DNA of 64,000 bases. Origin: Roseofilum capinflatum BLCC-M114 (GTDB taxonomy: Bacteria; Cyanobacteriota; Cyanobacteriia; Cyanobacteriales; Desertifilaceae). Shown one piece after another: positions 1 to 64,000 of the stretch. Made by a program: the position numbers and the translations under genes. The stretch's first letter is position 1. The number at the start of each line of letters is the position of its first letter. Under the pieces are notes generated by a model. That model was not told the origin of the DNA. It did no database searches and was given only the letters and a program-made list of their open reading frames with translations. The stretch spans positions 62,001 to 126,000 of the forward strand of contig NZ_JAQOSO010000101.1 in assembly GCF_030068505.1 (NCBI RefSeq), written 5' to 3'.

Positions 1-28
1 AGAGAAACCATAAGTCAATCTGAGTCAA

Positions 29-1270
29 TTATTCTTTATGCCTAATCCATTGTGCTTTGCGCTTTAAAGCTTTAAAGTAAGCCATTTCCAATTCTTGTGC
101 CTGACTTAAATTAGCCTGTTGCATTCTCAGTTTACGCACTTGTTCCGCTAAATTTTGCTGCCGAGAATCAACGACTTTAATCATTTCATCAAACCCTCTG
201 GCTAATTGACCAATTTCGTCTCTTCTTTGACTGATTTTTTTTAATGTTTCAGAGCTTTCGGTCAAGTTTCCATCAATTACTTGATTAACATTTTTGGCAA
301 TTTTCAATATAGGTTTGGTTACTTTACGGGACAAAAAATAAACAATTAGTAACAAAATAACTGAAACAAAACACCCCCAAAGTAGTAAGTTTTTGGCAAT
401 TATTCCGGAAACAGTAAAAGCTTCTTCTTGAGTGATTTCTACCAAAATTGCTAAGTTCTTATCTTCTAGCCATCGGTAACTTCCAAGGACTTCTACTTGT
501 TGATGATTTTGATAAAAATCAATTCCATCTTGACCGGACATTACCGCATCAATTCCTGGACTGCGTACCCATTCATTCGCTAGATCTGTATTTTGGGTGT
601 CTACAAAGCGATTTTCTTGCCCCTGTTTACGGATTAAGTAGGCTTCATCGGTTTCTCCTAGTCCAGTGGCTTCTTGCATAATTTCATGGATTTTTTCTAG
701 GGATAAATCAACCGATAAAACACCTATTCTTTCCCCTTGCTCATTGCGTAAAGGAGTGGCAAAGGTCATGGCTGTTTCCCGTGTAACAGGCGACGTATAT
801 AGAGTAGGGCGAACGGTGTCTAAGTTTTCTTTGGTAAAATAAGTGACGGTATTTCCCAAGGGTTGATAGTTGCCTTCTTCTTCTCCTTGAGTGGAGATCG
901 AGACAATGCCGCTATTGGTGGAGATGGATAAGGATTGAATGGTATTTTCGGTTTCTAAAATGGTGTTAAAGTAATTCTGAAGCAGTTGATAGGATTGTTG
1001 ATTGTTATTGTTGAGATAGTTTTGATAGGAGTTAACTAGAGTTGGGGTTTGGGCAATGAGCAAGATCGTTTTATGCTGTTGGGAAAACCAGTTATCAATC
1101 TGATTTTCTTTGATGGAGATGACGACTTCCATTTGACTGGTAATGGATTTTTTGAGCAGCTCAACGGATTGATAATAAATGACGATCGCCAATCCCACCA
1201 CCGTGACTAGGGACAAGAGAGAAAAATATCCGACATGCTGGATCAGTAAACTATTATGCCAACGTTTCAT
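29..1270 (-). CDS. Cache-HAMP membrane receptor without output domain
   Basis: This 413-residue protein looks like the sensory half of a two-component receptor. A hydrophobic segment lies at about residues 13-32, followed by a roughly 260-residue extracytoplasmic region with double-Cache character, including the phrase AMTFATPLRNEQGERIGVLS. A second membrane segment at about 293-313 leads into a HAMP domain (KPILKIAKNVNQVIDG) and a short coiled coil ending in a basic tail. No kinase, methyl-accepting or cyclase domain follows. Such truncated receptors usually signal through a separate partner such as a SpoIIE-type phosphatase or kinase, which could lie beyond the left edge of the window. The ligand cannot be told from sequence. 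The Cache/HAMP assignment is fairly secure; the missing output domain is seen directly. Confidence 0.8.
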   Translation of the reverse strand: MKRWHNSLLIQHVGYFSLLSLVTVVGLAIVIYYQSVELLKKSITSQMEVVISIKENQIDNWFSQQHKTILLIAQTPTLVNSYQNYLNNNNQQSYQLLQNYFNTILETENTIQSLSISTNSGIVSISTQGEEEGNYQPLGNTVTYFTKENLDTVRPTLYTSPVTRETAMTFATPLRNEQGERIGVLSVDLSLEKIHEIMQEATGLGETDEAYLIRKQGQENRFVDTQNTDLANEWVRSPGIDAVMSGQDGIDFYQNHQQVEVLGSYRWLEDKNLAILVEITQEEAFTVSGIIAKNLLLWGCFVSVILLLIVYFLSRKVTKPILKIAKNVNQVIDGNLTESSETLKKISQRRDEIGQLARGFDEMIKVVDSRQQNLAEQVRKLRMQQANLSQAQELEMAYFKALKRKAQWIRHKE

Positions 1271-1313
1271 TCTGGTTTCCTCATGATGTCTGTTCCTGCT
1301 GTGCCCTCTGACC

Positions 1314-2732
1314 CTACTGTTGCAATTGGTTTAAATGCCGTCTGCGCCAGGCAAAATGTAAGAGATTAATACCGAGTTCTTGGGCGTTGCGGATTTTTTC
1401 TCTGGGTAATTCTAGACCACTATCGAGTCCCCAAGCTAGGGATAAATCCCCGATCGCCAAAACCACTCCTCCCCAATTAAACAACCGCACTGGATTTTGC
1501 TTAATTTTCGGTAAGGCGCTAAATAAAAACGGTTGAGTTTTCAGGGGATGCCAGGGGGATAACTGCCCCAAGCGATCGCCAGCCATACCTAAGTTTATGG
1601 CGAATTGTTCGATGGAGGCACAAATTTCTTCAATTTGTCGCTTGAGTTCTTGCTCACAGGCGGCTAATTCTTCGTTTAACTGGGTTTTTACGTCTTGTAA
1701 CTCGGCGGTATCGCCAATATCGGCGATCGCCTCTAAGAGTTCCTGCTGTACAAAACTCAACTCGTCTACTTGGGTTTCGTTTTCCAATAGCTCAATGAAG
1801 ATAACCCCCCCTAATTCTAAATAGGCTCGTAAACTAGCGTTTTGAGCCTCATTAGTATTCAACGCTTGCTCGTAGCTTAAATAGATTAAATCATAGGGTT
1901 GCCAAGCCAACCCCTGACGAGCAGCCGCCGCTTCCCAGGACTCCTCTACCCCTTCCGAGTTCTCTGTATTCCAGGTCAGTGCAGCAACCTCTTCAATGCC
2001 TCGCATTCCCGGATCGAGGGCTAAGAAGGCTTGTAGTAAACAGGATAAATTAGAAGCGGTCAGGCGATCGCCCCCATTTCCCCCCTGCATATAAGCCACC
2101 TTTACCACTCCTTGGGGCCGCACCCCCACAGGAGAGCGATAGCGCAGATCCAACTGATTAACCTGGGGTGCAAACACATCCCCTTCGACTCCGCTCAGAG
2201 AACCCCCAGACGGCGATAACTGCACCGTTCCCGGAGAGAGCTGCAACCGGCATAATTCCACCTCTAAACCCGATGGAGGGCTACTTTTCTCATCGATGCG
2301 GAACGTTTCCGCTACCCATTCCACCTCAGACCTGCGTTGTAGGGTTTCCGGATCGACATAACTGAGAACCAAATACACGGTAACCGGAGTTTCCTTGGGA
2401 GTCAGAGCAATGCGAAAGGCGATCGCCTCATCTACAATAATCGGATTCCCCATGCGATCGATCGCCATTCCCGGCTGCACCTCCACCCAGCGCCCGTCGC
2501 GATACTGGGCCGCGATCGTATCAGGAGCAGAAATCACCCGCACCCCCAAACCATAGACAATTCCCGGTTGATGGAGCGCTTGATAATATAAATTTTGGCG
2601 CTGTCGATGGTAATCATGGGCCCGTTGCCAACGATAAGCATTTAACAGCAAACCATCCTGAACAACCAACCGTTCTAGAGGAACAGGGTGGGGAAACTCC
2701 CTTCCATTGCCACTATCAGCAGATAACGTCAC
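1314..2732 (-). CDS. Uncharacterised protein with DUF4159-like region, tail-gene neighbour
   Basis: This 472-residue protein has no signal peptide. Its N-terminal half contains RLVVQDGLLLNAYRWQRAHD and GLGVRVISAPD, a wording I associate with proteins encoded beside phage-tail-like (contractile injection) genes. The middle (about residues 205-320) has DUF4159-like character, ending in a hydrophobic AYLELGGVIFIELL stretch. A glutamate-rich coiled coil follows at about 325-375. The C-terminus again resembles the DUF4159 pattern. It lies on the same strand as the tail protein about 0.8 kb upstream, with a Uma2 gene between them. A role in assembling or anchoring a tail-like structure is inference from context and family memory. 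No catalytic motif is apparent. Confidence 0.55.
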   Translation of the reverse strand: MTLSADSGNGREFPHPVPLERLVVQDGLLLNAYRWQRAHDYHRQRQNLYYQALHQPGIVYGLGVRVISAPDTIAAQYRDGRWVEVQPGMAIDRMGNPIIVDEAIAFRIALTPKETPVTVYLVLSYVDPETLQRRSEVEWVAETFRIDEKSSPPSGLEVELCRLQLSPGTVQLSPSGGSLSGVEGDVFAPQVNQLDLRYRSPVGVRPQGVVKVAYMQGGNGGDRLTASNLSCLLQAFLALDPGMRGIEEVAALTWNTENSEGVEESWEAAAARQGLAWQPYDLIYLSYEQALNTNEAQNASLRAYLELGGVIFIELLENETQVDELSFVQQELLEAIADIGDTAELQDVKTQLNEELAACEQELKRQIEEICASIEQFAINLGMAGDRLGQLSPWHPLKTQPFLFSALPKIKQNPVRLFNWGGVVLAIGDLSLAWGLDSGLELPREKIRNAQELGINLLHFAWRRRHLNQLQQ

Positions 2733-2892
2733 AAGCCTTATTTAATCCTCATCTGTAACAGACAGTATGACCATAAAACTGTCATCTTTAGACAAAAATT
2801 AAAATTTAATTAACTTTTGAGTCACAAGAGTTAAAAATAACACAAAGTTTTCCATCTTTACCGGAGTAAAGTAAGCCCAGGTGAGCAGGGTT

Positions 2893-3459
2893 TTATGTCT
2901 TCCTTAACCAGCCAAATAAATCCCCAATCGTTAATTCTAATTCAGCCGCGAAATCCGGTACAGGCAGCCGATCATCTGGTCGATCGTAGACTTCTATCTC
3001 TTGTTTGCGAGTGTAAACCAATAGGGTTTGCTCTTGGGGGTCAATCAACCACCCCATTTGGCTCCCCTGCTTGAGACAATAGAGAATATTTTTCGTAACT
3101 TTAGTCGAACTTTGATCGGGGGATAAAATTTCAATCGTCCAGTCTGGAGCTAGAGCGAATAAATCCGCAATTTGCCCCTCTTCATCCGTAGGAATCCGAT
3201 CCCAAGTGAACACGCAGAGATCGGGAACAATGGAGCGATCGCCAAATGTACATCGCAGCTCCGGAAATGCCTGGGCAATACGCTGGGGTTTAACCCTTCG
3301 ATTAATAGCAAACAGTAATTCGCCCTGAATCACGCTATGTTTTCCTTTCGGCATGGGTTTCTGGATAATTTCACCCTCTATATATTCCCTCGCTGGCTTA
3401 GTTTCTGGTAACTCCAGAAACTCGGCTAAGGTTAATGGTTTCAATGATAGGTGTACCAT
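2893..3459 (-). CDS. Uma2 family (DUF820) putative nuclease
   Basis: This 188-residue protein has the Uma2/DUF820 pattern: LTLAEFLELPETKPAREYIEGE near the N-terminus, then PDLCVF, LAPDWTIEILSPDQS and MGWLIDPQEQTLLVY. The conserved Asp, Glu and Lys positions match the PD-(D/E)XK-like fold proposed for this family. Uma2 proteins are strongly expanded in cyanobacteria and their cellular role is not established. The gene sits between two tail-related genes on the same strand, 53 bp after the tail gene ends, but nothing shows that it works with them. It is one of five members in this window and is only distantly similar to the others. Confidence 0.85.
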   Translation of the reverse strand: MVHLSLKPLTLAEFLELPETKPAREYIEGEIIQKPMPKGKHSVIQGELLFAINRRVKPQRIAQAFPELRCTFGDRSIVPDLCVFTWDRIPTDEEGQIADLFALAPDWTIEILSPDQSSTKVTKNILYCLKQGSQMGWLIDPQEQTLLVYTRKQEIEVYDRPDDRLPVPDFAAELELTIGDLFGWLRKT

Positions 3460-3512
3460 ATTCTGATTCTCTCATCCTGGAGATTCAAACGCTCATTTCT
3501 GTTGGCATAGTT

Positions 3513-4511
3513 CTAACCCATTTGTAACTCATAGGTACAAAACGCCGGTTTTTGCTGTTCAATCACCTGACGCACCAAAGCCTCATCCACCGACCCCGGA
3601 GATTCAGGTCGCAAATGTACCCGAAAATGGAACGGTTGCCCGCCCCCCAACAGGGCATCTTGTCCTAAGATCGAATTGCCCAAAACCAGGCCTTGGCTAA
3701 ACGTTTCCAAAATAGCAATATGTTTATCTTCCTCCCGTTCCACCTCCTCATCTAGAGGTAAACCCGTAGCCAAATGTAAATACAATCGCAACCCTCTGCG
3801 AGTGCCCCGCCAGCGATAAATCTCTAGGGCGCGGCGAATTAATAACCTCTGTTGATCTAAACTCAAATAAGACTGCAATTCCCAACCCACCCAATGAGCT
3901 AGAAACGGAATCATCGATTCAGGAGCCGTCAACGGATCGAGATAGGCATATAAACTGCCCATCGTCTGCACATCCGGATTAAACGTTTCCTCAATAATCT
4001 TCAAAAACCTACCCACAAAATCCACTTCCCGATAGATTTGGGGCAAAAAGTCTAAATACTTAGATTGGGGACGCACATAAAAATTAAGATCCGCCACATC
4101 AATCAATTGGCTCGCTGTTCCCGGAACCGCCCCATACACCTGAAGCCGCCCCCGATAATTAATCCGTAAACTCGAATTTTCTCTTAGGGCTAGAAACGCT
4201 TCAAAAAAATCATCCGGCGCTTGAAATTCCAGCACAATATCTTGGGTCGTTCCCGGAGCAATTTGAGGATGTTCTTGTTCGCAAGAATACCAAGCTTGGG
4301 GAAAATTCCCCCGAACTTCCAGGGTCACATCTAAGGGTTGTTCTCCAGGGTTCCCCAACTTTACCATAAGCTGACTGGGTTCTCCCGGAACTAGCATTAA
4401 AGGAATACCTTCCGGCGCTAAGGGGTCATTTTCCAGTAATTCCGGGTCTGCATCCGGCAGACGCATGGGAATCACATCAAGATAGAAAGGACTAGAACGG
4501 GCAAGGGTCAT
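3513..4511 (-). CDS. Phage tail-like protein (TIGR02242-type), injection-system related
   Basis: This 332-residue protein has two parts. Residues about 1-145 form a beta-rich region with a proline/glycine-rich start (MRLPDADPELLENDPLAPEG). Residues about 150-332 match the tail protein I / TIGR02242 pattern: LDFLPQIYREVDFVGRFL, then ETFNPDVQTMGSLYAYLDPLTAPE, FLAHWVGWEL and IYRWRGTRRGLRLYL. In phage-tail-like contractile injection systems this family belongs to the baseplate and connects it to fibres. No sheath, tube, spike or ATPase gene is visible nearby, so the locus is either one fragment of a split cluster or an orphan. The family assignment is confident; membership in a working injection system is inference. 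Confidence 0.75.
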   Translation of the reverse strand: MTLARSSPFYLDVIPMRLPDADPELLENDPLAPEGIPLMLVPGEPSQLMVKLGNPGEQPLDVTLEVRGNFPQAWYSCEQEHPQIAPGTTQDIVLEFQAPDDFFEAFLALRENSSLRINYRGRLQVYGAVPGTASQLIDVADLNFYVRPQSKYLDFLPQIYREVDFVGRFLKIIEETFNPDVQTMGSLYAYLDPLTAPESMIPFLAHWVGWELQSYLSLDQQRLLIRRALEIYRWRGTRRGLRLYLHLATGLPLDEEVEREEDKHIAILETFSQGLVLGNSILGQDALLGGGQPFHFRVHLRPESPGSVDEALVRQVIEQQKPAFCTYELQMG

Positions 4512-4882
4512 AATGATTATTTGATCAACTTCAGGAACCTTAAAATGATATTGATATATTTAAGATTGGTGAAAGTGCATTCCTATAAAAATCCTGGAAA
4601 ATAGGCATTATAGCGTGAAAAATGGTTTTCCTATTACCCTTCTGCCGTGCGAAGCGCTTCTAAGATTTCGATCGCTTGAGTGTGAGATGAGAAGGCAATT
4701 TCATAGTCATACGAGCAAAATCACTGAAGCCAGCCTATGTTACTGTCGCGCCTTAGACCTGCAACCGCAACTTGCTCCTCTGCCGATTGCCGAATAACCT
4801 CCAGTTTTTTGTCTCCATGTCAACTCATTCCTGTTAGAATTAGACGAAAAGTAAATCTTTTAGTAATCTTGCGTGAGGATCT
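4512..4882. other. Intergenic gap with dispersed repeat, no convincing gene
   Basis: This gap separates the tail gene from divergently transcribed psbX, so both promoters must lie here. It contains a dispersed repeat at about 4594-4616 (CCTGGAAAATAGGCATTATA) that recurs with one mismatch at about 31716-31738 next to ureF. A 60-codon open frame at 4615-4797 has no recognisable homology and no ribosome binding site. Just before psbX the sequence is AT-rich, as expected for a promoter, and TGAGGA at 4874-4879 serves as the psbX ribosome binding site. Confidence 0.4.
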
Positions 4883-5002
4883 ATGACTCCTTCTTTAGCC
4901 AATTTTTTGTGGAGCCTGGTCTGGGGTGGCGCAATTGTGGTCATTCCGGCAACCGTTGCTTTAATCTTTATTAGTCAACGGGACAAAATCCAGCGCTCTT
5001 AA
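4883..5002 (+). CDS. psbX: Photosystem II reaction centre protein PsbX
   Basis: This 39-residue protein begins MTPSLANFLWSLVWGGAIVV and ends with a short charged tail, QRDKIQRS. The single membrane helix, the length and the wording match cyanobacterial PsbX, a small subunit near the QB side of photosystem II that lies in the thylakoid membrane beside cytochrome b559. A purine-rich TGAGGA lies three bases before the ATG. The gene is followed by ycf66, 171 bp downstream on the same strand, an arrangement I recall from other cyanobacteria. Identification rests on near-complete recognition of the sequence. Confidence 0.95.
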   Translation: MTPSLANFLWSLVWGGAIVVIPATVALIFISQRDKIQRS

Positions 5003-5173
5003 GGAATCAGAGCCAATTTTAAGCCGCAGATCCTTGGGTTTGGTTATATCACTGAGTCTCAAGGGTTTGCGGTAAAATTTTTCTAGGGAGTACATCTGAG
5101 ATCCTGATGAGATCTTGATCGATCTATTACCAGCGCACAGCGCTATAGTTCAGTTTCGTGGAGTAGGCAAGTC

Positions 5174-6037
5174 ATGGTCAATATTGGACTCAACCCAGGG
5201 GCAATGTTGGGCGTTGTCCTGTTTGGGGCCGGCGCTGGGTTGTATTTTCTCCGGTCTGTTCGCCCAGAACTGGCACGAGATCATGATATTTTTTTCATGG
5301 CGGTGGCGGTTCTCAGTGGTGGTATCCTGTTTTTTCAAGGATGGCGACTCGATCCGATCTTAACGTTTGGTCAGTTTCTGTTGACGGGATCGGCGATTTT
5401 TTTTGCGGTGGAAAGTATTCGCTTAAGGGGTTTGGCGACCTCGCGGGCGAAGCAAAATACGCCAATTGTGGATGAGGATCGGCCGGTGAGCCGGGCTTAT
5501 ACTTATGATGGGTATGATAATTACGATCCTCGGTTGGATCAGTTGGAGCCGGAGGAGGAACCGCGTCCCCGGCGGATGATTGGTACGAAGGAAGACCGCT
5601 ATGGTCAAGGCGATCGCTATGAAGACCGTTATGAGGAGGATTATCCCCGACGCTCTTCATCGAGTCGCCGACGGAGCAGTTCACGCCCTTCAGCCACCTC
5701 TTCTAGTTCTGGACGTAGATCGTCGCGCCGTCCTGCATCAACGACCAGTAGAGGTTCTGAGGATTGGGAAACGTCGAGTTATCGGTCAATGGGATATGAA
5801 GATCCCTATGGGCCAATGGATGATGACGATCGCTCCTATGGTCGGTCTCCAGAGTCGCGAGAGTCTCGCCCCCCGTCTGAACCCCCCCGTCGCCCTCGAC
5901 CTCCAGAGAGCGATAATGCTGGGTATGGCGATCGCCGGGAACCCGAACCGCCCAGGGAAGATTATGTGGATTTTGAGCCACTTGATGACTTAAGCAGCGA
6001 TCGCCCCAACGATCAACCGGGGAATTTTGATTATTAG
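5174..6037 (+). CDS. ycf66: Ycf66 family membrane protein
   Basis: The first 90 residues match the Ycf66 family: VNIGLNPGAMLGVVLFGAGA, then LYFLRSVRPELARDHDIFF, and hydrophobic segments that make about three membrane helices. The remaining 200 residues are low-complexity, rich in Arg, Ser, Asp, Glu, Pro and Tyr (runs such as SSSSGRRSSRRP), and probably disordered. Ycf66 occurs in cyanobacteria and some plastids; its function is unknown. The tail is far longer than the conserved core. Position directly after psbX suggests co-transcription, but the 171-bp spacing leaves room for a separate promoter. Confidence 0.9.
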   Translation: MVNIGLNPGAMLGVVLFGAGAGLYFLRSVRPELARDHDIFFMAVAVLSGGILFFQGWRLDPILTFGQFLLTGSAIFFAVESIRLRGLATSRAKQNTPIVDEDRPVSRAYTYDGYDNYDPRLDQLEPEEEPRPRRMIGTKEDRYGQGDRYEDRYEEDYPRRSSSSRRRSSSRPSATSSSSGRRSSRRPASTTSRGSEDWETSSYRSMGYEDPYGPMDDDDRSYGRSPESRESRPPSEPPRRPRPPESDNAGYGDRREPEPPREDYVDFEPLDDLSSDRPNDQPGNFDY

Positions 6038-6051
6038 GGAGTGAATCAACT

Positions 6052-6585
6052 ATGGCCGGTGGCTCTCGGTTAAGCCAGGTCATCCTGCTCAGTTTAGGAG
6101 TCTGGGTTGTTCTTCTGGGGGGATGCAACCAGGTAGAGGTTCCCCTCGGCCCCCAGGCAATTAATAGTCGCTATCGGGATGAACAACCGGCCGTCAGTGG
6201 TAGCGGTCAGTATGTGGCGTTTGTCTCTAACCGCGATCGCCGTCAACAAATCTATCTCTATCATCTGAGCCAACGTCAATTTGTCCAACTTCCTCGGCTC
6301 AATCAACCCAACGCCATCATCGAATCTCCCAGTATTAGCTACAATGCCCGCTACATTGTCTACCTGAGTAGTATTCGCGGCAAACCAGAAATTATTCTTT
6401 ACGATCGCGTCACTAAACGACAAGAAGCGCTAACCTTAGCTTATCCGGGTTGGGTACGCAATCCTAGCATTAGCCCAGATGGCCGGTATGTGGTGTTTGA
6501 AACGGATCGTCGGGGGCAATGGGATGTGGAAGTGATCGATCGCGGCCCCAATATTGAACTCGATATTCCCGATGGGCCGGTATAG
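6052..6585 (+). CDS. TolB-like beta-propeller lipoprotein
   Basis: This 177-residue protein starts with a hydrophobic signal segment ending in a lipobox (VVLLGGC, Cys at about residue 25), so it should be a lipid-anchored exported protein. The body holds three TolB/WD40-like blades, each with a pattern like SPDGRYVVFETDRRGQWDV: a Ser/Gly turn, YVAF or YIVYLSS, and then an aspartate-bearing YLYHL or ILYDR strand. Three blades are too few for a closed propeller, so it may dimerise or be a fragment. It starts 14 bp after ycf66 with a good ribosome binding site (AGGGAG), and a paralogue follows at 6819, indicating duplication. Confidence 0.8.
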   Translation: MAGGSRLSQVILLSLGVWVVLLGGCNQVEVPLGPQAINSRYRDEQPAVSGSGQYVAFVSNRDRRQQIYLYHLSQRQFVQLPRLNQPNAIIESPSISYNARYIVYLSSIRGKPEIILYDRVTKRQEALTLAYPGWVRNPSISPDGRYVVFETDRRGQWDVEVIDRGPNIELDIPDGPV

Positions 6586-6645
6586 TGTCCCATGAGTTGT
6601 CCAGAATTTTCCCTCATCCCCCTACCCCCTTCTCCCCCAGGCGCT

Positions 6646-6742
6646 GCCCTGCTTGCCCTGCTTGCCCTGCTTGCCCTGCTTGCCCTGCTTGCCCTGAGCG
6701 AAGTCGAAGGGAGCGAAGTCGAAGGGAGCGAAGTCGAAGGGA
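6646..6742. repeat. Two adjoining short tandem repeats
   Basis: The 9-bp unit GCCCTGCTT occurs five times in perfect tandem at 6646-6690. It is followed by three perfect copies of the 15-bp unit GCGAAGTCGAAGGGA at 6698-6742. Nearby, at about 6758-6790, GGGAGAGGG and its complement make an additional palindrome. The tract sits between two paralogous lipoprotein genes and can be read through in all frames as low-complexity peptide, which explains several spurious open frames here. Confidence 0.9.
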
Positions 6743-6818
6743 GAAGGGGGAAAAGTCCCTCTCCCAGGGGAGAGGGATATAGGGAGAGGGCAACATCGTA
6801 GGTAATAGGTAATGAGTA

Positions 6819-7337
6819 ATGGGTAAGAAGAAAGGGCCAACTGTTTTTTGGTTCTCTATGCTGGTGGTTCTCGGTAACTTGATGGGGTGTAGTTATCCTC
6901 AAGTGCTGGCGGAACCCTACGATCCTAATGGTAAAAGTCTCAATAGTGCCTATAGTGAATCTGACCCCCATGTAGCCGGTCGCTATCTGGTGTTTGCTTC
7001 CGATCGCGGCTTCAGTCAAGATATTTATCTGTATGATTTAGTCGATCGCCGCCTCATCGATCTACCGGGTCTTAATTCTTTGGATATGATTGCTTCTCAT
7101 CCAGATGTTTCTGTAGATGGTCGCTACATCGTGTTTGCTGGTAATCGTCAGGGGGAAACCGATATCTATCTCTACGATCGCTCTCTGCGACAATTACGGA
7201 ATTTAACAGGTGATTTGAATACACAAGTCCAAAATCCCATGTTAAATGCCGATGGGTCTCGAATCGTCTTTGAAGCCAATGCCAAGGGGCAATGGGATAT
7301 TTTCGTCTACAACCGTCGGGGAGAGAGGATCGAGTAA
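6819..7337 (+). CDS. TolB-like beta-propeller lipoprotein, second copy
   Basis: This 172-residue paralogue of the gene at 6052 has a basic start (MGKKKG), a hydrophobic signal core and a lipobox NLMGC with Cys at about residue 24. Three blades follow, including RYLVFASDRGFSQDIYLYDL and RYIVFAGNRQGETDIYLYDR. The two proteins share the closing phrase G-QWD-(V/I). The start was chosen because the lysines directly precede the hydrophobic core as in a normal signal peptide. Role is unknown; the propeller suggests binding to other proteins or to cell-wall material in the periplasm. The gene is bracketed by repeat tracts on both sides. Confidence 0.8.
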   Translation: MGKKKGPTVFWFSMLVVLGNLMGCSYPQVLAEPYDPNGKSLNSAYSESDPHVAGRYLVFASDRGFSQDIYLYDLVDRRLIDLPGLNSLDMIASHPDVSVDGRYIVFAGNRQGETDIYLYDRSLRQLRNLTGDLNTQVQNPMLNADGSRIVFEANAKGQWDIFVYNRRGERIE

Positions 7338-7425
7338 TGGGGAATAGGGAATGGGGAATGGGGAATAGGGAATAGGGAATGGGGAATAGGGAATGGGGAA
7401 TAGGGAATGGGGAATGGGGAATGGG
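7337..7425. repeat. STRR-type tandem repeat (GGGAATA/GGGAATG)
   Basis: About a dozen copies of a 7-bp unit, GGGAATA or GGGAATG, run between the lipoprotein stop and the convergent hli gene. This is the short tandemly repeated repetitive element typical of filamentous cyanobacteria. The tract lies between two converging genes, so it is in a 3' untranslated position for both. Confidence 0.9.
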
Positions 7426-7453
7426 CGATCCTTCCTATCTCCCCATTCTCACC

Positions 7454-7675
7454 TTACTGCCAGCCAATCCACTCAAAGAAGGTTTGTTGACTGACGAATT
7501 CTAGAATTAGGAGGAGAATAATACCGATCATGGCAAAGCGACCATTGAGTTGTTCGGCATAGGTTGTCCAGCCAAAGGAGGGTTCGGAAGGGTTAGGCTC
7601 TGGTTTAGGCGATTCTGGGGGTGATTCTGGTGTAGTAGATTCGGGGGTAGATTCTGGCATGTCTTCAGAACTCAT
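7454..7675 (-). CDS. hli: High-light-inducible protein (small CAB-like protein)
   Basis: This 73-residue protein has a Pro/Glu/Ser-rich N-terminus (about residues 1-35) and a single membrane helix carrying the chlorophyll-binding signature AEQLNGRFAMIGI. The Glu, Asn, Arg and Met positions match the ExxNxRxAM motif of the chlorophyll a/b-binding family. Such proteins sit in thylakoids and protect photosystem II assembly intermediates under stress. The acidic, proline-rich N-terminal extension is longer than in most HLIPs. The gene begins 19 bp after the sdhB-like stop, with TGGAG as ribosome binding site, so it may be co-transcribed with it. Confidence 0.9.
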   Translation of the reverse strand: MSSEDMPESTPESTTPESPPESPKPEPNPSEPSFGWTTYAEQLNGRFAMIGIILLLILEFVSQQTFFEWIGWQ

Positions 7676-7694
7676 AAAACGTCTCCAAAAGGGG

Positions 7695-8681
7695 TTAATC
7701 TGTTGAGGATTCTAAGGTTTTAACCGCTTCAATGAGCGATCGCACTTCATCTGTACCTTCAGAAGGCTCAAACGTAAAGGGGAACTTACTGCGTGCTAAC
7801 AATCTTAGGCCCACGGGAGCCAGACTCAACAGGCCTTTGAGGTCTCGAAAGGCATTACCTACAACCTTGAGGGCAAATTGGCGTTCATCCACCCAACCGC
7901 CCTCTTTAACCATATCTACCAGAATTTTACGATGGCGGATGGGGCGACTCGATTGGGCGGTATGGCGATCGAGAATTTCCCCTTTAATTTTGCTAATTTG
8001 CTCTAAAGGATCGACTTCCATGGGACAAACCGTATCACAATAGAGACATCGGGTGCAGGCCCAAACGCCACGAGTGGCATCATTATATTGGTCTAATCGC
8101 TCTGAAGTTTGACTATCCCGGTTATCGGCTACCATACGATAGGCCTTAGCCAAGGCATGGGGGCCAACAAAATCCGGGTTCACTTCCACGGCATTACATT
8201 CAGAGTAACAAGCACCACAGAGAATACAGTTACCGGTTTTCTCCAGTTGCGATCGCACTTCAGGAGATTGCAAAAACTCCCGTTCTGGAATCGATCTAGA
8301 GGCGGTACTCACATAGGGATCGACCTTTTCCAGGTTATCCCAAAACGATTGCATATCCACCACCAAATCCTTAATCACTGGGAAATTCCCCAAAGGAGCA
8401 ATGGTAATGGTAGGAGGGGAATCCCCTGATGCAGTGGCTTCGAGTTCACTGGCCACATTTTCTTTACAAGCCAGAGCTGAACGTCCATTAATCCGCATTC
8501 CACAACTACCACAGATGGTATTGCGACAATTTTTGCGGAAGGCCAGAGTGCCATCAACTTCCCACTTAATGCGGTTGAGGCAACTTAAGATGGTCTCGCT
8601 CGGATCGACATCCAAGGTGTAATGTTGAACCCTTGGGGCGCTCTTTTGCTCTTGCCGAATGATCTGAAAAACAACTTCCAT
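7695..8681 (-). CDS. sdhB: Succinate dehydrogenase/fumarate reductase iron-sulfur subunit
   Basis: The protein carries the three iron-sulfur cluster motifs of SdhB in order. The [2Fe-2S] ligands lie in CRNTICGSCGMRINGRSALAC, and the two C-terminal ferredoxin-like sites are CILCGACYSEC and CTRCLYCDTVCP. It would pass electrons from succinate to the quinone pool in the thylakoid or plasma membrane. Cyanobacterial members begin close to MEVVFQIIRQ, so I place the start at 8681; the open frame extends 35 codons further to 8786 with unrelated sequence. This gives 328 residues, longer than the classical 240-residue SdhB because of a C-terminal extension, which I also associate with cyanobacterial forms. 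No sdhA is adjacent. Confidence 0.88.
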   Translation of the reverse strand: MEVVFQIIRQEQKSAPRVQHYTLDVDPSETILSCLNRIKWEVDGTLAFRKNCRNTICGSCGMRINGRSALACKENVASELEATASGDSPPTITIAPLGNFPVIKDLVVDMQSFWDNLEKVDPYVSTASRSIPEREFLQSPEVRSQLEKTGNCILCGACYSECNAVEVNPDFVGPHALAKAYRMVADNRDSQTSERLDQYNDATRGVWACTRCLYCDTVCPMEVDPLEQISKIKGEILDRHTAQSSRPIRHRKILVDMVKEGGWVDERQFALKVVGNAFRDLKGLLSLAPVGLRLLARSKFPFTFEPSEGTDEVRSLIEAVKTLESSTD

Positions 8682-9133
8682 GACTTTAGAGGTTTGACTG
8701 AGGATGTCAAGGCATGACTTTATCATTCTACCTTTGCTTCCTGGTTCTGATTCACTTACAAGGGAGAGAGTTGGGCGATCGATCAATCTCGATGGGGCTT
8801 GAGACCGTTTAATCCTACTTGGGTTTTATCCCATCTTCTTATCGTTGACCCCCCTTTTTTCCTATTTAAGCAACAGGGACAGGGAGCATAATCCTAAAAG
8901 GTTCAAGAAAGCCTAAACGAATTCTTTACCCAAACCCTGAAAAAAATAAAAAAACTACAAAAATTTAGTATGATTGTGTAATATAATTGTTAAGTCTGTC
9001 AGGAAAAAGCTGACTTAGACCAACCTAAGAGTGAACTCCAGCAACTCTGAAGCAAGTTTCTTCAGGGTAGTGTGGTTATAGCTCTAAAATGTTGTCTGTG
9101 TTGTTCAAGTCCACCGAAAATTAGGGTATTCAA
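8682..9133. promoter_or_regulatory. Divergent promoter region, sdhB / cyAbrB
   Basis: This gap of about 450 bp lies between divergent genes. TATAAT at 8982-8987 is a good -10 candidate for the cyAbrB gene, within an A/T-rich stretch, but no convincing -35 box is spaced correctly. This would give a leader of roughly 140 nt before the ATG at 9134. The part adjacent to sdhB (8682-8786) is open in the sdhB frame but appears non-coding. I see no RNA gene. Confidence 0.4.
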
Positions 9134-9541
9134 ATGAGCCAAAAGGATTTACAACTTCCTGAAGCACCCTTAACGGGGAAAGCCCTGCTTCAAAAAGTCA
9201 AGGAACTCACCCATCTCTCCCGTAGAGAAAGGGCGAAAAAGTGTGGCTACTATACGAAAAAAGATGAAGACGATATCCGGGTCAATTTGGCTGAATTCTA
9301 TGATGCGGTATTAGCAGCTAGAGGGATCGAGCTTGAGCCGGGTAAATCTAAGGATGGCCGGGGACGAGAGCCAACCTATCGCGTTAGTGTCCATAAAAAT
9401 GGCCAAATTGTGATTGGTTCTACCTATACGGAATCTATGGGTCTAAAGAAAGGGGATGAATTTGAGATTAAATTGGGCTATAAACACATTCACTTGATTC
9501 AAGTGGATGAGGATGATAAAAATGGCTCTGAAGCGGATTAA
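9134..9541 (+). CDS. cyAbrB family transcriptional regulator
   Basis: This 135-residue protein is a cyanobacterial AbrB-like regulator. The N-terminal part has PLTGKALLQKVKELTHLSRR and CGYYTKKDED. The C-terminal half carries the hallmark SKDGRGREPTYRVSVHKNGQ and then LGYKHIHL. In other cyanobacteria, paralogues bind DNA broadly and adjust carbon and nitrogen metabolism, redox genes and heterocyst or hydrogenase genes. In this family the AbrB-like fold is C-terminal, unlike in Bacillus. I cannot tell which of the two usual clades it belongs to. A long AT-rich upstream region suggests its own regulated promoter. Confidence 0.92.
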   Translation: MSQKDLQLPEAPLTGKALLQKVKELTHLSRRERAKKCGYYTKKDEDDIRVNLAEFYDAVLAARGIELEPGKSKDGRGREPTYRVSVHKNGQIVIGSTYTESMGLKKGDEFEIKLGYKHIHLIQVDEDDKNGSEAD

Positions 9542-9601
9542 CCCTAGCCAAAGTCCAGACGAAAGACTACACTGAGAGCATCTGCGTCTGGATCGGGGGC
9601 C

Positions 9602-10456
9602 ATGTTTTCTGCATTCATCTCTAGCTGGTTATTTCACCGTCTACCCAGTTCAGGAATTCTCAACAGTCTTGCTTTTTTTGTCTTGTGGGTAGTTCTGTGG
9701 TTACCGATCGCCATTCCTGTGGCTCGCCGTCTGCAATGGCATCCTCCCCATCCCTTAACTCCCCAACAAAAACTGTCCTTGCTGATGCCCCTATACCTCT
9801 TGGTTCCCCTGCTGTTAGGGGCAGTGGTTTGGATAGAAAAGCGACCCCTTTCTGACTATGGTCTGAGTCTAGATCGGCCGATTTTTCTCTCGTTAATGGC
9901 TGGTCTAGCTCTCAGCCTACTGACCCTATTCATTGCCTATGGTGTACAAGTCGCCTGGGGAAACTTAACATGGAAACCGGAAGAAGTCAACTCTTCTTTC
10001 CCCCAGATTTTAGGCTCAATTTTAGGGTTGAGTCTGTGGATCAGTGCCATAGAAGAAAGTGTATTCCGGGGATTTTTGCTCACCCAACTGCAAGGGGATA
10101 TGGGTCAGCTCTGGGCGGCAATCCTTTCGAGTTTAATCTTTGCTCTCTCCCATCTGATTTGGGATGTTAAGGGCAGTTTAATCCAACTCCCTGGCCTGGC
10201 CCTAATGGGCCTAATTTTAGTGCTGGCCCGTTGGGTTGATGGGGGGAGTTTGGGGTTAGCTTGGGGACTTCATGGGGGTTGGATCTGGGGGTTAATCAGT
10301 TTAGATACAACCCAAATTTTAAGGCCAAAATCCGATCGCCCCTGGCCCGAATGGGTAACCGGTATCGACGGACAACCCTTGAGCGGTCTAGTGGGCATTT
10401 TAATTTTGGCAATGACGGGTTTAATTCTGGGATTAATATCCCCCCCTGGGGGTTGA
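9602..10456 (+). CDS. CPBP (Abi) family intramembrane protease
   Basis: This 284-residue, very hydrophobic protein has about seven to eight membrane segments. It has the CPBP signature EESVFR (Glu151, Glu152, Arg156), then FALSHL and LAWGLHGGWIWG, which supply the expected Glu and His residues of the glutamic-type membrane protease. The substrate is unknown; family members include prenyl-protein proteases and bacteriocin-immunity proteins. An inverted repeat (TCCAGACG at 9554-9561, CGTCTGGA at 9585-9592) sits just before the start. The 3' end overlaps the convergent cobL gene by 24 bp. Confidence 0.85.
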   Translation: MFSAFISSWLFHRLPSSGILNSLAFFVLWVVLWLPIAIPVARRLQWHPPHPLTPQQKLSLLMPLYLLVPLLLGAVVWIEKRPLSDYGLSLDRPIFLSLMAGLALSLLTLFIAYGVQVAWGNLTWKPEEVNSSFPQILGSILGLSLWISAIEESVFRGFLLTQLQGDMGQLWAAILSSLIFALSHLIWDVKGSLIQLPGLALMGLILVLARWVDGGSLGLAWGLHGGWIWGLISLDTTQILRPKSDRPWPEWVTGIDGQPLSGLVGILILAMTGLILGLISPPGG

Positions 10457-11692
10457 GTTAAATGGTTCAATGGTCAAGAGAATGACGGGATTGAGAGGGG
10501 CAAAACGGGTAAATCGGCCCACGGGAAGCGACCGAGAAACCTGAACTTGTAGCACCCGATAGGTCAATTGGTGGCGATGAATCCAGGCGATCGCCTCTTG
10601 CCAATGTTCCAAGGTAGCCAGGGCCATCACTATTTTACCCCCTGGTAACAAGGTGGCTAAACAACAGGCTAAAATTCCTTGCAAAGCTTCCCCAGTGCCG
10701 CCAATAAATACTCGGTGAGGGGCAGGAATTTGGCGGAGAATATCGGGTGCTTTGCCTTGAATGGAGACTACATTAGAAATCCGAAAGCGCTGGGCATTCT
10801 TTTGAATCAGTTGGATTCCAGCCGCCGTTTTTTCGATGGCATAAACGTAGGCAGTGGGGACTAACCGGCCGATTTCCATGGAGACGGAACCGGTTCCCGC
10901 GCCAATATCCCAGATGGTTTGCTTGGGTTGTAGCTCCAATTCGCCCAGGATGAGCAGACGGATCTCCCGCTTGGTGATTAAACCGGGTCGATCGCCGAAA
11001 CTGTGGAAGTGGCGATCGGGGATACCGAGAGCGGGTAAGGTGTTTAGATCGATAGCGCTATCTTGGGGTTTCTGTACCAGGATGACAATATTCAGGGGCG
11101 CAAACGTCCGCCTCAAGGCTTCTTGAGCCGATAAGTGATGGATCTGTTCATCGGTTCCCCCTAGGTTTTCGCACACCCAAAACTGATAATGGGTCGGTAA
11201 ATCTAAATTCAAGAGTAACCGGGCGATCGCCCCTGGAGCATGGAGGGGATCGGTTAACACGGCGATGGGAGATGCGCCTTTTTGTAGCGCTGTCACCAAT
11301 TCATCGAAATCTCGACCATGGATACTAATAATACTTGCCCCTTGCCAAGGCACTTTCACCCGACTAAAGGCGAGTTGCACGGAACTGACATGGGGATGAA
11401 AACAGAGCTGCTCTGGCGGAAAATAAGTGAGCAGCAGTCGCCCTAAACCAAAAAACAGGGGGTCACCGGACACCAGAATAACGATGGTTTCTGAGCTGAG
11501 ACGCTCTTTCACCTGGTGCAGGGTTTGGGAGATGTCGCTTAAGGTGAGACGCTGGGCAGGGTGTTGGGGAAAATAGGCTAAGTGGCGATCGCTCCCTACC
11601 AATAGAGTTGCGCCCTCAATTATCTCTTGCACCGCTCCTGAGAGTCCAGCCGCCCCCTCCAAGCCAATACCCACCACATGAATTGGATTCAT
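10433..11692 (-). CDS. cobL: Precorrin-6Y C5,15-methyltransferase (decarboxylating), CbiE-CbiT fusion
   Basis: This 419-residue protein is a fusion of two cobalamin-pathway enzymes. Residues about 1-205 are the CbiE tetrapyrrole methylase part (VHVVGIG-like start, VSGDPLFFGLG, and SSVQLAFSRVKVPWQGA). Residues about 215-419 are the CbiT part with the SAM-binding motif DIGAGTGSVSMEIGRL and FIGGTGEAL. Together they methylate C5 and C15 of precorrin-6B and decarboxylate the ring-C acetate. The gene follows cobH after 8 bp, so the two are almost certainly in one transcript. Length agrees with other fused CobL proteins. Confidence 0.95.
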   Translation of the reverse strand: MNPIHVVGIGLEGAAGLSGAVQEIIEGATLLVGSDRHLAYFPQHPAQRLTLSDISQTLHQVKERLSSETIVILVSGDPLFFGLGRLLLTYFPPEQLCFHPHVSSVQLAFSRVKVPWQGASIISIHGRDFDELVTALQKGASPIAVLTDPLHAPGAIARLLLNLDLPTHYQFWVCENLGGTDEQIHHLSAQEALRRTFAPLNIVILVQKPQDSAIDLNTLPALGIPDRHFHSFGDRPGLITKREIRLLILGELELQPKQTIWDIGAGTGSVSMEIGRLVPTAYVYAIEKTAAGIQLIQKNAQRFRISNVVSIQGKAPDILRQIPAPHRVFIGGTGEALQGILACCLATLLPGGKIVMALATLEHWQEAIAWIHRHQLTYRVLQVQVSRSLPVGRFTRFAPLNPVILLTIEPFNSTPRGGY

Positions 11693-11700
11693 TCATTCCC

Positions 11701-12300
11701 CTAAGCTAGATGGATCAAAGCATTAACAATCGCTGCCGCCACGGGCGATCCCCCCTTGCGCCCCTTGATCCCAATTTGGGGAACCGCCAACTGCCTTAAA
11801 CGAGATTTGGATTCGACCACCGACACAAACCCCACCGGAGCGCCAATCACGAGGGCAGGCTGCACCCTCCCCTGTGCGATCGCCTCACACAGGGCTAGGA
11901 GAGCCGTGGGCGCGTTTCCGATCGCAAAAATGGCATTGGGAAACTGACGGGCTAACTGGAGCATTCCGGTCTCTGTGCGGGTTTTTCCTGGTTCTGCTTC
12001 CGGTGCTGCTTCCACAGCGATAAACAGAGGATTATTAAAGGTTTGAGCGACTAAATTGCGAATTCCCATGTTCACCATGGAGACATCGGTAATAATGGGA
12101 GACTGTTGGCGCAGAGCCTCGATACCCGACTCAATCGCCGTTGGACTAAACCAGAGCAAGTCCTTAAACTCAAAGTCGGCGGTGGTGTGAATGATGCGGC
12201 GGGCGATCGCATATTCCTGGTCATTTAAACTATGGGGGCCAATTTCGCGATCGATCGTAGCAAAGCTTTCCAGGGCGATCGGATGTTCAGACTTCTTCAT
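11701..12300 (-). CDS. cobH: Precorrin-8X methylmutase
   Basis: This 199-residue protein carries the CobH/CbiC wording: SFATIDREIGPHSLNDQEYA, RRIIHTTADFEF, ITDVSMVNMGI, AIGNAPTAL and GAPVGFVSVVESK. The His in RRIIHTTAD is the expected catalytic residue. The enzyme moves a methyl group from C11 to C12 of precorrin-8X, producing hydrogenobyrinate or its cobalt form. Its ATG overlaps the stop codon of the large upstream kinase gene by four bases (ATGA), so translation is probably coupled. This ties a cobalamin gene to a signalling gene, which is unusual. Confidence 0.95.
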   Translation of the reverse strand: MKKSEHPIALESFATIDREIGPHSLNDQEYAIARRIIHTTADFEFKDLLWFSPTAIESGIEALRQQSPIITDVSMVNMGIRNLVAQTFNNPLFIAVEAAPEAEPGKTRTETGMLQLARQFPNAIFAIGNAPTALLALCEAIAQGRVQPALVIGAPVGFVSVVESKSRLRQLAVPQIGIKGRKGGSPVAAAIVNALIHLA

Positions 12301-15300
12301 CGTTGCTTCAACACCACCAAAGTAATATCATCAAACACCTTATAATCCCCAATAAACCCCCGCACATCCTCAATCACCCTCTCCCGAATCTCATAGGCTG
12401 ATTGTTGTCGATGTTGTATCACCACATTACATAAACGCTCTAACCCATATTGATCCTTCCCCCCATTTGCCGCTTCCGTAATCCCATCCGTATACAGTAC
12501 CATTACATCCTCAGCATTTAAATGAATATCCTGTTGACTAATAAAAGCGGCAATTTGGTCATCTAGTCCAATAGGGAATCCCAAATCCATCGTATCAATC
12601 AACTCGATCTCGCCATTAGAGCGAACCACGATCGCCTCCTCATGTTGACCGCTCAGTTGCACCCTCCCCTCGTGATAATCCAAAATTGCCAACGTCATAT
12701 TTTTATCACTGTTCATCCGTTGCAAATTATCATACAATGTCTGATTCAACAAATCTAAAAACCGCACCGGATCGGTTTCATTCACCTTCTGCAACGTGCG
12801 AATCGCCGTTTGAGCCATCAGCATCAACACCCCACTTTCTAAGCCATGTCCCGTCACATCCCCAATCCCGATTTTTAGCCGCTCCCCTTGTTTGAGAACA
12901 TCATAATAATCTCCTCCCACCTCATCAGCCGGTTCCATATATCCAGCAATTTCCAAACCAATAATATCCTCCAACTCTTCCGCTTTTGGTAGCACCATCT
13001 GCTGGAGCTTTTTCGCCACATCCAACTCCGAGCTTAATCGCAAATTTTCTGCCTTCAATTTTTCATTTAAAACACCAATTTCTTGATTCGCTATAGCCAA
13101 CTCTGCTGTCCGTTCCTGAACCTTTTTCTCTAGATTCTGATAAATATAAGCATTTTCTAAAGCAATAGCCGCTTGTCCCGACAACAGCCTAATCATCTCT
13201 ACTCGATTAGCCGTAAATGCACCCGTTGTCAGATTATTCTCCAGATAGACAATACTCACCAATTTTCCTTGATTAATCAGAGGAACACACAGAATAGATT
13301 TTGGCCGCTCATCTTGGATATAGGGATCGTTCATAAAATTACCCCTGTTAGACGCATCATTAAGCACCACACTTTCCTGAGTTCGGCATACATAATTAAT
13401 CACTGTTTTCGGGATCTTTTCATACTCTTCTACCGGGATAGCTTGTAAAACCTCAATTGGACTAGAATCAACAATTTTAGACGCTTCAATTATTAACTCA
13501 TCCCGATCGGAAATCAACAAATATCCCGTTTGCCCCCCCGCATTCTGGAGAATGATATACATCAAAGCACTCATTAAATTTTCCAAGACAATCTCCCCAG
13601 AAATCGCCTGATTTGCCTTCATTACTGTCGATAAATCCAAGCTAACATTAGAATCTTTTCCACTAGAAGTTCGCGTTACAGCCACCGTATTCTTCATTTG
13701 ACTCTGCTTCGATAATCCTAAATCAAAAAGTTCCGGATATCTTTCTTCAAGTTGCCCCACTTTTGCCTGAGCGCCCCATAGACTATAGAGATAGTGAGCT
13801 TGTTGAAGATACAAAGAAGCAAATTGAGGCTTGTCTAACTCCAAGTAAAACTTACCGGCCAACTCATTCGCAAGAGCTTCTTCTTGAATCAAGCCATTCT
13901 CTTTCGCCAGTTGAATACTGCGGTCATAACCATTCATCACTTCTAACACCTTTCCTGTACAGCGAGCGAGTTCAGCTTCCACTAATAAAAACTTATTCAA
14001 AAAATTCTCTGGACAATTATCTGCCCATCTTTTCATCCGTACTTGATTTTGCTTGACCTTTTCCAGATAATCCATTTGGTTATTCGGATCTGCTGTAGGG
14101 TATAAAGCCAAGAAAGTCAAGGAGTGATAAAGATTTTGCTGTGCCACACCAAGGCTAATGGAAATAAACGTTAATCGTTCATTCGCTTGTTGGCAAACTT
14201 CAAGAGCCTGACTATATTGCTCATAAAGATAAAGGGTTTGGGCCTTGAAAATATAAAAATAACACAACCCCATATAACTGTTATACTGCAAGCAATCTTG
14301 CACATAATCTTCCTCTGTCTTGCGAGGGGTATCAAATACTGTAATCTCTGAACTTGAGCCAGTTAGGTTATAAAACGCTAAATAACAGCCCAATAATAAA
14401 TCATAAGCAACTCGATTCCCCCGGTCTTCTGTAAAAGATAAATAAGTCTCTAAGGTTTTCTCTATCTGGTCAAACGTCTTCCCTTGACAAAACAAATTTA
14501 CCCAGTCCATCATTAAGGTATATCCAGAAAAGAGAAAATCACCAGATTCTAAGCCCGCAGTAAATGCTTGATGATTCAGGATATTGGTAGAGGCTAACGG
14601 TTTATTCCAACCATTGACATAAGTGGCAAATAAATGCAGGGCTTGACACTTAAAACCACCATGGCCAAATCGCTCACCCACTTTCACCCCTGCCTCGCCA
14701 AACTTATAGGATAGGGCATAATCTTCTAAATCTGATGCGAGAAACATGGCATAACTGCCCAAACAGCAGGTTGATTCCACAATTACACCATAACTAAAGA
14801 ATAAATTAACCGATTTGGCAATCACGATTCTCCACATGAGTTGATGATTGAAAAAAGTGGCGGGTAAGCTATGACATAGAAGTGTCCCGATCATTCTTTT
14901 TTCTGGGTCTTGAATTTCTGGGGCATCTTTTAATGAAAGTGCTGAATGAGTTTCTAAGTGTTGATTAACTAAATCCACTTCAATCTGGAGAGCAGCTTTC
15001 AACTCTTCTGGTGAGGCTTGACTTTCTGGAAAATATACTCCCAATAACTCTAAACCTTTCCTCGCTTCTATGAAGGCTTGAGTATACTGACCTAACATGC
15101 AATTTTGAAGGGTCAATATCCCATAAATCTCACATTTTTCTAAAATAGATTGGGTCTGTTCTAATGTTCTATATGCCCAATTCTGAGCTTGCTGAAAATT
15201 CCCACATAAATACTCAACTTCGCATCGTTCTTTATGAAGAGCAAACGTCAGGGAATAATGTTCTGTCCAAGGGTTGTCATCTAAAGCGTTAATTCCTAAA

Positions 15301-17588
15301 TTTAAATATTCTAAAGCGCCTTCATATGCAGTGGCTAATTTTGCTCTCTGTCCAGCTTTTAGATTTAACTGAATAACCTCTATTTTCTCTTTTTTATCAA
15401 TAATTTTTTCTAGACCAATATTTAAATGGCCGACAATATCAAATAATCGTTCTTCTTGTTCTTCTGCTGAGGTATTATGAAGTAAGAGTTGTCCAATCTT
15501 GAGATGAATGAGTTGTTTGTTTTCTTGAGGGATTAGTTCATAAGCAGCTTGTTGTACTCGGTCATGCAAGAAACGGTACTCTTGAATCAGTAAATCATCA
15601 TCTAAATCTGATAAGGAGAGAATAAGTTCTGATTGAACAGCAGTAACTAAATCGGTAAACAAAATCTGTTTTGACTCTTCAGCTACAATGGATAGGGTCT
15701 GTAAATCAAAGTTTGCTCCGATACAGGCGGCTAGTTTTAAGGCTTCCTGAGTCTTGAGGGGTAACTTCCTTAATTTACGAATCATCAATTCAACTACATT
15801 ATCGGTGATGTCTTGGCTAGAAATTTGCTGTAAGTCCCATGTCCAAGCTTGCTGATTATAGTCAAATGTGATAAAGTTTTCTGTATCTAAATCACTGAGA
15901 AATTGATTAACAAAGAAAGGGTTACCTCCGGTTTTGCTTACGATTAGTTCTCCTAATGTATGCACTTGATGAACTGCTGTTTTTAGTGTATCTTGTAGGA
16001 GATGATTAACATCTTCAAGATCGAGATTAGTCAAGGTCACTTGCTCAATAAAAGTTTCCCCTTGTTTTAATTTATTGATCAGTAAAATCAAAGGGTGATG
16101 GTCACTTACTTCATTGTCCCGATAAGCACCAATAAGAAATAAATGCTTCAGATCTTTATCGGTCACGATCAGTTCAATTAATTTTAAGGTGGCTCCATCT
16201 GTCCACTGGAGGTCATCTAGAAAGAGGACTAAGGGATGTTCTGGACTGCAACAGGAGCGAATAAAACTTTGAAAGACTAGGTTAAATCGGTTTTGTGATT
16301 CGGTTGCCCCTAGTTGATCTATGGGGGGTTGGGGGCCGATAATGAGTTCAATTTCGGGGATGACATCAATGATTACTTGTCCATTGACCCCTAGAGCGTG
16401 TAAGAATTTGGTTTTCCATTGTTCTAAGCTTTCTGGATTTTCGGTGAGCAGTTGCTGTACAAATCCTTTGAAGGCAGATACCATGGCTGAATAAGGAACG
16501 TTGCGCTGAAATTGGTCGAATTTTCCGGAAATAAAGTAGCCTTTTCTTTGGGTGATGGGTTTGTAAATTTCTTGGACGAGGGCAGATTTGCCAATCCCTG
16601 AGTAACCGGCTACGAGCATCATTTGACTGTGCTGGTCTACTTGTTCAAAGGTGGTTAAGAGTTGCTCGATTTCGTTTTGTCTGCCGTAGAGTTTTTGGGG
16701 AATTTGGAATTTGTCGGATAGGTCTTGTCTTCCTAGGGGAAATGGGTCTATTTTTCCTTGATTTTCGAGTTGGGTTAAACAGGTTTCTAGGTCGGCTTTT
16801 AATCCCCAGGCACTTTGATACCGGTCTTCGGCATTTTTAGCCATCAGTTTGCTGATGATGTCGGAGAGAATGGGGGGAATTTGGGGATTAATTTCTGTGG
16901 CCGATCGCGGTTCTCTGGCAATATGACAGTGGACTAATTCTAGCTCGTCTTGGGTGGTGAAGGGGAGTTGGTGGGTGAGCAGTTCGTAAAAGGTTACACC
17001 GAGAGAATAAAAGTCGGTGCGATAGTCGAGGGAGCGGTTCATTCTCCCGGTTTGTTCTGGGGAGATGTAGGGAAGGGTTCCTTCTAGGGTGGTGGGGTTT
17101 TTGAGCCGGGGATTTTCTTTGCTCAGTTGGGTGGAGATACCGAGGTCGATGATTTTGAGTTCTTGGGTTTGGGGGTTAAAGACGAGGTTGGCGGGATTAA
17201 TGTCTTTATGAATGATATTTTCTGCGTGGAGTTGTCCGAGGCTGTCGGCTGTTTTGATGAATAGGGATAGGGAGTGATGGAGGTTAAATTCTGGTTGGTT
17301 CTCTTGCCAGGTTCTTAAGGATTCTCCCCCGAAGTCTTCGAGGATAATAACTAGGGTGTTTTTGTAGGGTTGCAGGTCGTAGGCTTTTACGACTCCGCTT
17401 AAGTGAGTTGAGTGGGTGAGTTCATATTCTTGTTTGTAGCGTCGGAGTTCTGAGGGGGTGGGATAGTCTTCTTTGAGGAGTTTAAGAATTACGGGTTGCC
17501 CGTCAGTTTCTCGGATGGCTCGATAGACTTCTGAGTTGCTGCTTTCGTAGAGTAAGTTGGGAGTTCTATAGCCAGATACAGAGAGCAT
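12297..17588 (-). CDS. Ser/Thr kinase - AAA ATPase - GAF - SpoIIE phosphatase fusion
   Basis: This 1763-residue signalling protein combines opposing enzymes. Residues 1-270 are a Hanks-type kinase with HKDINPANLVF as catalytic loop, IIDLGIS in place of DFG, and EGTLPYISPEQTGR. About 285-590 is an AAA-type ATPase with Walker A GYSGIGKSALVQE near 328 and LVLFLDDLQW as Walker B. About 590-1290 is a helical, TPR-like region. A GAF domain spans roughly 1330-1480, a coiled coil follows, and a SpoIIE/PP2C phosphatase occupies about 1528-1763 (EVGGDYYDVL, GDVTGHGLESG, YTDGITEA). Kinase-ATPase-GAF proteins are common in cyanobacteria; most end in a histidine kinase, here replaced by a phosphatase. Overlap with cobH suggests shared expression. 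The ligand is unknown. Confidence 0.93.
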   Translation of the reverse strand: MLSVSGYRTPNLLYESSNSEVYRAIRETDGQPVILKLLKEDYPTPSELRRYKQEYELTHSTHLSGVVKAYDLQPYKNTLVIILEDFGGESLRTWQENQPEFNLHHSLSLFIKTADSLGQLHAENIIHKDINPANLVFNPQTQELKIIDLGISTQLSKENPRLKNPTTLEGTLPYISPEQTGRMNRSLDYRTDFYSLGVTFYELLTHQLPFTTQDELELVHCHIAREPRSATEINPQIPPILSDIISKLMAKNAEDRYQSAWGLKADLETCLTQLENQGKIDPFPLGRQDLSDKFQIPQKLYGRQNEIEQLLTTFEQVDQHSQMMLVAGYSGIGKSALVQEIYKPITQRKGYFISGKFDQFQRNVPYSAMVSAFKGFVQQLLTENPESLEQWKTKFLHALGVNGQVIIDVIPEIELIIGPQPPIDQLGATESQNRFNLVFQSFIRSCCSPEHPLVLFLDDLQWTDGATLKLIELIVTDKDLKHLFLIGAYRDNEVSDHHPLILLINKLKQGETFIEQVTLTNLDLEDVNHLLQDTLKTAVHQVHTLGELIVSKTGGNPFFVNQFLSDLDTENFITFDYNQQAWTWDLQQISSQDITDNVVELMIRKLRKLPLKTQEALKLAACIGANFDLQTLSIVAEESKQILFTDLVTAVQSELILSLSDLDDDLLIQEYRFLHDRVQQAAYELIPQENKQLIHLKIGQLLLHNTSAEEQEERLFDIVGHLNIGLEKIIDKKEKIEVIQLNLKAGQRAKLATAYEGALEYLNLGINALDDNPWTEHYSLTFALHKERCEVEYLCGNFQQAQNWAYRTLEQTQSILEKCEIYGILTLQNCMLGQYTQAFIEARKGLELLGVYFPESQASPEELKAALQIEVDLVNQHLETHSALSLKDAPEIQDPEKRMIGTLLCHSLPATFFNHQLMWRIVIAKSVNLFFSYGVIVESTCCLGSYAMFLASDLEDYALSYKFGEAGVKVGERFGHGGFKCQALHLFATYVNGWNKPLASTNILNHQAFTAGLESGDFLFSGYTLMMDWVNLFCQGKTFDQIEKTLETYLSFTEDRGNRVAYDLLLGCYLAFYNLTGSSSEITVFDTPRKTEEDYVQDCLQYNSYMGLCYFYIFKAQTLYLYEQYSQALEVCQQANERLTFISISLGVAQQNLYHSLTFLALYPTADPNNQMDYLEKVKQNQVRMKRWADNCPENFLNKFLLVEAELARCTGKVLEVMNGYDRSIQLAKENGLIQEEALANELAGKFYLELDKPQFASLYLQQAHYLYSLWGAQAKVGQLEERYPELFDLGLSKQSQMKNTVAVTRTSSGKDSNVSLDLSTVMKANQAISGEIVLENLMSALMYIILQNAGGQTGYLLISDRDELIIEASKIVDSSPIEVLQAIPVEEYEKIPKTVINYVCRTQESVVLNDASNRGNFMNDPYIQDERPKSILCVPLINQGKLVSIVYLENNLTTGAFTANRVEMIRLLSGQAAIALENAYIYQNLEKKVQERTAELAIANQEIGVLNEKLKAENLRLSSELDVAKKLQQMVLPKAEELEDIIGLEIAGYMEPADEVGGDYYDVLKQGERLKIGIGDVTGHGLESGVLMLMAQTAIRTLQKVNETDPVRFLDLLNQTLYDNLQRMNSDKNMTLAILDYHEGRVQLSGQHEEAIVVRSNGEIELIDTMDLGFPIGLDDQIAAFISQQDIHLNAEDVMVLYTDGITEAANGGKDQYGLERLCNVVIQHRQQSAYEIRERVIEDVRGFIGDYKVFDDITLVVLKQR

Positions 17589-17907
17589 GGTTTTGAGTTC
17601 TCAGAAATTTCTGGCTATTTTATCACTCTTATTCTCAAACTTGACTATTGGGGTTGAACATCCCTTAGTGTTCGGATCGGGGTAGGGTTTTCCACACGGT
17701 TTCCTGGCTTAGGCTACCTATTCATGGCGGATTCTCGGAAATGGTTTAAATGCTGCAATCCCCGTTAAACTAGGAATACAGACCGATCGCCGGTTTCTAT
17801 GACTGAGCGGATCGTTCACAGTTTCGTAATATTAGTTAATATAAGATTAATAATCAAAGGCAAAACCGTCCTAATAGCCTAGAACACAATAGGAGGATCA
17901 AACCGGC
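17589..17907. promoter_or_regulatory. Divergent promoter region, kinase / ftsH
   Basis: This 319-bp gap separates divergent genes. The ftsH-proximal 100 bp is AT-rich and contains overlapping -10-like hexamers (TAATAT and TATAAG near 17829-17845), but I cannot assign a transcription start. AGGAGG at 17891-17896 is a strong ribosome binding site for the GTG start of ftsH. A HIP1-like CGATCGCC lies near 17784. No small gene is visible. Confidence 0.4.
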
Positions 17908-19746
17908 GTGAACAAACGATGGAGAAATGCGGGACTCTATGCTTTACTGGCGATCGTCGTCATTGCTCTGGGAACTGCGTTGTTTGACCAACAACCCCAA
18001 CCCACCCAAACCTGGCCTTACAGTCAGTTGATTGACGAAGTAGAAACGGGACAGGTAGAGCGGGTAAACCTCAGTGCTGACCGTACCAGAGCGCTAGTAA
18101 CCGCAGAAAATGGCGATAAAATTCTGGTCAACCTCCCCAACGATCCAGACTTACTCAACATTCTTACTCAAAATAATGTTGATATCTCAGTTTTACCCCC
18201 TAGCGATGATGGGGCTTGGGTGCGGGCCTTAAGTAGTCTGTTCATCCCCATTTTGCTGGTGGTTGGGGTGTTTTTCCTCCTCAGACGGGCCCAGAGTGGC
18301 CCGGGATCTCAGGCGATGAACTTTGGGAAGTCCAAGGCTAGAGTGCAAATGGAACCTCAAACTCAGGTGACCTTTGGCGATGTAGCTGGGATTGAACAAG
18401 CTAAATTAGAGTTAACGGAAGTTGTAGACTTCTTGAAAAATGCCGATCGCTTCACGGCAGTGGGCGCTAAAATCCCCAAAGGTGTCCTCTTAGTGGGCCC
18501 TCCTGGAACGGGTAAAACCCTGCTGGCTAAAGCGGTTGCGGGTGAAGCAGGCGTTCCCTTTTTCTCCATCTCTGGGTCTGAGTTTGTGGAAATGTTCGTT
18601 GGAGTCGGTGCTTCTCGCGTCCGCGACTTGTTTGAACAAGCTAAGGCCAATGCTCCCTGTATCGTGTTTATCGATGAAATTGATGCCGTTGGTCGTCAAC
18701 GGGGTGCAGGTCTCGGTGGGGGAAATGATGAGCGGGAACAAACCCTAAACCAGCTCCTGACGGAAATGGATGGGTTTGAAGGCAATACGGGAATTATCAT
18801 TATTGCAGCAACGAACCGTCCCGATGTGCTGGATGCGGCTTTGATGCGTCCCGGTCGCTTTGACCGTCAGGTGGTGGTAGACCGTCCGGACTATGCGGGA
18901 CGCTTGGAAATTCTGAAGGTTCACTCTCAGGGTAAGACCCTATCGCCGGATGTGGATCTTGATAAAATTGCTCGTCGCTCTCCTGGGTTTACGGGGGCAG
19001 ATCTGTCTAACCTGTTGAATGAAGCGGCGATTTTAGCAGCTCGTCGGAATTTAACTGAGATTTCCATGGATGAAATCAATGATGCCATTGACCGGGTTCT
19101 GGCTGGGCCGGAGAAGAAAGACCGGGTGATGAGCGAAAAACGGAAGGAGCTGGTTGCTTATCATGAGGCGGGCCATGCTTTGGTGGGCGCTCTGATGCCG
19201 GATTATGACCCAGTGCAGAAGATTAGTATTATTCCTCGCGGCCGTGCGGGAGGTTTGACTTGGTTTACGCCGAGTGAAGACCGCATGGATTCTGGATTAT
19301 ACAGCCGGTCTTATCTGCAAAATCAGATGGCGGTGGCTCTGGGTGGTCGTTTGGCTGAAGAGATTGTCTTTGGTGATGAAGAAGTGACTACTGGTGCGTC
19401 TAATGACTTGCAACAGGTGGCGCGAGTGGCGCGGCAAATGGTGACTCGGTTTGGGATGAGCGATCGCCTGGGCCCTGTGGCATTGGGTCGCCAGCAAGGG
19501 AATATGTTCCTGGGTCGCGATATTGCTGCCGAGCGGGACTTCTCGGAAGAAACGGCGGCGGCGATCGATGATGAGGTGCGGAACTTGGTCGAACAGGCCT
19601 ATCGCCGTGCTAAGGCTGTGTTAGTCAATAACCGAGCTGTTCTTGACCAGTTGGCTCAAATGCTGGTGGAACGGGAAACTGTTGATTCTGAGGAACTGCA
19701 AGAGTTATTAGCTAACAGTGAAGTGAAAATGGCGGCGATCGCCTAA
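17908..19746 (+). CDS. ftsH: ATP-dependent zinc metalloprotease FtsH (FtsH3 type)
   Basis: This 612-residue membrane protease starts with GTG after a strong AGGAGG site. Two membrane helices (about 8-26 and 110-128) flank a lumenal region. The AAA domain has Walker A GPPGTGKT at about 197 and Walker [17 protein letters not shown], followed by the second-region-of-homology arginines in [17 protein letters not shown]. The zinc site is HEAGH at residues 419-423. The opening [14 protein letters not shown] and the [20 protein letters not shown] segment resemble Synechocystis FtsH3 (slr1604) rather than FtsH2. FtsH3 pairs with FtsH1 or FtsH2 in hexamers that degrade damaged photosystem II D1 and regulators. 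The paralogue assignment is from memory of the sequence. Confidence 0.95.
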
Positions 19747-19798
19747 TTTCACCTAATTTCACGGATAGCACGTTCTGGTGCTATTCCCTAGGTTTTAT

Positions 19799-19826
19799 CC
19801 CCCTTGATCGGCAAGGGGGTTTTTAT
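19799..19826 (+). terminator. Rho-independent terminator of ftsH
   Basis: The stem CCCCCTTG (19799-19806) pairs with CAAGGGGG (19812-19819) across a five-base loop and is followed directly by a run of five or six T residues. It starts 52 bp after the ftsH stop codon and is the clearest intrinsic terminator in the window. Confidence 0.9.
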
Positions 19827-19915
19827 TATTTTTGATTCTTTTGAGATCGCCTATTGTGCAACTTGGATTCAGAGCTATTTTATCAGGAGGGGGCGATCGC
19901 ACCTTCACATTGACA

Positions 19916-20019
19916 TCAAGACTCAACCCGATCTACCCAGTAATCGGGCTGACGATAGCTATGAGCCACGGCAATAATTTAAACTCTTGAGCTGCGAGGG
20001 GATCGAAAATTACATTCAT
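19916..20019 (-). pseudogene. RelE/ParE-type toxin remnant with internal deletion
   Basis: Directly after the antitoxin, sharing one base with its stop codon (TAATG), an ATG opens MNVIFDPLAAQEFK, which reads as the N-terminus of a RelE/ParE-family toxin. The same frame then runs to a stop after 28 codons. In the +2 frame the sequence continues IIAVAHSYRQPDYWVDRVES and stops at 19916, which is how this toxin family normally ends. About 60 central residues are therefore missing and the two ends are out of frame. The gene should be dead. The deletion is read directly; the full-length form is inferred from family knowledge. Confidence 0.75.
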
Positions 20020-20222
20020 TATTGATAACCCAGCACTTCTGCTGCTGGAATGCCCTTAACTCTTCCAGACTCAAAAGCGGCTAGTCTACGCTCTGCTTCA
20101 TCGTACCAAATTTTATCGATCGCCTCATTTGGGTTCTCAAGACTTGAGTAGATAACATTTAGGAGCCTCATTTTATCTGAAGGACTCAGTTGTAAAACAT
20201 TATCAATCAAAGATTGTTCCAT
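20019..20222 (-). CDS. Addiction module antitoxin (TIGR02574 type)
   Basis: This 67-residue protein matches the putative addiction module component family: a start like LSPSDKMRLLNVIYSSLE, then AIDKIWYDEAERRLAAFESG and a conserved close VKGIPAAEVLGY. Such proteins are antitoxins encoded just upstream of RelE/ParE-type toxins. Its toxin partner here is a deleted remnant, so this antitoxin is an orphan. It might still neutralise a related toxin elsewhere in the genome. Confidence 0.85.
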   Translation of the reverse strand: MEQSLIDNVLQLSPSDKMRLLNVIYSSLENPNEAIDKIWYDEAERRLAAFESGRVKGIPAAEVLGYQ

Positions 20223-20328
20223 AATTTGACACCTAGTCGTTTATCATTTTTGGCGATCGGCCTTTCCTCTGATTATAGCCAAAGGGCGATCGCCAGAAGT
20301 CTCCTACCGTATCGCCCAGCGCTAACTT

Positions 20329-23300
20329 CTACAGGAATACTTTAAGCAATTTCGCCGCATCGATCATGGAAGGAATGGCTTCTTTCACCTTCCCATCTTT
20401 GAGATAGGTGAGAGCGTCTACCAAGTCATCGACTCCATCAATCATCGATATACCAGATGTAAAGGCCTTGAAGTAGTCGCCGTTTTTGAGGGCTAAACCG
20501 GCGTTGATGGCATGTTTTCCTTCGTCAAAGCCAGCGAGATCAAAGCCGGTTCGTAAGGCTCGGAGATAGTTTCCTTCTTGGATATTCCAGGCCATATCGA
20601 CCCAGGATTGACCCGCTTCAAAATCTGTGAGATTAAATCCGGTTCTCAGAGCGTTGAGATAGTTGCCATTTCCCACATCTCGCACCATACTAATCCAGGG
20701 AGTAGCATCGGTAAATCCAGTTGCCTCAAAGCCTTTGGAGAGCGCGTCTAAATATTCACCGCCTTCAATATGTTGGGCAATGTCAATCCAAGTTTCAGTT
20801 GCACCGAAATCAGCTAACTTAAATCCTGTTGTCAGCGCCTCAGTGTACTGATTATTATCAATTTGTCCAATCAGATTTAACCAGTCGTCACCATCGGGTA
20901 ATTCAGTGGTAGTTAAGGCTTGGGTGAGAGTTTCGATATACTTGCGCTGGTCTATGGCTTCCATCATATTCCCCCATTCTGTAGCCAAGGAGAATGAGGT
21001 TAAACCTAAGCTTTCCTTGAGAGCGTTTAAGTAGTCTTCAGATTGAATAGATTTAGCGACATCGATCCAGTTTTCGACGGTATCAATGGCTCCGTGAAGG
21101 ACGCTACCGATCGCTTGACGGCTGGTTTCCGTTGTGCCTCGCGTCGCTAGAGCAGTGGCGACAGGAGGAGAGACGAGGGAAAGAATAGACCGGAATAGGG
21201 TGTAGTCGCGATCGCCATATCCAAAACTTGGACTGTTCAGTTCGTCCACCGAAAGCGCCGTTAATTTGACTTCAGAGGCTTGGTTTTCCGACTGAATGGC
21301 ATTTGAACCCAAAACCGATAAACTATGCTTCTTAAAGACATTTAAGTTGGGATAGGAAGCTAAAACTGCCCGACCTGGTAGGTATTTTTCGCCCGCCATC
21401 GACACGAGATCGCCGGAGGTAATGTAGTGGGTAGCGCTGTTGGGATTTCCGCCTTGGGTAACAAAGAGTTCGGCAGTATCACTGTCAATTCCAGGAGAAT
21501 TGAACGTGACCACTTCTCCGACTTCCGTGGGGAAATGGGCGGCGATGGTTTGCGCCAAAGCACCGCCGAGACTGTGACCGACGAGATCCACGGGTTGGGT
21601 TTGGGCGGCTAACCAGGCTTGGATTTCAGCTTGATGGGCGCTGAATTGACCGTAGCCGATTCCGTCTGGGTTCGTATCTTCGATAACATCAATCAGAGTT
21701 CCATATTTCTCATCCGTGGGACTGCCTCCGGTTCCGCGCACCGAGAGGACAGGAGGTTGAGTCGGATCGTCGGGAATTAAACCGACAGCGTAGAATCCAG
21801 TGGAGCGATCGTCAATCACGTAATCTACGGTATAACCGCCGTTCACTCGCTCGCCAACCGTGAGTTTATTGCCTCCAGGACTGCTATTGTCTAAGGCGCG
21901 TTCTGGAGTGGCAGAAATCGAACCATCTTCATAGGCAGTACTGCGCGCTAAGTATTCGTACCCTTTATGATGGGCAGGGATAGCTGCCAGGGGAATTTCT
22001 GGGTCTGAGGGGTAGGAATAGTCATCAAACAGAGCTTGACCTAATGCAGTCGCATTTTCTAGTCCGGCGGCATTTAAGGCTTGAATGAAGGCGTTTTTGT
22101 AATTCCCCTCTTTTAAATCCCAAGCGGTATCGATAAAGTCTTGGTATTGGGAGAATCCAGCCGTTTTTAGTCCTGTTTCTAAGGCGGATTTATAGTTTCC
22201 GTCTTTTAAGTCAAAGGCCACATCTACCCAGGTTTTTCCTGCACCCAATCCACTGGCATTAAATGCCGTTTTTAAGGCGCTTTCATAGTCGCCATCTTTG
22301 AGGTCAAAGGCAAGATCGACTAAGGAATTGCTATTGGAGAAACCAGCATAGTTTAATCCGGTTTTGAGTGCTTTGCCGTAGCGGTTATCCGCCATATTCC
22401 AGGCAATATCAATCAGGGTATTGGCTTTTTGTTGTCCAAATCCAGCAAAGGTTAATCCGGTTCCTAATGCCCCTTTATAGTCTCCATCGATAACATCCCA
22501 GGCGATATCGATAAATTTATCGCCATTCTCAAATCCTGCCCCATCTAAACCGGCTTTGAAGATAGATTTCCAGTCTCCATCTTTCATCGACCAGGCGACA
22601 TTAACTAATGTATCTGCCACAGTCTTATTGACGTTAAAATTGGACAAGGTGGCAGAAATAGCACCTTTATAGTCTTTATCCTTGAGTGCCCACGCTACCT
22701 CGACGAAGATATCAATCATTGTAGATGAGATAATAGACCCAGCAGGTGTTAGATCGAGCGCTCCATCAATTGCCGCTTTTAAGACTTCTATCCAGTCTCC
22801 ATTAGCTAAGTGATAGAGGCCTTCTAAGGCACTCACTGCTGTACCGACAAGGGGAATTCGTTTGAGCAGATCTAGGACAGTCTCGACATCAATGGCATCC
22901 AGGGTACTCTTAATACCTTCTCCAATGTCTTCAATAAAACCAGCGACACTATCTGTGACTTTTTCCCAGAAGCTTTTCTTATAGCTGGCGGCTGCTTGCC
23001 GAGATTCCTGGACACGCTGCTCATTTTGGCGTTTAGCTTCTTGGTTAATGACTTCAATTTCTTCATTAATCTCCTTCAACTCAACCGCTTTCTCCTGGAT
23101 TTGCGTTTGCAGCTCTGCCAGCTCCTGCTGACTTTGAACTGTGTACTCTTGGAGATCTTTTTTCAGTTGCTCGATTTCTTTTTTTAATTGTCGAATTTCC
23201 TCAGATTGGGCATCACTTCCACTATCGAGCAAGTCTTTAATTTTTTGTTCTTTTTTCTCAATTTCTTCTCGATCTTGAGTGATTTTCTCTTCCTGTTTAT

Positions 23301-26300
23301 GTTTCTGTTCTTCGTATTCTTCTGTCAGATTTTCAAATTGACTAGCAAGTTTCTGTTGGTTGTGCTGTATGTTTTCCCATTTTGCCTTGAGAGTGTGATT
23401 GATTTCTCTTATCACTCTAATAGTGCCATGTATTCCCACAACATTTGTCTTGCGATCGTCTACCATCCAATAACGTACATATTTAAGTTCGTCGCCGCTT
23501 AATTGACTATTATGATCTGCGGTAATTCGGTTGCCATCTCCTCTGGCTTTTTCTCCATTAGGCCTACCCAATTGATAACCATATTCTCTCCTCCAATGCT
23601 CGCCAACTTCTTGAATATTATGTGACTCATGCCAAGCCCATTCTGATGTGGCTCGTTCTGTAGGTATTGCGAGGTCATTCGTCCAAGTAACGCCAGTTAA
23701 CTGAGACTGGAGAGTTTCATAATAGCTGAATTGGTAAAATTCTGGCCAGTGAACTTTAGGCACATCATGAGACTTGAGGATATCTGTAACCAGCTCATAA
23801 TTACTGGGTTTATAGACTTGAGCTTCGGCTTCTTTGGCGATATAAACGGCTGCGGGAATATTCAGCAGTCCCAAACCGGTTTGAGCATCCCATCCTGGCG
23901 TGTTTAGATCGGTTGCTGTATTCTTGAGAATATCCCTAACTTGAGTATAATTGAGATCCGGATTAGCCGACCACACTAATGAGGCAGCACCCGTTACTTT
24001 GGCAGTAGAAACAGAAGTTCCGGAGGCTCCATTTTTTGCAGTTCCTTGAGCCAGTAAATCGACTCCTTTGCCATAGTAATCATATTCAACATCATTGTAG
24101 CTAGAATATGCTGATCGTTCCCAATCTTCTGCTGCACCAACAACTAAGATATTATCGAATTCTTTCGTTGCTTGTCCCAAAGCGGAAAGAGAGTCTCCTT
24201 GATTCCCTGCTGCGGTGACAATCAAGACATTATTCTGTTGAGCATAAGTCAGCGCTGACCGTTCTAGAGGAGTCAGTTCGTATCGAGTGCTAACGACACC
24301 ATTCGCATCAGTTTCCGTCAAATCGAAACTCAAGTTAACCACAGCATTGGGCTGTTGTGTCTCTCGCACCTGATCGACAAATTCAATCAGGGATTTTGAC
24401 CATTCATTAGAACCAACAGCGCGTCCTAACCAGAGTTGAGATTCTGGATCGATACCGGCAATAACTTCGACAATATCCGTTCCGTGAGGATTGCCTTCAC
24501 CCGGATTCAATAAGGGGTTAAAGTCATTTTCAATCCAGTCTTTTCCGAGGAGAACTTCGGAATTAGAAAATGTATTGACTTCTGGCGCAAATCCAGTATC
24601 AATAACTCCAACTAATGGTGTACCCGCTTTGGGTAATGGCTCTTGAGTGTTATACCATGGCTCTGGATCGGAAAAAATTTTCTGCCAAACTTCTGTTTGC
24701 ATATTGGCATCATCGAGCCATGCATTCCATTCATCCGTTAGTGTTTCTAGCTCATTCTGACTCTGCTGAAACTCTTGGTTTCGCAGAGTTTCTAATTGAT
24801 CCATGCGATCTTGGGCTTGCTCTGCTACTTGAGTTTGAGAAGCTTCTAACTGCTGATAGGAAGCTTCAATGCTATTGAGTTCTTGTTGGATCGATCTGAG
24901 ATAATTTTGCGCCCCACTAATCGACTGGTTGGAATTTGTTTGGAGAGCATTCAATTGAGATTGGGCGGTAGATGAAATCTGATTTTTCAGAGACTTCAAC
25001 GATCTGACTTGACTTTGATAATCACTGACAATTTTATCTTTTTGCTGCTGCAATCTTTGATATTGTTGTTTAATTTCATCTTCGCGATCGCCCAATTCTT
25101 TTCTTTCGATCTGTTGTCTGACATCCTCGGTTTGTCGATCGAGATCGGCGATCGCCCTATTCATGTCTGATTCAGCCGATCGCACCGAACTAGCAATGTC
25201 ACCCTCAAGCTTTGCCACCTGCTTCACCAATGCTTGATGATTGGTTGATAAGGTTTGAGAAATACCAGTAACCTTATCGCCCGTTTGCTTGCGACTTTGA
25301 TGAAGCTCATCTTCTAGCTCAGATAAATTGTCATTAGTTTGGTCTGTGAAGTCCTCGAGTTCTCCAAGTACCTCAGCAAACTCACCATCGAGCCGATCAA
25401 TTTTTGCCTGAGTAGCCGCTTCAATATCAGACAAGTCAGTGTCCAAATTGTCTAAATTAGCTTTTCCTTGGTTGTCAACACCCTCAAATTCCTGGCCCAA
25501 GTCTTTGATGAGGTCGTTAATTAAAGTGGTAGGGAGTGTTGCTGTAAGTTCGGAAGCTTCTGGAGCTTCTGGGGTTGGTGCGGCCTCTTCTTGAGTCTCC
25601 ACCACTTCCGGTTCAACTGACTCGGATGCTACTGGAGTTTCTGGAGTTTCTGGAGTAGGCGAGATCGCCTCTTCTACCTCCTCTTCTGCTTCCAACTCCG
25701 CCAACTCTAAGGCTTCTTGGGCACGAACTTCGGCGATCGCCTCATACACCTCTTCTGGGATAATTTCCCCAAGCTCTGGAGTCTCTGGAGTCACATAAGG
25801 CTTCGCATAAGCCAACAACCCCTTACCCAGATCCGACTCGCGCCAATCATACTCTGGATTAATCACTTCATCCAAATTCACCGCATTTGCTGTTGCGCCG
25901 CGCACTTGGAAAATCAAATCGTTATAATCTGTATCGGAACCGTGATGATCCACTCGCCAATCTTCCATGACAAAGGTATTGCCATCTCCGGTAACATCCG
26001 CTAGTTGTCCCAGGTGATAGGCATCTTCCGGGTTTAAGCTCGACATGGAGAACAAAGGCGCACCGAGTCCTCCCAAGGCTGGATTATCTGCTAGTTTACT
26101 AACCGAGTGTTTCGGGAGTAACATCATACCAAAGCGATCGCCTGGATTCATCGCAAATGTCTTCACCCCGCGATAGTCGCCACTGTTCCAATCTTGTCCT
26201 TCATCGCCCAAAACGCCATCAAATCTGGCTCCTTCAGTGCGATCGGATATAATCACATGACCGAGTTCTGAATTAGATAAAGCGCGAGAGGCAGCTTCTT

Positions 26301-27522
26301 CAATAAACGCCCCAGAATTGGGATTAATCTCTTCCAATCCCTCTAAACTAAATACAGCTAACTCTCCTTTCCACTTCCCACCGTCATAGAGGAAATCAAT
26401 CCCCACTTCTCCACTGTTATCAACCGTAAATACTCCAGAGTCAAACTCTACCGGAGCGATATAGTCAAGTACCTGCTGTCCTACCTCACTGTTGCGCCAA
26501 TCTTCCGCTTCCGGATCGATAACTTCATCTAACGTAACCGCTTCTCCCCTCGCACCATTAACCTGAAAGACCACATCATTGTAATCTCCATCCCTCCAGT
26601 CTTCCACTGTAAAGGTATGACCATCTCCCGTCACATCGGCAAAATTCTCATAGGTTGTATCATTCGAGAAAAATAGGGGTTTACCCGCTTCAAAGGCTTG
26701 TTCAATGGGAGTTTTAGCAGAAATCACCAAGGCAAACTGCTCCCCTGGTTTCATGGAGAAACTATCCACAAACTGATACTCACCCCGATTCCAGTCCTTC
26801 AGTTCCCCGTCCAAAATTCCCGTAAATTTCGCGCCTTCCTCACCATCAGCAATCCCTAAATTTCCTAGCGTAGAATTACTGAGAGCGCGACGCACGGCTG
26901 CCCTTTCCCAAGCTTCCGCATCTCCCTCATAGTCTTCCATCCCCTCCAAACTGAAGATGCCAATCTCACCTTTTGCGTATTTTCCACCATCAATCAAATA
27001 ATCCAGATTGACCTTACCCGTCTCTCCCACCGTAAATACACCATTGGTGGAATTATAGGTAAATGGCTCAGGCTCTGGTTCGGATTCAATTTCTTCTCTG
27101 GCTTCTGTCTCCGAGTCGAGATCGGTAACTAAAGTGGTCACTTCCAGCTCTAGTTCTAACTCTGAATCCGGCTCTACATCCGGCTCTAAAGCTGGCTCTG
27201 GTTCTGCTTCTCCCTCAGTCTCAGCATAAAAGAATTCCAAGGGTTCAATGTCTTCATCGTCAATTTCATCGATAATTTCCGAGTCTTCCGAGGTGCTACT
27301 CGTCTCTTGCTCTTCAGATTCACCCGACTCTTCGAGCTGCTGCTCTTCAGGAATTTCAAACTCATCCAAGGAGTCAACCTCCAACTCCCCACTGCCCACT
27401 TCTCCCTCAAGACCCGTCACACCACTGGGTGTAAGAATTGGTTCCAAGATAAATGTTTTACCTGACAACGAATTCGATAGGAAAGATTGCTTATTTTTGC
27501 GTAAACCTTGGAACCAATTCAT
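20329..27522 (-). CDS. Giant modular subtilisin/lipase repeat protein, probably exported
   Basis: This 2397-residue protein has no Sec signal. A short basic N-terminus contains SGKTFILEPILTPSGVTG, followed by an acidic region (40-150). Two DUF4114-like domains (about 155-350 and 358-575) each end in a calcium-site-like DVTGDG followed by DYND. A second acidic, Pro-rich linker (about 575-690) leads to a long coiled coil (about 690-960). The subtilisin (S8) domain, about 965-1240, has the full triad Asp975, His1013 and Ser1170, plus oxyanion Asn1107. A second coiled coil spans about 1375-1515. Eight 31-residue repeats (about 1555-1838) precede a class-3 lipase-like domain with GHSLGG (Ser1984), and seven or eight more repeats finish the protein. 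It lies just downstream of a PPIase gene. Export, perhaps by a type I route, is inferred from the acidic calcium-type domains and the lack of cysteines or Sec signal. Biological target unknown. Confidence 0.9.
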   Translation of the reverse strand: MNWFQGLRKNKQSFLSNSLSGKTFILEPILTPSGVTGLEGEVGSGELEVDSLDEFEIPEEQQLEESGESEEQETSSTSEDSEIIDEIDDEDIEPLEFFYAETEGEAEPEPALEPDVEPDSELELELEVTTLVTDLDSETEAREEIESEPEPEPFTYNSTNGVFTVGETGKVNLDYLIDGGKYAKGEIGIFSLEGMEDYEGDAEAWERAAVRRALSNSTLGNLGIADGEEGAKFTGILDGELKDWNRGEYQFVDSFSMKPGEQFALVISAKTPIEQAFEAGKPLFFSNDTTYENFADVTGDGHTFTVEDWRDGDYNDVVFQVNGARGEAVTLDEVIDPEAEDWRNSEVGQQVLDYIAPVEFDSGVFTVDNSGEVGIDFLYDGGKWKGELAVFSLEGLEEINPNSGAFIEEAASRALSNSELGHVIISDRTEGARFDGVLGDEGQDWNSGDYRGVKTFAMNPGDRFGMMLLPKHSVSKLADNPALGGLGAPLFSMSSLNPEDAYHLGQLADVTGDGNTFVMEDWRVDHHGSDTDYNDLIFQVRGATANAVNLDEVINPEYDWRESDLGKGLLAYAKPYVTPETPELGEIIPEEVYEAIAEVRAQEALELAELEAEEEVEEAISPTPETPETPVASESVEPEVVETQEEAAPTPEAPEASELTATLPTTLINDLIKDLGQEFEGVDNQGKANLDNLDTDLSDIEAATQAKIDRLDGEFAEVLGELEDFTDQTNDNLSELEDELHQSRKQTGDKVTGISQTLSTNHQALVKQVAKLEGDIASSVRSAESDMNRAIADLDRQTEDVRQQIERKELGDREDEIKQQYQRLQQQKDKIVSDYQSQVRSLKSLKNQISSTAQSQLNALQTNSNQSISGAQNYLRSIQQELNSIEASYQQLEASQTQVAEQAQDRMDQLETLRNQEFQQSQNELETLTDEWNAWLDDANMQTEVWQKIFSDPEPWYNTQEPLPKAGTPLVGVIDTGFAPEVNTFSNSEVLLGKDWIENDFNPLLNPGEGNPHGTDIVEVIAGIDPESQLWLGRAVGSNEWSKSLIEFVDQVRETQQPNAVVNLSFDLTETDANGVVSTRYELTPLERSALTYAQQNNVLIVTAAGNQGDSLSALGQATKEFDNILVVGAAEDWERSAYSSYNDVEYDYYGKGVDLLAQGTAKNGASGTSVSTAKVTGAASLVWSANPDLNYTQVRDILKNTATDLNTPGWDAQTGLGLLNIPAAVYIAKEAEAQVYKPSNYELVTDILKSHDVPKVHWPEFYQFSYYETLQSQLTGVTWTNDLAIPTERATSEWAWHESHNIQEVGEHWRREYGYQLGRPNGEKARGDGNRITADHNSQLSGDELKYVRYWMVDDRKTNVVGIHGTIRVIREINHTLKAKWENIQHNQQKLASQFENLTEEYEEQKHKQEEKITQDREEIEKKEQKIKDLLDSGSDAQSEEIRQLKKEIEQLKKDLQEYTVQSQQELAELQTQIQEKAVELKEINEEIEVINQEAKRQNEQRVQESRQAAASYKKSFWEKVTDSVAGFIEDIGEGIKSTLDAIDVETVLDLLKRIPLVGTAVSALEGLYHLANGDWIEVLKAAIDGALDLTPAGSIISSTMIDIFVEVAWALKDKDYKGAISATLSNFNVNKTVADTLVNVAWSMKDGDWKSIFKAGLDGAGFENGDKFIDIAWDVIDGDYKGALGTGLTFAGFGQQKANTLIDIAWNMADNRYGKALKTGLNYAGFSNSNSLVDLAFDLKDGDYESALKTAFNASGLGAGKTWVDVAFDLKDGNYKSALETGLKTAGFSQYQDFIDTAWDLKEGNYKNAFIQALNAAGLENATALGQALFDDYSYPSDPEIPLAAIPAHHKGYEYLARSTAYEDGSISATPERALDNSSPGGNKLTVGERVNGGYTVDYVIDDRSTGFYAVGLIPDDPTQPPVLSVRGTGGSPTDEKYGTLIDVIEDTNPDGIGYGQFSAHQAEIQAWLAAQTQPVDLVGHSLGGALAQTIAAHFPTEVGEVVTFNSPGIDSDTAELFVTQGGNPNSATHYITSGDLVSMAGEKYLPGRAVLASYPNLNVFKKHSLSVLGSNAIQSENQASEVKLTALSVDELNSPSFGYGDRDYTLFRSILSLVSPPVATALATRGTTETSRQAIGSVLHGAIDTVENWIDVAKSIQSEDYLNALKESLGLTSFSLATEWGNMMEAIDQRKYIETLTQALTTTELPDGDDWLNLIGQIDNNQYTEALTTGFKLADFGATETWIDIAQHIEGGEYLDALSKGFEATGFTDATPWISMVRDVGNGNYLNALRTGFNLTDFEAGQSWVDMAWNIQEGNYLRALRTGFDLAGFDEGKHAINAGLALKNGDYFKAFTSGISMIDGVDDLVDALTYLKDGKVKEAIPSMIDAAKLLKVFL

Positions 27523-27543
27523 AACCCTGATATTAAGTAAATT

Positions 27544-27564
27544 GTGTATTTACGAACTATACAC
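27544..27564. promoter_or_regulatory. Short imperfect palindrome before the giant gene
   Basis: GTGTAT at 27544-27549 mirrors ATACAC at 27559-27564 across nine bases, within the 64-bp gap between the PPIase stop and the start of the giant gene. It could be an operator or a weak mRNA hairpin; no T-tract follows, so it is not a good terminator. Confidence 0.35.
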
Positions 27565-27586
27565 AAGTTAATACTTCCGTGTCAAG

Positions 27587-28354
27587 TTATTTTTTTGGCT
27601 CAAGATTAAGCTTGATTTGCATCGCCTTCAGTTTCTCCTTAATCCATTCCTCAAACAGGTGGGTTTGCAAGTCTCGCTTGAGCGCTCCTTCTAGGCGTGC
27701 GGGCAAAATTTCCTCCACTTTGAGCAAACAATAGCGTCCCTCAATCTGAACTGGGCCTAAAATCGCCCCAAGTTCAGCCGAGAGCGTCGCTTCACGGATT
27801 TCTGGCGGCATTTGTCCGCGAATCATGGGAGTCATTGCCCCCCCAACTTTGCCGTCATCAACAATCGAATGTTGCTTGGCCAGTTGACTAAAGTAAACAT
27901 TCGGTTCTTGTAACTGCTGATACAGACTTTGGGCCATTTCTGGAGTTTCTACGACAATCCGCGAAAATACGATCCGGTCTAAGTTGGTTTGATTTTGCTC
28001 AAAATACTCCTGTACTTTGTCGCGCACAATGTGTTCTTTGAGTTCATCTTGTTTCATCCGTATCTGGATTTGCCGCTTGAATGTGGCGTAATTTAAGCCA
28101 TGCTCTGATAACCACTGCTGAAAGGCTTCGGGAGTTGTGAGTTGTTGTTGCACCCGAAATTCAATCATGAATTGTTCAATTTGTTCAGTTAAGGGGTTGC
28201 CAATGCCTGCGGCTTGAATTTCTTGTTCTAAGAGATACTGTTTGGCAATTTCGACTAAAGCCGGTTGCAGTTTACCGGCATCATTGAGGTAGCCCAGACT
28301 TTTCTCCAAAGACAGAGCGGTATCATCTATGGTAATAAAGTTATCGACAGTCAT
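27587..28354 (-). CDS. Parvulin-type peptidylprolyl isomerase (SurA/PpiC-like)
   Basis: This 255-residue protein has a helical N-terminal chaperone-like part (about 1-125, with VDNFITIDDTALSLEKSLGY and FRVQQQLTTPEAFQQWL) and a rotamase domain at about 128-225. The rotamase region has FSQLAKQHSIVDDGKVGGAM and GQMPPEIREA, ending GRYCLLKVEEI. There is no signal peptide, so it probably acts in the cytoplasm. Cyanobacterial proteins of this type are often found beside type I exporters and large exported proteins, and here the gene sits 64 bp upstream of the giant protease/lipase gene on the same strand. A role in keeping that substrate foldable or export-ready is inference. Confidence 0.85.
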   Translation of the reverse strand: MTVDNFITIDDTALSLEKSLGYLNDAGKLQPALVEIAKQYLLEQEIQAAGIGNPLTEQIEQFMIEFRVQQQLTTPEAFQQWLSEHGLNYATFKRQIQIRMKQDELKEHIVRDKVQEYFEQNQTNLDRIVFSRIVVETPEMAQSLYQQLQEPNVYFSQLAKQHSIVDDGKVGGAMTPMIRGQMPPEIREATLSAELGAILGPVQIEGRYCLLKVEEILPARLEGALKRDLQTHLFEEWIKEKLKAMQIKLNLEPKK

Positions 28355-28361
28355 GAGTTAA

Positions 28362-28398
28362 TTTGGTATAGTACATGAAGGTACTGTAGTATACCAAA
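28362..28398. promoter_or_regulatory. 37-bp palindrome overlapping the PPIase promoter
   Basis: TTTGGTATA (28362-28370) and TATACCAAA (28390-28398) form perfect 9-bp arms, with an inner GTAC on each side (28371-28374 and 28381-28384). On the minus strand this contains two -10-like hexamers (TATACT and TACTAT) and ends eight bases before the PPIase ATG. It looks like an operator placed over the promoter. A hairpin at the 5' end of the mRNA is the alternative. Confidence 0.55.
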
Positions 28399-28511
28399 AT
28401 AGAGAGGGATTGGCTCAAGAAAAACGAGAGAGATGCGTTCACGCTCTCATTGCCCCGCGATCGCCATCTCTTGGTCTGATTCAGATTGATATATTCGGTT
28501 AACGCGATCGC

Positions 28512-29447
28512 CTATTCTTCTGGCTCGGATTGTGGTATAAATCGGGCTAATAGCTCTTCACGAGACAATTGTAGAACCAGAGGGGTAAATTCTTCTGAAG
28601 GCAGGGCGGCTATTCGCCCTACAATAGCAGCCAGTTCTTCATCCACTTCTCCAAACCGAACCTGCAAGAGATTGGTTATGAAGCGCACAGTGGCTTGCTC
28701 TTCTCCCTCTTGCCGTCCCTCTTGCCGTCCTTCTTGCCGTCCTTCTTCGCGCAGTTGGGCGATCGCTTCTTCATAGAGTTGAGTTAAAGTCACGATTAGC
28801 TCCTCATCATCTCGATCTGCTTCTTGGTTTTGCCTGGTGGCTAAAATAGTTAAAAGCTCGTACACCAATTTTATCACATTCGCTCGCCAGCGATTCCCTT
28901 TAGGTAAGGCTTCAAGTTCTCGAATGGCTTGCTGTTGGACTCTTCCGCGTCCTAGGAGTCTCAACCATAACGTCTCAGGAGTGCGAGGGAGTTGATGAAT
29001 CACTACAATCCCAGTTCTGTAGATTTCGCTTAACAGATACACTCCTGACGGCCAATTCTCTGCCTCTTTCCCATGAACTCCTTTGAGCAAATTGGGAGAT
29101 GCGGTTGGGGTTAAGATCCACAACTTGGCCAGTTCATCTTCCTCTAATTTTCTGCTCTCGGTCTCTCGTTCCTGTTTCGCTTGCAGTACCAAGAGTTTCA
29201 GTAAACAAGTGCGAAAGTCATGGGCGGTTATGGGATTACGAAAGGGTTCAAAGATTGCCGGAGTTGCCGTGAGTTGCCCTAATAATCCCAGTTCACTGGC
29301 ATCAAGTTCGGAGGTGGATGGGGTAAAGAAAACATCAACCTGGCGAACTTCTGAGGCAATATCTTTGCTGGTTTCTACTGTGCCAAAAGAGGAGAGCATT
29401 TCACTTAGATATTGTTTGGCAAATTGGTCATGGATGAATCTGGTCAC
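28512..29447 (-). CDS. DUF4351-type cyanobacterial protein (Rpn-like)
   Basis: This protein belongs to a large cyanobacterial family annotated as DUF4351 or Rpn-like putative nucleases. The N-terminal part has TRFIHDQFAKQYLSEML and SEVRQVDVFFTPST. A three-fold tandem GRQEG separates it from a C-terminal module, RFGEVDEELAAIVGRIAALP followed by SREELLARF. I place the start at a GTG at 29447, where family members begin; the open frame continues 39 codons upstream to 29564 but would overlap the divergent gene at 29506. Length from the GTG is 311 residues. Function is unknown; a nuclease role is only suggested by the family. The C-terminal module recurs in the GUN4 protein at 34554. Confidence 0.75.
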   Translation of the reverse strand: MTRFIHDQFAKQYLSEMLSSFGTVETSKDIASEVRQVDVFFTPSTSELDASELGLLGQLTATPAIFEPFRNPITAHDFRTCLLKLLVLQAKQERETESRKLEEDELAKLWILTPTASPNLLKGVHGKEAENWPSGVYLLSEIYRTGIVVIHQLPRTPETLWLRLLGRGRVQQQAIRELEALPKGNRWRANVIKLVYELLTILATRQNQEADRDDEELIVTLTQLYEEAIAQLREEGRQEGRQEGRQEGEEQATVRFITNLLQVRFGEVDEELAAIVGRIAALPSEEFTPLVLQLSREELLARFIPQSEPEE

Positions 29448-29505
29448 GATCGCCGATGGTGCAAGTTGGATCAGAGCTATTGTATCAGGAGAACGATAAT
29501 GGCGC

Positions 29506-30408
29506 TTGTGTATAACTATGATTTGGCAATCTAAGAAACTGGGGAAAATCGCCTTAATAATCATCGCCCTGTTGCTGGGAATTCCTGGGGGAATTTATGG
29601 GATTTTATTACTCTCGCGTCCGGCTCGAACTCCCTTGGTCGAGGAACTGTTTCCGGGAGTGACCTATACTCGTTTGATTCGCTCAACCCCTCGTCCGTTG
29701 GTGATTCATCAAGTCAAAATTGATTTAAGTACGGCTCAAATGCAACCCTTGGTCACTCCAGGCGATTCGCAAGCTGATGGTATGGAAATTAGCGCTCGCA
29801 CGACTTCGGAGTTTGTGCGGGAATTGGGGGTACAGTTGGCGATCAATGGCAGTTTTTTCTATCCGTTTGAGGCGAAGTCCCCTTGGCAAGTTTATCCTGA
29901 ATCGGGCGATCGCGTGCGAATTTCTGGCCAGGCGATCGCCAATGGGATCGAATATTCCCCAGTCAATGGGGGTTGGCCGGTTCTGTGTTTCCTCTCTTCT
30001 CCTCGCGCAGTCATTCCCGGTAGCGATGCTTGTCCCCCAGATACGCAACAGGGAATTGCTGGAGGCACTATTTTAATTTGGGATGGGGAAGCGGTTCCCT
30101 TAAGTTCGGGGTCATTTTATGATGATGCTTATCCTCGGACGGCGATCGGATTGGATGCATCGGGAACTCAGGTGTTTATTCTGGTCGTAGATGGCCGTCA
30201 ACGGTTTTATAGTGAGGGGATGGCTTTACCAGAATTACAAGCGCTGTTTGTGGAATTAGGAGTAGAAACGGCCTTAAATTTAGATGGCGGTGGATCAACC
30301 ACTTTGGTGGTTGCCGATCCTCATCTTAGGGTTCTTAATGCACCCATTCACACTCGTATTCCCCTGCGTCAGCGTGCGGTGGGCAATCATTTGGGGTTTA
30401 AAGACTGA
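29506..30408 (+). CDS. Phosphodiester glycosidase family protein (NAGPA-like, DUF2233)
   Basis: This 300-residue protein has an N-terminal membrane anchor or signal (about residues 10-32) and an exported domain of the NAGPA/DUF2233 type. Recognisable pieces are LAINGSFFYPF, RTAIGLDASGTQVFILVVDG and ALNLDGGGSTTLVV, the last being the family hallmark. Related enzymes cut N-acetylglucosamine phosphodiesters; bacterial members may act on wall or spore polysaccharides. The precise substrate is unknown. It faces the DUF4351 gene head to head and converges on ureG. Confidence 0.88.
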   Translation: MCITMIWQSKKLGKIALIIIALLLGIPGGIYGILLLSRPARTPLVEELFPGVTYTRLIRSTPRPLVIHQVKIDLSTAQMQPLVTPGDSQADGMEISARTTSEFVRELGVQLAINGSFFYPFEAKSPWQVYPESGDRVRISGQAIANGIEYSPVNGGWPVLCFLSSPRAVIPGSDACPPDTQQGIAGGTILIWDGEAVPLSSGSFYDDAYPRTAIGLDASGTQVFILVVDGRQRFYSEGMALPELQALFVELGVETALNLDGGGSTTLVVADPHLRVLNAPIHTRIPLRQRAVGNHLGFKD

Positions 30409-30419
30409 GTAATGAGAGG

Positions 30420-31019
30420 TCAAAGATAACGCTCAATAAACTGAATCACCTCGGCTAGTCCGGTATTGTTTTTGAGGTTGGTAAAGATAAAAGGTTTATC
30501 CCCGCGCATTTTTTTGGCATCCCGTTCCATCACCTGGAGATCTGCGCCAACTAAGGGGGCAAGGTCGATTTTATTAATCACTAATAAATCCGATTTGGTA
30601 ATTCCTGGGCCGCCTTTGCGGGGGATTTTATCGCCAGCAGCTACATCAATAACATAAAGGGTAATATCGACTAATTCGGGGCTGAAGGTTGCGGCTAAAT
30701 TATCACCGCCACTTTCGACAAAGAGCAGATCTAAATGATTAAATTGTTGCTCCAGTTGCTCGATCGCCACTAAATTAATCGAAGCATCTTCTCGGATCGC
30801 CGTATGGGGACAGCCTCCCGTTTCTACGCCAACGATGCGATCGCCAGACAAAGCCCCTGATCGCACCAAAAACTGGGCATCTTCTTGAGTATAGATATCG
30901 TTAGTTACTACAGCAATTTGATACTGTTCTCGCAACGTTTGACACAGTAAATTTACTAATGCGGTTTTCCCCGATCCAACCGGGCCAGCTACTCCCACGC
31001 GCAATTGAGTCATAAGCAA
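30420..31019 (-). CDS. ureG: Urease accessory GTPase UreG
   Basis: This 199-residue protein is UreG. The P-loop [11 protein letters not shown] is near residue 10, and the switch-like and metal-binding region includes [17 protein letters not shown], with the Cys-Pro-His nickel motif, then [17 protein letters not shown] and NKIDLAP. It delivers nickel to apo-urease with UreF and UreD. The gene follows ureF after 15 bp. Urease structural genes and ureD/ureE are not in this window, so the operon is split, as often happens in cyanobacteria. Confidence 0.97.
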
Positions 31020-31034
31020 ACCAGAGCCATTCTT

Positions 31035-31709
31035 TTAGCTTCTAAAGAGTCGAGTATATTGGGTTTCATGGGCCATGCAACCGAGAGCAAAACCCCAACT
31101 ACAACTATAAAGGTTATCATCCTCTAGGGCTAGAATTTCGGGCACGATCGCCCGAATCTGGGGATGAAGCTCAAAGAGCAGTTTTTGACCAGTGGTTTGC
31201 CCCAGGGGAATCAACTTGACTCCCGCAGCGATCAGGTTAGAAACCCAGCTTTGTAGATAGGCTAAGAGGGCATCTGTGGGGGAAATCTGCCAATGATTAG
31301 CGGCGATCGCAAACACTAGGGGATAACTCCATTCTGGCCCCAACTCCTGTAAAACGGGTTGCAGATCTGGTTCTAGGTTTTGCACGAGTAAGGAGAGCGA
31401 TCGCCCCATTTGCACCGTTTGTTGCCGTAATTCTTCCGTTTCTCGAGTCGCTAAAAGCCAACGATTCCAATACCGTAGCATGGGGTAATCTTGCATTTGC
31501 ATCGCATTCCATCCCCGGATTAACACTGCACCATCGAGGCGGATAGAACCTAATCGCAACCCATCCCTTAACCAACCCTCTAAAGAGGATTTATCAGTAA
31601 TTTTTCCCTGTTCCACGAGGGTTTCTAAGCCTTCCGAATAGCTATATGCACCTACGGGTAAAGTGGGGTTAGCTAATTGCAACAAGGACAATAAAACAGA
31701 ATCATGCAT
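31035..31709 (-). CDS. ureF: Urease accessory protein UreF
   Basis: The protein has the UreF pattern LLQLANPTLPVGAYSYSEGLETLVEQG at the N-terminus, then LLATRETEELR near the middle and LGCMAHETQYTRLFRS at the end. I start it at MHDSVLL (31709): the open frame extends eight codons to 31733, but those codons (MPIFQAFN) lie inside a dispersed repeat also present at about 4594-4616, so they are unlikely to be native. It scaffolds the UreG-UreD-urease complex. Length is then 224 residues, normal for the family. Confidence 0.95.
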   Translation of the reverse strand: MHDSVLLSLLQLANPTLPVGAYSYSEGLETLVEQGKITDKSSLEGWLRDGLRLGSIRLDGAVLIRGWNAMQMQDYPMLRYWNRWLLATRETEELRQQTVQMGRSLSLLVQNLEPDLQPVLQELGPEWSYPLVFAIAANHWQISPTDALLAYLQSWVSNLIAAGVKLIPLGQTTGQKLLFELHPQIRAIVPEILALEDDNLYSCSWGFALGCMAHETQYTRLFRS

Positions 31710-31734
31710 ATTAAAAGCCTGGAAAATGGGCATT

Positions 31735-31855
31735 ATAGCGCTTCTCTTTTCTATAGAGTACAGCTTGAAGGCTAGACCCTAAGCAATACAAGCTATTGCC
31801 TATTGCCTATTGCCTATTGCCTATTGCCTATTGCCTATTGCCTATTACCCATTAA
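31735..31855. repeat. Direct repeat with TTGCCTA STRR, left of the copper ATPase
   Basis: The first part (about 31736-31796) matches 34311-34372 with only a handful of differences, sharing TTCTCTTTTCTAT, AGTACAG and AGACCCTAAGCA. It continues into a TTGCCTA tandem of about seven copies (31796-31846). The matching unit on the right of the ATPase gene has the same order: unique part first, then STRR. The two copies are direct repeats that bracket one gene. Confidence 0.9.
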
Positions 31856-31925
31856 CCCATTACCCTTGACTCTCCAGCCCACTGGAGACTTTAAACTCTA
31901 GAGAACAGATTAGAGGATAAAGGTG

Positions 31926-34181
31926 ATGCAACAACAAACGCTACAGTTAGAAGGAATGTCATGTGCAGCTTGTGCCCAACGGATTGAACGCGCTATTCAA
32001 GGAGTCTCAGGGGTAACTGAATGTTCGATTAATTTTGCCCTCCGGGAGGCAACGGTTCAGTATAATCCCAGTTCTGTGTCTCTCGATAAGATTCAGCAAG
32101 CCGTAGAGAATGCGGGATATAAAGCCAATGTGCCCGTACAGGAAGAGGAAGAAGACGAATCTGACCCAGCGCTCGAACAATTACAACGCAAGCTTTGGTT
32201 GGGAGGGGCGGCTTCGGTGCTGTTGGTGGTGGGATCTTTGCCGATGATGACGGGAATTTCGATACCGGGTTGGCCCATGTGGCTCCATAACCCTTGGTTG
32301 CAGTGGGTGGTGTCTACTCCGGTGATGGTTTGGTGTGGTCGTTCGTTTTTTGTGGGCGCTTGGAAAGCCTTGAAGCACAAGAGCGCCGATATGAATAGTT
32401 TGGTGGCGTTGGGGACGGGTTCGGCTTATTTCTATTCTTTGTTTCCGACTTTGTTTCCTGGGTTTTTTGAGGCTCAAGGGTTGAGCGCTGATGTGTATTA
32501 TGAGGCGGCAGTGGTGATTATTACCCTGATTTTGTGGGGGAGAATGCTGGAACATCAAGCGAGATCTAAGACTTCATCGGCTATTCGCGCTCTGATTGGC
32601 TTGCAGCCGAAAACGGCACGGGTGATCCGGGATGGGGAAGAGCAGGATATTCCCTTAACTGAGGTGCAGGTGGGCGATCGCCTCTTGGTGCGTCCCGGCG
32701 AAAAAATTCCCGTGGATGGTACAGTCGTTAAGGGTTCCTCAACGGTGGATGAATCCATGGTTACCGGGGAAAGTGTGGCGGTGGATAAACAACCCGGTGA
32801 TGAAGTGATTGGTGCAACCATCAATCAAACCGGTAGTTTTCAGCTCGAAGCTCTGCGCGTGGGCAAAGATACGGTTTTAGCCCAGATTATCCAGTTGGTG
32901 AAAGAGGCTCAAAGTTCTAAAGCGCCGATTCAACAATTGGCCGATCGCGTCACATCCTGGTTTGTGCCTGCGGTTTTAGTTATAGCCATCCTGACGTTTA
33001 TCACCTGGATACTGCTCACCGGTAACCTTACCCTAGCCATGGTAACCACCGTCAGCGTGTTGGTGATTGCCTGTCCCTGCGCTCTGGGGTTAGCCACCCC
33101 CACCTCGGTGATGGTGGGAACTGGAAAAGGGGCACAACAGGGGATTTTAATCAAAGGAGCAGAAAGCTTGCAATTGGCTCATCAGGTGCAAACCATTGTC
33201 TTAGATAAAACCGGAACTCTGACGCAAGGCAAACCCACAGTTACCGACTATATCACCACGTTGGGAACTGCCCACGGCAATGAATTGAAACTGTTAGAGA
33301 TGGCAGCCAGCCTAGAAAAATCCTCAGAGCATCCCCTAGGAAAGGCTGTGGTGGACTATAGCGAGCGTCAGGGGGTGAAAAAACCTTTGAGCGAGCCGGA
33401 GCAGTTTAAGGCTGTTCCTGGTTGTGGGGTGCAGGGGTATATTTCTGACCACCTGATCCAGTTAGGAACTCGGCGATGGATGGCAGAATTGGGGGTGAAT
33501 TTGGGGGTGAAAACCTCTCAGGATGTGCCCTTGAGCGAGTATCAGGATCGGTGGGAGAGTGCCGGAAAAACGGTGATTTGGATGGCGGTAGATGGAGAAG
33601 TGGAGGCGATTTTGGCGATCGCCGATGCCCTGAAACCTTCCTCGGAAGCGGTGGTTAAGCGACTCCAGCGCATGGGGTTAGAGGTGGTGATGCTCACGGG
33701 AGATAATCAGCATACGGCAGAGGCGATCGCCTCTCAAGTGGGAATTACCCAGATTTTCGCCCAAGTGCGTCCCGAAAACAAAGCCGATAAGGTGCGGGAA
33801 TTGCAACAGCAGGGTAAATTAGTCGCCATGGTGGGCGATGGTATTAATGATGCCCCCGCTTTAGCCCAGGCAGATGTGGGGATAGCCATTGGTACAGGAA
33901 CCGATGTGGCGATCGCTGCCAGCGACATCACCTTAATTTCTGGCGACTTACAAGGCATCATCACCGCCATTCAACTCAGTCATGCCACCTTAAAAAACAT
34001 CCGCCAAAACCTATTTTTCGCCTTTGTTTATAACACCGCATCGATTCCCATTGCTGCCGGTATTTTATATCCGATTTTCGGTTGGTTACTCAATCCCATG
34101 ATTGCCGGTGGAGCGATGGCATTAAGTTCGGTTTCTGTCGTCACCAACGCCTTAAGATTACAAAAATTTCAACCCCATTAA
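31926..34181 (+). CDS. copA: Copper-transporting P1B-type ATPase
   Basis: This roughly 750-residue membrane pump has an N-terminal heavy-metal domain with GMSCAAC (Cys13 and Cys16), the transmembrane CPC motif in [13 protein letters not shown], the phosphorylation site [11 protein letters not shown], the SSEHPLGKA motif with the conserved His-Pro, and [14 protein letters not shown]. These are diagnostic of monovalent-copper ATPases; cyanobacterial names would be PacS (thylakoid) or CtaA (plasma membrane), which I cannot separate here. I choose the ATG at 31926 over the in-frame GTG at 31923 because AGAGGA (31912-31917) is well spaced. No copper regulator or chaperone gene is adjacent. Matched direct repeats lie on both sides. 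Confidence 0.93.
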
Positions 34182-34313
34182 TTCCCCGTAGGGGCGGGTT
34201 TTACCCAAATATACAATACCAACCCACCAATTTTATAAACCCGCCCTCACCCATTCCCCGTAGGGGCGGGTTACACCCAATATCTAGAAAACCCACCCAC
34301 CAATTGTGTATAG
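34182..34313. repeat. Two copies of a GTAGGGGCGGGTT dispersed element
   Basis: Copies begin at about 34182 and 34253, each opening with TTCCCCGTAGGGGCGGGTT and continuing through ACCCAA and AACCCACC. Further partial copies of the core occur at 34424-34434 and in the element around the MazF pair at 39.5 and 40.3 kb. It looks like a degenerate non-coding dispersed repeat of MITE-like character. Confidence 0.75.
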
Positions 34314-34406
34314 CGTTTCTCTTTTCTATGGAGTACAGTTTGAAGTATTAGACCCTAAGCACTACAAGCTATTGCCTATTGCCTATTGCCTATTGCCTAT
34401 TGCCTA
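34311..34406. repeat. Direct repeat with TTGCCTA STRR, right of the copper ATPase
   Basis: This is the partner of the repeat at 31735-31855, in the same orientation: TAGCGTTTCTCTTTTCTATG, then AGACCCTAAGCACTACAAG, and finally about five TTGCCTA copies. The end runs into the palindromic GCGCGAAGCGC before the next gene region. Confidence 0.9.
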
Positions 34407-34553
34407 GCGCGAAGCGCTATAAACCCGCCCTCACCACGAGCCAGTGCTTAATATTGCTTCAATCCTGATATACTCATGGATGGGGTTGATCAGGATCATT
34501 ACGGTAACATCCGGTCATCCCCCACTCAATCTTACATCCCCTTGGAGAACACT

Positions 34554-35504
34554 ATGGAAGAGGTAGAGACTCGGTTTGAGGTGCGTTTAATCCAACTTGC
34601 AGAACAGGTAGATCGGTTAACGAAAGAACAGGAAGCGCTCAAAACACAACTTGCAGAGATCAAAGGTTCTGGTTTATCCGCTACGATACAAGCACGACCG
34701 GTTCCTCCTGCTGACGCTCAACCCTTACAGTCAGCAAGTGAACTCGATGTACCCTCAGATGACATCCCCTTACAATCTTCTTCTGGACAAAGTTATGCAA
34801 GATTAAAATATCTTCTCAAATGTGGACGTTGGCAAGAAGCAGATGAAGAAACAGCCTTTCAATTACAGACCGTAACTGGATATCCCAATTGTCGGAATAT
34901 TCCTAAAGAAGAAATAGAAAGCATTCCGGCTGAAGATTTACAGATTATGGGTCGCCTTTGGAGCCAGTACAGCTATGATAAGTTTGGTTTTATTATTCAA
35001 AGTCAAATCTATCAAAAAATGGGAGGCACTGAAGAATCTAGAGATATTGTTTTAAGCGACTTTGCCAATATTCTAGGTTGGTATCCCGATGACGGCTGCA
35101 TGAGTGAGAACGATTTAATCCTTGATATCGAACAAGCACCAATAGGTTACTTTCCTCAGATAACACAAATGAGTTTAGATGTTTATAAAGTTCTTCTGTG
35201 TCGTGAAGAATGGTCTAAATTTCCCGCCATTCCCGATATTGAAATACAGATGAAACAGGTTGCCGAAAAAGAACGGATCAGATCATCTAACTTCTACCAA
35301 GAAGAACTCACCAGGGAACGGGAAGAAGAGCGAGCTACTCTCATCGATGCCTTCTTCAAGGAGAAATTTACTGAAATTGATGAAGAACTCTTAGCCATCA
35401 AACCCAAAATAATCGCCCTTCCCAAAGACAAATTTGCCGACGCATTGCTCAAACTCGGACAATGGTCTCGCGAACAACTGCTAGAACACTGGCAAGCTGA
35501 TTAG
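34554..35504 (+). CDS. GUN4-domain protein with DUF4351-like tail
   Basis: From the ATG at 34554 (ribosome binding site GGAG at 34544-34547) this is a 316-residue protein; the open frame reaches back 26 codons to 34476 but without a matching ribosome site. An N-terminal coiled coil (about 1-40) and a linker precede a GUN4-like domain at about 78-230 (YARLKYLLKCGRWQEADEET, FGFIIQSQIYQ, LGWYPDDGC). GUN4 domains bind tetrapyrroles; the true chlorophyll-pathway Gun4 is shorter, whereas fused versions like this are probably sensors. The last 55 residues (FTEIDEELLAIKPKIIALP and then SREQLLEHW) resemble the C-terminal module of the DUF4351 protein at 28512. Confidence 0.85.
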   Translation: MEEVETRFEVRLIQLAEQVDRLTKEQEALKTQLAEIKGSGLSATIQARPVPPADAQPLQSASELDVPSDDIPLQSSSGQSYARLKYLLKCGRWQEADEETAFQLQTVTGYPNCRNIPKEEIESIPAEDLQIMGRLWSQYSYDKFGFIIQSQIYQKMGGTEESRDIVLSDFANILGWYPDDGCMSENDLILDIEQAPIGYFPQITQMSLDVYKVLLCREEWSKFPAIPDIEIQMKQVAEKERIRSSNFYQEELTREREEERATLIDAFFKEKFTEIDEELLAIKPKIIALPKDKFADALLKLGQWSREQLLEHWQAD

Positions 35505-35706
35505 AAACTCGGTTTCTGGTTGAAGACCTGAGTGCCTATGACGATGGAAGCTGTGCTAACTTGTTGATTACTGATCAACTTCTGTTAACCAAATAGTAGT
35601 TCAATGAAACCCCGACAGGATTAGCTCGGAGTGGGAGAGGGATTTTCCTGCGGACATGAAAGGGAGAGGGCATTGTCTGTTGCACAACTGATTTAGACTA
35701 GCTATA

Positions 35707-37362
35707 TTACCAATTCTCTGATTCTGAGTCGGACTCTTCTAACCAATCATCTGGTTCAGAGAAGTTGGGGGGGAGGGGTTCGGGCACTTTCATGATAGAG
35801 ACGGGAGGAGTCCAAGGGGCGGTAGAATCGTTGTATTCTGAGGGTTCTGATTCACTTTGCGTGAGGGGATGGACGACGCGCTCGATCGCATCTTGAATGA
35901 AGGCTTTGACAAATTCATCCCGTTTATTAAGTTTGAATTGACGCTGCACAACTTCCGTGATTCCTCCGTCTCCCCAGTCTTGATCCTGGCGGAAGTATTC
36001 GATAAAGCTTTTCCCGGCAATGCGGGTTAAATAGGCGGCGGTGACTCCTTGAATGGCTTTGCCAACAATGAAGGTGGCGACATTGAGTTGTAGGGCGGTG
36101 GTGACTAATTTTAACGCTCCTTCTACGATGCCTAAACTGGTGAGAGTTTTAGCTAATGAAAGGGCTAATTCTCGCCCCCGTTCCATGTTTAATTCGCAGC
36201 CGTAGATGCGCCCCAATTCGACTACCATTTGGGCGTTGACGGCTGCTGTGGCAAGCAAATCGACGACGGGTAGAGGGGTGACGGCGATCGCCCCAGCTCC
36301 GATCCATTGGAACTGTTCCACGGTTTTATCGGCTTGCCGCTTGCGCTGGGTGTCCAAAATCCGCCGCGCATCCTCCCCTAGGGCGCTGGCTTGCATCAAA
36401 ATGTTATCGGCAACCAAATCTTCGCCTTCAGCTCTGAGAACGGCAGCTAGGCGGCGGATTAGGGGTAAAATAATCGGGTCTGGAACCACTAAATCGCCGG
36501 AGGGTAAAACGGCGGCTTGGGGGTTAGCGGCGATCGCCAATACATCACCACTGCTCATCAGTCCCTGTACCCGGTGTCGCAGTTCGCTTAAGATGCGCTC
36601 CCGGTCTTCATCCGTATACAAATCCGTCTTATTAAACACCAATAAGGAACGCTTGCCAATTTGGGCTAAGGCTTGCAGGGGTTCATATTCGGACTGCCGT
36701 AAATCATTATCAACCACAAATAGCAGTAAATCCGCTTGGGTGGCTAACTGGCGAGCCATTTGCCCGCGATCGCTCCCCGCATCCCCAATTTCCAGGATGC
36801 CGGGGGTATCCGTTATTAAGATTTCCCGGTTTAATCCCTTCAAGGGTAAATGATAAGTGTGCCCCTCTTGCGTCGTGCCGATAGTGGGTTGTACTTGACC
36901 CACCATTTGCCCCAACAAGCCATTAATTACCGAAGTTTTCCCTGATGACCCCGTACCAAAGACGACTACGCGCACATTACGACCCTGGAGACTCGATTCG
37001 ATTTGCCGCGATCGCTCCAGTAAGGCTTCCCGCGCCACCCGATCCTGAATCTTATCCATCTGCTGCCTAACCGCCTTCAGGGTTTCGGCTGCCGCTTCCT
37101 TTTTCTCCGTCGGAACCTTCACCACCCTTTGACTGCGGCTTTTGGTGGTTTTGCCCCCTTGGAACATCCAGGCATAATAAACAACACCCGCCAGTAACAC
37201 CCCCAACAGGGCAACAATCAACAATAAAACCACCGTTCCCAAGAGCGGGGACGTATAGGAAATTTGCAGGTAAAACCAGCGCAGGGCATCAATGAACCAC
37301 AGCATCAGCCCTAAGACCAGTGTAATACCGACAATCAGAATCAGGAGGCGAGGCAGGGGCAT
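35707..37362 (-). CDS. Membrane-anchored GTPase with DUF697 domain
   Basis: This 551-residue protein starts with two membrane helices (about 4-28 and 38-68), followed by a coiled linker. The G domain has P-loop GTGSSGKTSVIN near 137, DTPGILE as G3, and NKTDLY as G4. The region after about residue 330 (QWIGAGAIAVTPLPVVDLLA and AVNAQMVVELGRIYG) is a DUF697-type membrane-associated domain. The C-terminus is acidic and disordered. Such proteins are conserved in cyanobacteria and plastid-bearing lineages; their role is not settled. A tail-to-head STRR lies just upstream. Confidence 0.85.
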   Translation of the reverse strand: MPLPRLLILIVGITLVLGLMLWFIDALRWFYLQISYTSPLLGTVVLLLIVALLGVLLAGVVYYAWMFQGGKTTKSRSQRVVKVPTEKKEAAAETLKAVRQQMDKIQDRVAREALLERSRQIESSLQGRNVRVVVFGTGSSGKTSVINGLLGQMVGQVQPTIGTTQEGHTYHLPLKGLNREILITDTPGILEIGDAGSDRGQMARQLATQADLLLFVVDNDLRQSEYEPLQALAQIGKRSLLVFNKTDLYTDEDRERILSELRHRVQGLMSSGDVLAIAANPQAAVLPSGDLVVPDPIILPLIRRLAAVLRAEGEDLVADNILMQASALGEDARRILDTQRKRQADKTVEQFQWIGAGAIAVTPLPVVDLLATAAVNAQMVVELGRIYGCELNMERGRELALSLAKTLTSLGIVEGALKLVTTALQLNVATFIVGKAIQGVTAAYLTRIAGKSFIEYFRQDQDWGDGGITEVVQRQFKLNKRDEFVKAFIQDAIERVVHPLTQSESEPSEYNDSTAPWTPPVSIMKVPEPLPPNFSEPDDWLEESDSESENW

Positions 37363-37368
37363 TAGGAA

Positions 37369-37398
37369 TTAAAAATTAAAAATTAAAAATTAAAAATC
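37369..37398. repeat. AATTAAA tandem repeat
   Basis: About four copies of the 8-bp unit AATTAAAA fall a few bases upstream of the GTPase start codon, in its probable 5' untranslated region. It is short and AT-rich, and may influence promoter strength. Confidence 0.75.
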
Positions 37399-37471
37399 AA
37401 ATTACCTTACTCCCTGTTCCTTGGTAGGCTAAGGGAACACCTCTAGGGTAGCAAGTTTAGGAGGAAAGGAT

Positions 37472-37957
37472 ATGGGATGGTTAAATCAGGTGGTGGGTGC
37501 AGTCAGCGAGCAAGGCGGCTTAGGGCAGATTGGTGGACTGGTGAATACAGTGCAGCAATTATCCAATGATACTGGAGCAGATGAAGGGCAGATGCGATCG
37601 CTGCTTTCCGTCGTTGCCAACTTTTCCCAGTCCGCCTTGAAAGAACAAGAACCAGATCAAGCACAGAATCTCGTCAATCAGTATAGCGGACTTTCTGCCA
37701 ATCCCCTAGCAGTGCAAGCCCTCTTCAGTTTGCCCCAACTGCAAAATTTAATTCAGGTAGCTGCCGACAAAACCGGTTTACCAGCGAGTACCATTGAATC
37801 AGTTTTACCCACCGCCGTGCCCTTAGTGCTAAAAGTGGTGGAAATGGGAGCCAGTCAAGCGGAAAAAAACCCCGTTTTGAGCCGCTTACTCGATGCAGAT
37901 GGCGATGGAGATATTGATATTGCTGATTTAATGCAATTAGCCAGCCGTTATTTATAG
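37472..37957 (+). CDS. DUF937-like protein with C-terminal calcium-loop motif
   Basis: This 161-residue protein begins MGWLNQVVGAVSEQGGLG, with a helical, Gln/Ser/Ala-rich body that resembles DUF937-type proteins. It ends in DADGDGDIDIADLMQLA, an EF-hand- or dockerin-like calcium loop, with aspartates at the expected positions. There is no signal peptide. The ribosome site AGGAGG occurs just before the ATG. A function is not known; calcium-dependent binding or assembly is plausible. Downstream lies a large tandem repeat array. Confidence 0.7.
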   Translation: MGWLNQVVGAVSEQGGLGQIGGLVNTVQQLSNDTGADEGQMRSLLSVVANFSQSALKEQEPDQAQNLVNQYSGLSANPLAVQALFSLPQLQNLIQVAADKTGLPASTIESVLPTAVPLVLKVVEMGASQAEKNPVLSRLLDADGDGDIDIADLMQLASRYL

Positions 37958-37993
37958 CGCTTTACCCTAGGGATTTAGACTTTGGGTTTTTGG

Positions 37994-38205
37994 GAGTGCG
38001 AGCGTCTCGCTCCCTAGGGTAGATAAGAGCGAGCGTCTCGCTCGCTAGGATACATAACAGCGAGCAAGATGCTCCCTAGGGTAGATAAGAGCGAGCAAGA
38101 TGCTCCCTAGGGTAGATAAGAGCGAGCAAGATGCTCCCTAGGGTAGATAACAGTGAGCAAGATGCTCCCTAGGGTAGATAACAGCGAGCAAGATGCTCGC
38201 ACTCC
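37994..38205. repeat. Seven-unit 31-bp tandem repeat with internal hairpins
   Basis: The repeated TCCCTAGGGTAGATAA boundary recurs at 38011, 38073, 38104, 38135 and 38166, with variants at 38042 and 38197, an exact 31-bp period. Each unit contains a short inverted repeat, GAGCAAGATGCTC (earlier units GCGAGCGTCTCGCTC). The units are contiguous and nearly identical, without unique spacers, so it is not CRISPR. It lies between the DUF937-like gene and a Uma2 pair. Confidence 0.92.
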
Positions 38206-38302
38206 TTGGTTTGCAGTCACGCACTCATTACCGAATAGAATAAACCTTATAAATGAGGACTTTTAAGAGAACCCATTACCGCGCAAAGCACTGTATAAAA
38301 CC

Positions 38303-38878
38303 ATGACAGCATTCATTTTGCACAATCCCGAAACCGCATCCATTACCGATGAACAATTTTATCAACTTTGTGCAGCTAACCGTGACTTGCGACTAGAACG
38401 AACGGCAAAAGGAGACCTCATCATTATGCCACCCACTGGAGGAGGAACGGGAAACCGCAATTTAAAAATTGCTCAACAACTAGCTAATTGGACAGATAGG
38501 GACGGTACTGGAATTGGGTTTGATTCTTCCACCTGCTTTAAGCTGCCTCAAGGGGCTAATTTTTCCCCGGATGCCTCTTGGATACCTTTAGAAAAATGGG
38601 AAGCTTTAACTCCCGAACAGCAAGAGAAATTCCCACCCCTGTGTCCCGATTTTATCATCGAGCTGCGCTCTGCCAGCGACTCCTTAAAACCCCTGCAAGA
38701 GAAAATGCAGGAATATATGGATAATGGTTGTCAATTAGGTTGGCTGATTAATCCCCAAAACCGTCAAGTAGAAGTTTATCGTCAGGGACAAGAGAAACAA
38801 ATTTTAGACAATCCTGCGAGCTTATCCGGAGAAGAGGTTTTACCCGGATTCGTTTTAAATCTTTCCTTAATTTGGTAA
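38303..38878 (+). CDS. Uma2 family putative nuclease, first of a tandem pair
   Basis: This 191-residue Uma2 protein opens MTAFILHNPETASITDEQFY and has the conserved FDSSTCFKLP, FSPDASWIPLEKW, CPDFIIELRSASDSL, MQEYMDNGCQLGWLINPQNR and VEVYRQ stretches. The Asp, Glu and Lys positions of the PD-(D/E)XK-like site appear intact. It is followed 35 bp later by a near-identical copy, so the pair arose by tandem duplication. A function is not established for the family. Confidence 0.88.
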   Translation: MTAFILHNPETASITDEQFYQLCAANRDLRLERTAKGDLIIMPPTGGGTGNRNLKIAQQLANWTDRDGTGIGFDSSTCFKLPQGANFSPDASWIPLEKWEALTPEQQEKFPPLCPDFIIELRSASDSLKPLQEKMQEYMDNGCQLGWLINPQNRQVEVYRQGQEKQILDNPASLSGEEVLPGFVLNLSLIW

Positions 38879-38913
38879 ACCCCTGTCTTTGAGGAGAAAA
38901 AGGAGATCGAATC

Positions 38914-39489
38914 ATGACCGCATTCATTTTACACAATCCCGAAACCGCCTCCATTACCGATGAACAATTTTATCAACTTTGTGTAGCTAACCGTGACTTG
39001 CGGCTAGAACGAACAGCGAAAGGGGACTTAATCATTATGCCACCGACTGGAGGGGGAACGGGAAAGCGGAACTCAGAGATTAATCTAGATTTAGGTTTCT
39101 GGAATCGACAAACTCAATTAGGGGTTGTGTTTGATTCTTCCACTTGCTTTAAGCTGCCTAAAGGGGCTACTTTTTCCCCGGATGCGTCTTGGATACCTTT
39201 AGAAAAGTGGGAAGCCTTGAGCGCAGAAGAGCAAGAAAAATTCCCACCCCTGTGTCCCGATTTTATCATCGAATTGCGCTCTGCCAGCGACTCCTTAAAA
39301 TCCCTACAAGCAAAAATGCAGGAATATATGGATAATGGTTGTCGATTAGGTTGGCTCATCAATCCCCAAAACCGTCAAGTAGAAGTTTATCGTCAGGGAC
39401 AAGAGAAACAAATTTTAGATAATCCTGCCAACTTATCCGGAGAAGCAGTTTTACCTGGATTTATCTTAAATCTTTCCTTAATTTGGTAA
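38914..39489 (+). CDS. Uma2 family putative nuclease, second of a tandem pair
   Basis: This 191-residue protein is nearly identical in both ends and centre to the gene at 38303; the main divergence is residues about 53-73 (RNSEINLDLGFWNRQTQLGV against RNLKIAQQLANWTDRDGTGI). The family motifs are intact. A good ribosome site (GAGGAG) lies before the ATG. The clustered difference in one short block suggests gene conversion outside it or selection within it. Confidence 0.88.
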   Translation: MTAFILHNPETASITDEQFYQLCVANRDLRLERTAKGDLIIMPPTGGGTGKRNSEINLDLGFWNRQTQLGVVFDSSTCFKLPKGATFSPDASWIPLEKWEALSAEEQEKFPPLCPDFIIELRSASDSLKSLQAKMQEYMDNGCRLGWLINPQNRQVEVYRQGQEKQILDNPANLSGEAVLPGFILNLSLIW

Positions 39490-39533
39490 TCTGAAGTCAG
39501 ATTAAACGACCTCAATAATTCCCAAGTCTTGTA

Positions 39534-39592
39534 GAGGGGCGGGTTTTGGGTATTAATTTTTGGGTGTCCTAATTTTGGGTTAACCCGCACCT
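39534..39592. repeat. Dispersed repeat left of the MazF pair
   Basis: A 59-bp element starting AGGGGCGGGTTTTGGG and ending GGGTTAACCCGCACC. It matches the element at 40271-40330 in direct orientation and has inverted ends, GGGGCGGGTT against AACCCGC. The two copies bracket the toxin-antitoxin pair. Confidence 0.85.
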
Positions 39593-39604
39593 TGTATCTA
39601 CCAT

Positions 39605-39973
39605 TTACAATCCCAGTGTATGCCTCAATGCTGTATCAATCTCTGATGTCGGAATCGAGCCAATTACCCGATTAACCGCAGCAAGAGATATGGTGGCTAA
39701 ATTATCCGTCATAATCACTGAATCAGTCAGTAAACCCGACTGCCCTCCTACCGGAGAATTGAGTAAAATAGTTACCCGACTTGGATGGCCTGCTCGAAAC
39801 ATTCGACTCGTTATCATAGCCACAATAATCTGTGATAACCCCGTTTGTAAATGATCTGCTTGTACAATTAAAGCTGGTCTAGTTTTAGCAGAAGTCAGAT
39901 TAGAATTGGGGAAAAGCACTAAGGCCACATCACCCCGACTAACCGTTGGTTTTGGCTGCGTCATAGTTGTCAT
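39605..39973 (-). CDS. MazF/PemK-family toxin
   Basis: This 122-residue protein has the PemK/MazF endoribonuclease fold signature: RGDVALVLFPNSNLTSAKTRP followed by ALIVQAD, VAMITSRMF and LLTDSVIMTDNLATI. The start may be one of two nearby methionines (39973 or 39964). The toxin starts 35 bp inside the antitoxin gene. Such toxins cut mRNA, and the paired protein neutralises them. The key residues appear present, so this pair may be active, unlike the RelE pair at 20.0 kb. Confidence 0.88.
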   Translation of the reverse strand: MTTMTQPKPTVSRGDVALVLFPNSNLTSAKTRPALIVQADHLQTGLSQIIVAMITSRMFRAGHPSRVTILLNSPVGGQSGLLTDSVIMTDNLATISLAAVNRVIGSIPTSEIDTALRHTLGL

Positions 39974-40190
39974 AAATACTCATTTCTGGACTTTCCCACT
40001 CTTCTGCAAATGAGGCCAGACTCCCTTGTAAACGTGCCGCTTCCTCCTGAGTCATTCCCTGAGCCTCTAAGCTCATCTCATTGGACTCGACAAACGTTAC
40101 TACAACCGAAGTACCTTCCACCCAATCATCAGGCGGTTCAATCAGTTCTATCCATCCATGGCGATAAATCCCTTTAACCTGAGTAACCAT
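39939..40190 (-). CDS. Antitoxin of the MazF pair
   Basis: This 83-residue protein opens MVTQVKGIYRHGWIELIEPP and then has a VEGTSVVVTF strand and a helical acidic tail. The short beta N-terminus plus acidic helix is normal for antitoxins that bind DNA and block the toxin. It lies immediately upstream of the toxin with a 35-bp overlap, as usual. The antitoxin family itself is not certain from sequence alone. Confidence 0.75.
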   Translation of the reverse strand: MVTQVKGIYRHGWIELIEPPDDWVEGTSVVVTFVESNEMSLEAQGMTQEEAARLQGSLASFAEEWESPEMSIYDNYDAAKTNG

Positions 40191-40270
40191 TGCTTGTTCT
40201 CAAAACTGCAAATCTTAGGAAAAGTATACCAATTTAACTGCTCAATTAAAAATAAAAAATTGGAGTTTTT

Positions 40271-40330
40271 AGGGGCGAGTTTTGGGGATTAATTTTTGGG
40301 TAGCCTGATTTTGGGTTAACCCGCCCCTAC
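40271..40330. repeat. Dispersed repeat right of the MazF pair
   Basis: This 60-bp element is the second copy of the repeat at 39534-39592, in the same orientation, from AGGGGCGAGTTTTGGGG to GGGTTAACCCGCCCCTAC. Inverted ends GGGGCG and CGCCCC are clearer here. Confidence 0.85.
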
Positions 40331-40405
40331 AACATCCATAACTGATGCTGGAATTGGGAAGAAACCCGGTTTCTTTACACAGTAGATTTAGGTTAGAGAT
40401 TTAGG

Positions 40406-41137
40406 TTAGGCAAAGGCGGCGAGTTGGGCTTGCCAAATTGACCAATCATGGCCGCCATCCCAAATTTCCAGATGATGGGGAATGCCATTACGATTAAAAA
40501 TATCGCACAAGCGCAGATAATCGGAGAGACAGTGGTCATGTTGAGCGGTGAGCAGTTTCAGGTCAGTATTGGCTCCTCCTAATTCTAACCAGCGATCGCG
40601 GCCCATATTAGCCATATACGCCACTGGGTTAATAAAATGTAACTCCTTGGTGGTTTCCTCCCCATCCAACTCCACAATTCCCGGCAGCGTCGTCAAATCA
40701 TAGGTTCCCGACATAGAAATACACCGGCGGACAATATTCGGATAGCGCAGAGCCAAATTTAACGCATGGGTTGCCCCCAAAGAACAGCCAGCAGCCACCA
40801 AAAAATCATTTTGGGCTTCATCACAAGCATAGGGCATAAACTCCTTATACCAATGTTTCTCCAGCAATAACCAGCGCTGACGGCGTTCCTGAATCGTCAA
40901 TCCTGGAGCTAACAGGGTTTCCCAGTCCAAGGTATCCAAACAAAACACCTGAGTCCAGCCCATATCCAAATGTCGCCCCAGAGCAGCAATCAAACCCCGG
41001 TCTTCCGGGTCAAAGAACCGTCCATTGCTCGACGGAAACAACAGCATGGGATAGCCAGAATCCCCAAAATGCAAAACCTCCATTTCCCGTTGTAGAATCT
41101 GGGAATAGAACCGGAAATACCGACGACAATAAGCCAT
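40406..41137 (-). CDS. Alpha/beta-hydrolase esterase
   Basis: This 243-residue protein has an esterase fold of the EsterD/YqiA-like type: MLLFPSSNGRFFDPEDRG, then the nucleophile elbow VAAGCSLGATHALNLALRYP, and a C-terminal GGHDWSIWQ histidine. The oxyanion and catalytic serine (GCSLGA) match family members such as S-formylglutathione- and enterochelin-esterase-type proteins. There is no signal peptide. The natural substrate is unknown. The gene is transcribed alone, facing fmt. Confidence 0.85.
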   Translation of the reverse strand: MAYCRRYFRFYSQILQREMEVLHFGDSGYPMLLFPSSNGRFFDPEDRGLIAALGRHLDMGWTQVFCLDTLDWETLLAPGLTIQERRQRWLLLEKHWYKEFMPYACDEAQNDFLVAAGCSLGATHALNLALRYPNIVRRCISMSGTYDLTTLPGIVELDGEETTKELHFINPVAYMANMGRDRWLELGGANTDLKLLTAQHDHCLSDYLRLCDIFNRNGIPHHLEIWDGGHDWSIWQAQLAAFA

Positions 41138-41304
41138 AAAGTTTAAACTGAAAGCGTGAGTCAGAATTGAGCGATCGAGGACGGATACAGAATTGAAAGT
41201 CTAGAACATGGGTTTTGAACAACATCCTCCGGTAACTTAAAACAACAAGGTCATCCTTGTCCAATCCTTAACCGTTTCTCAAACATCATACAGAACCGTA
41301 ACCC

Positions 41305-42300
41305 ATGAGAGTTATTTTTTTTGGTACACCTGCCTTTGCTGTCCCCACCCTAGAGCAATTATTATCCCATCCCCAAATACAAGTCTTGGGGGTTGTCACC
41401 CAACCCGATAAACGCCGAGGTCGAGGGGGGAAAGCCATTCCCTCTGCCGTGAAAACCGTTGCCCTCCGGGAGACTTTACCCGTATGGCAACCGCAACGCA
41501 TCAAGAAGGACTCCTTGACTTTACAAGAATTAGAACAAATGCAAGCCGATGTATTTGTGGTGGTCGCCTATGGGCAAATTCTTTCCTCCAAGATTCTGAA
41601 GATGCCGAGACTCGGCTGCGTCAATGTCCATGGTTCCATTTTACCTCAATATCGGGGAGCGGCTCCTATCCAGTGGTGTCTCTATCATGGGGAAACGGAA
41701 ACCGGTATTACCACCATACTCATGGATAAGGGAATGGATACCGGGGATATGCTGCTCAAGTCCGTCACTCCCATCAGTTTATGGGATAATGCCCACACCC
41801 TAGGGGAGCGGTTGGCCCAGATGGGGGCAGAGTTATTAGTCGATACGTTGTTAAAACTCGATCAAGAGCAAGTAATCCCTATTCCCCAGGATAATCATTT
41901 AGCCACTTATGCCCCTTTGATTGATAAACCGGATTATCAATTAAATTGGGAACGCAGCGCCCTAGAGTTACATAACCAAGTACGGGGATTTTTTCCCTCT
42001 TGTGTGACTCAATTTCGCGATGGAGTTTTGAAGGTGATGGAAACCGCTCCCTTACTGACGGGTGACCATTTAGAATTGCCTGAAGAGTTCATGAAAGTCG
42101 AGCAAAATTTGCAGAATATGGCCTTAGAGAAGACCCAAGTAGGAGAAGTCGTTTTCCTTGCCAAAGGACTGGGGCCAGTCGTGAAAACGGGTAAAGGATT
42201 TTTAGTCTTGCGTCAAATCCAATTAGCCGGAAAACGGGCCCAATTGGGAGGTGATTTTATGAATGGCTCTCGCGTGCAAGGGGGAGAGGTTTTGAGTTAA
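41305..42300 (+). CDS. fmt: Methionyl-tRNA formyltransferase
   Basis: This 331-residue enzyme is Fmt. It opens [20 protein letters not shown], and contains [14 protein letters not shown], the catalytic region [19 protein letters not shown] with the Asn/His pair, and [18 protein letters not shown]. The C-terminal OB-like domain (about 210-331) includes [19 protein letters not shown]. It formylates initiator Met-tRNA using 10-formyl-tetrahydrofolate. Length and order of motifs are normal. Confidence 0.97.
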
Positions 42301-42379
42301 AGCTCTCCCTCCTCATTGGTCATAACATTTCGTAATCTATGCCTACAATACAAGCAAAGATCAACGTGCAAGCATCCTT

Positions 42380-43141
42380 ATGTATCTCACCTATCTCGAT
42401 AGCAACTCTTGGTTACTCGAACTCGGAGGACAAAAGATTCTCCTTGACCCCTGGTTAGTCGGCCCCCTCGTCTTTGGTAACTTGCCCTGGTTATTTAAAG
42501 GATATCGTCCCCAAGACCGGGCCATTCCAGAAGGAGTCAATCTAGTCGTTCTCTCCCAGGGATTAGAAGATCATGCCCATCCCCAGACCCTGAAAGAGTT
42601 GAACAAAAATCTACCCGTCGTTGGCTCGCCGAATGCAGCCAAAGTCGTTGCAGAGTTCGGCTATACTGAAATTCATGCCCTAGATCATGGTCAAACCTAT
42701 CGCCTGAATGAGCAGGTCGAGATTCAAGCAGTTCCCGGTTCTCCCATTGGCCCCACTCTGGTGGAAAATGGCTATATCTTTAAGGAACTCTCTAGCGGCA
42801 AAACCGTTTATTATGAACCCCACGGTTATCATTCCCCTACACTGAAGGACAAGGGACGGATTGATGTAATTATTACGCCCATGATAGATCTGGGTTTACC
42901 GCTAGTCGGGCCGATTATTAAAGGAACCGAGAGTGCCCTCAAAGTCGCTGAATGGGTCAAGCCTCAAGTGATGTTACCCACAGCAGCCGGTGGTGATGTC
43001 AAGTTTGAAGGCTTGTTGATTTCCTTACTTAGAGCTGAGGGAACTGTAGAAGAATTTCAGCAAAAATTATCGGCTCATGGCTTAAGCACCCAAGCCCTCT
43101 CCCCTACTCCTGGAGAGCGGGTGGAAGTCCCGCTAAATTAG
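42380..43141 (+). CDS. MBL-fold protein with degenerate metal site
   Basis: This 253-residue protein has the start of a metallo-beta-lactamase fold, MYLTYLDSNSWLLELGGQKI followed by LLDPWLVGP. The usual HxHxDH metal motif is replaced by SQGLEDH, leaving only Asp and His. A His-bearing GYHSPTLKDKG and ITPMIDLGLP follow. Cyanobacterial and plastid members with this layout are conserved, so the variant is likely functional rather than decaying. It may bind one metal or none. Catalysis of a hydrolytic reaction is doubtful; it sits 79 bp after fmt. Confidence 0.75.
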   Translation: MYLTYLDSNSWLLELGGQKILLDPWLVGPLVFGNLPWLFKGYRPQDRAIPEGVNLVVLSQGLEDHAHPQTLKELNKNLPVVGSPNAAKVVAEFGYTEIHALDHGQTYRLNEQVEIQAVPGSPIGPTLVENGYIFKELSSGKTVYYEPHGYHSPTLKDKGRIDVIITPMIDLGLPLVGPIIKGTESALKVAEWVKPQVMLPTAAGGDVKFEGLLISLLRAEGTVEEFQQKLSAHGLSTQALSPTPGERVEVPLN

Positions 43142-43147
43142 CCTTGG

Positions 43148-43222
43148 GATAGGGAGGATGGGGAGGATGGGGAAGATGGGGAGGAGAGTAGAACAATTGC
43201 CCATTCCCTATTCCCCATTCCC
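43148..43222. repeat. GGGGAGGAT and CCCTATTCCCCATT tandem tract
   Basis: A GGGAGGAT-like repeat (43152-43186) is followed by a reverse-oriented STRR, ATTCCCTATTCCCCATTCCC (43203-43222). The tract lies in the gap before petN. STRR units of both orientations in one gap can form a weak hairpin. Confidence 0.75.
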
Positions 43223-43267
43223 TTGTATGATAAACAATGGAGTAATACTGTTGTTTTAAGATTAACT

Positions 43268-43357
43268 ATGGACATTCTCTCTTTAGGTTGGGTTTCCTTG
43301 CTGGTGATTTTCACCTTCTCTATCTCTATGGTCGTTTGGGCAAGAAACGGCTTCTAA
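43268..43357 (+). CDS. petN: Cytochrome b6f complex subunit PetN
   Basis: This 29-residue single-helix protein, [20 protein letters not shown] continuing to MVVWARNGF, is PetN (subunit VIII) almost exactly as known. It spans the thylakoid membrane at the periphery of the cytochrome b6f complex and stabilises it. It is too short for most gene finders. TATGAT at about 43226 is a -10 candidate. A second small membrane protein starts 21 bp later. Confidence 0.95.
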
Positions 43358-43378
43358 GTACCATCTGAGGGAACGCTC

Positions 43379-43522
43379 ATGGAATCTCCACTTTTCACCA
43401 GTCTCGTCTGGGCAGCTTTTGCCCTATTGATCTTGGTAACAGGCGGAGTAGTTTATCTTACTTTAGTAGACTGGAACGATCGCCGCAGGCGACAAAATGA
43501 AGAGCGCGAAAATCGCTCTTAA
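43379..43522 (+). CDS. Small single-helix membrane protein downstream of petN
   Basis: This 47-residue protein has one membrane helix (about residues 8-30, LVWAAFALLILVTGGVVYLT) followed by a basic then acidic tail (DWNDRRRRQNEERENRS). The ATG is eight bases after GAGG (43367-43370), and the gene follows petN by 21 bp, so the two are probably co-transcribed. I do not recognise it as a known b6f or photosystem subunit. Position and size suggest a thylakoid membrane component, but that is inference only. Confidence 0.7.
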   Translation: MESPLFTSLVWAAFALLILVTGGVVYLTLVDWNDRRRRQNEERENRS

Positions 43523-43620
43523 TCTTCGTAATGAGGTCAATGGTGGTATTGGGTAATGGGGTGAGTCTCCTGAACCCAATGCCCTATTCCCTAGGATAGG
43601 TTCCCTAAATGTAAACAGCA

Positions 43621-44067
43621 ATGAAAGACTCAGATACGATCATCTTAAAAGCCTTCTTATTTGCCATAACCGAGTGTGCAGAAGAGTTGCCCTTAAGCCT
43701 CAATTTTGGGATTCATAAAGTAGTCAAAGATTGGGATAATGGAGACACAAAAGCTCTAGTTGCCCTAGAAGAACTCCTTTATAACTATGACGAAATTTTG
43801 CCCTTCTATCAACAAGCCTGTGTAGCGCTTCAGCAAAAACGGGTCAAACCAGAAACGGAAGAAATTATCTCAGAAATAGAGGAGGAAGCGGAAGAGATAG
43901 AGGAAGAACAAACAACGGCTTCCCCTTCCCTCCCCTTACCGAACTTAAAAACCGTTGGCTTTACGATTTTGCGTGCTGAAGATCCCCAAGGTGCAGCTCA
44001 ACGGAAATTAGAAGAGTATGATGCTTCTCCAGAGTGGTATTTGCAGTTAACACTTGATGCTTTATAG
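43621..44067 (+). CDS. Uncharacterised 148-residue protein
   Basis: This protein has a helical N-terminal half (AFLFAITECAEELPLSLNFG, and LVALEELLYNYDEILPFYQQ), a strongly acidic central stretch (about residues 78-100, rich in Glu) and a C-terminal part with TILRAEDPQGAAQRKLEEYD. No membrane helix, signal peptide or catalytic motif is visible. I do not recognise a family. It has its own upstream region of about 100 bp and lies before serS. Confidence 0.6.
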   Translation: MKDSDTIILKAFLFAITECAEELPLSLNFGIHKVVKDWDNGDTKALVALEELLYNYDEILPFYQQACVALQQKRVKPETEEIISEIEEEAEEIEEEQTTASPSLPLPNLKTVGFTILRAEDPQGAAQRKLEEYDASPEWYLQLTLDAL

Positions 44068-44266
44068 CGGCAGAAGGGTAAACCGAAACTGTGGTTTCTG
44101 GCTCTCGCGGCAAATGTTTTAAGATCTGTAACTCTACATCCATTGCTCTATCTCGCTTTTAGCTATTGATACTCTATTTTATTCTATCTTCATTATCGGA
44201 GAATGACAGAAAAGGAAGAACATAGGGATATACCGAACTAGCAAGATGATATTCTGATCGGTGTAG

Positions 44267-45600
<1,334 letters not shown>

Positions 45601-45736
45601 TCTCTATTAATTGCTCTTTCGAGCAATTAATGAGATAAAAAGTTGGACTTTTTTCAAAAAGATCGGATTTCCTCCAGGGAATTATGGTATCTTGAAAATA
45701 GGAGTGCAAACTCAATCGATATTCAGGTAGAAAACG

Positions 45737-46483
45737 ATGGTACAAGAATTACTCCATCAATCACAAATTGAGGCTCGACTCTACCCCGAAAGTGATGGCA
45801 AACCGATGGCGGATAATACGGTTCAGTTTCGTTTAATGACAACGATTGTCGGCGGATTGTCGGTTTTGTTTAAAGAGCGACAAGATGTGTTTGTGGCTGG
45901 TGATTTGTTGTGGTATCCCAAAAAGGCGGGAACGTTAACGGTAGCTGAAGAAAAATTACCGTTCAGCCAAGCGCCAGATATTATGGTGGTTTTGGGAGTG
46001 GAGAAAAAAGATAGAGGCTCCTATAAACAATGGGAAGAAGGAAATATCGTGCCTCAAGTGGCGATGGAGATTATCTCACCGAGTAATAGCAGAGGACAGA
46101 TGAACGATAAGTTTGAGTTCTACGACTATTATGGGGTGGAAGAATATTATGTCTACGATCCGGAACTCAATCAACTGCAAGGATGGTTGAGAAGTGGGGG
46201 GAAATTAACCGAAATTCCTCAAATGGAGGGTTGGAGGAGTCCTTTATTACAAGTGAGTTTTAGTACCCGATCGCAACAGTTGCAGTTATTCACGCCGACT
46301 GGGGAAGCGTTTGGAACCTATGAGGATGTCGTGCAAGAGCGCGATCGCCAACGACAGGAAAAGGAACTCGAACGACAGGAAAAGGAACGCCAACAACAAA
46401 GAGCCGATCGCGCCGAGTCAGATCTACAACAGCTACGGGAGAAATTGCGACAGTTGAATATCGATCCGGATTCTTTGTTGTAG
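45737..46483 (+). CDS. Uma2 family protein with coiled-coil tail
   Basis: This 248-residue protein has a Uma2-type core (about 1-190): FRLMTTIVGGLSVLFKERQD, APDIMVVLGV, VPQVAMEIISPSNSRGQMND and EYYVYDPELNQLQGWL. A C-terminal Glu/Arg/Gln-rich coiled coil (about 200-240) then follows, as in a second Uma2 subfamily that differs from the tandem pair at 38.3 kb. It lies between serS and rseP and is framed by 40-bp direct repeats, so it may be an insertion there. Confidence 0.85.
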   Translation: MVQELLHQSQIEARLYPESDGKPMADNTVQFRLMTTIVGGLSVLFKERQDVFVAGDLLWYPKKAGTLTVAEEKLPFSQAPDIMVVLGVEKKDRGSYKQWEEGNIVPQVAMEIISPSNSRGQMNDKFEFYDYYGVEEYYVYDPELNQLQGWLRSGGKLTEIPQMEGWRSPLLQVSFSTRSQQLQLFTPTGEAFGTYEDVVQERDRQRQEKELERQEKERQQQRADRAESDLQQLREKLRQLNIDPDSLL

Positions 46484-46580
46484 TTAGGGGGGGGCGATCG
46501 CATAATGAATGCGATCCTGAAGAAAGTGCGATCGCACCAGTTAGACTACTCTAGAATAAGACGCGATCGTAATTGAGGAC

Positions 46581-46620
46581 GGGAGGTTTTGTAGGGATTT
46601 ACCGCTTACAATAAGAAGAT
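46581..46620. repeat. 40-bp direct repeat right of a Uma2 gene
   Basis: This is the second copy of the element at 45561-45600 in the same orientation, with several changes. It lies 33 bp before the rseP start, inside what would be its promoter or leader. Confidence 0.8.
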
Positions 46621-46653
46621 AGTGTTGTTTAGTGGTAATTTTTAGTAACTCCT

Positions 46654-47745
46654 ATGGGTTATTTGGCAGCGATCGCAGTTCTCGTCGTCTTAATTATTGT
46701 GCATGAATTGGGCCACTTTTTAGCCGCCCGTCTCCAGGGCATTCATGCCAACCGGTTTTCATTAGGCTTTGGCCCCATCCTATGGAAATATCAGGGGCCA
46801 GAAACCGAATATGCGATTCGAGCCATCCCCCTAGGGGGGTTTGTGGGATTCCCTGATGAAGACCCCGAAAGCACCATACCGCCTGATGACCCGGATCTAC
46901 TCAATAATCGTCCTATCTTAGACCGGGCGATCGTCATTAGTGCGGGAGTCATTGCCAATTTAATCTTTGCTTATCTGGTTTTGGCGCTTCAGTTTGGCTT
47001 TCAAGGGGTTCCCGATGGCATCAATTATCAACCAGGGGTTTTAGTTCCTCAAGTCCTCTCCACCGATACCCCAGCCGCCCAAGCCGGTATTCGGGCAGGT
47101 GATATCATTCTCAGCATCGATGGCCAGGAATTAAGCGCGTCTGAACGTGCTATTGGTGTGGTGCAAGAAACCATTCAACTGGCTCCCAATCAACCTTTAA
47201 GCTTGACTGTGGAACGGGACAATCGGGTGATTCCCTTGCAGGTGACTCCCCAACCCGGCCCCGATGGTCAAGGACGCATTGGAGTCCAATTATTTCCCAA
47301 TGGTACGCCCACCTATCGATCGCCTCAAGGCCCCTTTGAAGTATTGGGTTTAGCTGCCGAACAGTTTCAAGATATTGTGGTGCGGACGGTTCAAGGCTTT
47401 GGCCAACTGATCACTAATTTTAGCTCCATGGCTGGCCAAGTGGGCGGGCCGGTGAAAATTGTGGAGGAAGGGGCGAAATTAGCGCGATCGGATTCCGGCA
47501 GTTTAGCCTTTTTTGCCGCCATTATTAGTGTCAATTTAGCCGTCTTAAATATTTTGCCTCTACCGGCCCTTGATGGCGGTCAATTGGCCTTTCTCTTAGT
47601 CGAAGGTTTGCGCGGTAAACCTCTGCCGACTAAGGTGCAAGAAAATGTCATGCAAACCGGGATTATGTTGCTATTAGGTTTAGGCATTTTCTTAATCATT
47701 CGCGATACCACTCAATTGGAATTTATTCAACAACTTCTAGAGTAA
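46654..47745 (+). CDS. rseP: Site-2 intramembrane metalloprotease RseP
   Basis: This 363-residue protein has the zinc motif HELGH (His17, Glu18 and His21) in the first membrane helix, a FAYLVLALQFG helix, and a PDZ domain at about 115-205 (AAQAGIRAGDIILSIDGQEL). The third metal ligand lies in LNILPLPALDGGQLAFLL near the end. It cuts membrane-spanning regulators in stress responses, such as anti-sigma factors. Length is normal. It is one of the universal cyanobacterial site-2 proteases. Confidence 0.95.
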   Translation: MGYLAAIAVLVVLIIVHELGHFLAARLQGIHANRFSLGFGPILWKYQGPETEYAIRAIPLGGFVGFPDEDPESTIPPDDPDLLNNRPILDRAIVISAGVIANLIFAYLVLALQFGFQGVPDGINYQPGVLVPQVLSTDTPAAQAGIRAGDIILSIDGQELSASERAIGVVQETIQLAPNQPLSLTVERDNRVIPLQVTPQPGPDGQGRIGVQLFPNGTPTYRSPQGPFEVLGLAAEQFQDIVVRTVQGFGQLITNFSSMAGQVGGPVKIVEEGAKLARSDSGSLAFFAAIISVNLAVLNILPLPALDGGQLAFLLVEGLRGKPLPTKVQENVMQTGIMLLLGLGIFLIIRDTTQLEFIQQLLE

Positions 47746-47880
47746 CATCGGCTCAACCCAGTGCAATTATCCCTCTTCTGTCACTGTCGGCAAAAGGGGG
47801 GTAATATCAAGTCCGTTGGATCAGTTATATTATGTCATTAGTAACTAATTACTGACAAAGAGACAATGAAACTTAAGAAA

Positions 47881-48666
47881 CTAAAACCCGTCCTTTGAAT
47901 CCAGGGATAGAAAAGACAGAGGACGACTCATATTTTCTGCAAAACCGAGAATTCCCCGATCGCGATGTTCGTAGAGCAAATTTCCTTGACCATCAAACAA
48001 GAAAGTGCCACCCCGTTGGGTCATATACGCAGCATCGGGGACATATGTTTTCCAGTTTCCCAGCACTTCGGTCATGTTCCGCAGTCGCAGGGTGGCTAGT
48101 TCAAAGGGACGCTGAAACCCAGTTCCTCCTGCCCTGTTGAAAAATGAACCTTTCAAAGGGGGTAATGGTCTGGCTTGGATTTCTTCTTGATCGTCGATTA
48201 ACTGAGGGGCTTGGCGATCGCCCCGATAACCGCGAAACACTTCTGCCAAAGTCCCCGGACTGGCAATCCCGGCACACATTAACATTAAATTCACCCAAGC
48301 ATTTTGTCCTGGAGATAAACCGGGAAATTTTAACGATAATCCCCGATACAGTTCTAATTGTTGGTGCAGTTGGGCCGTGGGATCTACAAATAACCATTCT
48401 GGGGGAAATCCGGTGTAGTCGCAAAATTTTAATCCCGAATTGCGATCGCCAATTCCCACGGCCCGAATCGTAATGCCGTGGGATTGCAGTGTTTCTGCTT
48501 CTCGTTGTAACCACCAAGCATATTCAAGACTATCAAAATCCCCCAGTTGTGACCAAATGAGAATTAAGAGGCGATCGGCGGATTCACAATTGGTCAGAAT
48601 GGGCACAGTGGCGCGATCGCTTGCTCTTGGGCGTTGAGTTTCTTTGAAAATAGTGTAAGGATTCAT
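47881..48666 (-). CDS. Peroxiredoxin-like (AhpC/TSA-2) family protein
   Basis: This 261-residue protein has a thioredoxin-like fold of the AhpC/TSA-2 family: LLILIWSQLGDFDSLEYAWW, then IRAVGIGDRNSGLKF, FVDPTAQLHQQLELYRGL, and GTFLFDGQGNLLYEHRDRGI. No peroxidatic Cys is in the usual TxxC place; the cysteines that remain (such as in NCESADRL and CDYTGF) are differently placed. So it may be redox-inactive or use a different site. It overlaps the upstream GNAT gene by four bases, so the two are likely made together. Confidence 0.75.
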   Translation of the reverse strand: MNPYTIFKETQRPRASDRATVPILTNCESADRLLILIWSQLGDFDSLEYAWWLQREAETLQSHGITIRAVGIGDRNSGLKFCDYTGFPPEWLFVDPTAQLHQQLELYRGLSLKFPGLSPGQNAWVNLMLMCAGIASPGTLAEVFRGYRGDRQAPQLIDDQEEIQARPLPPLKGSFFNRAGGTGFQRPFELATLRLRNMTEVLGNWKTYVPDAAYMTQRGGTFLFDGQGNLLYEHRDRGILGFAENMSRPLSFLSLDSKDGF

Positions 48667-49283
48667 GGATTGTTGCGAACATCGATCGTAAGAATTTTAC
48701 CCTTAATGGTGCATACAAGGCCAGCAGTATCGGTAGATACGGAGATTTTGCACTCAAGTGTAATCGTATCAAAGTAATCTCCGTCACCATATGTGCTTAT
48801 TTGATCGGCGATCGACAATCGGGAAGGTTGAAAACCAGCTTTTTCGTATGCGCGGATTGCCCGTTGATTGCGGCGCGAAGGACGAACAATAAACGTTTCA
48901 ACCGCAAATTTGGCGTGAAAGTGGCGCATCAATGCAACCATTGCATCGGTTCCATATCCGTGACCGCAGCAGTCCTGCGATCGCATCCAAATGTCCAATT
49001 CTGTAAGCGATCGTTCCGTATCCAGTCCATCATAATTGATGTGTCCAACCGCTTCGCCATCAACCTCAATGATAAAAGAGCATCCAGAGTCAAGTCGTGA
49101 CCCATCGAAGAAATGCAGTGCATAATCATCACAAAACTCATCCCAGGTGGGAATCGGTACGTCTGGGAATATAGGCGGCCCCATCATAGATGCCGTGACA
49201 TCAGACGCAGCCAGCCACAGGTAGATGTCCCGGCGGTCATTTGGGGTAGCGGGACGAAGCGTTATTCTCGTGCCACAGATCAT
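48663..49283 (-). CDS. GNAT family N-acetyltransferase
   Basis: This 206-residue acetyltransferase has the RimJ/RimL-type layout: ICGTRITLRPATPNDRRDIY, then FIIEVDGEAVGHINY, the acetyl-CoA loop CCGHGYGTDAMVALMRH, and RPSRRNQRAIRAYEKAGF. I choose the ATG at 49283, preceded by GAGAG at a good distance; the open frame runs nine codons further to 49310. The substrate cannot be read from the sequence; relatives act on ribosomal proteins or on aminoglycosides. Its stop overlaps the start of the next gene (ATGA). Confidence 0.88.
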   Translation of the reverse strand: MICGTRITLRPATPNDRRDIYLWLAASDVTASMMGPPIFPDVPIPTWDEFCDDYALHFFDGSRLDSGCSFIIEVDGEAVGHINYDGLDTERSLTELDIWMRSQDCCGHGYGTDAMVALMRHFHAKFAVETFIVRPSRRNQRAIRAYEKAGFQPSRLSIADQISTYGDGDYFDTITLECKISVSTDTAGLVCTIKGKILTIDVRNNP

Positions 49284-49346
49284 GGTCGCTCTCTTTCCGC
49301 ATAACGGCAAAACTCAACGGCTGCAAATACAGCGCTTCGCGCTGTG

Positions 49347-49380
49347 ATGGGGGAATGGGGGAATGGGGGAATGGGGGGAA
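49347..49380. repeat. GGGGGAAT tandem repeat
   Basis: About four copies of the 8-bp unit GGGGGAAT lie in the gap between the GNAT gene and the DUF262 gene. Just before it, AGCGCTTCGCGCT (about 49331-49343) is palindromic. From here to 49546 I see no gene. Confidence 0.8.
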
Positions 49381-49546
49381 CAAACAGCAGACTGGGTAGC
49401 ACTTTAAGCCATTTTAGCGATCGTTCAAAACAGTCATTAATGTACCTCATAACAGCGAAAACTGCTGTATCCTAATCGCGCACACCCGATCCTGGACAAA
49501 ACAGTCCGCGTGCAGCACCTCATTGATATACGTTTTCCAAGTCGTC

Positions 49547-50221
49547 TTAATTAGTAATTAAATCCTCCCTGTGTAAGAAGTCGAAGAATTTGTCTAGGAT
49601 GGCTTTATTACGGTAAAGAATACAAGTTCCTAATATACGGGCAGGCAAATACGGAAAATAACCCGGAACATTTTGCAAAAATTCATCAATTTTTTTTTGG
49701 AAGAATTGATAGTTAAGCACATATTGACTCTTGCTGCTTGGCTTGACTATTCCAGTACGCAGTAGTTCAAGAAATTCTTCTTTGTCATTGTCTGTGGCGA
49801 CTTCCGAGTCAATTTTAAGCGTATTTTTATCTGCTGTACCGAACGTATCCGTTTTCCAGATGCATTTTTCGATGCGATCGCGAGTGAGAGTCGAGTTTCT
49901 ATCTTGCATATTAGCAAACTTGTCATAGAATGCTCGCAAGATAAGCATTAGTGTTGTCAGTCTTTGCTGGCCATCAATGACCTCTGATTTCCCTTTTTCA
50001 TTTTTATAGGTGACAATAGAACCCAGAAAATACTCTTCATTTTCATCAAAGGCTTCATAGTTATTATCTGGAAAAGAGAATAAATAAATATCATCCCAAA
50101 GTGTTTGGCACTGCTCTTCATCCCAAGCATAGGGACGTTGATAATCAGGGATAAGAAAATCTGCTTTTTTGTCCGAAAAAAGGTCAAATATTGTTTTCTG
50201 ATCTACATTCAGTTTTGACAT
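49547..50221 (-). CDS. Short DUF262 protein (GmrSD N-terminal type), probably truncated
   Basis: This 224-residue protein has the DUF262 pattern IPDYQRPYAWDEEQCQTLWD and EEYFLGSIVTY, with the signature EVIDGQQRLTTLMLILRAFYD. In GmrSD-type restriction proteins this domain binds or hydrolyses nucleotides and is followed by a DUF1524 nuclease, making 550-700 residues. Here the protein ends soon after FQKKIDEFLQNVPGYFPYLP, with an unfamiliar C-terminus (ILDKFFDFLHREDLITN). It is therefore probably a relic, lacking the nuclease domain. The N-terminal half appears intact, so antagonistic or regulatory function cannot be excluded. Confidence 0.75.
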   Translation of the reverse strand: MSKLNVDQKTIFDLFSDKKADFLIPDYQRPYAWDEEQCQTLWDDIYLFSFPDNNYEAFDENEEYFLGSIVTYKNEKGKSEVIDGQQRLTTLMLILRAFYDKFANMQDRNSTLTRDRIEKCIWKTDTFGTADKNTLKIDSEVATDNDKEEFLELLRTGIVKPSSKSQYVLNYQFFQKKIDEFLQNVPGYFPYLPARILGTCILYRNKAILDKFFDFLHREDLITN

Positions 50222-50423
50222 CTTAATCTCCCCTTGTCTTATCGTATAACTATAAATTATATAAATTTTCCTATTTAATCACCCCTATACAAATTTTATT
50301 AAAATTTGATTCTTATAATACTCCCTATAGGTAAAATTATACGAAAACTTTCTGAAATTTTTCAGTCCTCACCCCTTAGCAAACCATTACCAACCATACG
50401 GAGTTCAGCAAATCTTGCTTCCT

Positions 50424-51038
50424 TCATTCCCAAATCCGCTTCAGCGTCAGTGTAAACCCTGGCAAAACCTGCTCCCCAGACAATGTTATCGGATTCTCTA
50501 ATACCTCAACGGCTTGACCCGGACGATAAATTTCCACCCGCTTATTTTTTGGGTCAATTAACCAGCCCAACTGCGCCCCATTCTGCAAATATTCCTGCAT
50601 CTTTGCCCGTAGTTCCTTGAGAGTGTCGGTTTTAGAGCGCAACTCAACCACAAAATCTGGGCACAATGGCATAAAACCATCCTGTTGCTCTGGGGTAAGG
50701 GCATCCCAACGCTCTTGGCATACCCATGATGCATCAGGAGAGCGGTTTGCACCATTGGGGAGTTCAAATCCTGTGGAAGAGTCAAAAGCTCGACCTAGGG
50801 TATCGTTGGCTTCATACCAAACACTGAGTTGACCGGTTATGCTGAGGTTACGATGACCCGTATTGCCACCTGTGGGAGGATTCACAATTAATGCTCCTGT
50901 TGCCGTTCTCTCCAGTCGAAGTTCACGATTGGCCGCAGCCAGCATTGTGAACTGCTCCGGTGTCACATGCAGGGTCAATTCTTGGGGAACTTGGAGCCAT
51001 AGGGGTTTAGATTGAGGGTGAGCTTGGACGACCATCAT
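50424..51038 (-). CDS. Uma2 family putative nuclease
   Basis: This 204-residue Uma2 protein belongs to the same subfamily as the tandem pair at 38.3 kb: LRLERTATGALIVNPPTGGN, FDSSTGFELPNGANRSPDAS, CPDFVVELRSKTDTL, MQEYLQNGAQLGWLIDPKNK and VEIYRPGQAVEVL. It has an N-terminal extension of about 15 residues. It is transcribed alone on the minus strand. The family function is unknown. Confidence 0.88.
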   Translation of the reverse strand: MMVVQAHPQSKPLWLQVPQELTLHVTPEQFTMLAAANRELRLERTATGALIVNPPTGGNTGHRNLSITGQLSVWYEANDTLGRAFDSSTGFELPNGANRSPDASWVCQERWDALTPEQQDGFMPLCPDFVVELRSKTDTLKELRAKMQEYLQNGAQLGWLIDPKNKRVEIYRPGQAVEVLENPITLSGEQVLPGFTLTLKRIWE

Positions 51039-51156
51039 TCTGCTTTATACGGCTGTTTTTGTCCCATTCTAGCCAATTTATCCCTTGATTTAACGGGTCA
51101 CGTGCCTTAAGGCTCAGACTCTATCTCTCAATACTATTGGTAATGATCATTATGAC

Positions 51157-51840
51157 TTAACCTTCTTCTGAATCGATGGGGACTCCATCGAGGGTTCCAA
51201 AGCGTCCCAAGGGCCAAAAGCGAAGGACGGCACGACCGATGATATTTTTGCGCGGTACGGCTCCCCAACAGCGACTATCATAACTGCTGTTGCGATTATC
51301 GCCTAAAACTACATAGGAGTCTTGAGGCACGATTCGCGGTTGATCGAGAAATCGTTGATCGGGGGGACAAACGTCTATGCTGGTAAATTGATGATCGGAG
51401 GTCTCGGTAATCTGGGCGGCAGGGTTGATTTCTGAGGCCACATAATGTTCGTCTAAGGGGCGATCGTTGATATACATTTGCCCGTTGACAATCTCAATTT
51501 TATCCCCTGGTAAACCTACGACTCGCTTAATTAAGGCATCTTTGAAATTGGGATCTTTTTCCTTCATCTTGTCGGTGGGGGAAAAGACAATGATATCCCC
51601 CCGTTGGGGGTCGCCAAACCGATAGCCGAGTTTATCAATAATGAGGCGATCGTGGGTGGGTTCATATTGGAGGGTGGGCAGCATTGACCCGGAGGGAATA
51701 TAACGGGCTTCGGCGACGAAATGACGAATCCCAATGGCAAGAAGGGCTGCCAGTCCAATGGTTTTGATTCCCTCAATCCAAGGATTTTCGGGAGTCGGGT
51801 TGGTATTCTGGTCAGAGTTGGGTTTATTCACACGAGTCAT
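51157..51840 (-). CDS. lepB: Signal peptidase I
   Basis: This 227-residue membrane protease is signal peptidase I. A membrane anchor spans about residues 26-39. The catalytic Ser52 is in YIPSGSMLPTL and Lys105 in ALIKRVVGLPGDKIEI. The closing signature GDNRNSSYDSRCWGAVP is present. It cuts signal peptides from exported proteins in the plasma and thylakoid membranes. Length is typical for cyanobacteria, which usually have two copies. Confidence 0.96.
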   Translation of the reverse strand: MTRVNKPNSDQNTNPTPENPWIEGIKTIGLAALLAIGIRHFVAEARYIPSGSMLPTLQYEPTHDRLIIDKLGYRFGDPQRGDIIVFSPTDKMKEKDPNFKDALIKRVVGLPGDKIEIVNGQMYINDRPLDEHYVASEINPAAQITETSDHQFTSIDVCPPDQRFLDQPRIVPQDSYVVLGDNRNSSYDSRCWGAVPRKNIIGRAVLRFWPLGRFGTLDGVPIDSEEG

Positions 51841-52030
51841 AGGTTAAGACGAAGTTGAACCAAGGGAGAGGCAAAGACCTAGAGCTGGCGATCGCTTCTG
51901 GTCGATCGTCGAGACGTTGTTTTAGTGTACCGCTAGAATACAATAGGCTCTAAAGATGTTATCTATAAATTTCCTATTCTGTCTACTTGGACTGAATCCG
52001 TCATTATCCTTTATTGTATAACTGCTTATT

Positions 52031-53431
52031 GTGTCAGTTGACTACGATCTGATTGTTTGGGGAGGTTCTCCAGCCGGAACCTATGGGGCGGTGATGGCGG
52101 CCCAATTGCGGGCTAGGGTGGCTCTGATTTTGCCACCAGAGACTTCCCACAGTTACGGTTTCCAGGATTGTTTAACGTTGCCCTTACCGTTACGACAGGG
52201 GCAAGATGGTCTCAATCCCATCAGAGAGGATCGGACATCCTATGGGCGGTTGTGTCAATGGGTGCAAGCTGGGGTGGAGACGTTAGCGTTGATTGATTCT
52301 CCTGCGGCTCTGGAGCAGTTGGGGATTGATTTGATTCAGGAGCCTGGGGAATTTGAGGAAAAACAGGGACAAATTGCGATCGCCTTAAGTGACCGTCGTT
52401 TGCTCTCTTCTGCTTATTTGCTCTCTCCGGAAACCCAGCCCAGGGTGGAGATTGATGGGTTGGCGAGTACCGGTTATCTGACCCCGAAAACCCTGGCGAG
52501 TTTGGAGTCTGTCCCCTCTTCTTTAGCGATTATTGGCTCCGATCCCCGTGGCATTGAGTGGGCGCAATTGTTCCAAGAGTTGGGGTCTCAGGTGACCCTG
52601 ATTACGGAAGATGAGCGGATTTTGCCCCAGGAAGAGCCGGAAGCGTCCGATCTGATTCGCGGGCAATTGGAGGCGCTGGGGGTGGAGGTTTTACGGGAAA
52701 CTCAGGTGACTCAAGGGCGATCGATTGAGGGACAAACCTGGTTACAGGTGGAAAATCGGGCGATCGCCGTCGATCGGGTCTTATTAGTCACTCCTCCCGC
52801 TCTGCCGTTTCCCGCTCCAACCTTGGAACTTCTAGGAGTAGACTGGACAAACCAGCATTTAAGGGTCAATCATAAGCTGCAAACTACCAACGAGAAAATT
52901 TATGCTTGTGGCGATATTTTAGGCGGATATTCATTACCCCATCTTAGCTTATATGAGGCGAAAATTGCAACCAAAAATGCTTTATTGTTACCTTTCTTTA
53001 CCCTTGATTATCAGCAGTTACCCTATACCATCTATAGCACGCCAACTCTAGCCAGAGTGGGCTTAACGGAAGTTGGTGCAAGACGGAGATATGGCGATAA
53101 AGTTCAGGTCATTCAAGAGGATTTAAAAACCAATCCGGCGGCAGTTTTATCTGGGGAGATTACCGGGTTTATTAAGGTCATAGTACAACCAGATGGTACG
53201 ATTTTAGGCGCGACGGTGTTGGGAATCAGAGCAGAAGAAGTCATTCAATCCCTGAGTCTAGCCATGCGACATCGGATCAAGCTGCAAGCATTGCAGGAGA
53301 GTCCGGGAGTCTTCGGCAGTGTATCACAACTACTGACCAGAGTGGGCGATCGCTGGCAACTTCAGCAATTTCATCAATCCAGTTGGTCTCAAACCCTTCT
53401 CAAATGGTGGCTCTCCTGGAAAAGAGGTTAA
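52031..53431 (+). CDS. Degenerate flavin disulfide reductase-like protein
   Basis: This 466-residue protein has the fold of dihydrolipoamide dehydrogenase or mercuric reductase: DYDLIVWGGSPAGTYGAVMA (FAD site), SLAIIGSDPRGIEWAQLFQE (NAD-binding site), YACGDILGG and a C-terminal dimerisation domain (GLTEVGARRRYGDKVQV). The redox-active CxxxxC is absent; only a single Cys occurs near that place (GFQDCLTLP). The C-terminal His-Glu pair is also missing. It therefore cannot do ordinary disulfide chemistry but may still use NAD(P)H and FAD. The start is a GTG at 52031. Confidence 0.8.
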   Translation: MSVDYDLIVWGGSPAGTYGAVMAAQLRARVALILPPETSHSYGFQDCLTLPLPLRQGQDGLNPIREDRTSYGRLCQWVQAGVETLALIDSPAALEQLGIDLIQEPGEFEEKQGQIAIALSDRRLLSSAYLLSPETQPRVEIDGLASTGYLTPKTLASLESVPSSLAIIGSDPRGIEWAQLFQELGSQVTLITEDERILPQEEPEASDLIRGQLEALGVEVLRETQVTQGRSIEGQTWLQVENRAIAVDRVLLVTPPALPFPAPTLELLGVDWTNQHLRVNHKLQTTNEKIYACGDILGGYSLPHLSLYEAKIATKNALLLPFFTLDYQQLPYTIYSTPTLARVGLTEVGARRRYGDKVQVIQEDLKTNPAAVLSGEITGFIKVIVQPDGTILGATVLGIRAEEVIQSLSLAMRHRIKLQALQESPGVFGSVSQLLTRVGDRWQLQQFHQSSWSQTLLKWWLSWKRG

Positions 53432-53518
53432 AGGGTTGGTCATTAGGGTTAACAATTATGGTATTCTAAGACCGTCATTTCCCAGAATTTGATCGGGCTT
53501 AATCTGACTTTCTCAATC

Positions 53519-55495
53519 ATGGATAAATTTAGAGTTGAAGTTATTACGAAAATCCCCAATCCTCAGCAAGTCATCTATGCGGCGATGCATCAAGATTATA
53601 GTGAAAATTTGGTTTACGATGAGCGAGAACAGTGGCCAAATGAATCAAAAGCTGGGAAACTAATTATTAAACATTTATTATCCGGTGGTCGCGGCCATTA
53701 TGGCCCCCTAGAACATCCTCAAATCGTTCTCAACTGTGGTTATTTTCCGCACAGCGTTATGCAACAAGTACGGACTCATCGGGTCGGAATCTCATTCGAC
53801 GTACAATGTCTCGCTGCCAATACGGAAGTTACCTTTGTCAATTGTAAGGGTGAAAGCAGCAAAAAACTCAAAAAAACCATCGGAGAATTATATGACCTCT
53901 GGCACAATGGCGAAAAAGCGATTCGTTCAAGACAGATTAGAGGTCGAAAAGGTGAACCCCCTGGAGAATATCGCCGTGATTGTAAAAAGAGACTCCAGAA
54001 GATGCGGTTACGGGTTTTAAACGAAGAAAGCGGTTTGTTTGAAGTTGGACATATTGAACAAGTCATCTGTCAAGGTATTCAACCTGTTTATCGCATGACT
54101 TTGGCAAATGGGAAAACTCTCGATTGTACCGTCAATCATCGCCTATTCACTTCAGAAGGTTGGCAAACCCTGGGTGAAGCAGTGGGATTAGTGACTGGAG
54201 AGGATGGTCATGTGATTAACATGACTAAAAAAGCTGCGGTTATGTGTAACGGGATGCCGGTTGCTGGCAATGGTTGGTATCGGGAAAAAGATTGGATTGA
54301 AGAGAAAGTTAACGCTGTTTTTTCCACCGATGAGCCAAAAAAATTGGGAATTTATCCTCTCTATCGTAACAGAGAATGGTTACAGGAAAGATTGGCGGAA
54401 GGTCTTCATGTTGATGAGATGGCACATCTGTGTAATTGTTCAATTGAAGCCATTAAAAAGTGGGTTTATTTTTATGGACTATCCTTGAATAAGCGTCCCA
54501 AAGGTCAAAAGAATCCTTGGAATAAGGGCAAAACTGGATACCATCTTAATCTGTCACCAGAGAGTCAACAAAAACGTCGAGATAATGCAAGGAAATACAC
54601 CCGACGAGGATCAGAGTCTAATTTTTGGAAAGGAGGTACGTCTAATGAACGTCAAAAAATTGGCGCATGGACAAGAGAAATTGCTCCTGAAGTTCACCAA
54701 AAGTTTGATTATGTCTGTCAGTGTTGTGGAGAACGTGGAGGACAATTACATGCTCATCATTTAGTCCCTGTTTATGCAGATGAGAGTTTGGCCTATGACT
54801 TTGATAATCTGATTACACTCTGTAAGCTTTGCCACGAAAAGATTCATCATCAGAATAAAGAAGAAGAATTTGCTCAAAGTTATCAACCCATTTTGGAGCC
54901 TAAATCTTGGCAGAGTAAGCCGAATCCTCCAGGGAAGAAACTTAAAGCTCATCCTGTCAAGATTGTCAAAGTGGAGTATTTAGGCGAGCAAATGACCTAT
55001 GATTTAGAGGTGTCTGGAAACTGGCATAACTTTGTAGCAAACGGTCTAGTAGTGCATAATTCTAACCGCTATACAGGTTCGAGAATTATACAAGCTGCTC
55101 AGGGTCTAAAACCGATTGAAGAGGTGTTTTACCTGCGTCCTGTGGGAGACTATAGCAATCGTCAAGGTAAGCATTATGCTTATACTGAAGAACAGCGACA
55201 ATCAGATTTAGCCTGGTGTTTGCAGGCGGCAAAACGGTATCAGCAAATGGTGGAGAGTGGCATCTCGGAAGAACATGCGCGGGGAATCATTCCCTTTGAT
55301 GTCAGGCAGCATTTTGTGGTATCTTTGAATGGGCGATCGCTGATGCATTTGTTAGACTTACGATATAAGTTGGATGCTCAACTTGAATGCCAAAAGCTCT
55401 GCGAACATATTTTTCCCCATTTCCAAGCTTGGATGCCGGAAATTGCCGAATGGTATGAGAAAAATCGGTTGAAAAAGGCAAAGTTATCCCCGTAG
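53519..55495 (+). CDS. thyX: Thymidylate synthase ThyX carrying an intein
   Basis: After removing the intein (residues 97-514), this is a 240-residue flavin-dependent thymidylate synthase. The N-extein ends VRTHRVGISFDVQ and the C-extein resumes SNRYTGSRI, so the intein splits the ThyX signature motif exactly. The C-extein then has QRQSDLAWCLQAA, ARGIIPFDVRQHFVVSLNGR and LLDLRYKLDAQLECQ. ThyX makes dTMP using methylene-tetrahydrofolate and FADH2. I start at the ATG at 53519; the open frame reaches back 10 codons to 53489 with unrelated sequence. Protein splicing is needed for activity. Confidence 0.93.
   Translation: MDKFRVEVITKIPNPQQVIYAAMHQDYSENLVYDEREQWPNESKAGKLIIKHLLSGGRGHYGPLEHPQIVLNCGYFPHSVMQQVRTHRVGISFDVQCLAANTEVTFVNCKGESSKKLKKTIGELYDLWHNGEKAIRSRQIRGRKGEPPGEYRRDCKKRLQKMRLRVLNEESGLFEVGHIEQVICQGIQPVYRMTLANGKTLDCTVNHRLFTSEGWQTLGEAVGLVTGEDGHVINMTKKAAVMCNGMPVAGNGWYREKDWIEEKVNAVFSTDEPKKLGIYPLYRNREWLQERLAEGLHVDEMAHLCNCSIEAIKKWVYFYGLSLNKRPKGQKNPWNKGKTGYHLNLSPESQQKRRDNARKYTRRGSESNFWKGGTSNERQKIGAWTREIAPEVHQKFDYVCQCCGERGGQLHAHHLVPVYADESLAYDFDNLITLCKLCHEKIHHQNKEEEFAQSYQPILEPKSWQSKPNPPGKKLKAHPVKIVKVEYLGEQMTYDLEVSGNWHNFVANGLVVHNSNRYTGSRIIQAAQGLKPIEEVFYLRPVGDYSNRQGKHYAYTEEQRQSDLAWCLQAAKRYQQMVESGISEEHARGIIPFDVRQHFVVSLNGRSLMHLLDLRYKLDAQLECQKLCEHIFPHFQAWMPEIAEWYEKNRLKKAKLSP
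53807..55060 (+). mobile_element. ThyX intein with HNH homing endonuclease
   Basis: This 418-residue intein starts with Cys (CLAANTEV) and ends HNFVANGLVVHN before a Ser extein residue, as required for protein splicing. The splicing block B is in LDCTVNHRLFT. The middle region (about intein residues 215-355) has an HTH-like stretch (MAHLCNCSIEAIKKW), a NUMOD3-like PKGQKNPWNKGK segment, and an HNH nuclease with CQCCGERGGQLHAHHLVPVY and CKLCHEKIHH. The paired Cys and His residues indicate an intact nuclease, so it may still home into intein-free thyX alleles. HNH nucleases in ThyX inteins are known in cyanobacteria. Confidence 0.92.
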
Positions 55496-55550
55496 TCTAG
55501 CAATTGTCTCTTCTATGGAGTAAACCCCATAGGAGCGAAAACTGCTGTAT

Positions 55551-55633
55551 GTCATTGCGAATGGAACGAAGTGGAATGAAGCAATCGCAAAATCTCCCAA
55601 TCTTGGCGATCGCTTCCCTGCGATCGCAATGAC
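55551..55633. repeat. 83-bp palindromic element after thyX
   Basis: GTCATTGCGA at 55551-55560 is inverted as TCGCAATGAC at 55624-55633. Inner GAAGCAATCGC and GCGATCGCTTC reinforce the palindrome. The sequence resembles widespread cyanobacterial repetitive palindromes, and a hairpin here may serve as a 3' end of thyX. Confidence 0.8.
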
Positions 55634-55650
55634 AACTGTAGCAACTCAGG

Positions 55651-56928
55651 CTATGACAGTAGTCTAGCCACTTGAGCTTCTAACTGGTCGCAACAGTAAC
55701 GAACAATTTCTAGGGCTTCTGAACGGGATAACTCTGCCGTCGTTGGGGCAAAGTTTTGTAGTAACTTTTGTTCCGTCGTTTGGTATTCCCCTAGACTAAT
55801 TTTGAATTCAGATAACTCCCTGGAGGGTACGGCAAAGGCCAAAATTGAATCCAAATAGTTTTTGATGGCTGAACTCTTGATGCCTTCAGTCACCGCTTGA
55901 TAAAATAACTTGCCATTGAGAGACTCAAAATCGGGTACAAATAGTTCGGAATCTTTAAGTTCAAACTGTTCTAACCCCGATTGAGGTCTAACTGTTATGC
56001 CTTCATTTTGTACTCGCTTGGCAGCATGAACAACCAGGGTAATCAGCTCCAAAATCACCTCTGGGTAGTTACTGTCTATGCCTCGCAGTTCCACTGTTCC
56101 TAATCGGTTCATTCGCACGGGGTTCCAACCTGTGGTTAGGAGTTCCCCACCAGTTTGGGCAAACATTGCTTTGGAAATGCCCGCTTTTTCCATGGCCTTG
56201 AGCCAGCAATAGTAGCGGTTAAATTGCTGCTCGACTAAATCTTCGATGCTCTCTACATAGGGAGTTAACCCGCCTACGGTTTCTAGATGGGTATAGACTC
56301 CTTCCCAACCATAGTATTTGCTGCCTCGATAATGAATGGTACGCATGGCTACTCCACTCACTCGCCCTCCATAAAAGGGACAGGCTCTAGAGAGACTAAT
56401 AATTGCCGGGTCGAGAGCGGTGAGGAGGTTGTAAATATTGACCAGTTCGGCTCTGGCTTCTGGGGAGGAGTTATAAGAGCAGCCTACCCGACGGTCAACG
56501 GTTCCTGGGGGGAGTTCTAGGTGTAAATGGGTTCCTGTACACTGGGCAGCATGTTCAAAACGCTCTGAACCAATGGTGCGGACTTGGAAGTTATATTTTA
56601 ATTCGTCGCGCCTGAGACTGGTGGCGTGTAAGGGATAGGTAGAGAGAGGATAAAGCCGCAAGTGGAGCTTTTTGGCGGCTTTTAGGGCGATGTTAAGGGT
56701 TTTGAGGTATTCCTGGATTAATTCAGGGAGATGATGACAAGGTATGGTTTTAATCTCAATCATGGTTTTTACCCACTCCGGGGCAAAAGCCTCTGGAGTG
56801 GAACCGTTTCGCAGGGCAATTTCCGCGCAAGTTTCGAGGAGTTCATCGGCTTGGTTGGATAGTACTCCTTCTTCATTGACTAGGAAAAATTCCTGTTCTA
56901 GCCCCAGACGGCGGTTAAGGACATTCAT
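55651..56928 (-). CDS. GCS2-family glutamate-cysteine ligase-like enzyme
   Basis: This enzyme (425 residues from the ATG at 56928) resembles the ATP-grasp-like GCS2 carboxylate-amine ligase family: NRRLGLEQEFFLVNEEG, then EWVKTMIEIKTIPCHHLPEL, CTGTHLHLELPPGT, GYNSS-like Asn region, and MNRLGTVELRGIDSNYPEVI. I choose the ATG at 56928, whose ATGA overlaps the exporter stop; an in-frame GTG lies at 56937. It could make a gamma-glutamyl or amino-acid amide product. It is not the standard cyanobacterial GshA. Coupling to an exporter suggests that its product or substrate is moved out of the cell. Confidence 0.8.
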   Translation of the reverse strand: MNVLNRRLGLEQEFFLVNEEGVLSNQADELLETCAEIALRNGSTPEAFAPEWVKTMIEIKTIPCHHLPELIQEYLKTLNIALKAAKKLHLRLYPLSTYPLHATSLRRDELKYNFQVRTIGSERFEHAAQCTGTHLHLELPPGTVDRRVGCSYNSSPEARAELVNIYNLLTALDPAIISLSRACPFYGGRVSGVAMRTIHYRGSKYYGWEGVYTHLETVGGLTPYVESIEDLVEQQFNRYYCWLKAMEKAGISKAMFAQTGGELLTTGWNPVRMNRLGTVELRGIDSNYPEVILELITLVVHAAKRVQNEGITVRPQSGLEQFELKDSELFVPDFESLNGKLFYQAVTEGIKSSAIKNYLDSILAFAVPSRELSEFKISLGEYQTTEQKLLQNFAPTTAELSRSEALEIVRYCCDQLEAQVARLLS

Positions 56929-57566
56929 ATTTTCCACCTCATGTATAACTCGACTATACTAGACTGAAGGGCAATTAAGCCAAATGCGGATAAAATGACT
57001 CCGGAAATTCGGTTAATCCAGCGCAAGCGATGGGGAGTAATTTTATCTTTCATGAAGCCAATACCGGTGACGAGAACACACCACCACAGGGCTGACCCGG
57101 AAAAGACGCTCAAGACGAGTATAAGGGCTAATCCGTATTCTCCATTGGTAGTTCCGGCTCCGAGTCCGGCGAAAATGGCGGCAAAGGAGAGAATGGTGAG
57201 GGGATTGGTTAGGGTTAAAAATAGGGTGGAAACATAGGCTCGCCCAAGGGTTTTACCATCAATTTTTGCTTCTTCTTTGCTGGGGGAACTGCGAAAGGTT
57301 TGGATGCCTAAATAGCAGAGAAAGAGTCCACCGATTAGGCGGAATCCGATTTGATGTTCGATTAAAAAATGGGAGATGAAGGTTAATCCGAATCCGGCAA
57401 TACAGCCATAGAAACCGTCGGCGGTGGCTGCGCCTAAACCGGAGATGAGTCCGGCGATTCTGCCTTGGCTTAAGGTGCGGCGGATGCATAAAATGCCGAT
57501 GGGGCCAACGGGTGCGGCAATGGAAAAGCCGATGATTAGGCCTTGGAGAATGACTGAAGTTGTCAT
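56925..57566 (-). CDS. LysE/RhtB family amino-acid exporter
   Basis: This 213-residue membrane protein has six hydrophobic segments and the LysE signature GFSIAAPVGPIGILCIRRTL close to the N-terminus, with GLGAATADGFYGCIAGFGL and FLTLTNPLTILSFAAIFAG after it. Relatives export lysine, threonine, homoserine or cysteine. Its stop overlaps the start of the downstream GCS2-type gene, so both proteins should be made together. An Lrp-type regulator is divergently encoded, a common arrangement for exporters of this type. Confidence 0.92.
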   Translation of the reverse strand: MTTSVILQGLIIGFSIAAPVGPIGILCIRRTLSQGRIAGLISGLGAATADGFYGCIAGFGLTFISHFLIEHQIGFRLIGGLFLCYLGIQTFRSSPSKEEAKIDGKTLGRAYVSTLFLTLTNPLTILSFAAIFAGLGAGTTNGEYGLALILVLSVFSGSALWWCVLVTGIGFMKDKITPHRLRWINRISGVILSAFGLIALQSSIVELYMRWKI

Positions 57567-57587
57567 GGGGAATTATGGCGCTTTGCG

Positions 57588-57627
57588 CTAGGGAATGGGG
57601 AATAGGGAATGGGGAATAGGGAATGGG
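57588..57627. repeat. GGGAATA/GGGAATG STRR
   Basis: About five copies of the 7-bp unit GGGAATG or GGGAATA sit in the 165-bp divergent gap between the exporter and the Lrp-type regulator, near the likely operator of the pair. Confidence 0.85.
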
Positions 57628-57731
57628 TTTCTTATACTGTGCTTTAGAATAGCTAAGTTTTAGGGGGATTTGAAGGGGAAATAAAAGGTAAATGGCTTGA
57701 TTTTTTGGAGAATATAAGGTAGAATAGAGTA

Positions 57732-58190
57732 ATGACTTTCGATTCTGAAAAATGGTTAGATTCGACAGGATGGCAGATTCTGGAGATCTTGCAGGTGGAG
57801 GCGAGAATATCGTTTGCGGAGTTAGGGAGAAAGGTGGGGTTGTCTGCTCCGGCGATCGCCGAACGGGTGAAGCGCATGGAAGAAGCGGGTATCATTACGG
57901 CATATCAAGCCCAGATCAACCCGGAAAAAGTGGGCTATCCCATTGCCGCCATTATTGCCCTAACCACTACTCCCCAGCAGTATCCGCAGATCTTAGCTCT
58001 GATTGAAACTTTGCCAGAGGTGCGATCGTGCCACCATGTCACCGGTAATGCCTCCTTCTTCATCGAAGTGATTGTATCCTCCATGGCTCATTTAGAGGAG
58101 ATCATCGATCAACTGAGTCAATTTGGACAAACTTCGACTTCTATTATTCTCTCGTCACCGCTTCCCAGACGGGGAATCAGGGAAAGTTAA
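57732..58190 (+). CDS. Lrp/AsnC family transcriptional regulator
   Basis: This 152-residue regulator has the Lrp layout. An N-terminal winged helix (WQILEILQVEARISFAELGR, then VGLSAPAIAERVKRMEEAGI) is followed by the RAM ligand-binding domain (ALIETLPEVRSCHHVTGNAS, then FIEVIVSSMAHLEEIIDQLS). It probably senses an amino acid and controls the divergent LysE/GCS2 unit. Divergent placement next to an exporter is typical. The ligand is unknown. Confidence 0.93.
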   Translation: MTFDSEKWLDSTGWQILEILQVEARISFAELGRKVGLSAPAIAERVKRMEEAGIITAYQAQINPEKVGYPIAAIIALTTTPQQYPQILALIETLPEVRSCHHVTGNASFFIEVIVSSMAHLEEIIDQLSQFGQTSTSIILSSPLPRRGIRES

Positions 58191-58194
58191 GGGG

Positions 58195-60075
58195 TTATGG
58201 CGATCGCTCCAAATAATCCTGAGTCACTTGCATAATAATATCTAAGCGAAAATCGTTAAAGAGAATCATGAGAGCTTCAGATAAATCCGGATGAGCAGTA
58301 GAAATAAGTTGGATCAACTCTTGAACATTTTCTTCGTTCACTTCCCTAGCAGCATAATAGAGAGATTCAACCCAAGTGAGTTCCACTTGACTCAATTGTT
58401 CTCCCCAGAAGGAATCTGTGCGTACCGGATACCGTTTCAGTTTCCGTATCGATTCAGGAATTGGTTCATAAACGTAAGCCGCGTCTAAATAACGAGATAA
58501 ACTATTAAAAAGGGCCATACTCTTACAAGGCTTACAAAGAAAATCATCCAAACCCGCCTCAATAATTTTCGCTCGCCTTTGTTCAAAAGCACTCGCAGTC
58601 AAGGCAATAATCACCGTTGGATTTAGACCCCTCTGCTGTTCTTGTTCTCGAATCATGCGGGTCGTAGCTAAACCATCAATCACCGGCATCCGAGTATCCA
58701 TGAAAATCAAATCAGGATGCCAACTTTCCCAGAGCGCGATCGCTTCTCGACCATTACTCGCTTCCCTCACCTCAAACCCTACGGGAGAGAGCAACTTGAT
58801 CAACAGCTTACGATTTTCTGGTGTATCATCCACCACTAAAATTCGATAAGCTTTTTGCCCCGGTTTTAAGCGGACAACCCGTTGATTTTCCTGGTCTGAG
58901 GGTAAGGCGTTATCTCCGGGTTGAAAGGGAAGATAAAACCAAAAAACAGTACCTTGACCCACTTCACTGCTCACGGAAATCTCTCCGCCCATTAACTGCA
59001 CAAATTTATCCGTAATCGATAGGCCTAAACCGGTTCCTTGTGCAGATTGCATCCCTGTTGACGTTTGCACAAACGCCTTAAATAAATCCTGTTGTTCTTC
59101 GGGGGCAATCCCTGGGCCTGTATCACTCACTTGAAATTCAATGTTGGCCCGATCTGTATCTTGATGTAACTTAACACTCAGTTCCACTTGACCCAATTCT
59201 GTAAATTTCATGGCATTGCCTAACAGATTAATTAAGCAACTTCGCAACTTTTGCTCATCGGTTTTAATATGCTGAGGAACTTGAGGATCGACATTAAACT
59301 TGAGCAGAATACTTTTCGATTCCGCCTTGATCTTAAACAAGTCTTCTAAGCTGTCTAATAAATAGTAAAGATCTAAGTCTTTTTCATTTAATTGAATAAT
59401 ACCAGCTTCAATCTTGGATAAATCCAAAATATCATCAATCAAATCTAATAAATGCTCTCCACTGCGATTGATAATCTCTAAGTATTCTTGCTGTTCATCA
59501 GTGGACTGACCATCCCGAAGCATAACCTGAGTAAAGCCTAAAATAGAGTTTAAAGGAGTCCTGAGTTCATGACTCATATTGGCTAAAAATTGGCTTTTGG
59601 CCTGAGAAGCAGCTTCAGCTTCTTCCTCCGCTTTTTTTCGTTCTTGAATTTCTTGTTGCAGGGTTTTATTTTGCGCTTGCAGTTGGTTTTGCAGTCGTCG
59701 AATGGTTAATTGATGCTCAATCCGAGCTAAGACCTCTTCCACTTGGAAGGGTTTGGTGATATAATCGACTCCTCCAACTTGAAAAGCTCTCACTTTATCG
59801 AGGACTTCATCCAAGGCGCTTAAAAAGACAATGGGAATATTCTGGGTCTTTTCATGCTGCTTCAGTTTTTGGCAAATCTCATAGCCACTCATGTCAGGTA
59901 ATTTGATATCTAACAGAATCAGATCGAGATTTCCGGATCGAGAAGCTCTCAGAGCCATTTCTCCTTTAACCGCTCCCCGAACCTTATACCCGGCTTCTGA
60001 CAATGTTTGAGATAAGACTTGGAGATTTTCTAATTGATCGTCAACAATGAGAATATTCCCTTTATAAGTATCCAC
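58195..60075 (-). CDS. Hybrid histidine kinase, REC-HisKA-HATPase-REC
   Basis: This 626-residue cytoplasmic protein has a receiver at 1-125 (Asp56 in LDLILLDIKLPD), a coiled coil, HisKA with phospho-His169 in FLANMSHELRTPLNSI, an HATPase (DTGPGIAPEEQ and GTGLGLSITDKF) and a second receiver at about 405-530 (LIFMDTRMPVIDG). The C-terminal 90 residues are helical. There is no sensor domain, so it should take its input from another protein through the N-terminal receiver. The gene starts 13 bp after a second hybrid kinase, so the two share one transcript. Confidence 0.95.
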   Translation of the reverse strand: MDTYKGNILIVDDQLENLQVLSQTLSEAGYKVRGAVKGEMALRASRSGNLDLILLDIKLPDMSGYEICQKLKQHEKTQNIPIVFLSALDEVLDKVRAFQVGGVDYITKPFQVEEVLARIEHQLTIRRLQNQLQAQNKTLQQEIQERKKAEEEAEAASQAKSQFLANMSHELRTPLNSILGFTQVMLRDGQSTDEQQEYLEIINRSGEHLLDLIDDILDLSKIEAGIIQLNEKDLDLYYLLDSLEDLFKIKAESKSILLKFNVDPQVPQHIKTDEQKLRSCLINLLGNAMKFTELGQVELSVKLHQDTDRANIEFQVSDTGPGIAPEEQQDLFKAFVQTSTGMQSAQGTGLGLSITDKFVQLMGGEISVSSEVGQGTVFWFYLPFQPGDNALPSDQENQRVVRLKPGQKAYRILVVDDTPENRKLLIKLLSPVGFEVREASNGREAIALWESWHPDLIFMDTRMPVIDGLATTRMIREQEQQRGLNPTVIIALTASAFEQRRAKIIEAGLDDFLCKPCKSMALFNSLSRYLDAAYVYEPIPESIRKLKRYPVRTDSFWGEQLSQVELTWVESLYYAAREVNEENVQELIQLISTAHPDLSEALMILFNDFRLDIIMQVTQDYLERSP

Positions 60076-60088
60076 AGTTTCTACTTCT

Positions 60089-62086
60089 CTAGCGATTGGA
60101 ATTAAAATTATCCATTCGGATATCTTCGATCAAACTTAAAATTTGATCGCAGCGAAAGGTTTTGACTAAATCAGTGAGGGATTGTGCAAGAGTTGAATAT
60201 CGATCGGGAATTTGGTCAATTAACTGTAATAGCCGATCGTCATCAATGGCATCTGCTGCCTGATAGAGTTGCTGAAGCCACGGATAGGGCATAACTTTGA
60301 GGCTATCTGATGAGAGAATAAATGGGGAAGAGGAAGGGGTTACCGGGTGTTCCTGGGATGGTTGTAAATGATCATCATAAATATAGCGTACACTTAGATG
60401 TTTAGCTATCTTTTCAAAGATTAGGTCTTCTGTAAAGGGTTTGAGTACGCAGTCATTACAGCCAACTTTTAAGATCCGATCGAGTTCTTCTTCTAAGATA
60501 CTGGCTGTTAAGGCAATAATGATCGGAGGCGGCTCTGTTGCTGGGGTGTTGGCTCTGATCTGCTCGGTGACGAGATCTCCGTTCATGACTGGCATCCGGA
60601 TGTCCATCCAAATTAAATGCGGTTTCCAGGTTTCCCAAATGGCGATCGCCTCCTGTCCATTTTCGGCCAGTTTCACCTCAAAACCAATTGGCTCCAAAAA
60701 TTGTAACAAAAGTTGCCGATTTTCCCACTGATCGTCCACAATCAAAATTCGGTATACGGGTTGCTCTGGAGCTAAACCCACGACTCTATGACTCGAATGG
60801 GTGGGAAGGACTTGATCTGAATCCACTCTCAACACTTCAATGGTAAACTTAAATTTACTGCCATAACCGACTTGACTTTCCAACGTAATTGTGCCATGCA
60901 TTAACTGCACAAATTTTTGGGCAATGGTCAAACCTAAACCTGTTCCTTCCTGAGACACTTTTCGCGTTTTACTTTGCACAAAAGCTTCAAATAATTTCTG
61001 TTGCTCTTCCGGATCAATACCCGGCCCTGTATCTTCGACTTCAACTTGTAACACGATCTTATGACTGGATGGATCTGCCTGGGGACTCACGGTTGAAATC
61101 CTCAGACTTACATGACCTTCTTCAGTAAATTTTAGGCTATTATTAAGCAAGTTAATTAGAATTTGACGTAATTTAACTTGATCGGTACAAATATAGGAAG
61201 GGACTTCAGGAGAAACCTGAAAAAACAATTCTATACTTTGCTGTTCTGCTTTTAGCTTAAACATTCCTTCTAAGTCATCAATCAACCTCATAAAATCAAA
61301 ACAACTTTCATCTAAGGTGATGCGACCGGCTTCAATTTTAGATAAATCTAAAACGTTGTTAATCAAGGTTAATAAATGTTGTCCACTGCGGTTCATAATG
61401 CGGAGATTTTCTTGATGTTCTGGGGGCAAAGAAGAGGAACGCCCCATTAATTGACAAAATCCCAAAATCACATTCAGAGGGGATCGCAGCTCATGACTCA
61501 TGTTGGCTAAAAACTCACTTTTAGCCCGATTCGCTAATTCTGCGGTTTGCTTCGCTTGTTCTAATTCCTGGGTTCTTTGAGAAACTTTTTTCTCTAAATC
61601 TTGATTCAATTCCGTCAGTTCAGCATTGATGAGTTGTAATCTTTTATTTTGTTGAGCTAATTTTTGGTCTTGATCGTAACTGCGTAAGGCTTCAGTTACG
61701 GTTAATTTTAAATCTTCTTCATCCCAAGGTTTAGAAATATAACGATATAACTTGGCATAATTAACCACTCGTCCAACCACATCGGCGCTTGCTTGACCTG
61801 TCAGTAATATTTTTAGGGTTTTTGAGGATAAGTCATGCACTTTAATTAAAAGTTCATCCCCGGACATTCCTGGCATCATATGATCGGAAATAATCAGGGC
61901 AATATCAATCCGATCGGCGATCAAATCTTCGGCAATTTCCAAGGCTTCAATACCACTTTCTGCTTGCTCGATCAAATAGCTCGGAGTCAACCAAGCCTTG
62001 AGTTGTCGCTTCAAGCTATCTAAAATAATTGGGTTATCATCAACACAGAGTATGGCTCGCTTAGAAGACATGCGTTTCGGCCTCAA
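60089..62086 (-). CDS. Hybrid histidine kinase, REC-HisKA-HATPase-REC
   Basis: This 665-residue protein has the same order as its downstream neighbour: a receiver (Asp68 in ALIISDHMMPGMSG), coiled coil, HisKA with phospho-His198 in FLANMSHELRSPLNVI, an HATPase with DTGPGIDPEEQ and GTGLGLTIAQKF, and a second receiver (LIWMDIRMPVMNG), followed by a helical tail. The N-terminal receiver has a YRYISKPWDEEDL phrase that resembles RpfG-type receivers. It and the next gene are clear paralogues, probably from duplication. It faces a third two-component gene at 62304. Confidence 0.95.
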   Translation of the reverse strand: MRPKRMSSKRAILCVDDNPIILDSLKRQLKAWLTPSYLIEQAESGIEALEIAEDLIADRIDIALIISDHMMPGMSGDELLIKVHDLSSKTLKILLTGQASADVVGRVVNYAKLYRYISKPWDEEDLKLTVTEALRSYDQDQKLAQQNKRLQLINAELTELNQDLEKKVSQRTQELEQAKQTAELANRAKSEFLANMSHELRSPLNVILGFCQLMGRSSSLPPEHQENLRIMNRSGQHLLTLINNVLDLSKIEAGRITLDESCFDFMRLIDDLEGMFKLKAEQQSIELFFQVSPEVPSYICTDQVKLRQILINLLNNSLKFTEEGHVSLRISTVSPQADPSSHKIVLQVEVEDTGPGIDPEEQQKLFEAFVQSKTRKVSQEGTGLGLTIAQKFVQLMHGTITLESQVGYGSKFKFTIEVLRVDSDQVLPTHSSHRVVGLAPEQPVYRILIVDDQWENRQLLLQFLEPIGFEVKLAENGQEAIAIWETWKPHLIWMDIRMPVMNGDLVTEQIRANTPATEPPPIIIALTASILEEELDRILKVGCNDCVLKPFTEDLIFEKIAKHLSVRYIYDDHLQPSQEHPVTPSSSPFILSSDSLKVMPYPWLQQLYQAADAIDDDRLLQLIDQIPDRYSTLAQSLTDLVKTFRCDQILSLIEDIRMDNFNSNR

Positions 62087-62303
62087 TGAATCTTCATCTT
62101 AAAAGAATAGAGTCTCTAGGGCAGAATTTCTATACACTCACCCTCAATCAACCCCTTTATGGCAAAAACATCCATAGAGAATTACAATAAGGAATAATCA
62201 CAGAGCTATTATGAATCAAAAAACACTTTGAATTCCCCCTGGCTCTACTGGTCTGTCTCAAATCTACTTCCCATTTTGCATTCATATATCTGACCCATCG
62301 CTA

Positions 62304-64000
62304 ATGATTAAGCAGGAACCAGCCCCAGTTAAACCCAATATCCTTGTGGTTGATGATATCCCAGCCAATTTGCATATGTTTGCTAAGATGCTCAGTCAAG
62401 AAGGCTATAAGGTGCGATCGGCAGTTACAGGTGCATTGGCACTATCGGGTGCTAAGGCCATGCCTCCTGACTTGATTTTACTAGATATTTTAATGCCAGA
62501 ACTTGATGGTTATCAAGTTTGCTCCTTACTGAAAGCCGATCCCTTAACTGAGGATATCCCAATTATTTTTATTAGTGCCCTCGGAGAAGAAATTGATAAA
62601 GTGAGAGCCTTTGAAGTGGGAGCAGTCGATTATGTAACTAAACCGTTTCTCAAGTCCGAAGTGCTGGCCCGGATTGACTATCATATTCGAGCGTCGCAGA
62701 CCCACAAACAACTCCTTACCCAAAATTTCCGTCTCCAAGAAGAAATTGAATATCGTCGTTTGATAGAAGAGAAACTGGAGCGTTTTAGCTTCCATCTGAA
62801 ACAGATCCATCGTTTAAGTACGTCCCATTATCGGACAATAGAAGCCTTATGTCGAGATTATTTGCAAACGGGATGTTCGATTTTAGGGTGTTCGGTTGGC
62901 TTGATTGGTCATGTGGAAGAGGATCGGTATGTAATTGATGGGGTGGAATCGACCTTTGAGTATATTCATTTATCTGGGCAACTGGATTTTCGAGGGACTT
63001 ATTTGGATTGGGTGATACGCCGACAAAAAACGATTACTCACGAACAAATCGATCGCGGCTTTAGACCACTCAAACCCTTGGATTTAGGATGTTGTACTTT
63101 GAAGTCGTTTATGGGCACACCGATTTGGGTAGAGGATGAATTTTATGGTGTGTTAGGGTTTGGCTCGACCCATGAGCAGGGGGAGCGGTTTGACACTCAA
63201 GCTCAGGAAATTTTAGAGCTGATGGCTCAAAGTTTGGGTAAGTGGATTGGTATTCGGCAAACGGCTCTGAAGCGCCAACAGGCGGAAGAGCAGACGCAAT
63301 GGTTATTGAAGGTGACTCAAGAGATTAGCCGATCGCCAGATTTCCATACGGCTCTGAAATCGGCTCTGGAACATCTGTGTGAAGCTAGTGGTTGGAGTTA
63401 TGGTGAGGTTTGGCTACCGAGTGATGAGGGTCGGGTCTTAACTCTCAGTCCGGTTTGGCACTGTCATAAGCAGGAACCCCCAGAGGTCTTGAGCCATTTA
63501 GAACGGTTTCGTTTCGGTCGTCAAAGCCAAATTTGGAGCAGTGGGACGGGTTTGCTGGGGAAGGTGTGGGCAACGGGAAGGGCCGAGTATGTGCCGGATG
63601 TTCCCCAGCGATCGCCGGAAATTTGCCAACAACCGGATTTAGCGGCTCTGTGCCATATCCAGAAGGGGTTGTGGATTCCGATTGTATCACGTCCAGGAGA
63701 ACAACAGCAGGAACAGGTGGTTGCGGTGTTGGTGTTGTTTCTATCGGGAATCTCGACCTTAGAATTTCACCATCAATGCGATCAATTATTAGCGTTTGCT
63801 TCGGCGATCGCCTCCCAATTAGGAACGGTTCTACGGCAAAAACAAGTAGAGGCCGAGCAAAGAGCCATGTTGATGGCGATGGATGATGCGATCGGGGTCT
63901 ATAACCAGCAGGGGGTTTGTCTGAAATTTATGACTAATAATCCCCAATTTTTGCGAGAACCTCCTGAAAACAAGTTATTCACAACCCTGTATGACTGCTT
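62304..64000 (+). CDS. Response regulator-GAF signalling protein, cut by window end
   Basis: The open frame starts at ATG 62304 and runs without a stop to the window edge, 565 codons so far. It begins with a receiver (NILVVDDIPANLHMFAKML, then LILLDILMPELDGYQVC), a coiled coil, a GAF-like domain (about 180-310, with ALCRDYLQTGCSILGC and FMGTPIWVEDEFYGVLGFGS), and a second GAF at about 330-510 (LEHLCEASGWSYGEVWLPSD, GLLGKVWATGRAEYVPDV). The visible end, AIGVYNQQGVCLKFMTN, looks like the start of a PAS domain. A kinase probably follows outside the window. It is divergent from the kinase pair. Confidence 0.85.
   Translation, partial: MIKQEPAPVKPNILVVDDIPANLHMFAKMLSQEGYKVRSAVTGALALSGAKAMPPDLILLDILMPELDGYQVCSLLKADPLTEDIPIIFISALGEEIDKVRAFEVGAVDYVTKPFLKSEVLARIDYHIRASQTHKQLLTQNFRLQEEIEYRRLIEEKLERFSFHLKQIHRLSTSHYRTIEALCRDYLQTGCSILGCSVGLIGHVEEDRYVIDGVESTFEYIHLSGQLDFRGTYLDWVIRRQKTITHEQIDRGFRPLKPLDLGCCTLKSFMGTPIWVEDEFYGVLGFGSTHEQGERFDTQAQEILELMAQSLGKWIGIRQTALKRQQAEEQTQWLLKVTQEISRSPDFHTALKSALEHLCEASGWSYGEVWLPSDEGRVLTLSPVWHCHKQEPPEVLSHLERFRFGRQSQIWSSGTGLLGKVWATGRAEYVPDVPQRSPEICQQPDLAALCHIQKGLWIPIVSRPGEQQQEQVVAVLVLFLSGISTLEFHHQCDQLLAFASAIASQLGTVLRQKQVEAEQRAMLMAMDDAIGVYNQQGVCLKFMTNNPQFLREPPENKLFTTLYDC

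What the first reader, a model, noticed from the sequence alone, without database searches (positions are those of the whole stretch)
20329..27522. Giant protein combining subtilisin, lipase-like hydrolase, DUF4114-like domains and repeats
Two independent hydrolases with complete visible active sites (Asp975/His1013/Ser1170 and the GHSLGG Ser1984) lie in one 2397-residue chain together with calcium-type domains, two coiled coils and about fifteen repeats. This domain order is unlike any protein I know. It could be an exported effector that is processed by its own protease, a surface enzyme for predation or competition, or a matrix protein. Its function is open.
Basis: partly seen in the sequence, partly recalled or inferred. 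Interest (0 to 1): 0.85.

Follow-up and report, generated by a model that had tools for sequence, protein, structure and literature searches.

The report
Leader-tagged cyanobacterial giant enzyme family
This giant two-enzyme protein belongs to a family of cyanobacterial proteins that share a short front tag but carry exchangeable tails, and the tag tends to occur with genes for a membrane protease and an export-adaptor protein, which hints at an undescribed way of releasing giant enzymes.

Summary
Window 27522-20329 (minus strand) is one intact 2397-residue ORF with two DUF4114 stretches, a complete subtilisin triad, a lipase-like hydrolase (S1984/D2038/H2066) and 16 short repeats, 8 on each side of it. 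A Roseofilum halophilum orthologue keeps both triads. The architecture is not unique. The same genome has the N-terminal leader (FILEPILTPSG) at eight other places, and 21 of 388 cyanobacterial genomes have it, 38 of 44 matches on frames of at least 600 residues. The usual order is leader, acidic linker, DUF4114, subtilase, exchangeable C-terminus (M23, CHAP or Amidase_3 wall hydrolases, lipase). Eighteen of those 21 genomes also match an M50 site-2-type intramembrane protease model, against 8 of the other 367. This protease is a relative of the daptide leader protease; an HlyD-like match lies within 2.5 kb in 20 of 27 loci, and in one genome the two are fused. The leader resembles the daptide motif (ELExMEAP versus ILEPILTP). 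Best reading: a polymorphic, possibly bacteriolytic exoenzyme whose leader is cut, and perhaps exported, by the M50-HlyD pair, with the subtilisin releasing the lipase. Export, cleavage and targets are inferred, not shown; both structure predictions failed.

The parts
20329..27522 (-). Giant exoenzyme ORF, 2397 aa (P0001)
   Evidence: orthologue in R. halophilum L096
27421..27453 (-). Leader motif FILEPILTPSG (aa 24-34); predicted cut after P32 (inference from daptide numbering)
   Evidence: daptide comparison
27058..27420 (-). Strongly acidic linker (aa 35-155; net charge -26 over about 60 residues after the motif)
25807..27057 (-). Region holding two DUF4114 stretches (aa 156-572, bounds approximate)
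   Evidence: Pfam PF13448, 2 stretches, E 2.6e-27, best 458-542
24733..25455 (-). First coiled-coil-like region (aa 690-930, bounds approximate)
   Evidence: weak coiled-coil family matches; 26-40% identical to the orthologue over 601-1000
23869..24618 (-). Subtilisin (S8) domain, D975/H1013/S1170 (aa 969-1218)
   Evidence: alkaline serine protease 1v6c E 2.2e-16 and subtilisin BPN' E 9e-15; triad
22933..23415 (-). Second coiled-coil-like region (aa 1370-1530, bounds approximate)
22018..22809 (-). Repeat block 1: 8 units with a G[DN]YxxAL-type motif (aa 1572-1835)
21223..22002 (-). Lipase-like alpha/beta hydrolase, S1984/D2038/H2066 (aa 1841-2100)
20332..21075 (-). Repeat block 2: 8 units to the C-terminus (aa 2150-2397)
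27587..28354 (-). PpiC-type peptidyl-prolyl isomerase gene (255 aa), upstream on the same strand, 64-bp gap; conserved beside the R. halophilum orthologue

Best explanation
The ORF is one member of a polymorphic family of giant exoenzymes. SHOWN: a conserved N-terminal leader (TFILEPILTPSG) after a short head is followed by an acidic linker, DUF4114 and S8 domains, and C-termini that differ between paralogues; here the C-terminus is a lipase-like domain between two blocks of short repeats. SHOWN: genomes with the leader usually also have a gene for an M50 site-2-type intramembrane protease related to the daptide leader protease, often near a leader gene and often next to an HlyD-like membrane-fusion protein. 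INFERRED: the PpiC protein keeps the chain export-competent; the N-terminal part of the M50 protein, possibly an RRE (PqqD-like) fold, binds the LEPIxTP motif; the M50 site cuts after ...LTP32; the chain leaves through an envelope conduit that includes HlyD, driven by an ATPase not identified here; outside, the subtilisin cuts the linkers and frees the repeat-lipase part, which attacks lipids of neighbouring bacteria or other targets. In this genome the single M50-HlyD pair would serve all paralogues in trans.
For: Family in the own genome: leader at nine places, the eleven residues TFILEPILTPS identical in all nine. Leader in 20 of 388 class genomes with a model built from own-genome sequences only, 21 of 388 with a wider model, 38 of its 44 matches on frames of 600 aa or more. 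M50 model in 26 of 388; both in 18; Fisher p 5e-22; by genus 13 of 16 leader genera against 7 of 144 others, p 9e-12. Both on one contig in 14 genomes: nearest pair within 5 kb in 11, within 12 kb in 13. M50-HlyD fusion of 823 aa in G151 (L147: NF041824 68-368, type_I_hlyD 477-733). HlyD-like match within 2.5 kb of the M50 in 20 of 27 M50 places in the fetched loci; 26 of 27 keep HExxH and NPxxxxDG (selected by similarity, not by motif). Two of the 8 'M50-only' genomes have a variant leader (LERLNTPS) on a DUF4114-S8 giant beside the M50 (G036, G050). Own M50 matches the daptide protease model at E 2.9e-34. Daptide precursors carry the motif ELExMEAP; L(-7)A and M(-4)A abolished the modification by MpaB and MpaC that depends on MpaB's RRE domain, and MpaP is an RRE-dependent intramembrane protease that removes the leader (PMC10036551, passages). 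C-termini: 6 M23, 4 CHAP, 8 SH3_3, 4 LysM among 21 relatives, Amidase_3 plus CHAP in L135, calpain in the ORF after L110. Lipase Ser 24 and Asp 24 of 25 loci.
Against: In the own genome the M50-HlyD pair (C26) is not beside any leader gene found. Only 14 of 35 leader matches outside the own genome lie within 12 kb of an M50; in G184 the gap is 2.2 Mb. No ATPase was seen in the pair. Three leader genomes lack a detected M50 (G018, G182, G326) and 8 M50 genomes lack the leader; in two of those 8 (G339, G056) the match covers only the first 190 model positions, without the protease part. One M50 has lost the second zinc-site motif (L142, NPLAKFDS) and 7 of 27 show no HlyD-like match nearby, two of them cut by an end. 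The RRE assignment is weak: hhalign to PqqD P 8e-4 and probability 25% (29.9% for a narrower cut) over 19 columns, although column shuffles gave P 0.15-0.40; best PDB hit PqqD 3g2b at E 0.059 only. The S8 triad is lost in 4 of 21 relatives, and paralogue C69 has Glu at the Ser, so self-processing cannot be general. No signal, cleavage or export was tested. No clear immunity gene lies downstream of the window gene. Lipase models stay below Pfam cut-offs. Both structure predictions failed.
Confidence: 0.55

Rival explanations
1. The protein is a type I secretion substrate exported by the common cyanobacterial cNMP-C39-ABC/HlyD system (own C52 cluster, which has its own PpiC); the M50-HlyD link is a bystander or acts only on some family members.
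For: The own C52 cluster encodes PpiC, a cNMP-C39-ABC protein and HlyD; P0004 and the C52 PpiC are related, 28-29%. A giant protein with similar C-terminal repeats lies beside an ABC fragment and HlyD in G239 (L130). An ABC ATPase-domain ORF lies beside the leader gene in L106.
Against: The ABC protein is present in 322 of 388 genomes (E at most 1e-150), so its presence says nothing about the leader, whereas the M50 tracks it. No full-length C39-ABC protein was found beside a leader gene among the 504 ORFs compared, which did not include loci L134-L149. No RTX match in P0001.
Confidence: 0.2
2. The family are surface or matrix enzymes for the producer's own envelope, filament or mat (wall turnover, gliding, hormogonium release), not weapons against others.
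For: M23, CHAP, Amidase_3, LysM, SH3_3 and lectin domains also occur in housekeeping wall enzymes (my own knowledge); no clear immunity gene downstream of the window gene.
Against: Many exchangeable C-termini and patchy presence: of five congeners searched only G390 has the orthologue; a lipase and a calpain are not wall enzymes; S8 synonymous divergence (1.5, near saturation) is far above that of DUF4114, repeats and lipase (0.4-0.6), as expected of module exchange.
Confidence: 0.3
3. The S8 and lipase domains are remnants of a structural giant protein with no enzymatic role.
For: S8 triad lost in 4 of 21 relatives; lipase below Pfam cut-offs.
Against: Both triads conserved in R. halophilum; dN/dS 0.18 in S8 and 0.15 in the lipase; lipase Ser and Asp each kept in 24 of 25 loci.
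Confidence: 0.07

Closest known systems
Daptide-type RiPP leader processing (RRE-dependent site-2 protease MpaP; PMC10036551, passages)
   Same: M50 intramembrane protease related to the daptide protease (E 2.9e-34); N-terminal leader with L-[DE]-x-[MI]-x-x-P motif; genes often close together.
   Different: Substrates are proteins mostly of 600-5400 aa, not short peptides; HlyD partner; the equivalog cut-off of 300 bits is not reached (118.8 bits).
Epipeptide M50 protease EpeP/LiaK (PMC10885120, passages)
   Same: M50 enzyme thought to do both cleavage and export; NF058609 match E 3.5e-12.
   Different: Small peptide substrate; no HlyD in the passages read; score below the model's cut-off.
TMcin protease TmcP (PMC13252029, preprint, passages)
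   Same: Site-2-family intramembrane protease that removes a leader site-specifically.
   Different: DUF3267 branch with 4 helices; short membrane peptide substrate.
Polymorphic toxin systems (PMC3482391, passages)
   Same: Shared N-terminus with exchangeable C-terminal enzymatic domains; subtilisin is listed there among processing proteases, and an alpha/beta-hydrolase toxin closest to lipases.
   Different: No HINT, RHS or T5SS/T6SS/T7SS match in P0001; no clear immunity gene; leader and candidate exporter differ.
DUF4114-calpain protein of Oscillatoria acuminata (PMC4631099, one passage)
   Same: DUF4114 with a C2 peptidase, like L110 and the calpain ORF downstream of it.
   Different: Only the domain pair is listed there; leader and S8 are not mentioned in the passage.
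   Same: Same hydrolase domain, 28-54% identical over the aligned parts, mostly with the same Ser and Asp.
   Different: Mostly frames of about 250-780 aa.

Membership tests
Peptidase_S8 (subtilase) | Asp/His/Ser triad and Pfam model above cut-off | tested here: met
   80.3 bits against 21.8; D975/H1013/S1170
DUF4114 | Pfam model above cut-off | tested here: met
   96 bits against 27, two stretches
Lipase_3 / alpha-beta hydrolase | Pfam model above cut-off | tested here: not met
   Lipase_3 18.5 against 22, Abhydrolase_1 23.3 against 25.8
Lipase_3 / alpha-beta hydrolase | GxSxG nucleophile with Asp and His conserved in homologues | tested here: met
   Ser 24, Asp 24, His 14 of 25 loci (L052 and L107 are one place, so 24 distinct); in 6 of the 11 without His the alignment ended first, in others it was gapped or shifted
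FILEP leader family (defined here) | N-terminal TFILEPILTPSG-type leader before an acidic linker | tested here: met
Daptide protease equivalog NF041824 (own M50) | score above the curated 300 bits | tested here: not met
   118.8 bits: a relative, not a member
RRE / PqqD fold (M50 N-terminus) | profile match to PqqD | tested here: inconclusive
   hhalign P 8e-4, prob 25% (29.9% with a narrower cut); shuffles P 0.15-0.40; PDB 3g2b E 0.059
RiPP | short precursor peptide | tested here: not met
   38 of 44 leader matches lie on frames of 600 aa or more
RiPP | modified core and modification enzymes | not tested
   no systematic search for modification genes beside the M50
Polymorphic toxin system | conserved N-terminus with variable enzymatic C-termini | tested here: met
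Polymorphic toxin system | immunity gene next to the toxin gene | tested here: inconclusive
   downstream only a 67-aa Unstab_antitox ORF and smaller frames
RTX / classical type I substrate | RTX nonapeptide repeats | tested here: not met
   no such Pfam match up to E 1
Secretion by the M50-HlyD pair | leader cleavage and export | not testable with these tools
   needs wet-lab work

The most novel reading that the evidence does not exclude
Cyanobacteria have a dedicated, so far undescribed export route in which a RiPP-like leader (L-E-P-I-x-T-P) on giant multidomain enzymes is read by an RRE-like domain, cut by an intramembrane site-2 protease and passed to an HlyD conduit, delivering a library of exchangeable lytic payloads; the M50-HlyD fusion is its compact form.
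Probability: 0.38. Interest if true: 0.88.

Novelty: new variant of a known kind. Interest (0 to 1): 0.72.

Why it matters
How cyanobacteria export giant proteins without an obvious signal peptide is poorly explained (my own knowledge; no signal-peptide predictor was run). Here a short tag, a protease and an adaptor track each other across distant lineages, so a secretion and processing pathway can be tested with one reporter and two knockouts. It would extend RiPP-style leader recognition from peptides to proteins of thousands of residues, give a search handle for lytic exoenzymes, and suggest competition tools in mat formers such as Roseofilum, whose relative R. reptotaenium dominates coral black band disease mats (starts of abstracts in the listing).

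Tried and rejected
Assembly artefact: rejected, independent orthologue. Unique chimera: rejected. Membership of the RTX/T1SS class: not supported. Fold evidence: both AlphaFold2 jobs failed (mean pLDDT 38.3 for the single sequence; 32.3 with two sequences), so no fold search was run. PpiC as a general partner: related ORFs only beside the Roseofilum pair, near one leader gene in G369 (L110) and in the own C52 cluster. Promoter and terminator scan: numbers at chance (17 against 14.0, 9 against 9.9), although one promoter-like site with 11 of 12 matches lies between PpiC and the giant gene. A paper searched for Roseofilum exoproteins (PMC9967302, passages) and a review of tripartite exporters (PMC8277102, passages) gave nothing on the point.

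Correction made on checking: my first count of intact M50 sites listed only proteins chosen by the motifs themselves and was circular; I replaced it by a similarity-based count (26 of 27).

Rows dropped before counts: the 21 relatives are complete, long leader ORFs outside the own genome; left out were L104 (run of N), L116, L119, L120 and L100:18173 (cut by an end), L113 and L115 (leader missed by my regex), L122 and L099:10638 (leader present, but no DUF4114 or S8 motif seen). So '21 of 21 have DUF4114 and S8' is not true of every leader ORF; L137 lacks both in Pfam and L138 by motif. The M50 model A2 was built from five leader neighbours plus the own-genome copy, so it leans to that subfamily. 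Leader model A3 includes leaders found beside M50 genes; the own-genome-only model A1 gave 20 genomes, of which 17 have an M50 (reading).

Full report
The ORF. Window 20329-27522 encodes, on the minus strand, a 2397-residue protein without internal stops. Pfam supports two DUF4114 stretches and a subtilase above cut-off; alpha/beta-hydrolase and Lipase_3 matches are below cut-off. The closest solved relatives of the hydrolase by sequence are a lactonizing lipase (9g8u, E 0.0019) and a T6SS lipase effector (7ubz, E 0.0041). The repeats number 16 by my count from the two pattern lists, mostly 31-33 residues apart, 8 on each side of the hydrolase. A PpiC-type isomerase gene lies 64 bp upstream on the same strand.

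Conservation. Roseofilum halophilum BLCC-M91 has a full-length orthologue with PpiC upstream. Both triads are kept. In windows of 100, the first 600 residues are 88-96% identical and residues 1601-2397 are 64-92%; in between identity is 16-49% except 62-74% over 1001-1200 and 61% over 1501-1600. Synonymous divergence is 1.5 in the subtilase (near saturation) against 0.4-0.6 in DUF4114, repeats and lipase and 0.23 in the leader region, so a middle module has probably been exchanged. Of five congeneric genomes searched, G390 has the full-length match; the matches in G388, G389, G391 and G392 do not reach the lipase.

A polymorphic family. The own genome holds the leader TFILEPILTPSG (once ...PSA) at nine places, the window's included. 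The proteins then differ: LysM plus M23 (C55), FG-GAP plus a weaker M23 (C2, whose leader is separated from the main frame by a frame break), a long coiled coil with hydrophobic end (C102), others of 4479 and 5404 residues. In 388 genomes of the class a leader model from own-genome sequences alone finds 20 genomes, a wider one 21, with 38 of 44 matches on frames of 600 aa or more. Among 21 long complete relatives, chosen as told under Tried and rejected, all match DUF4114 and S8, 6 M23, 4 CHAP, 8 SH3_3 and 4 LysM. L107 (G287) is an independent leader-DUF4114-S8 protein with weak SH3_3 and Lipase_3 matches, both below cut-off. L110 is followed by an ORF with a calpain domain (E 2.9e-19) and then a PpiC gene. 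Not all leader ORFs fit: L122 and L099:10638 show no DUF4114 or S8 motif. The S8 triad is kept in 17 of 21.

Leader specificity. In the ORFs of the fetched loci the strict leader pattern occurs in the first 130 residues of 33 of 105 ORFs of 600 aa or more and 2 of 566 shorter ones, and in none of 13,420 shuffled N-termini; a looser pattern gives 41, 2 and 22. The loci were partly fetched because of the leader, so only the size bias and the shuffles are informative. The 60 residues after the motif carry a net charge of -6 to -28.

The associated M50-HlyD pair. Reading neighbours showed a recurring pair: a protein of about 480 residues with M50 motifs and an HlyD-like protein (Pfam on two of each). 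A family search found the M50 model in 26 of 388 genomes, 18 of them among the 21 leader genomes (Fisher p 5e-22; 13 of 16 genera against 7 of 144, p 9e-12). Of the 8 M50 genomes without the leader, G339 and G056 match only the first 190 model positions; G036 and G050 have a variant leader LERLNTPS on a DUF4114-S8 giant beside the M50; G252 has a more distant variant on a giant without DUF4114 or S8, as has G205, which counts as leader-positive; in G003, G028 and G171 I saw no such giant in the loci read, of 4.2, 7.7 and 16 kb. Where both lie on one contig (14 genomes) the nearest gap is at most 5 kb in 11 and at most 12 kb in 13, but 2.2 Mb in G184; counted by leader match, 14 of 35 outside the own genome are within 12 kb. 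In the fetched loci 27 M50 places were found by similarity: 26 keep both zinc-site motifs, and 20 have an HlyD-like match within 2.5 kb; of the other 7, two (L107, L108) are cut by an end. In G151 the two are one 823-aa protein. As a control the cNMP-C39-ABC exporter is in 322 of 388 genomes and therefore uninformative; it cannot be excluded as the driving ATPase. The own genome has one M50, at C26:5183-6616 with HlyD at 6672-8126, not beside a leader gene.

Mechanistic comparison. The own M50 is a relative of the daptide leader protease (E 2.9e-34; 118.8 bits against a cut-off of 300). In daptides the leader motif is ELExMEAP, RREs are fused to the site-2 protease, L(-7)A and M(-4)A abolished the MpaB/MpaC modification that depends on MpaB's RRE, and the RRE-dependent intramembrane protease MpaP removes the leader (PMC10036551, passages). 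The residues named there, E(-8) L(-7) D(-6) P(-5) M(-4) E(-3) P(-1), line up with I25 L26 E27 P28 I29 L30 P32 here; L26, E27, T31 and P32 are invariant in 27 aligned leaders and I29 at 90% or more. The alignment of the two motifs is by eye and short. I infer a cut after P32. The epipeptide M50 EpeP is thought to do both cleavage and export (PMC10885120, passages). The RRE identity of the M50 N-terminus is suggestive only.

Function. The payload set, wall hydrolases plus lipase and calpain, is what one expects of bacteriolytic exoenzymes; self-envelope remodelling remains open. A polymorphic-toxin survey lists subtilisin among processing proteases and a lipase-like alpha/beta hydrolase toxin (PMC3482391, passages).

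Literature. Searches for DUF4114 with cyanobacteria, M50 with HlyD, cyanobacteria and leader peptide, daptide/M50/HlyD, site-2 protease/HlyD/RiPP/precursor, polymorphic toxin/subtilisin/cyanobacteria/DUF4114, giant proteins/cyanobacteria/type I secretion/subtilase, peptidase M50/hemolysin D/cyanobacteria/secretion and RRE/M50/cyanobacteria/secretion listed nothing that, from titles, abstract starts and the passages read, describes this pairing. Searches listed only 20 of 33, 12 of 44 and 12 of 398 papers, and only openly licensed papers are held, so absence from print is not established.

Noticed in passing
window 20019-20222 (-): 67-aa ORF downstream of the giant gene matching Unstab_antitox (putative addiction module component, E 8.6e-14); no partner examined.
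   Followed up: partly
L147:778-3249: Fusion of the M50 protease and HlyD in one 823-aa protein (genome G151).
   Followed up: yes
L142 (G378), M50 at 7966-9387: The one M50 of 27 whose second zinc-site motif reads NPLAKFDS; G378 has another M50 with both motifs.
   Followed up: no
L031 (own C55:10000-29999): PCAT-type C39 ABC exporter with an upstream ORF that looks HlyD-like and two short similar ORFs (90-91 aa) that look like peptide precursors; not tested.
   Followed up: no
L024 (own C2): The paralogue's leader lies in a different frame from its main ORF (frame break in the linker).
   Followed up: partly
L130:3118-10437: 2439-aa protein in G239 with similar C-terminal repeats but no FILEP leader, beside an ABC fragment and an HlyD.
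   Followed up: partly
L106:4229-5038: ABC ATPase-domain ORF on the same strand just downstream of a leader gene (G155); amino-acid-transporter-like ATPases also lie near the C69 leader gene (L023).
   Followed up: no
L137 and L138: Giant ORFs beside an M50 gene with a leader-like variant (FPLDENISPSVLIGG / HGLDDIISPSVLVGG) and no DUF4114 or S8 seen.
   Followed up: partly
window 28512-29564 (-) and several paralogue loci (L023, L025, L029): ORFs beginning MTRQPHDQFAKQYLKELLEP... recur near leader genes in this genome; the related-looking window ORF matches TIGR01784 (Rpn nuclease/transposase) below cut-off.
   Followed up: no
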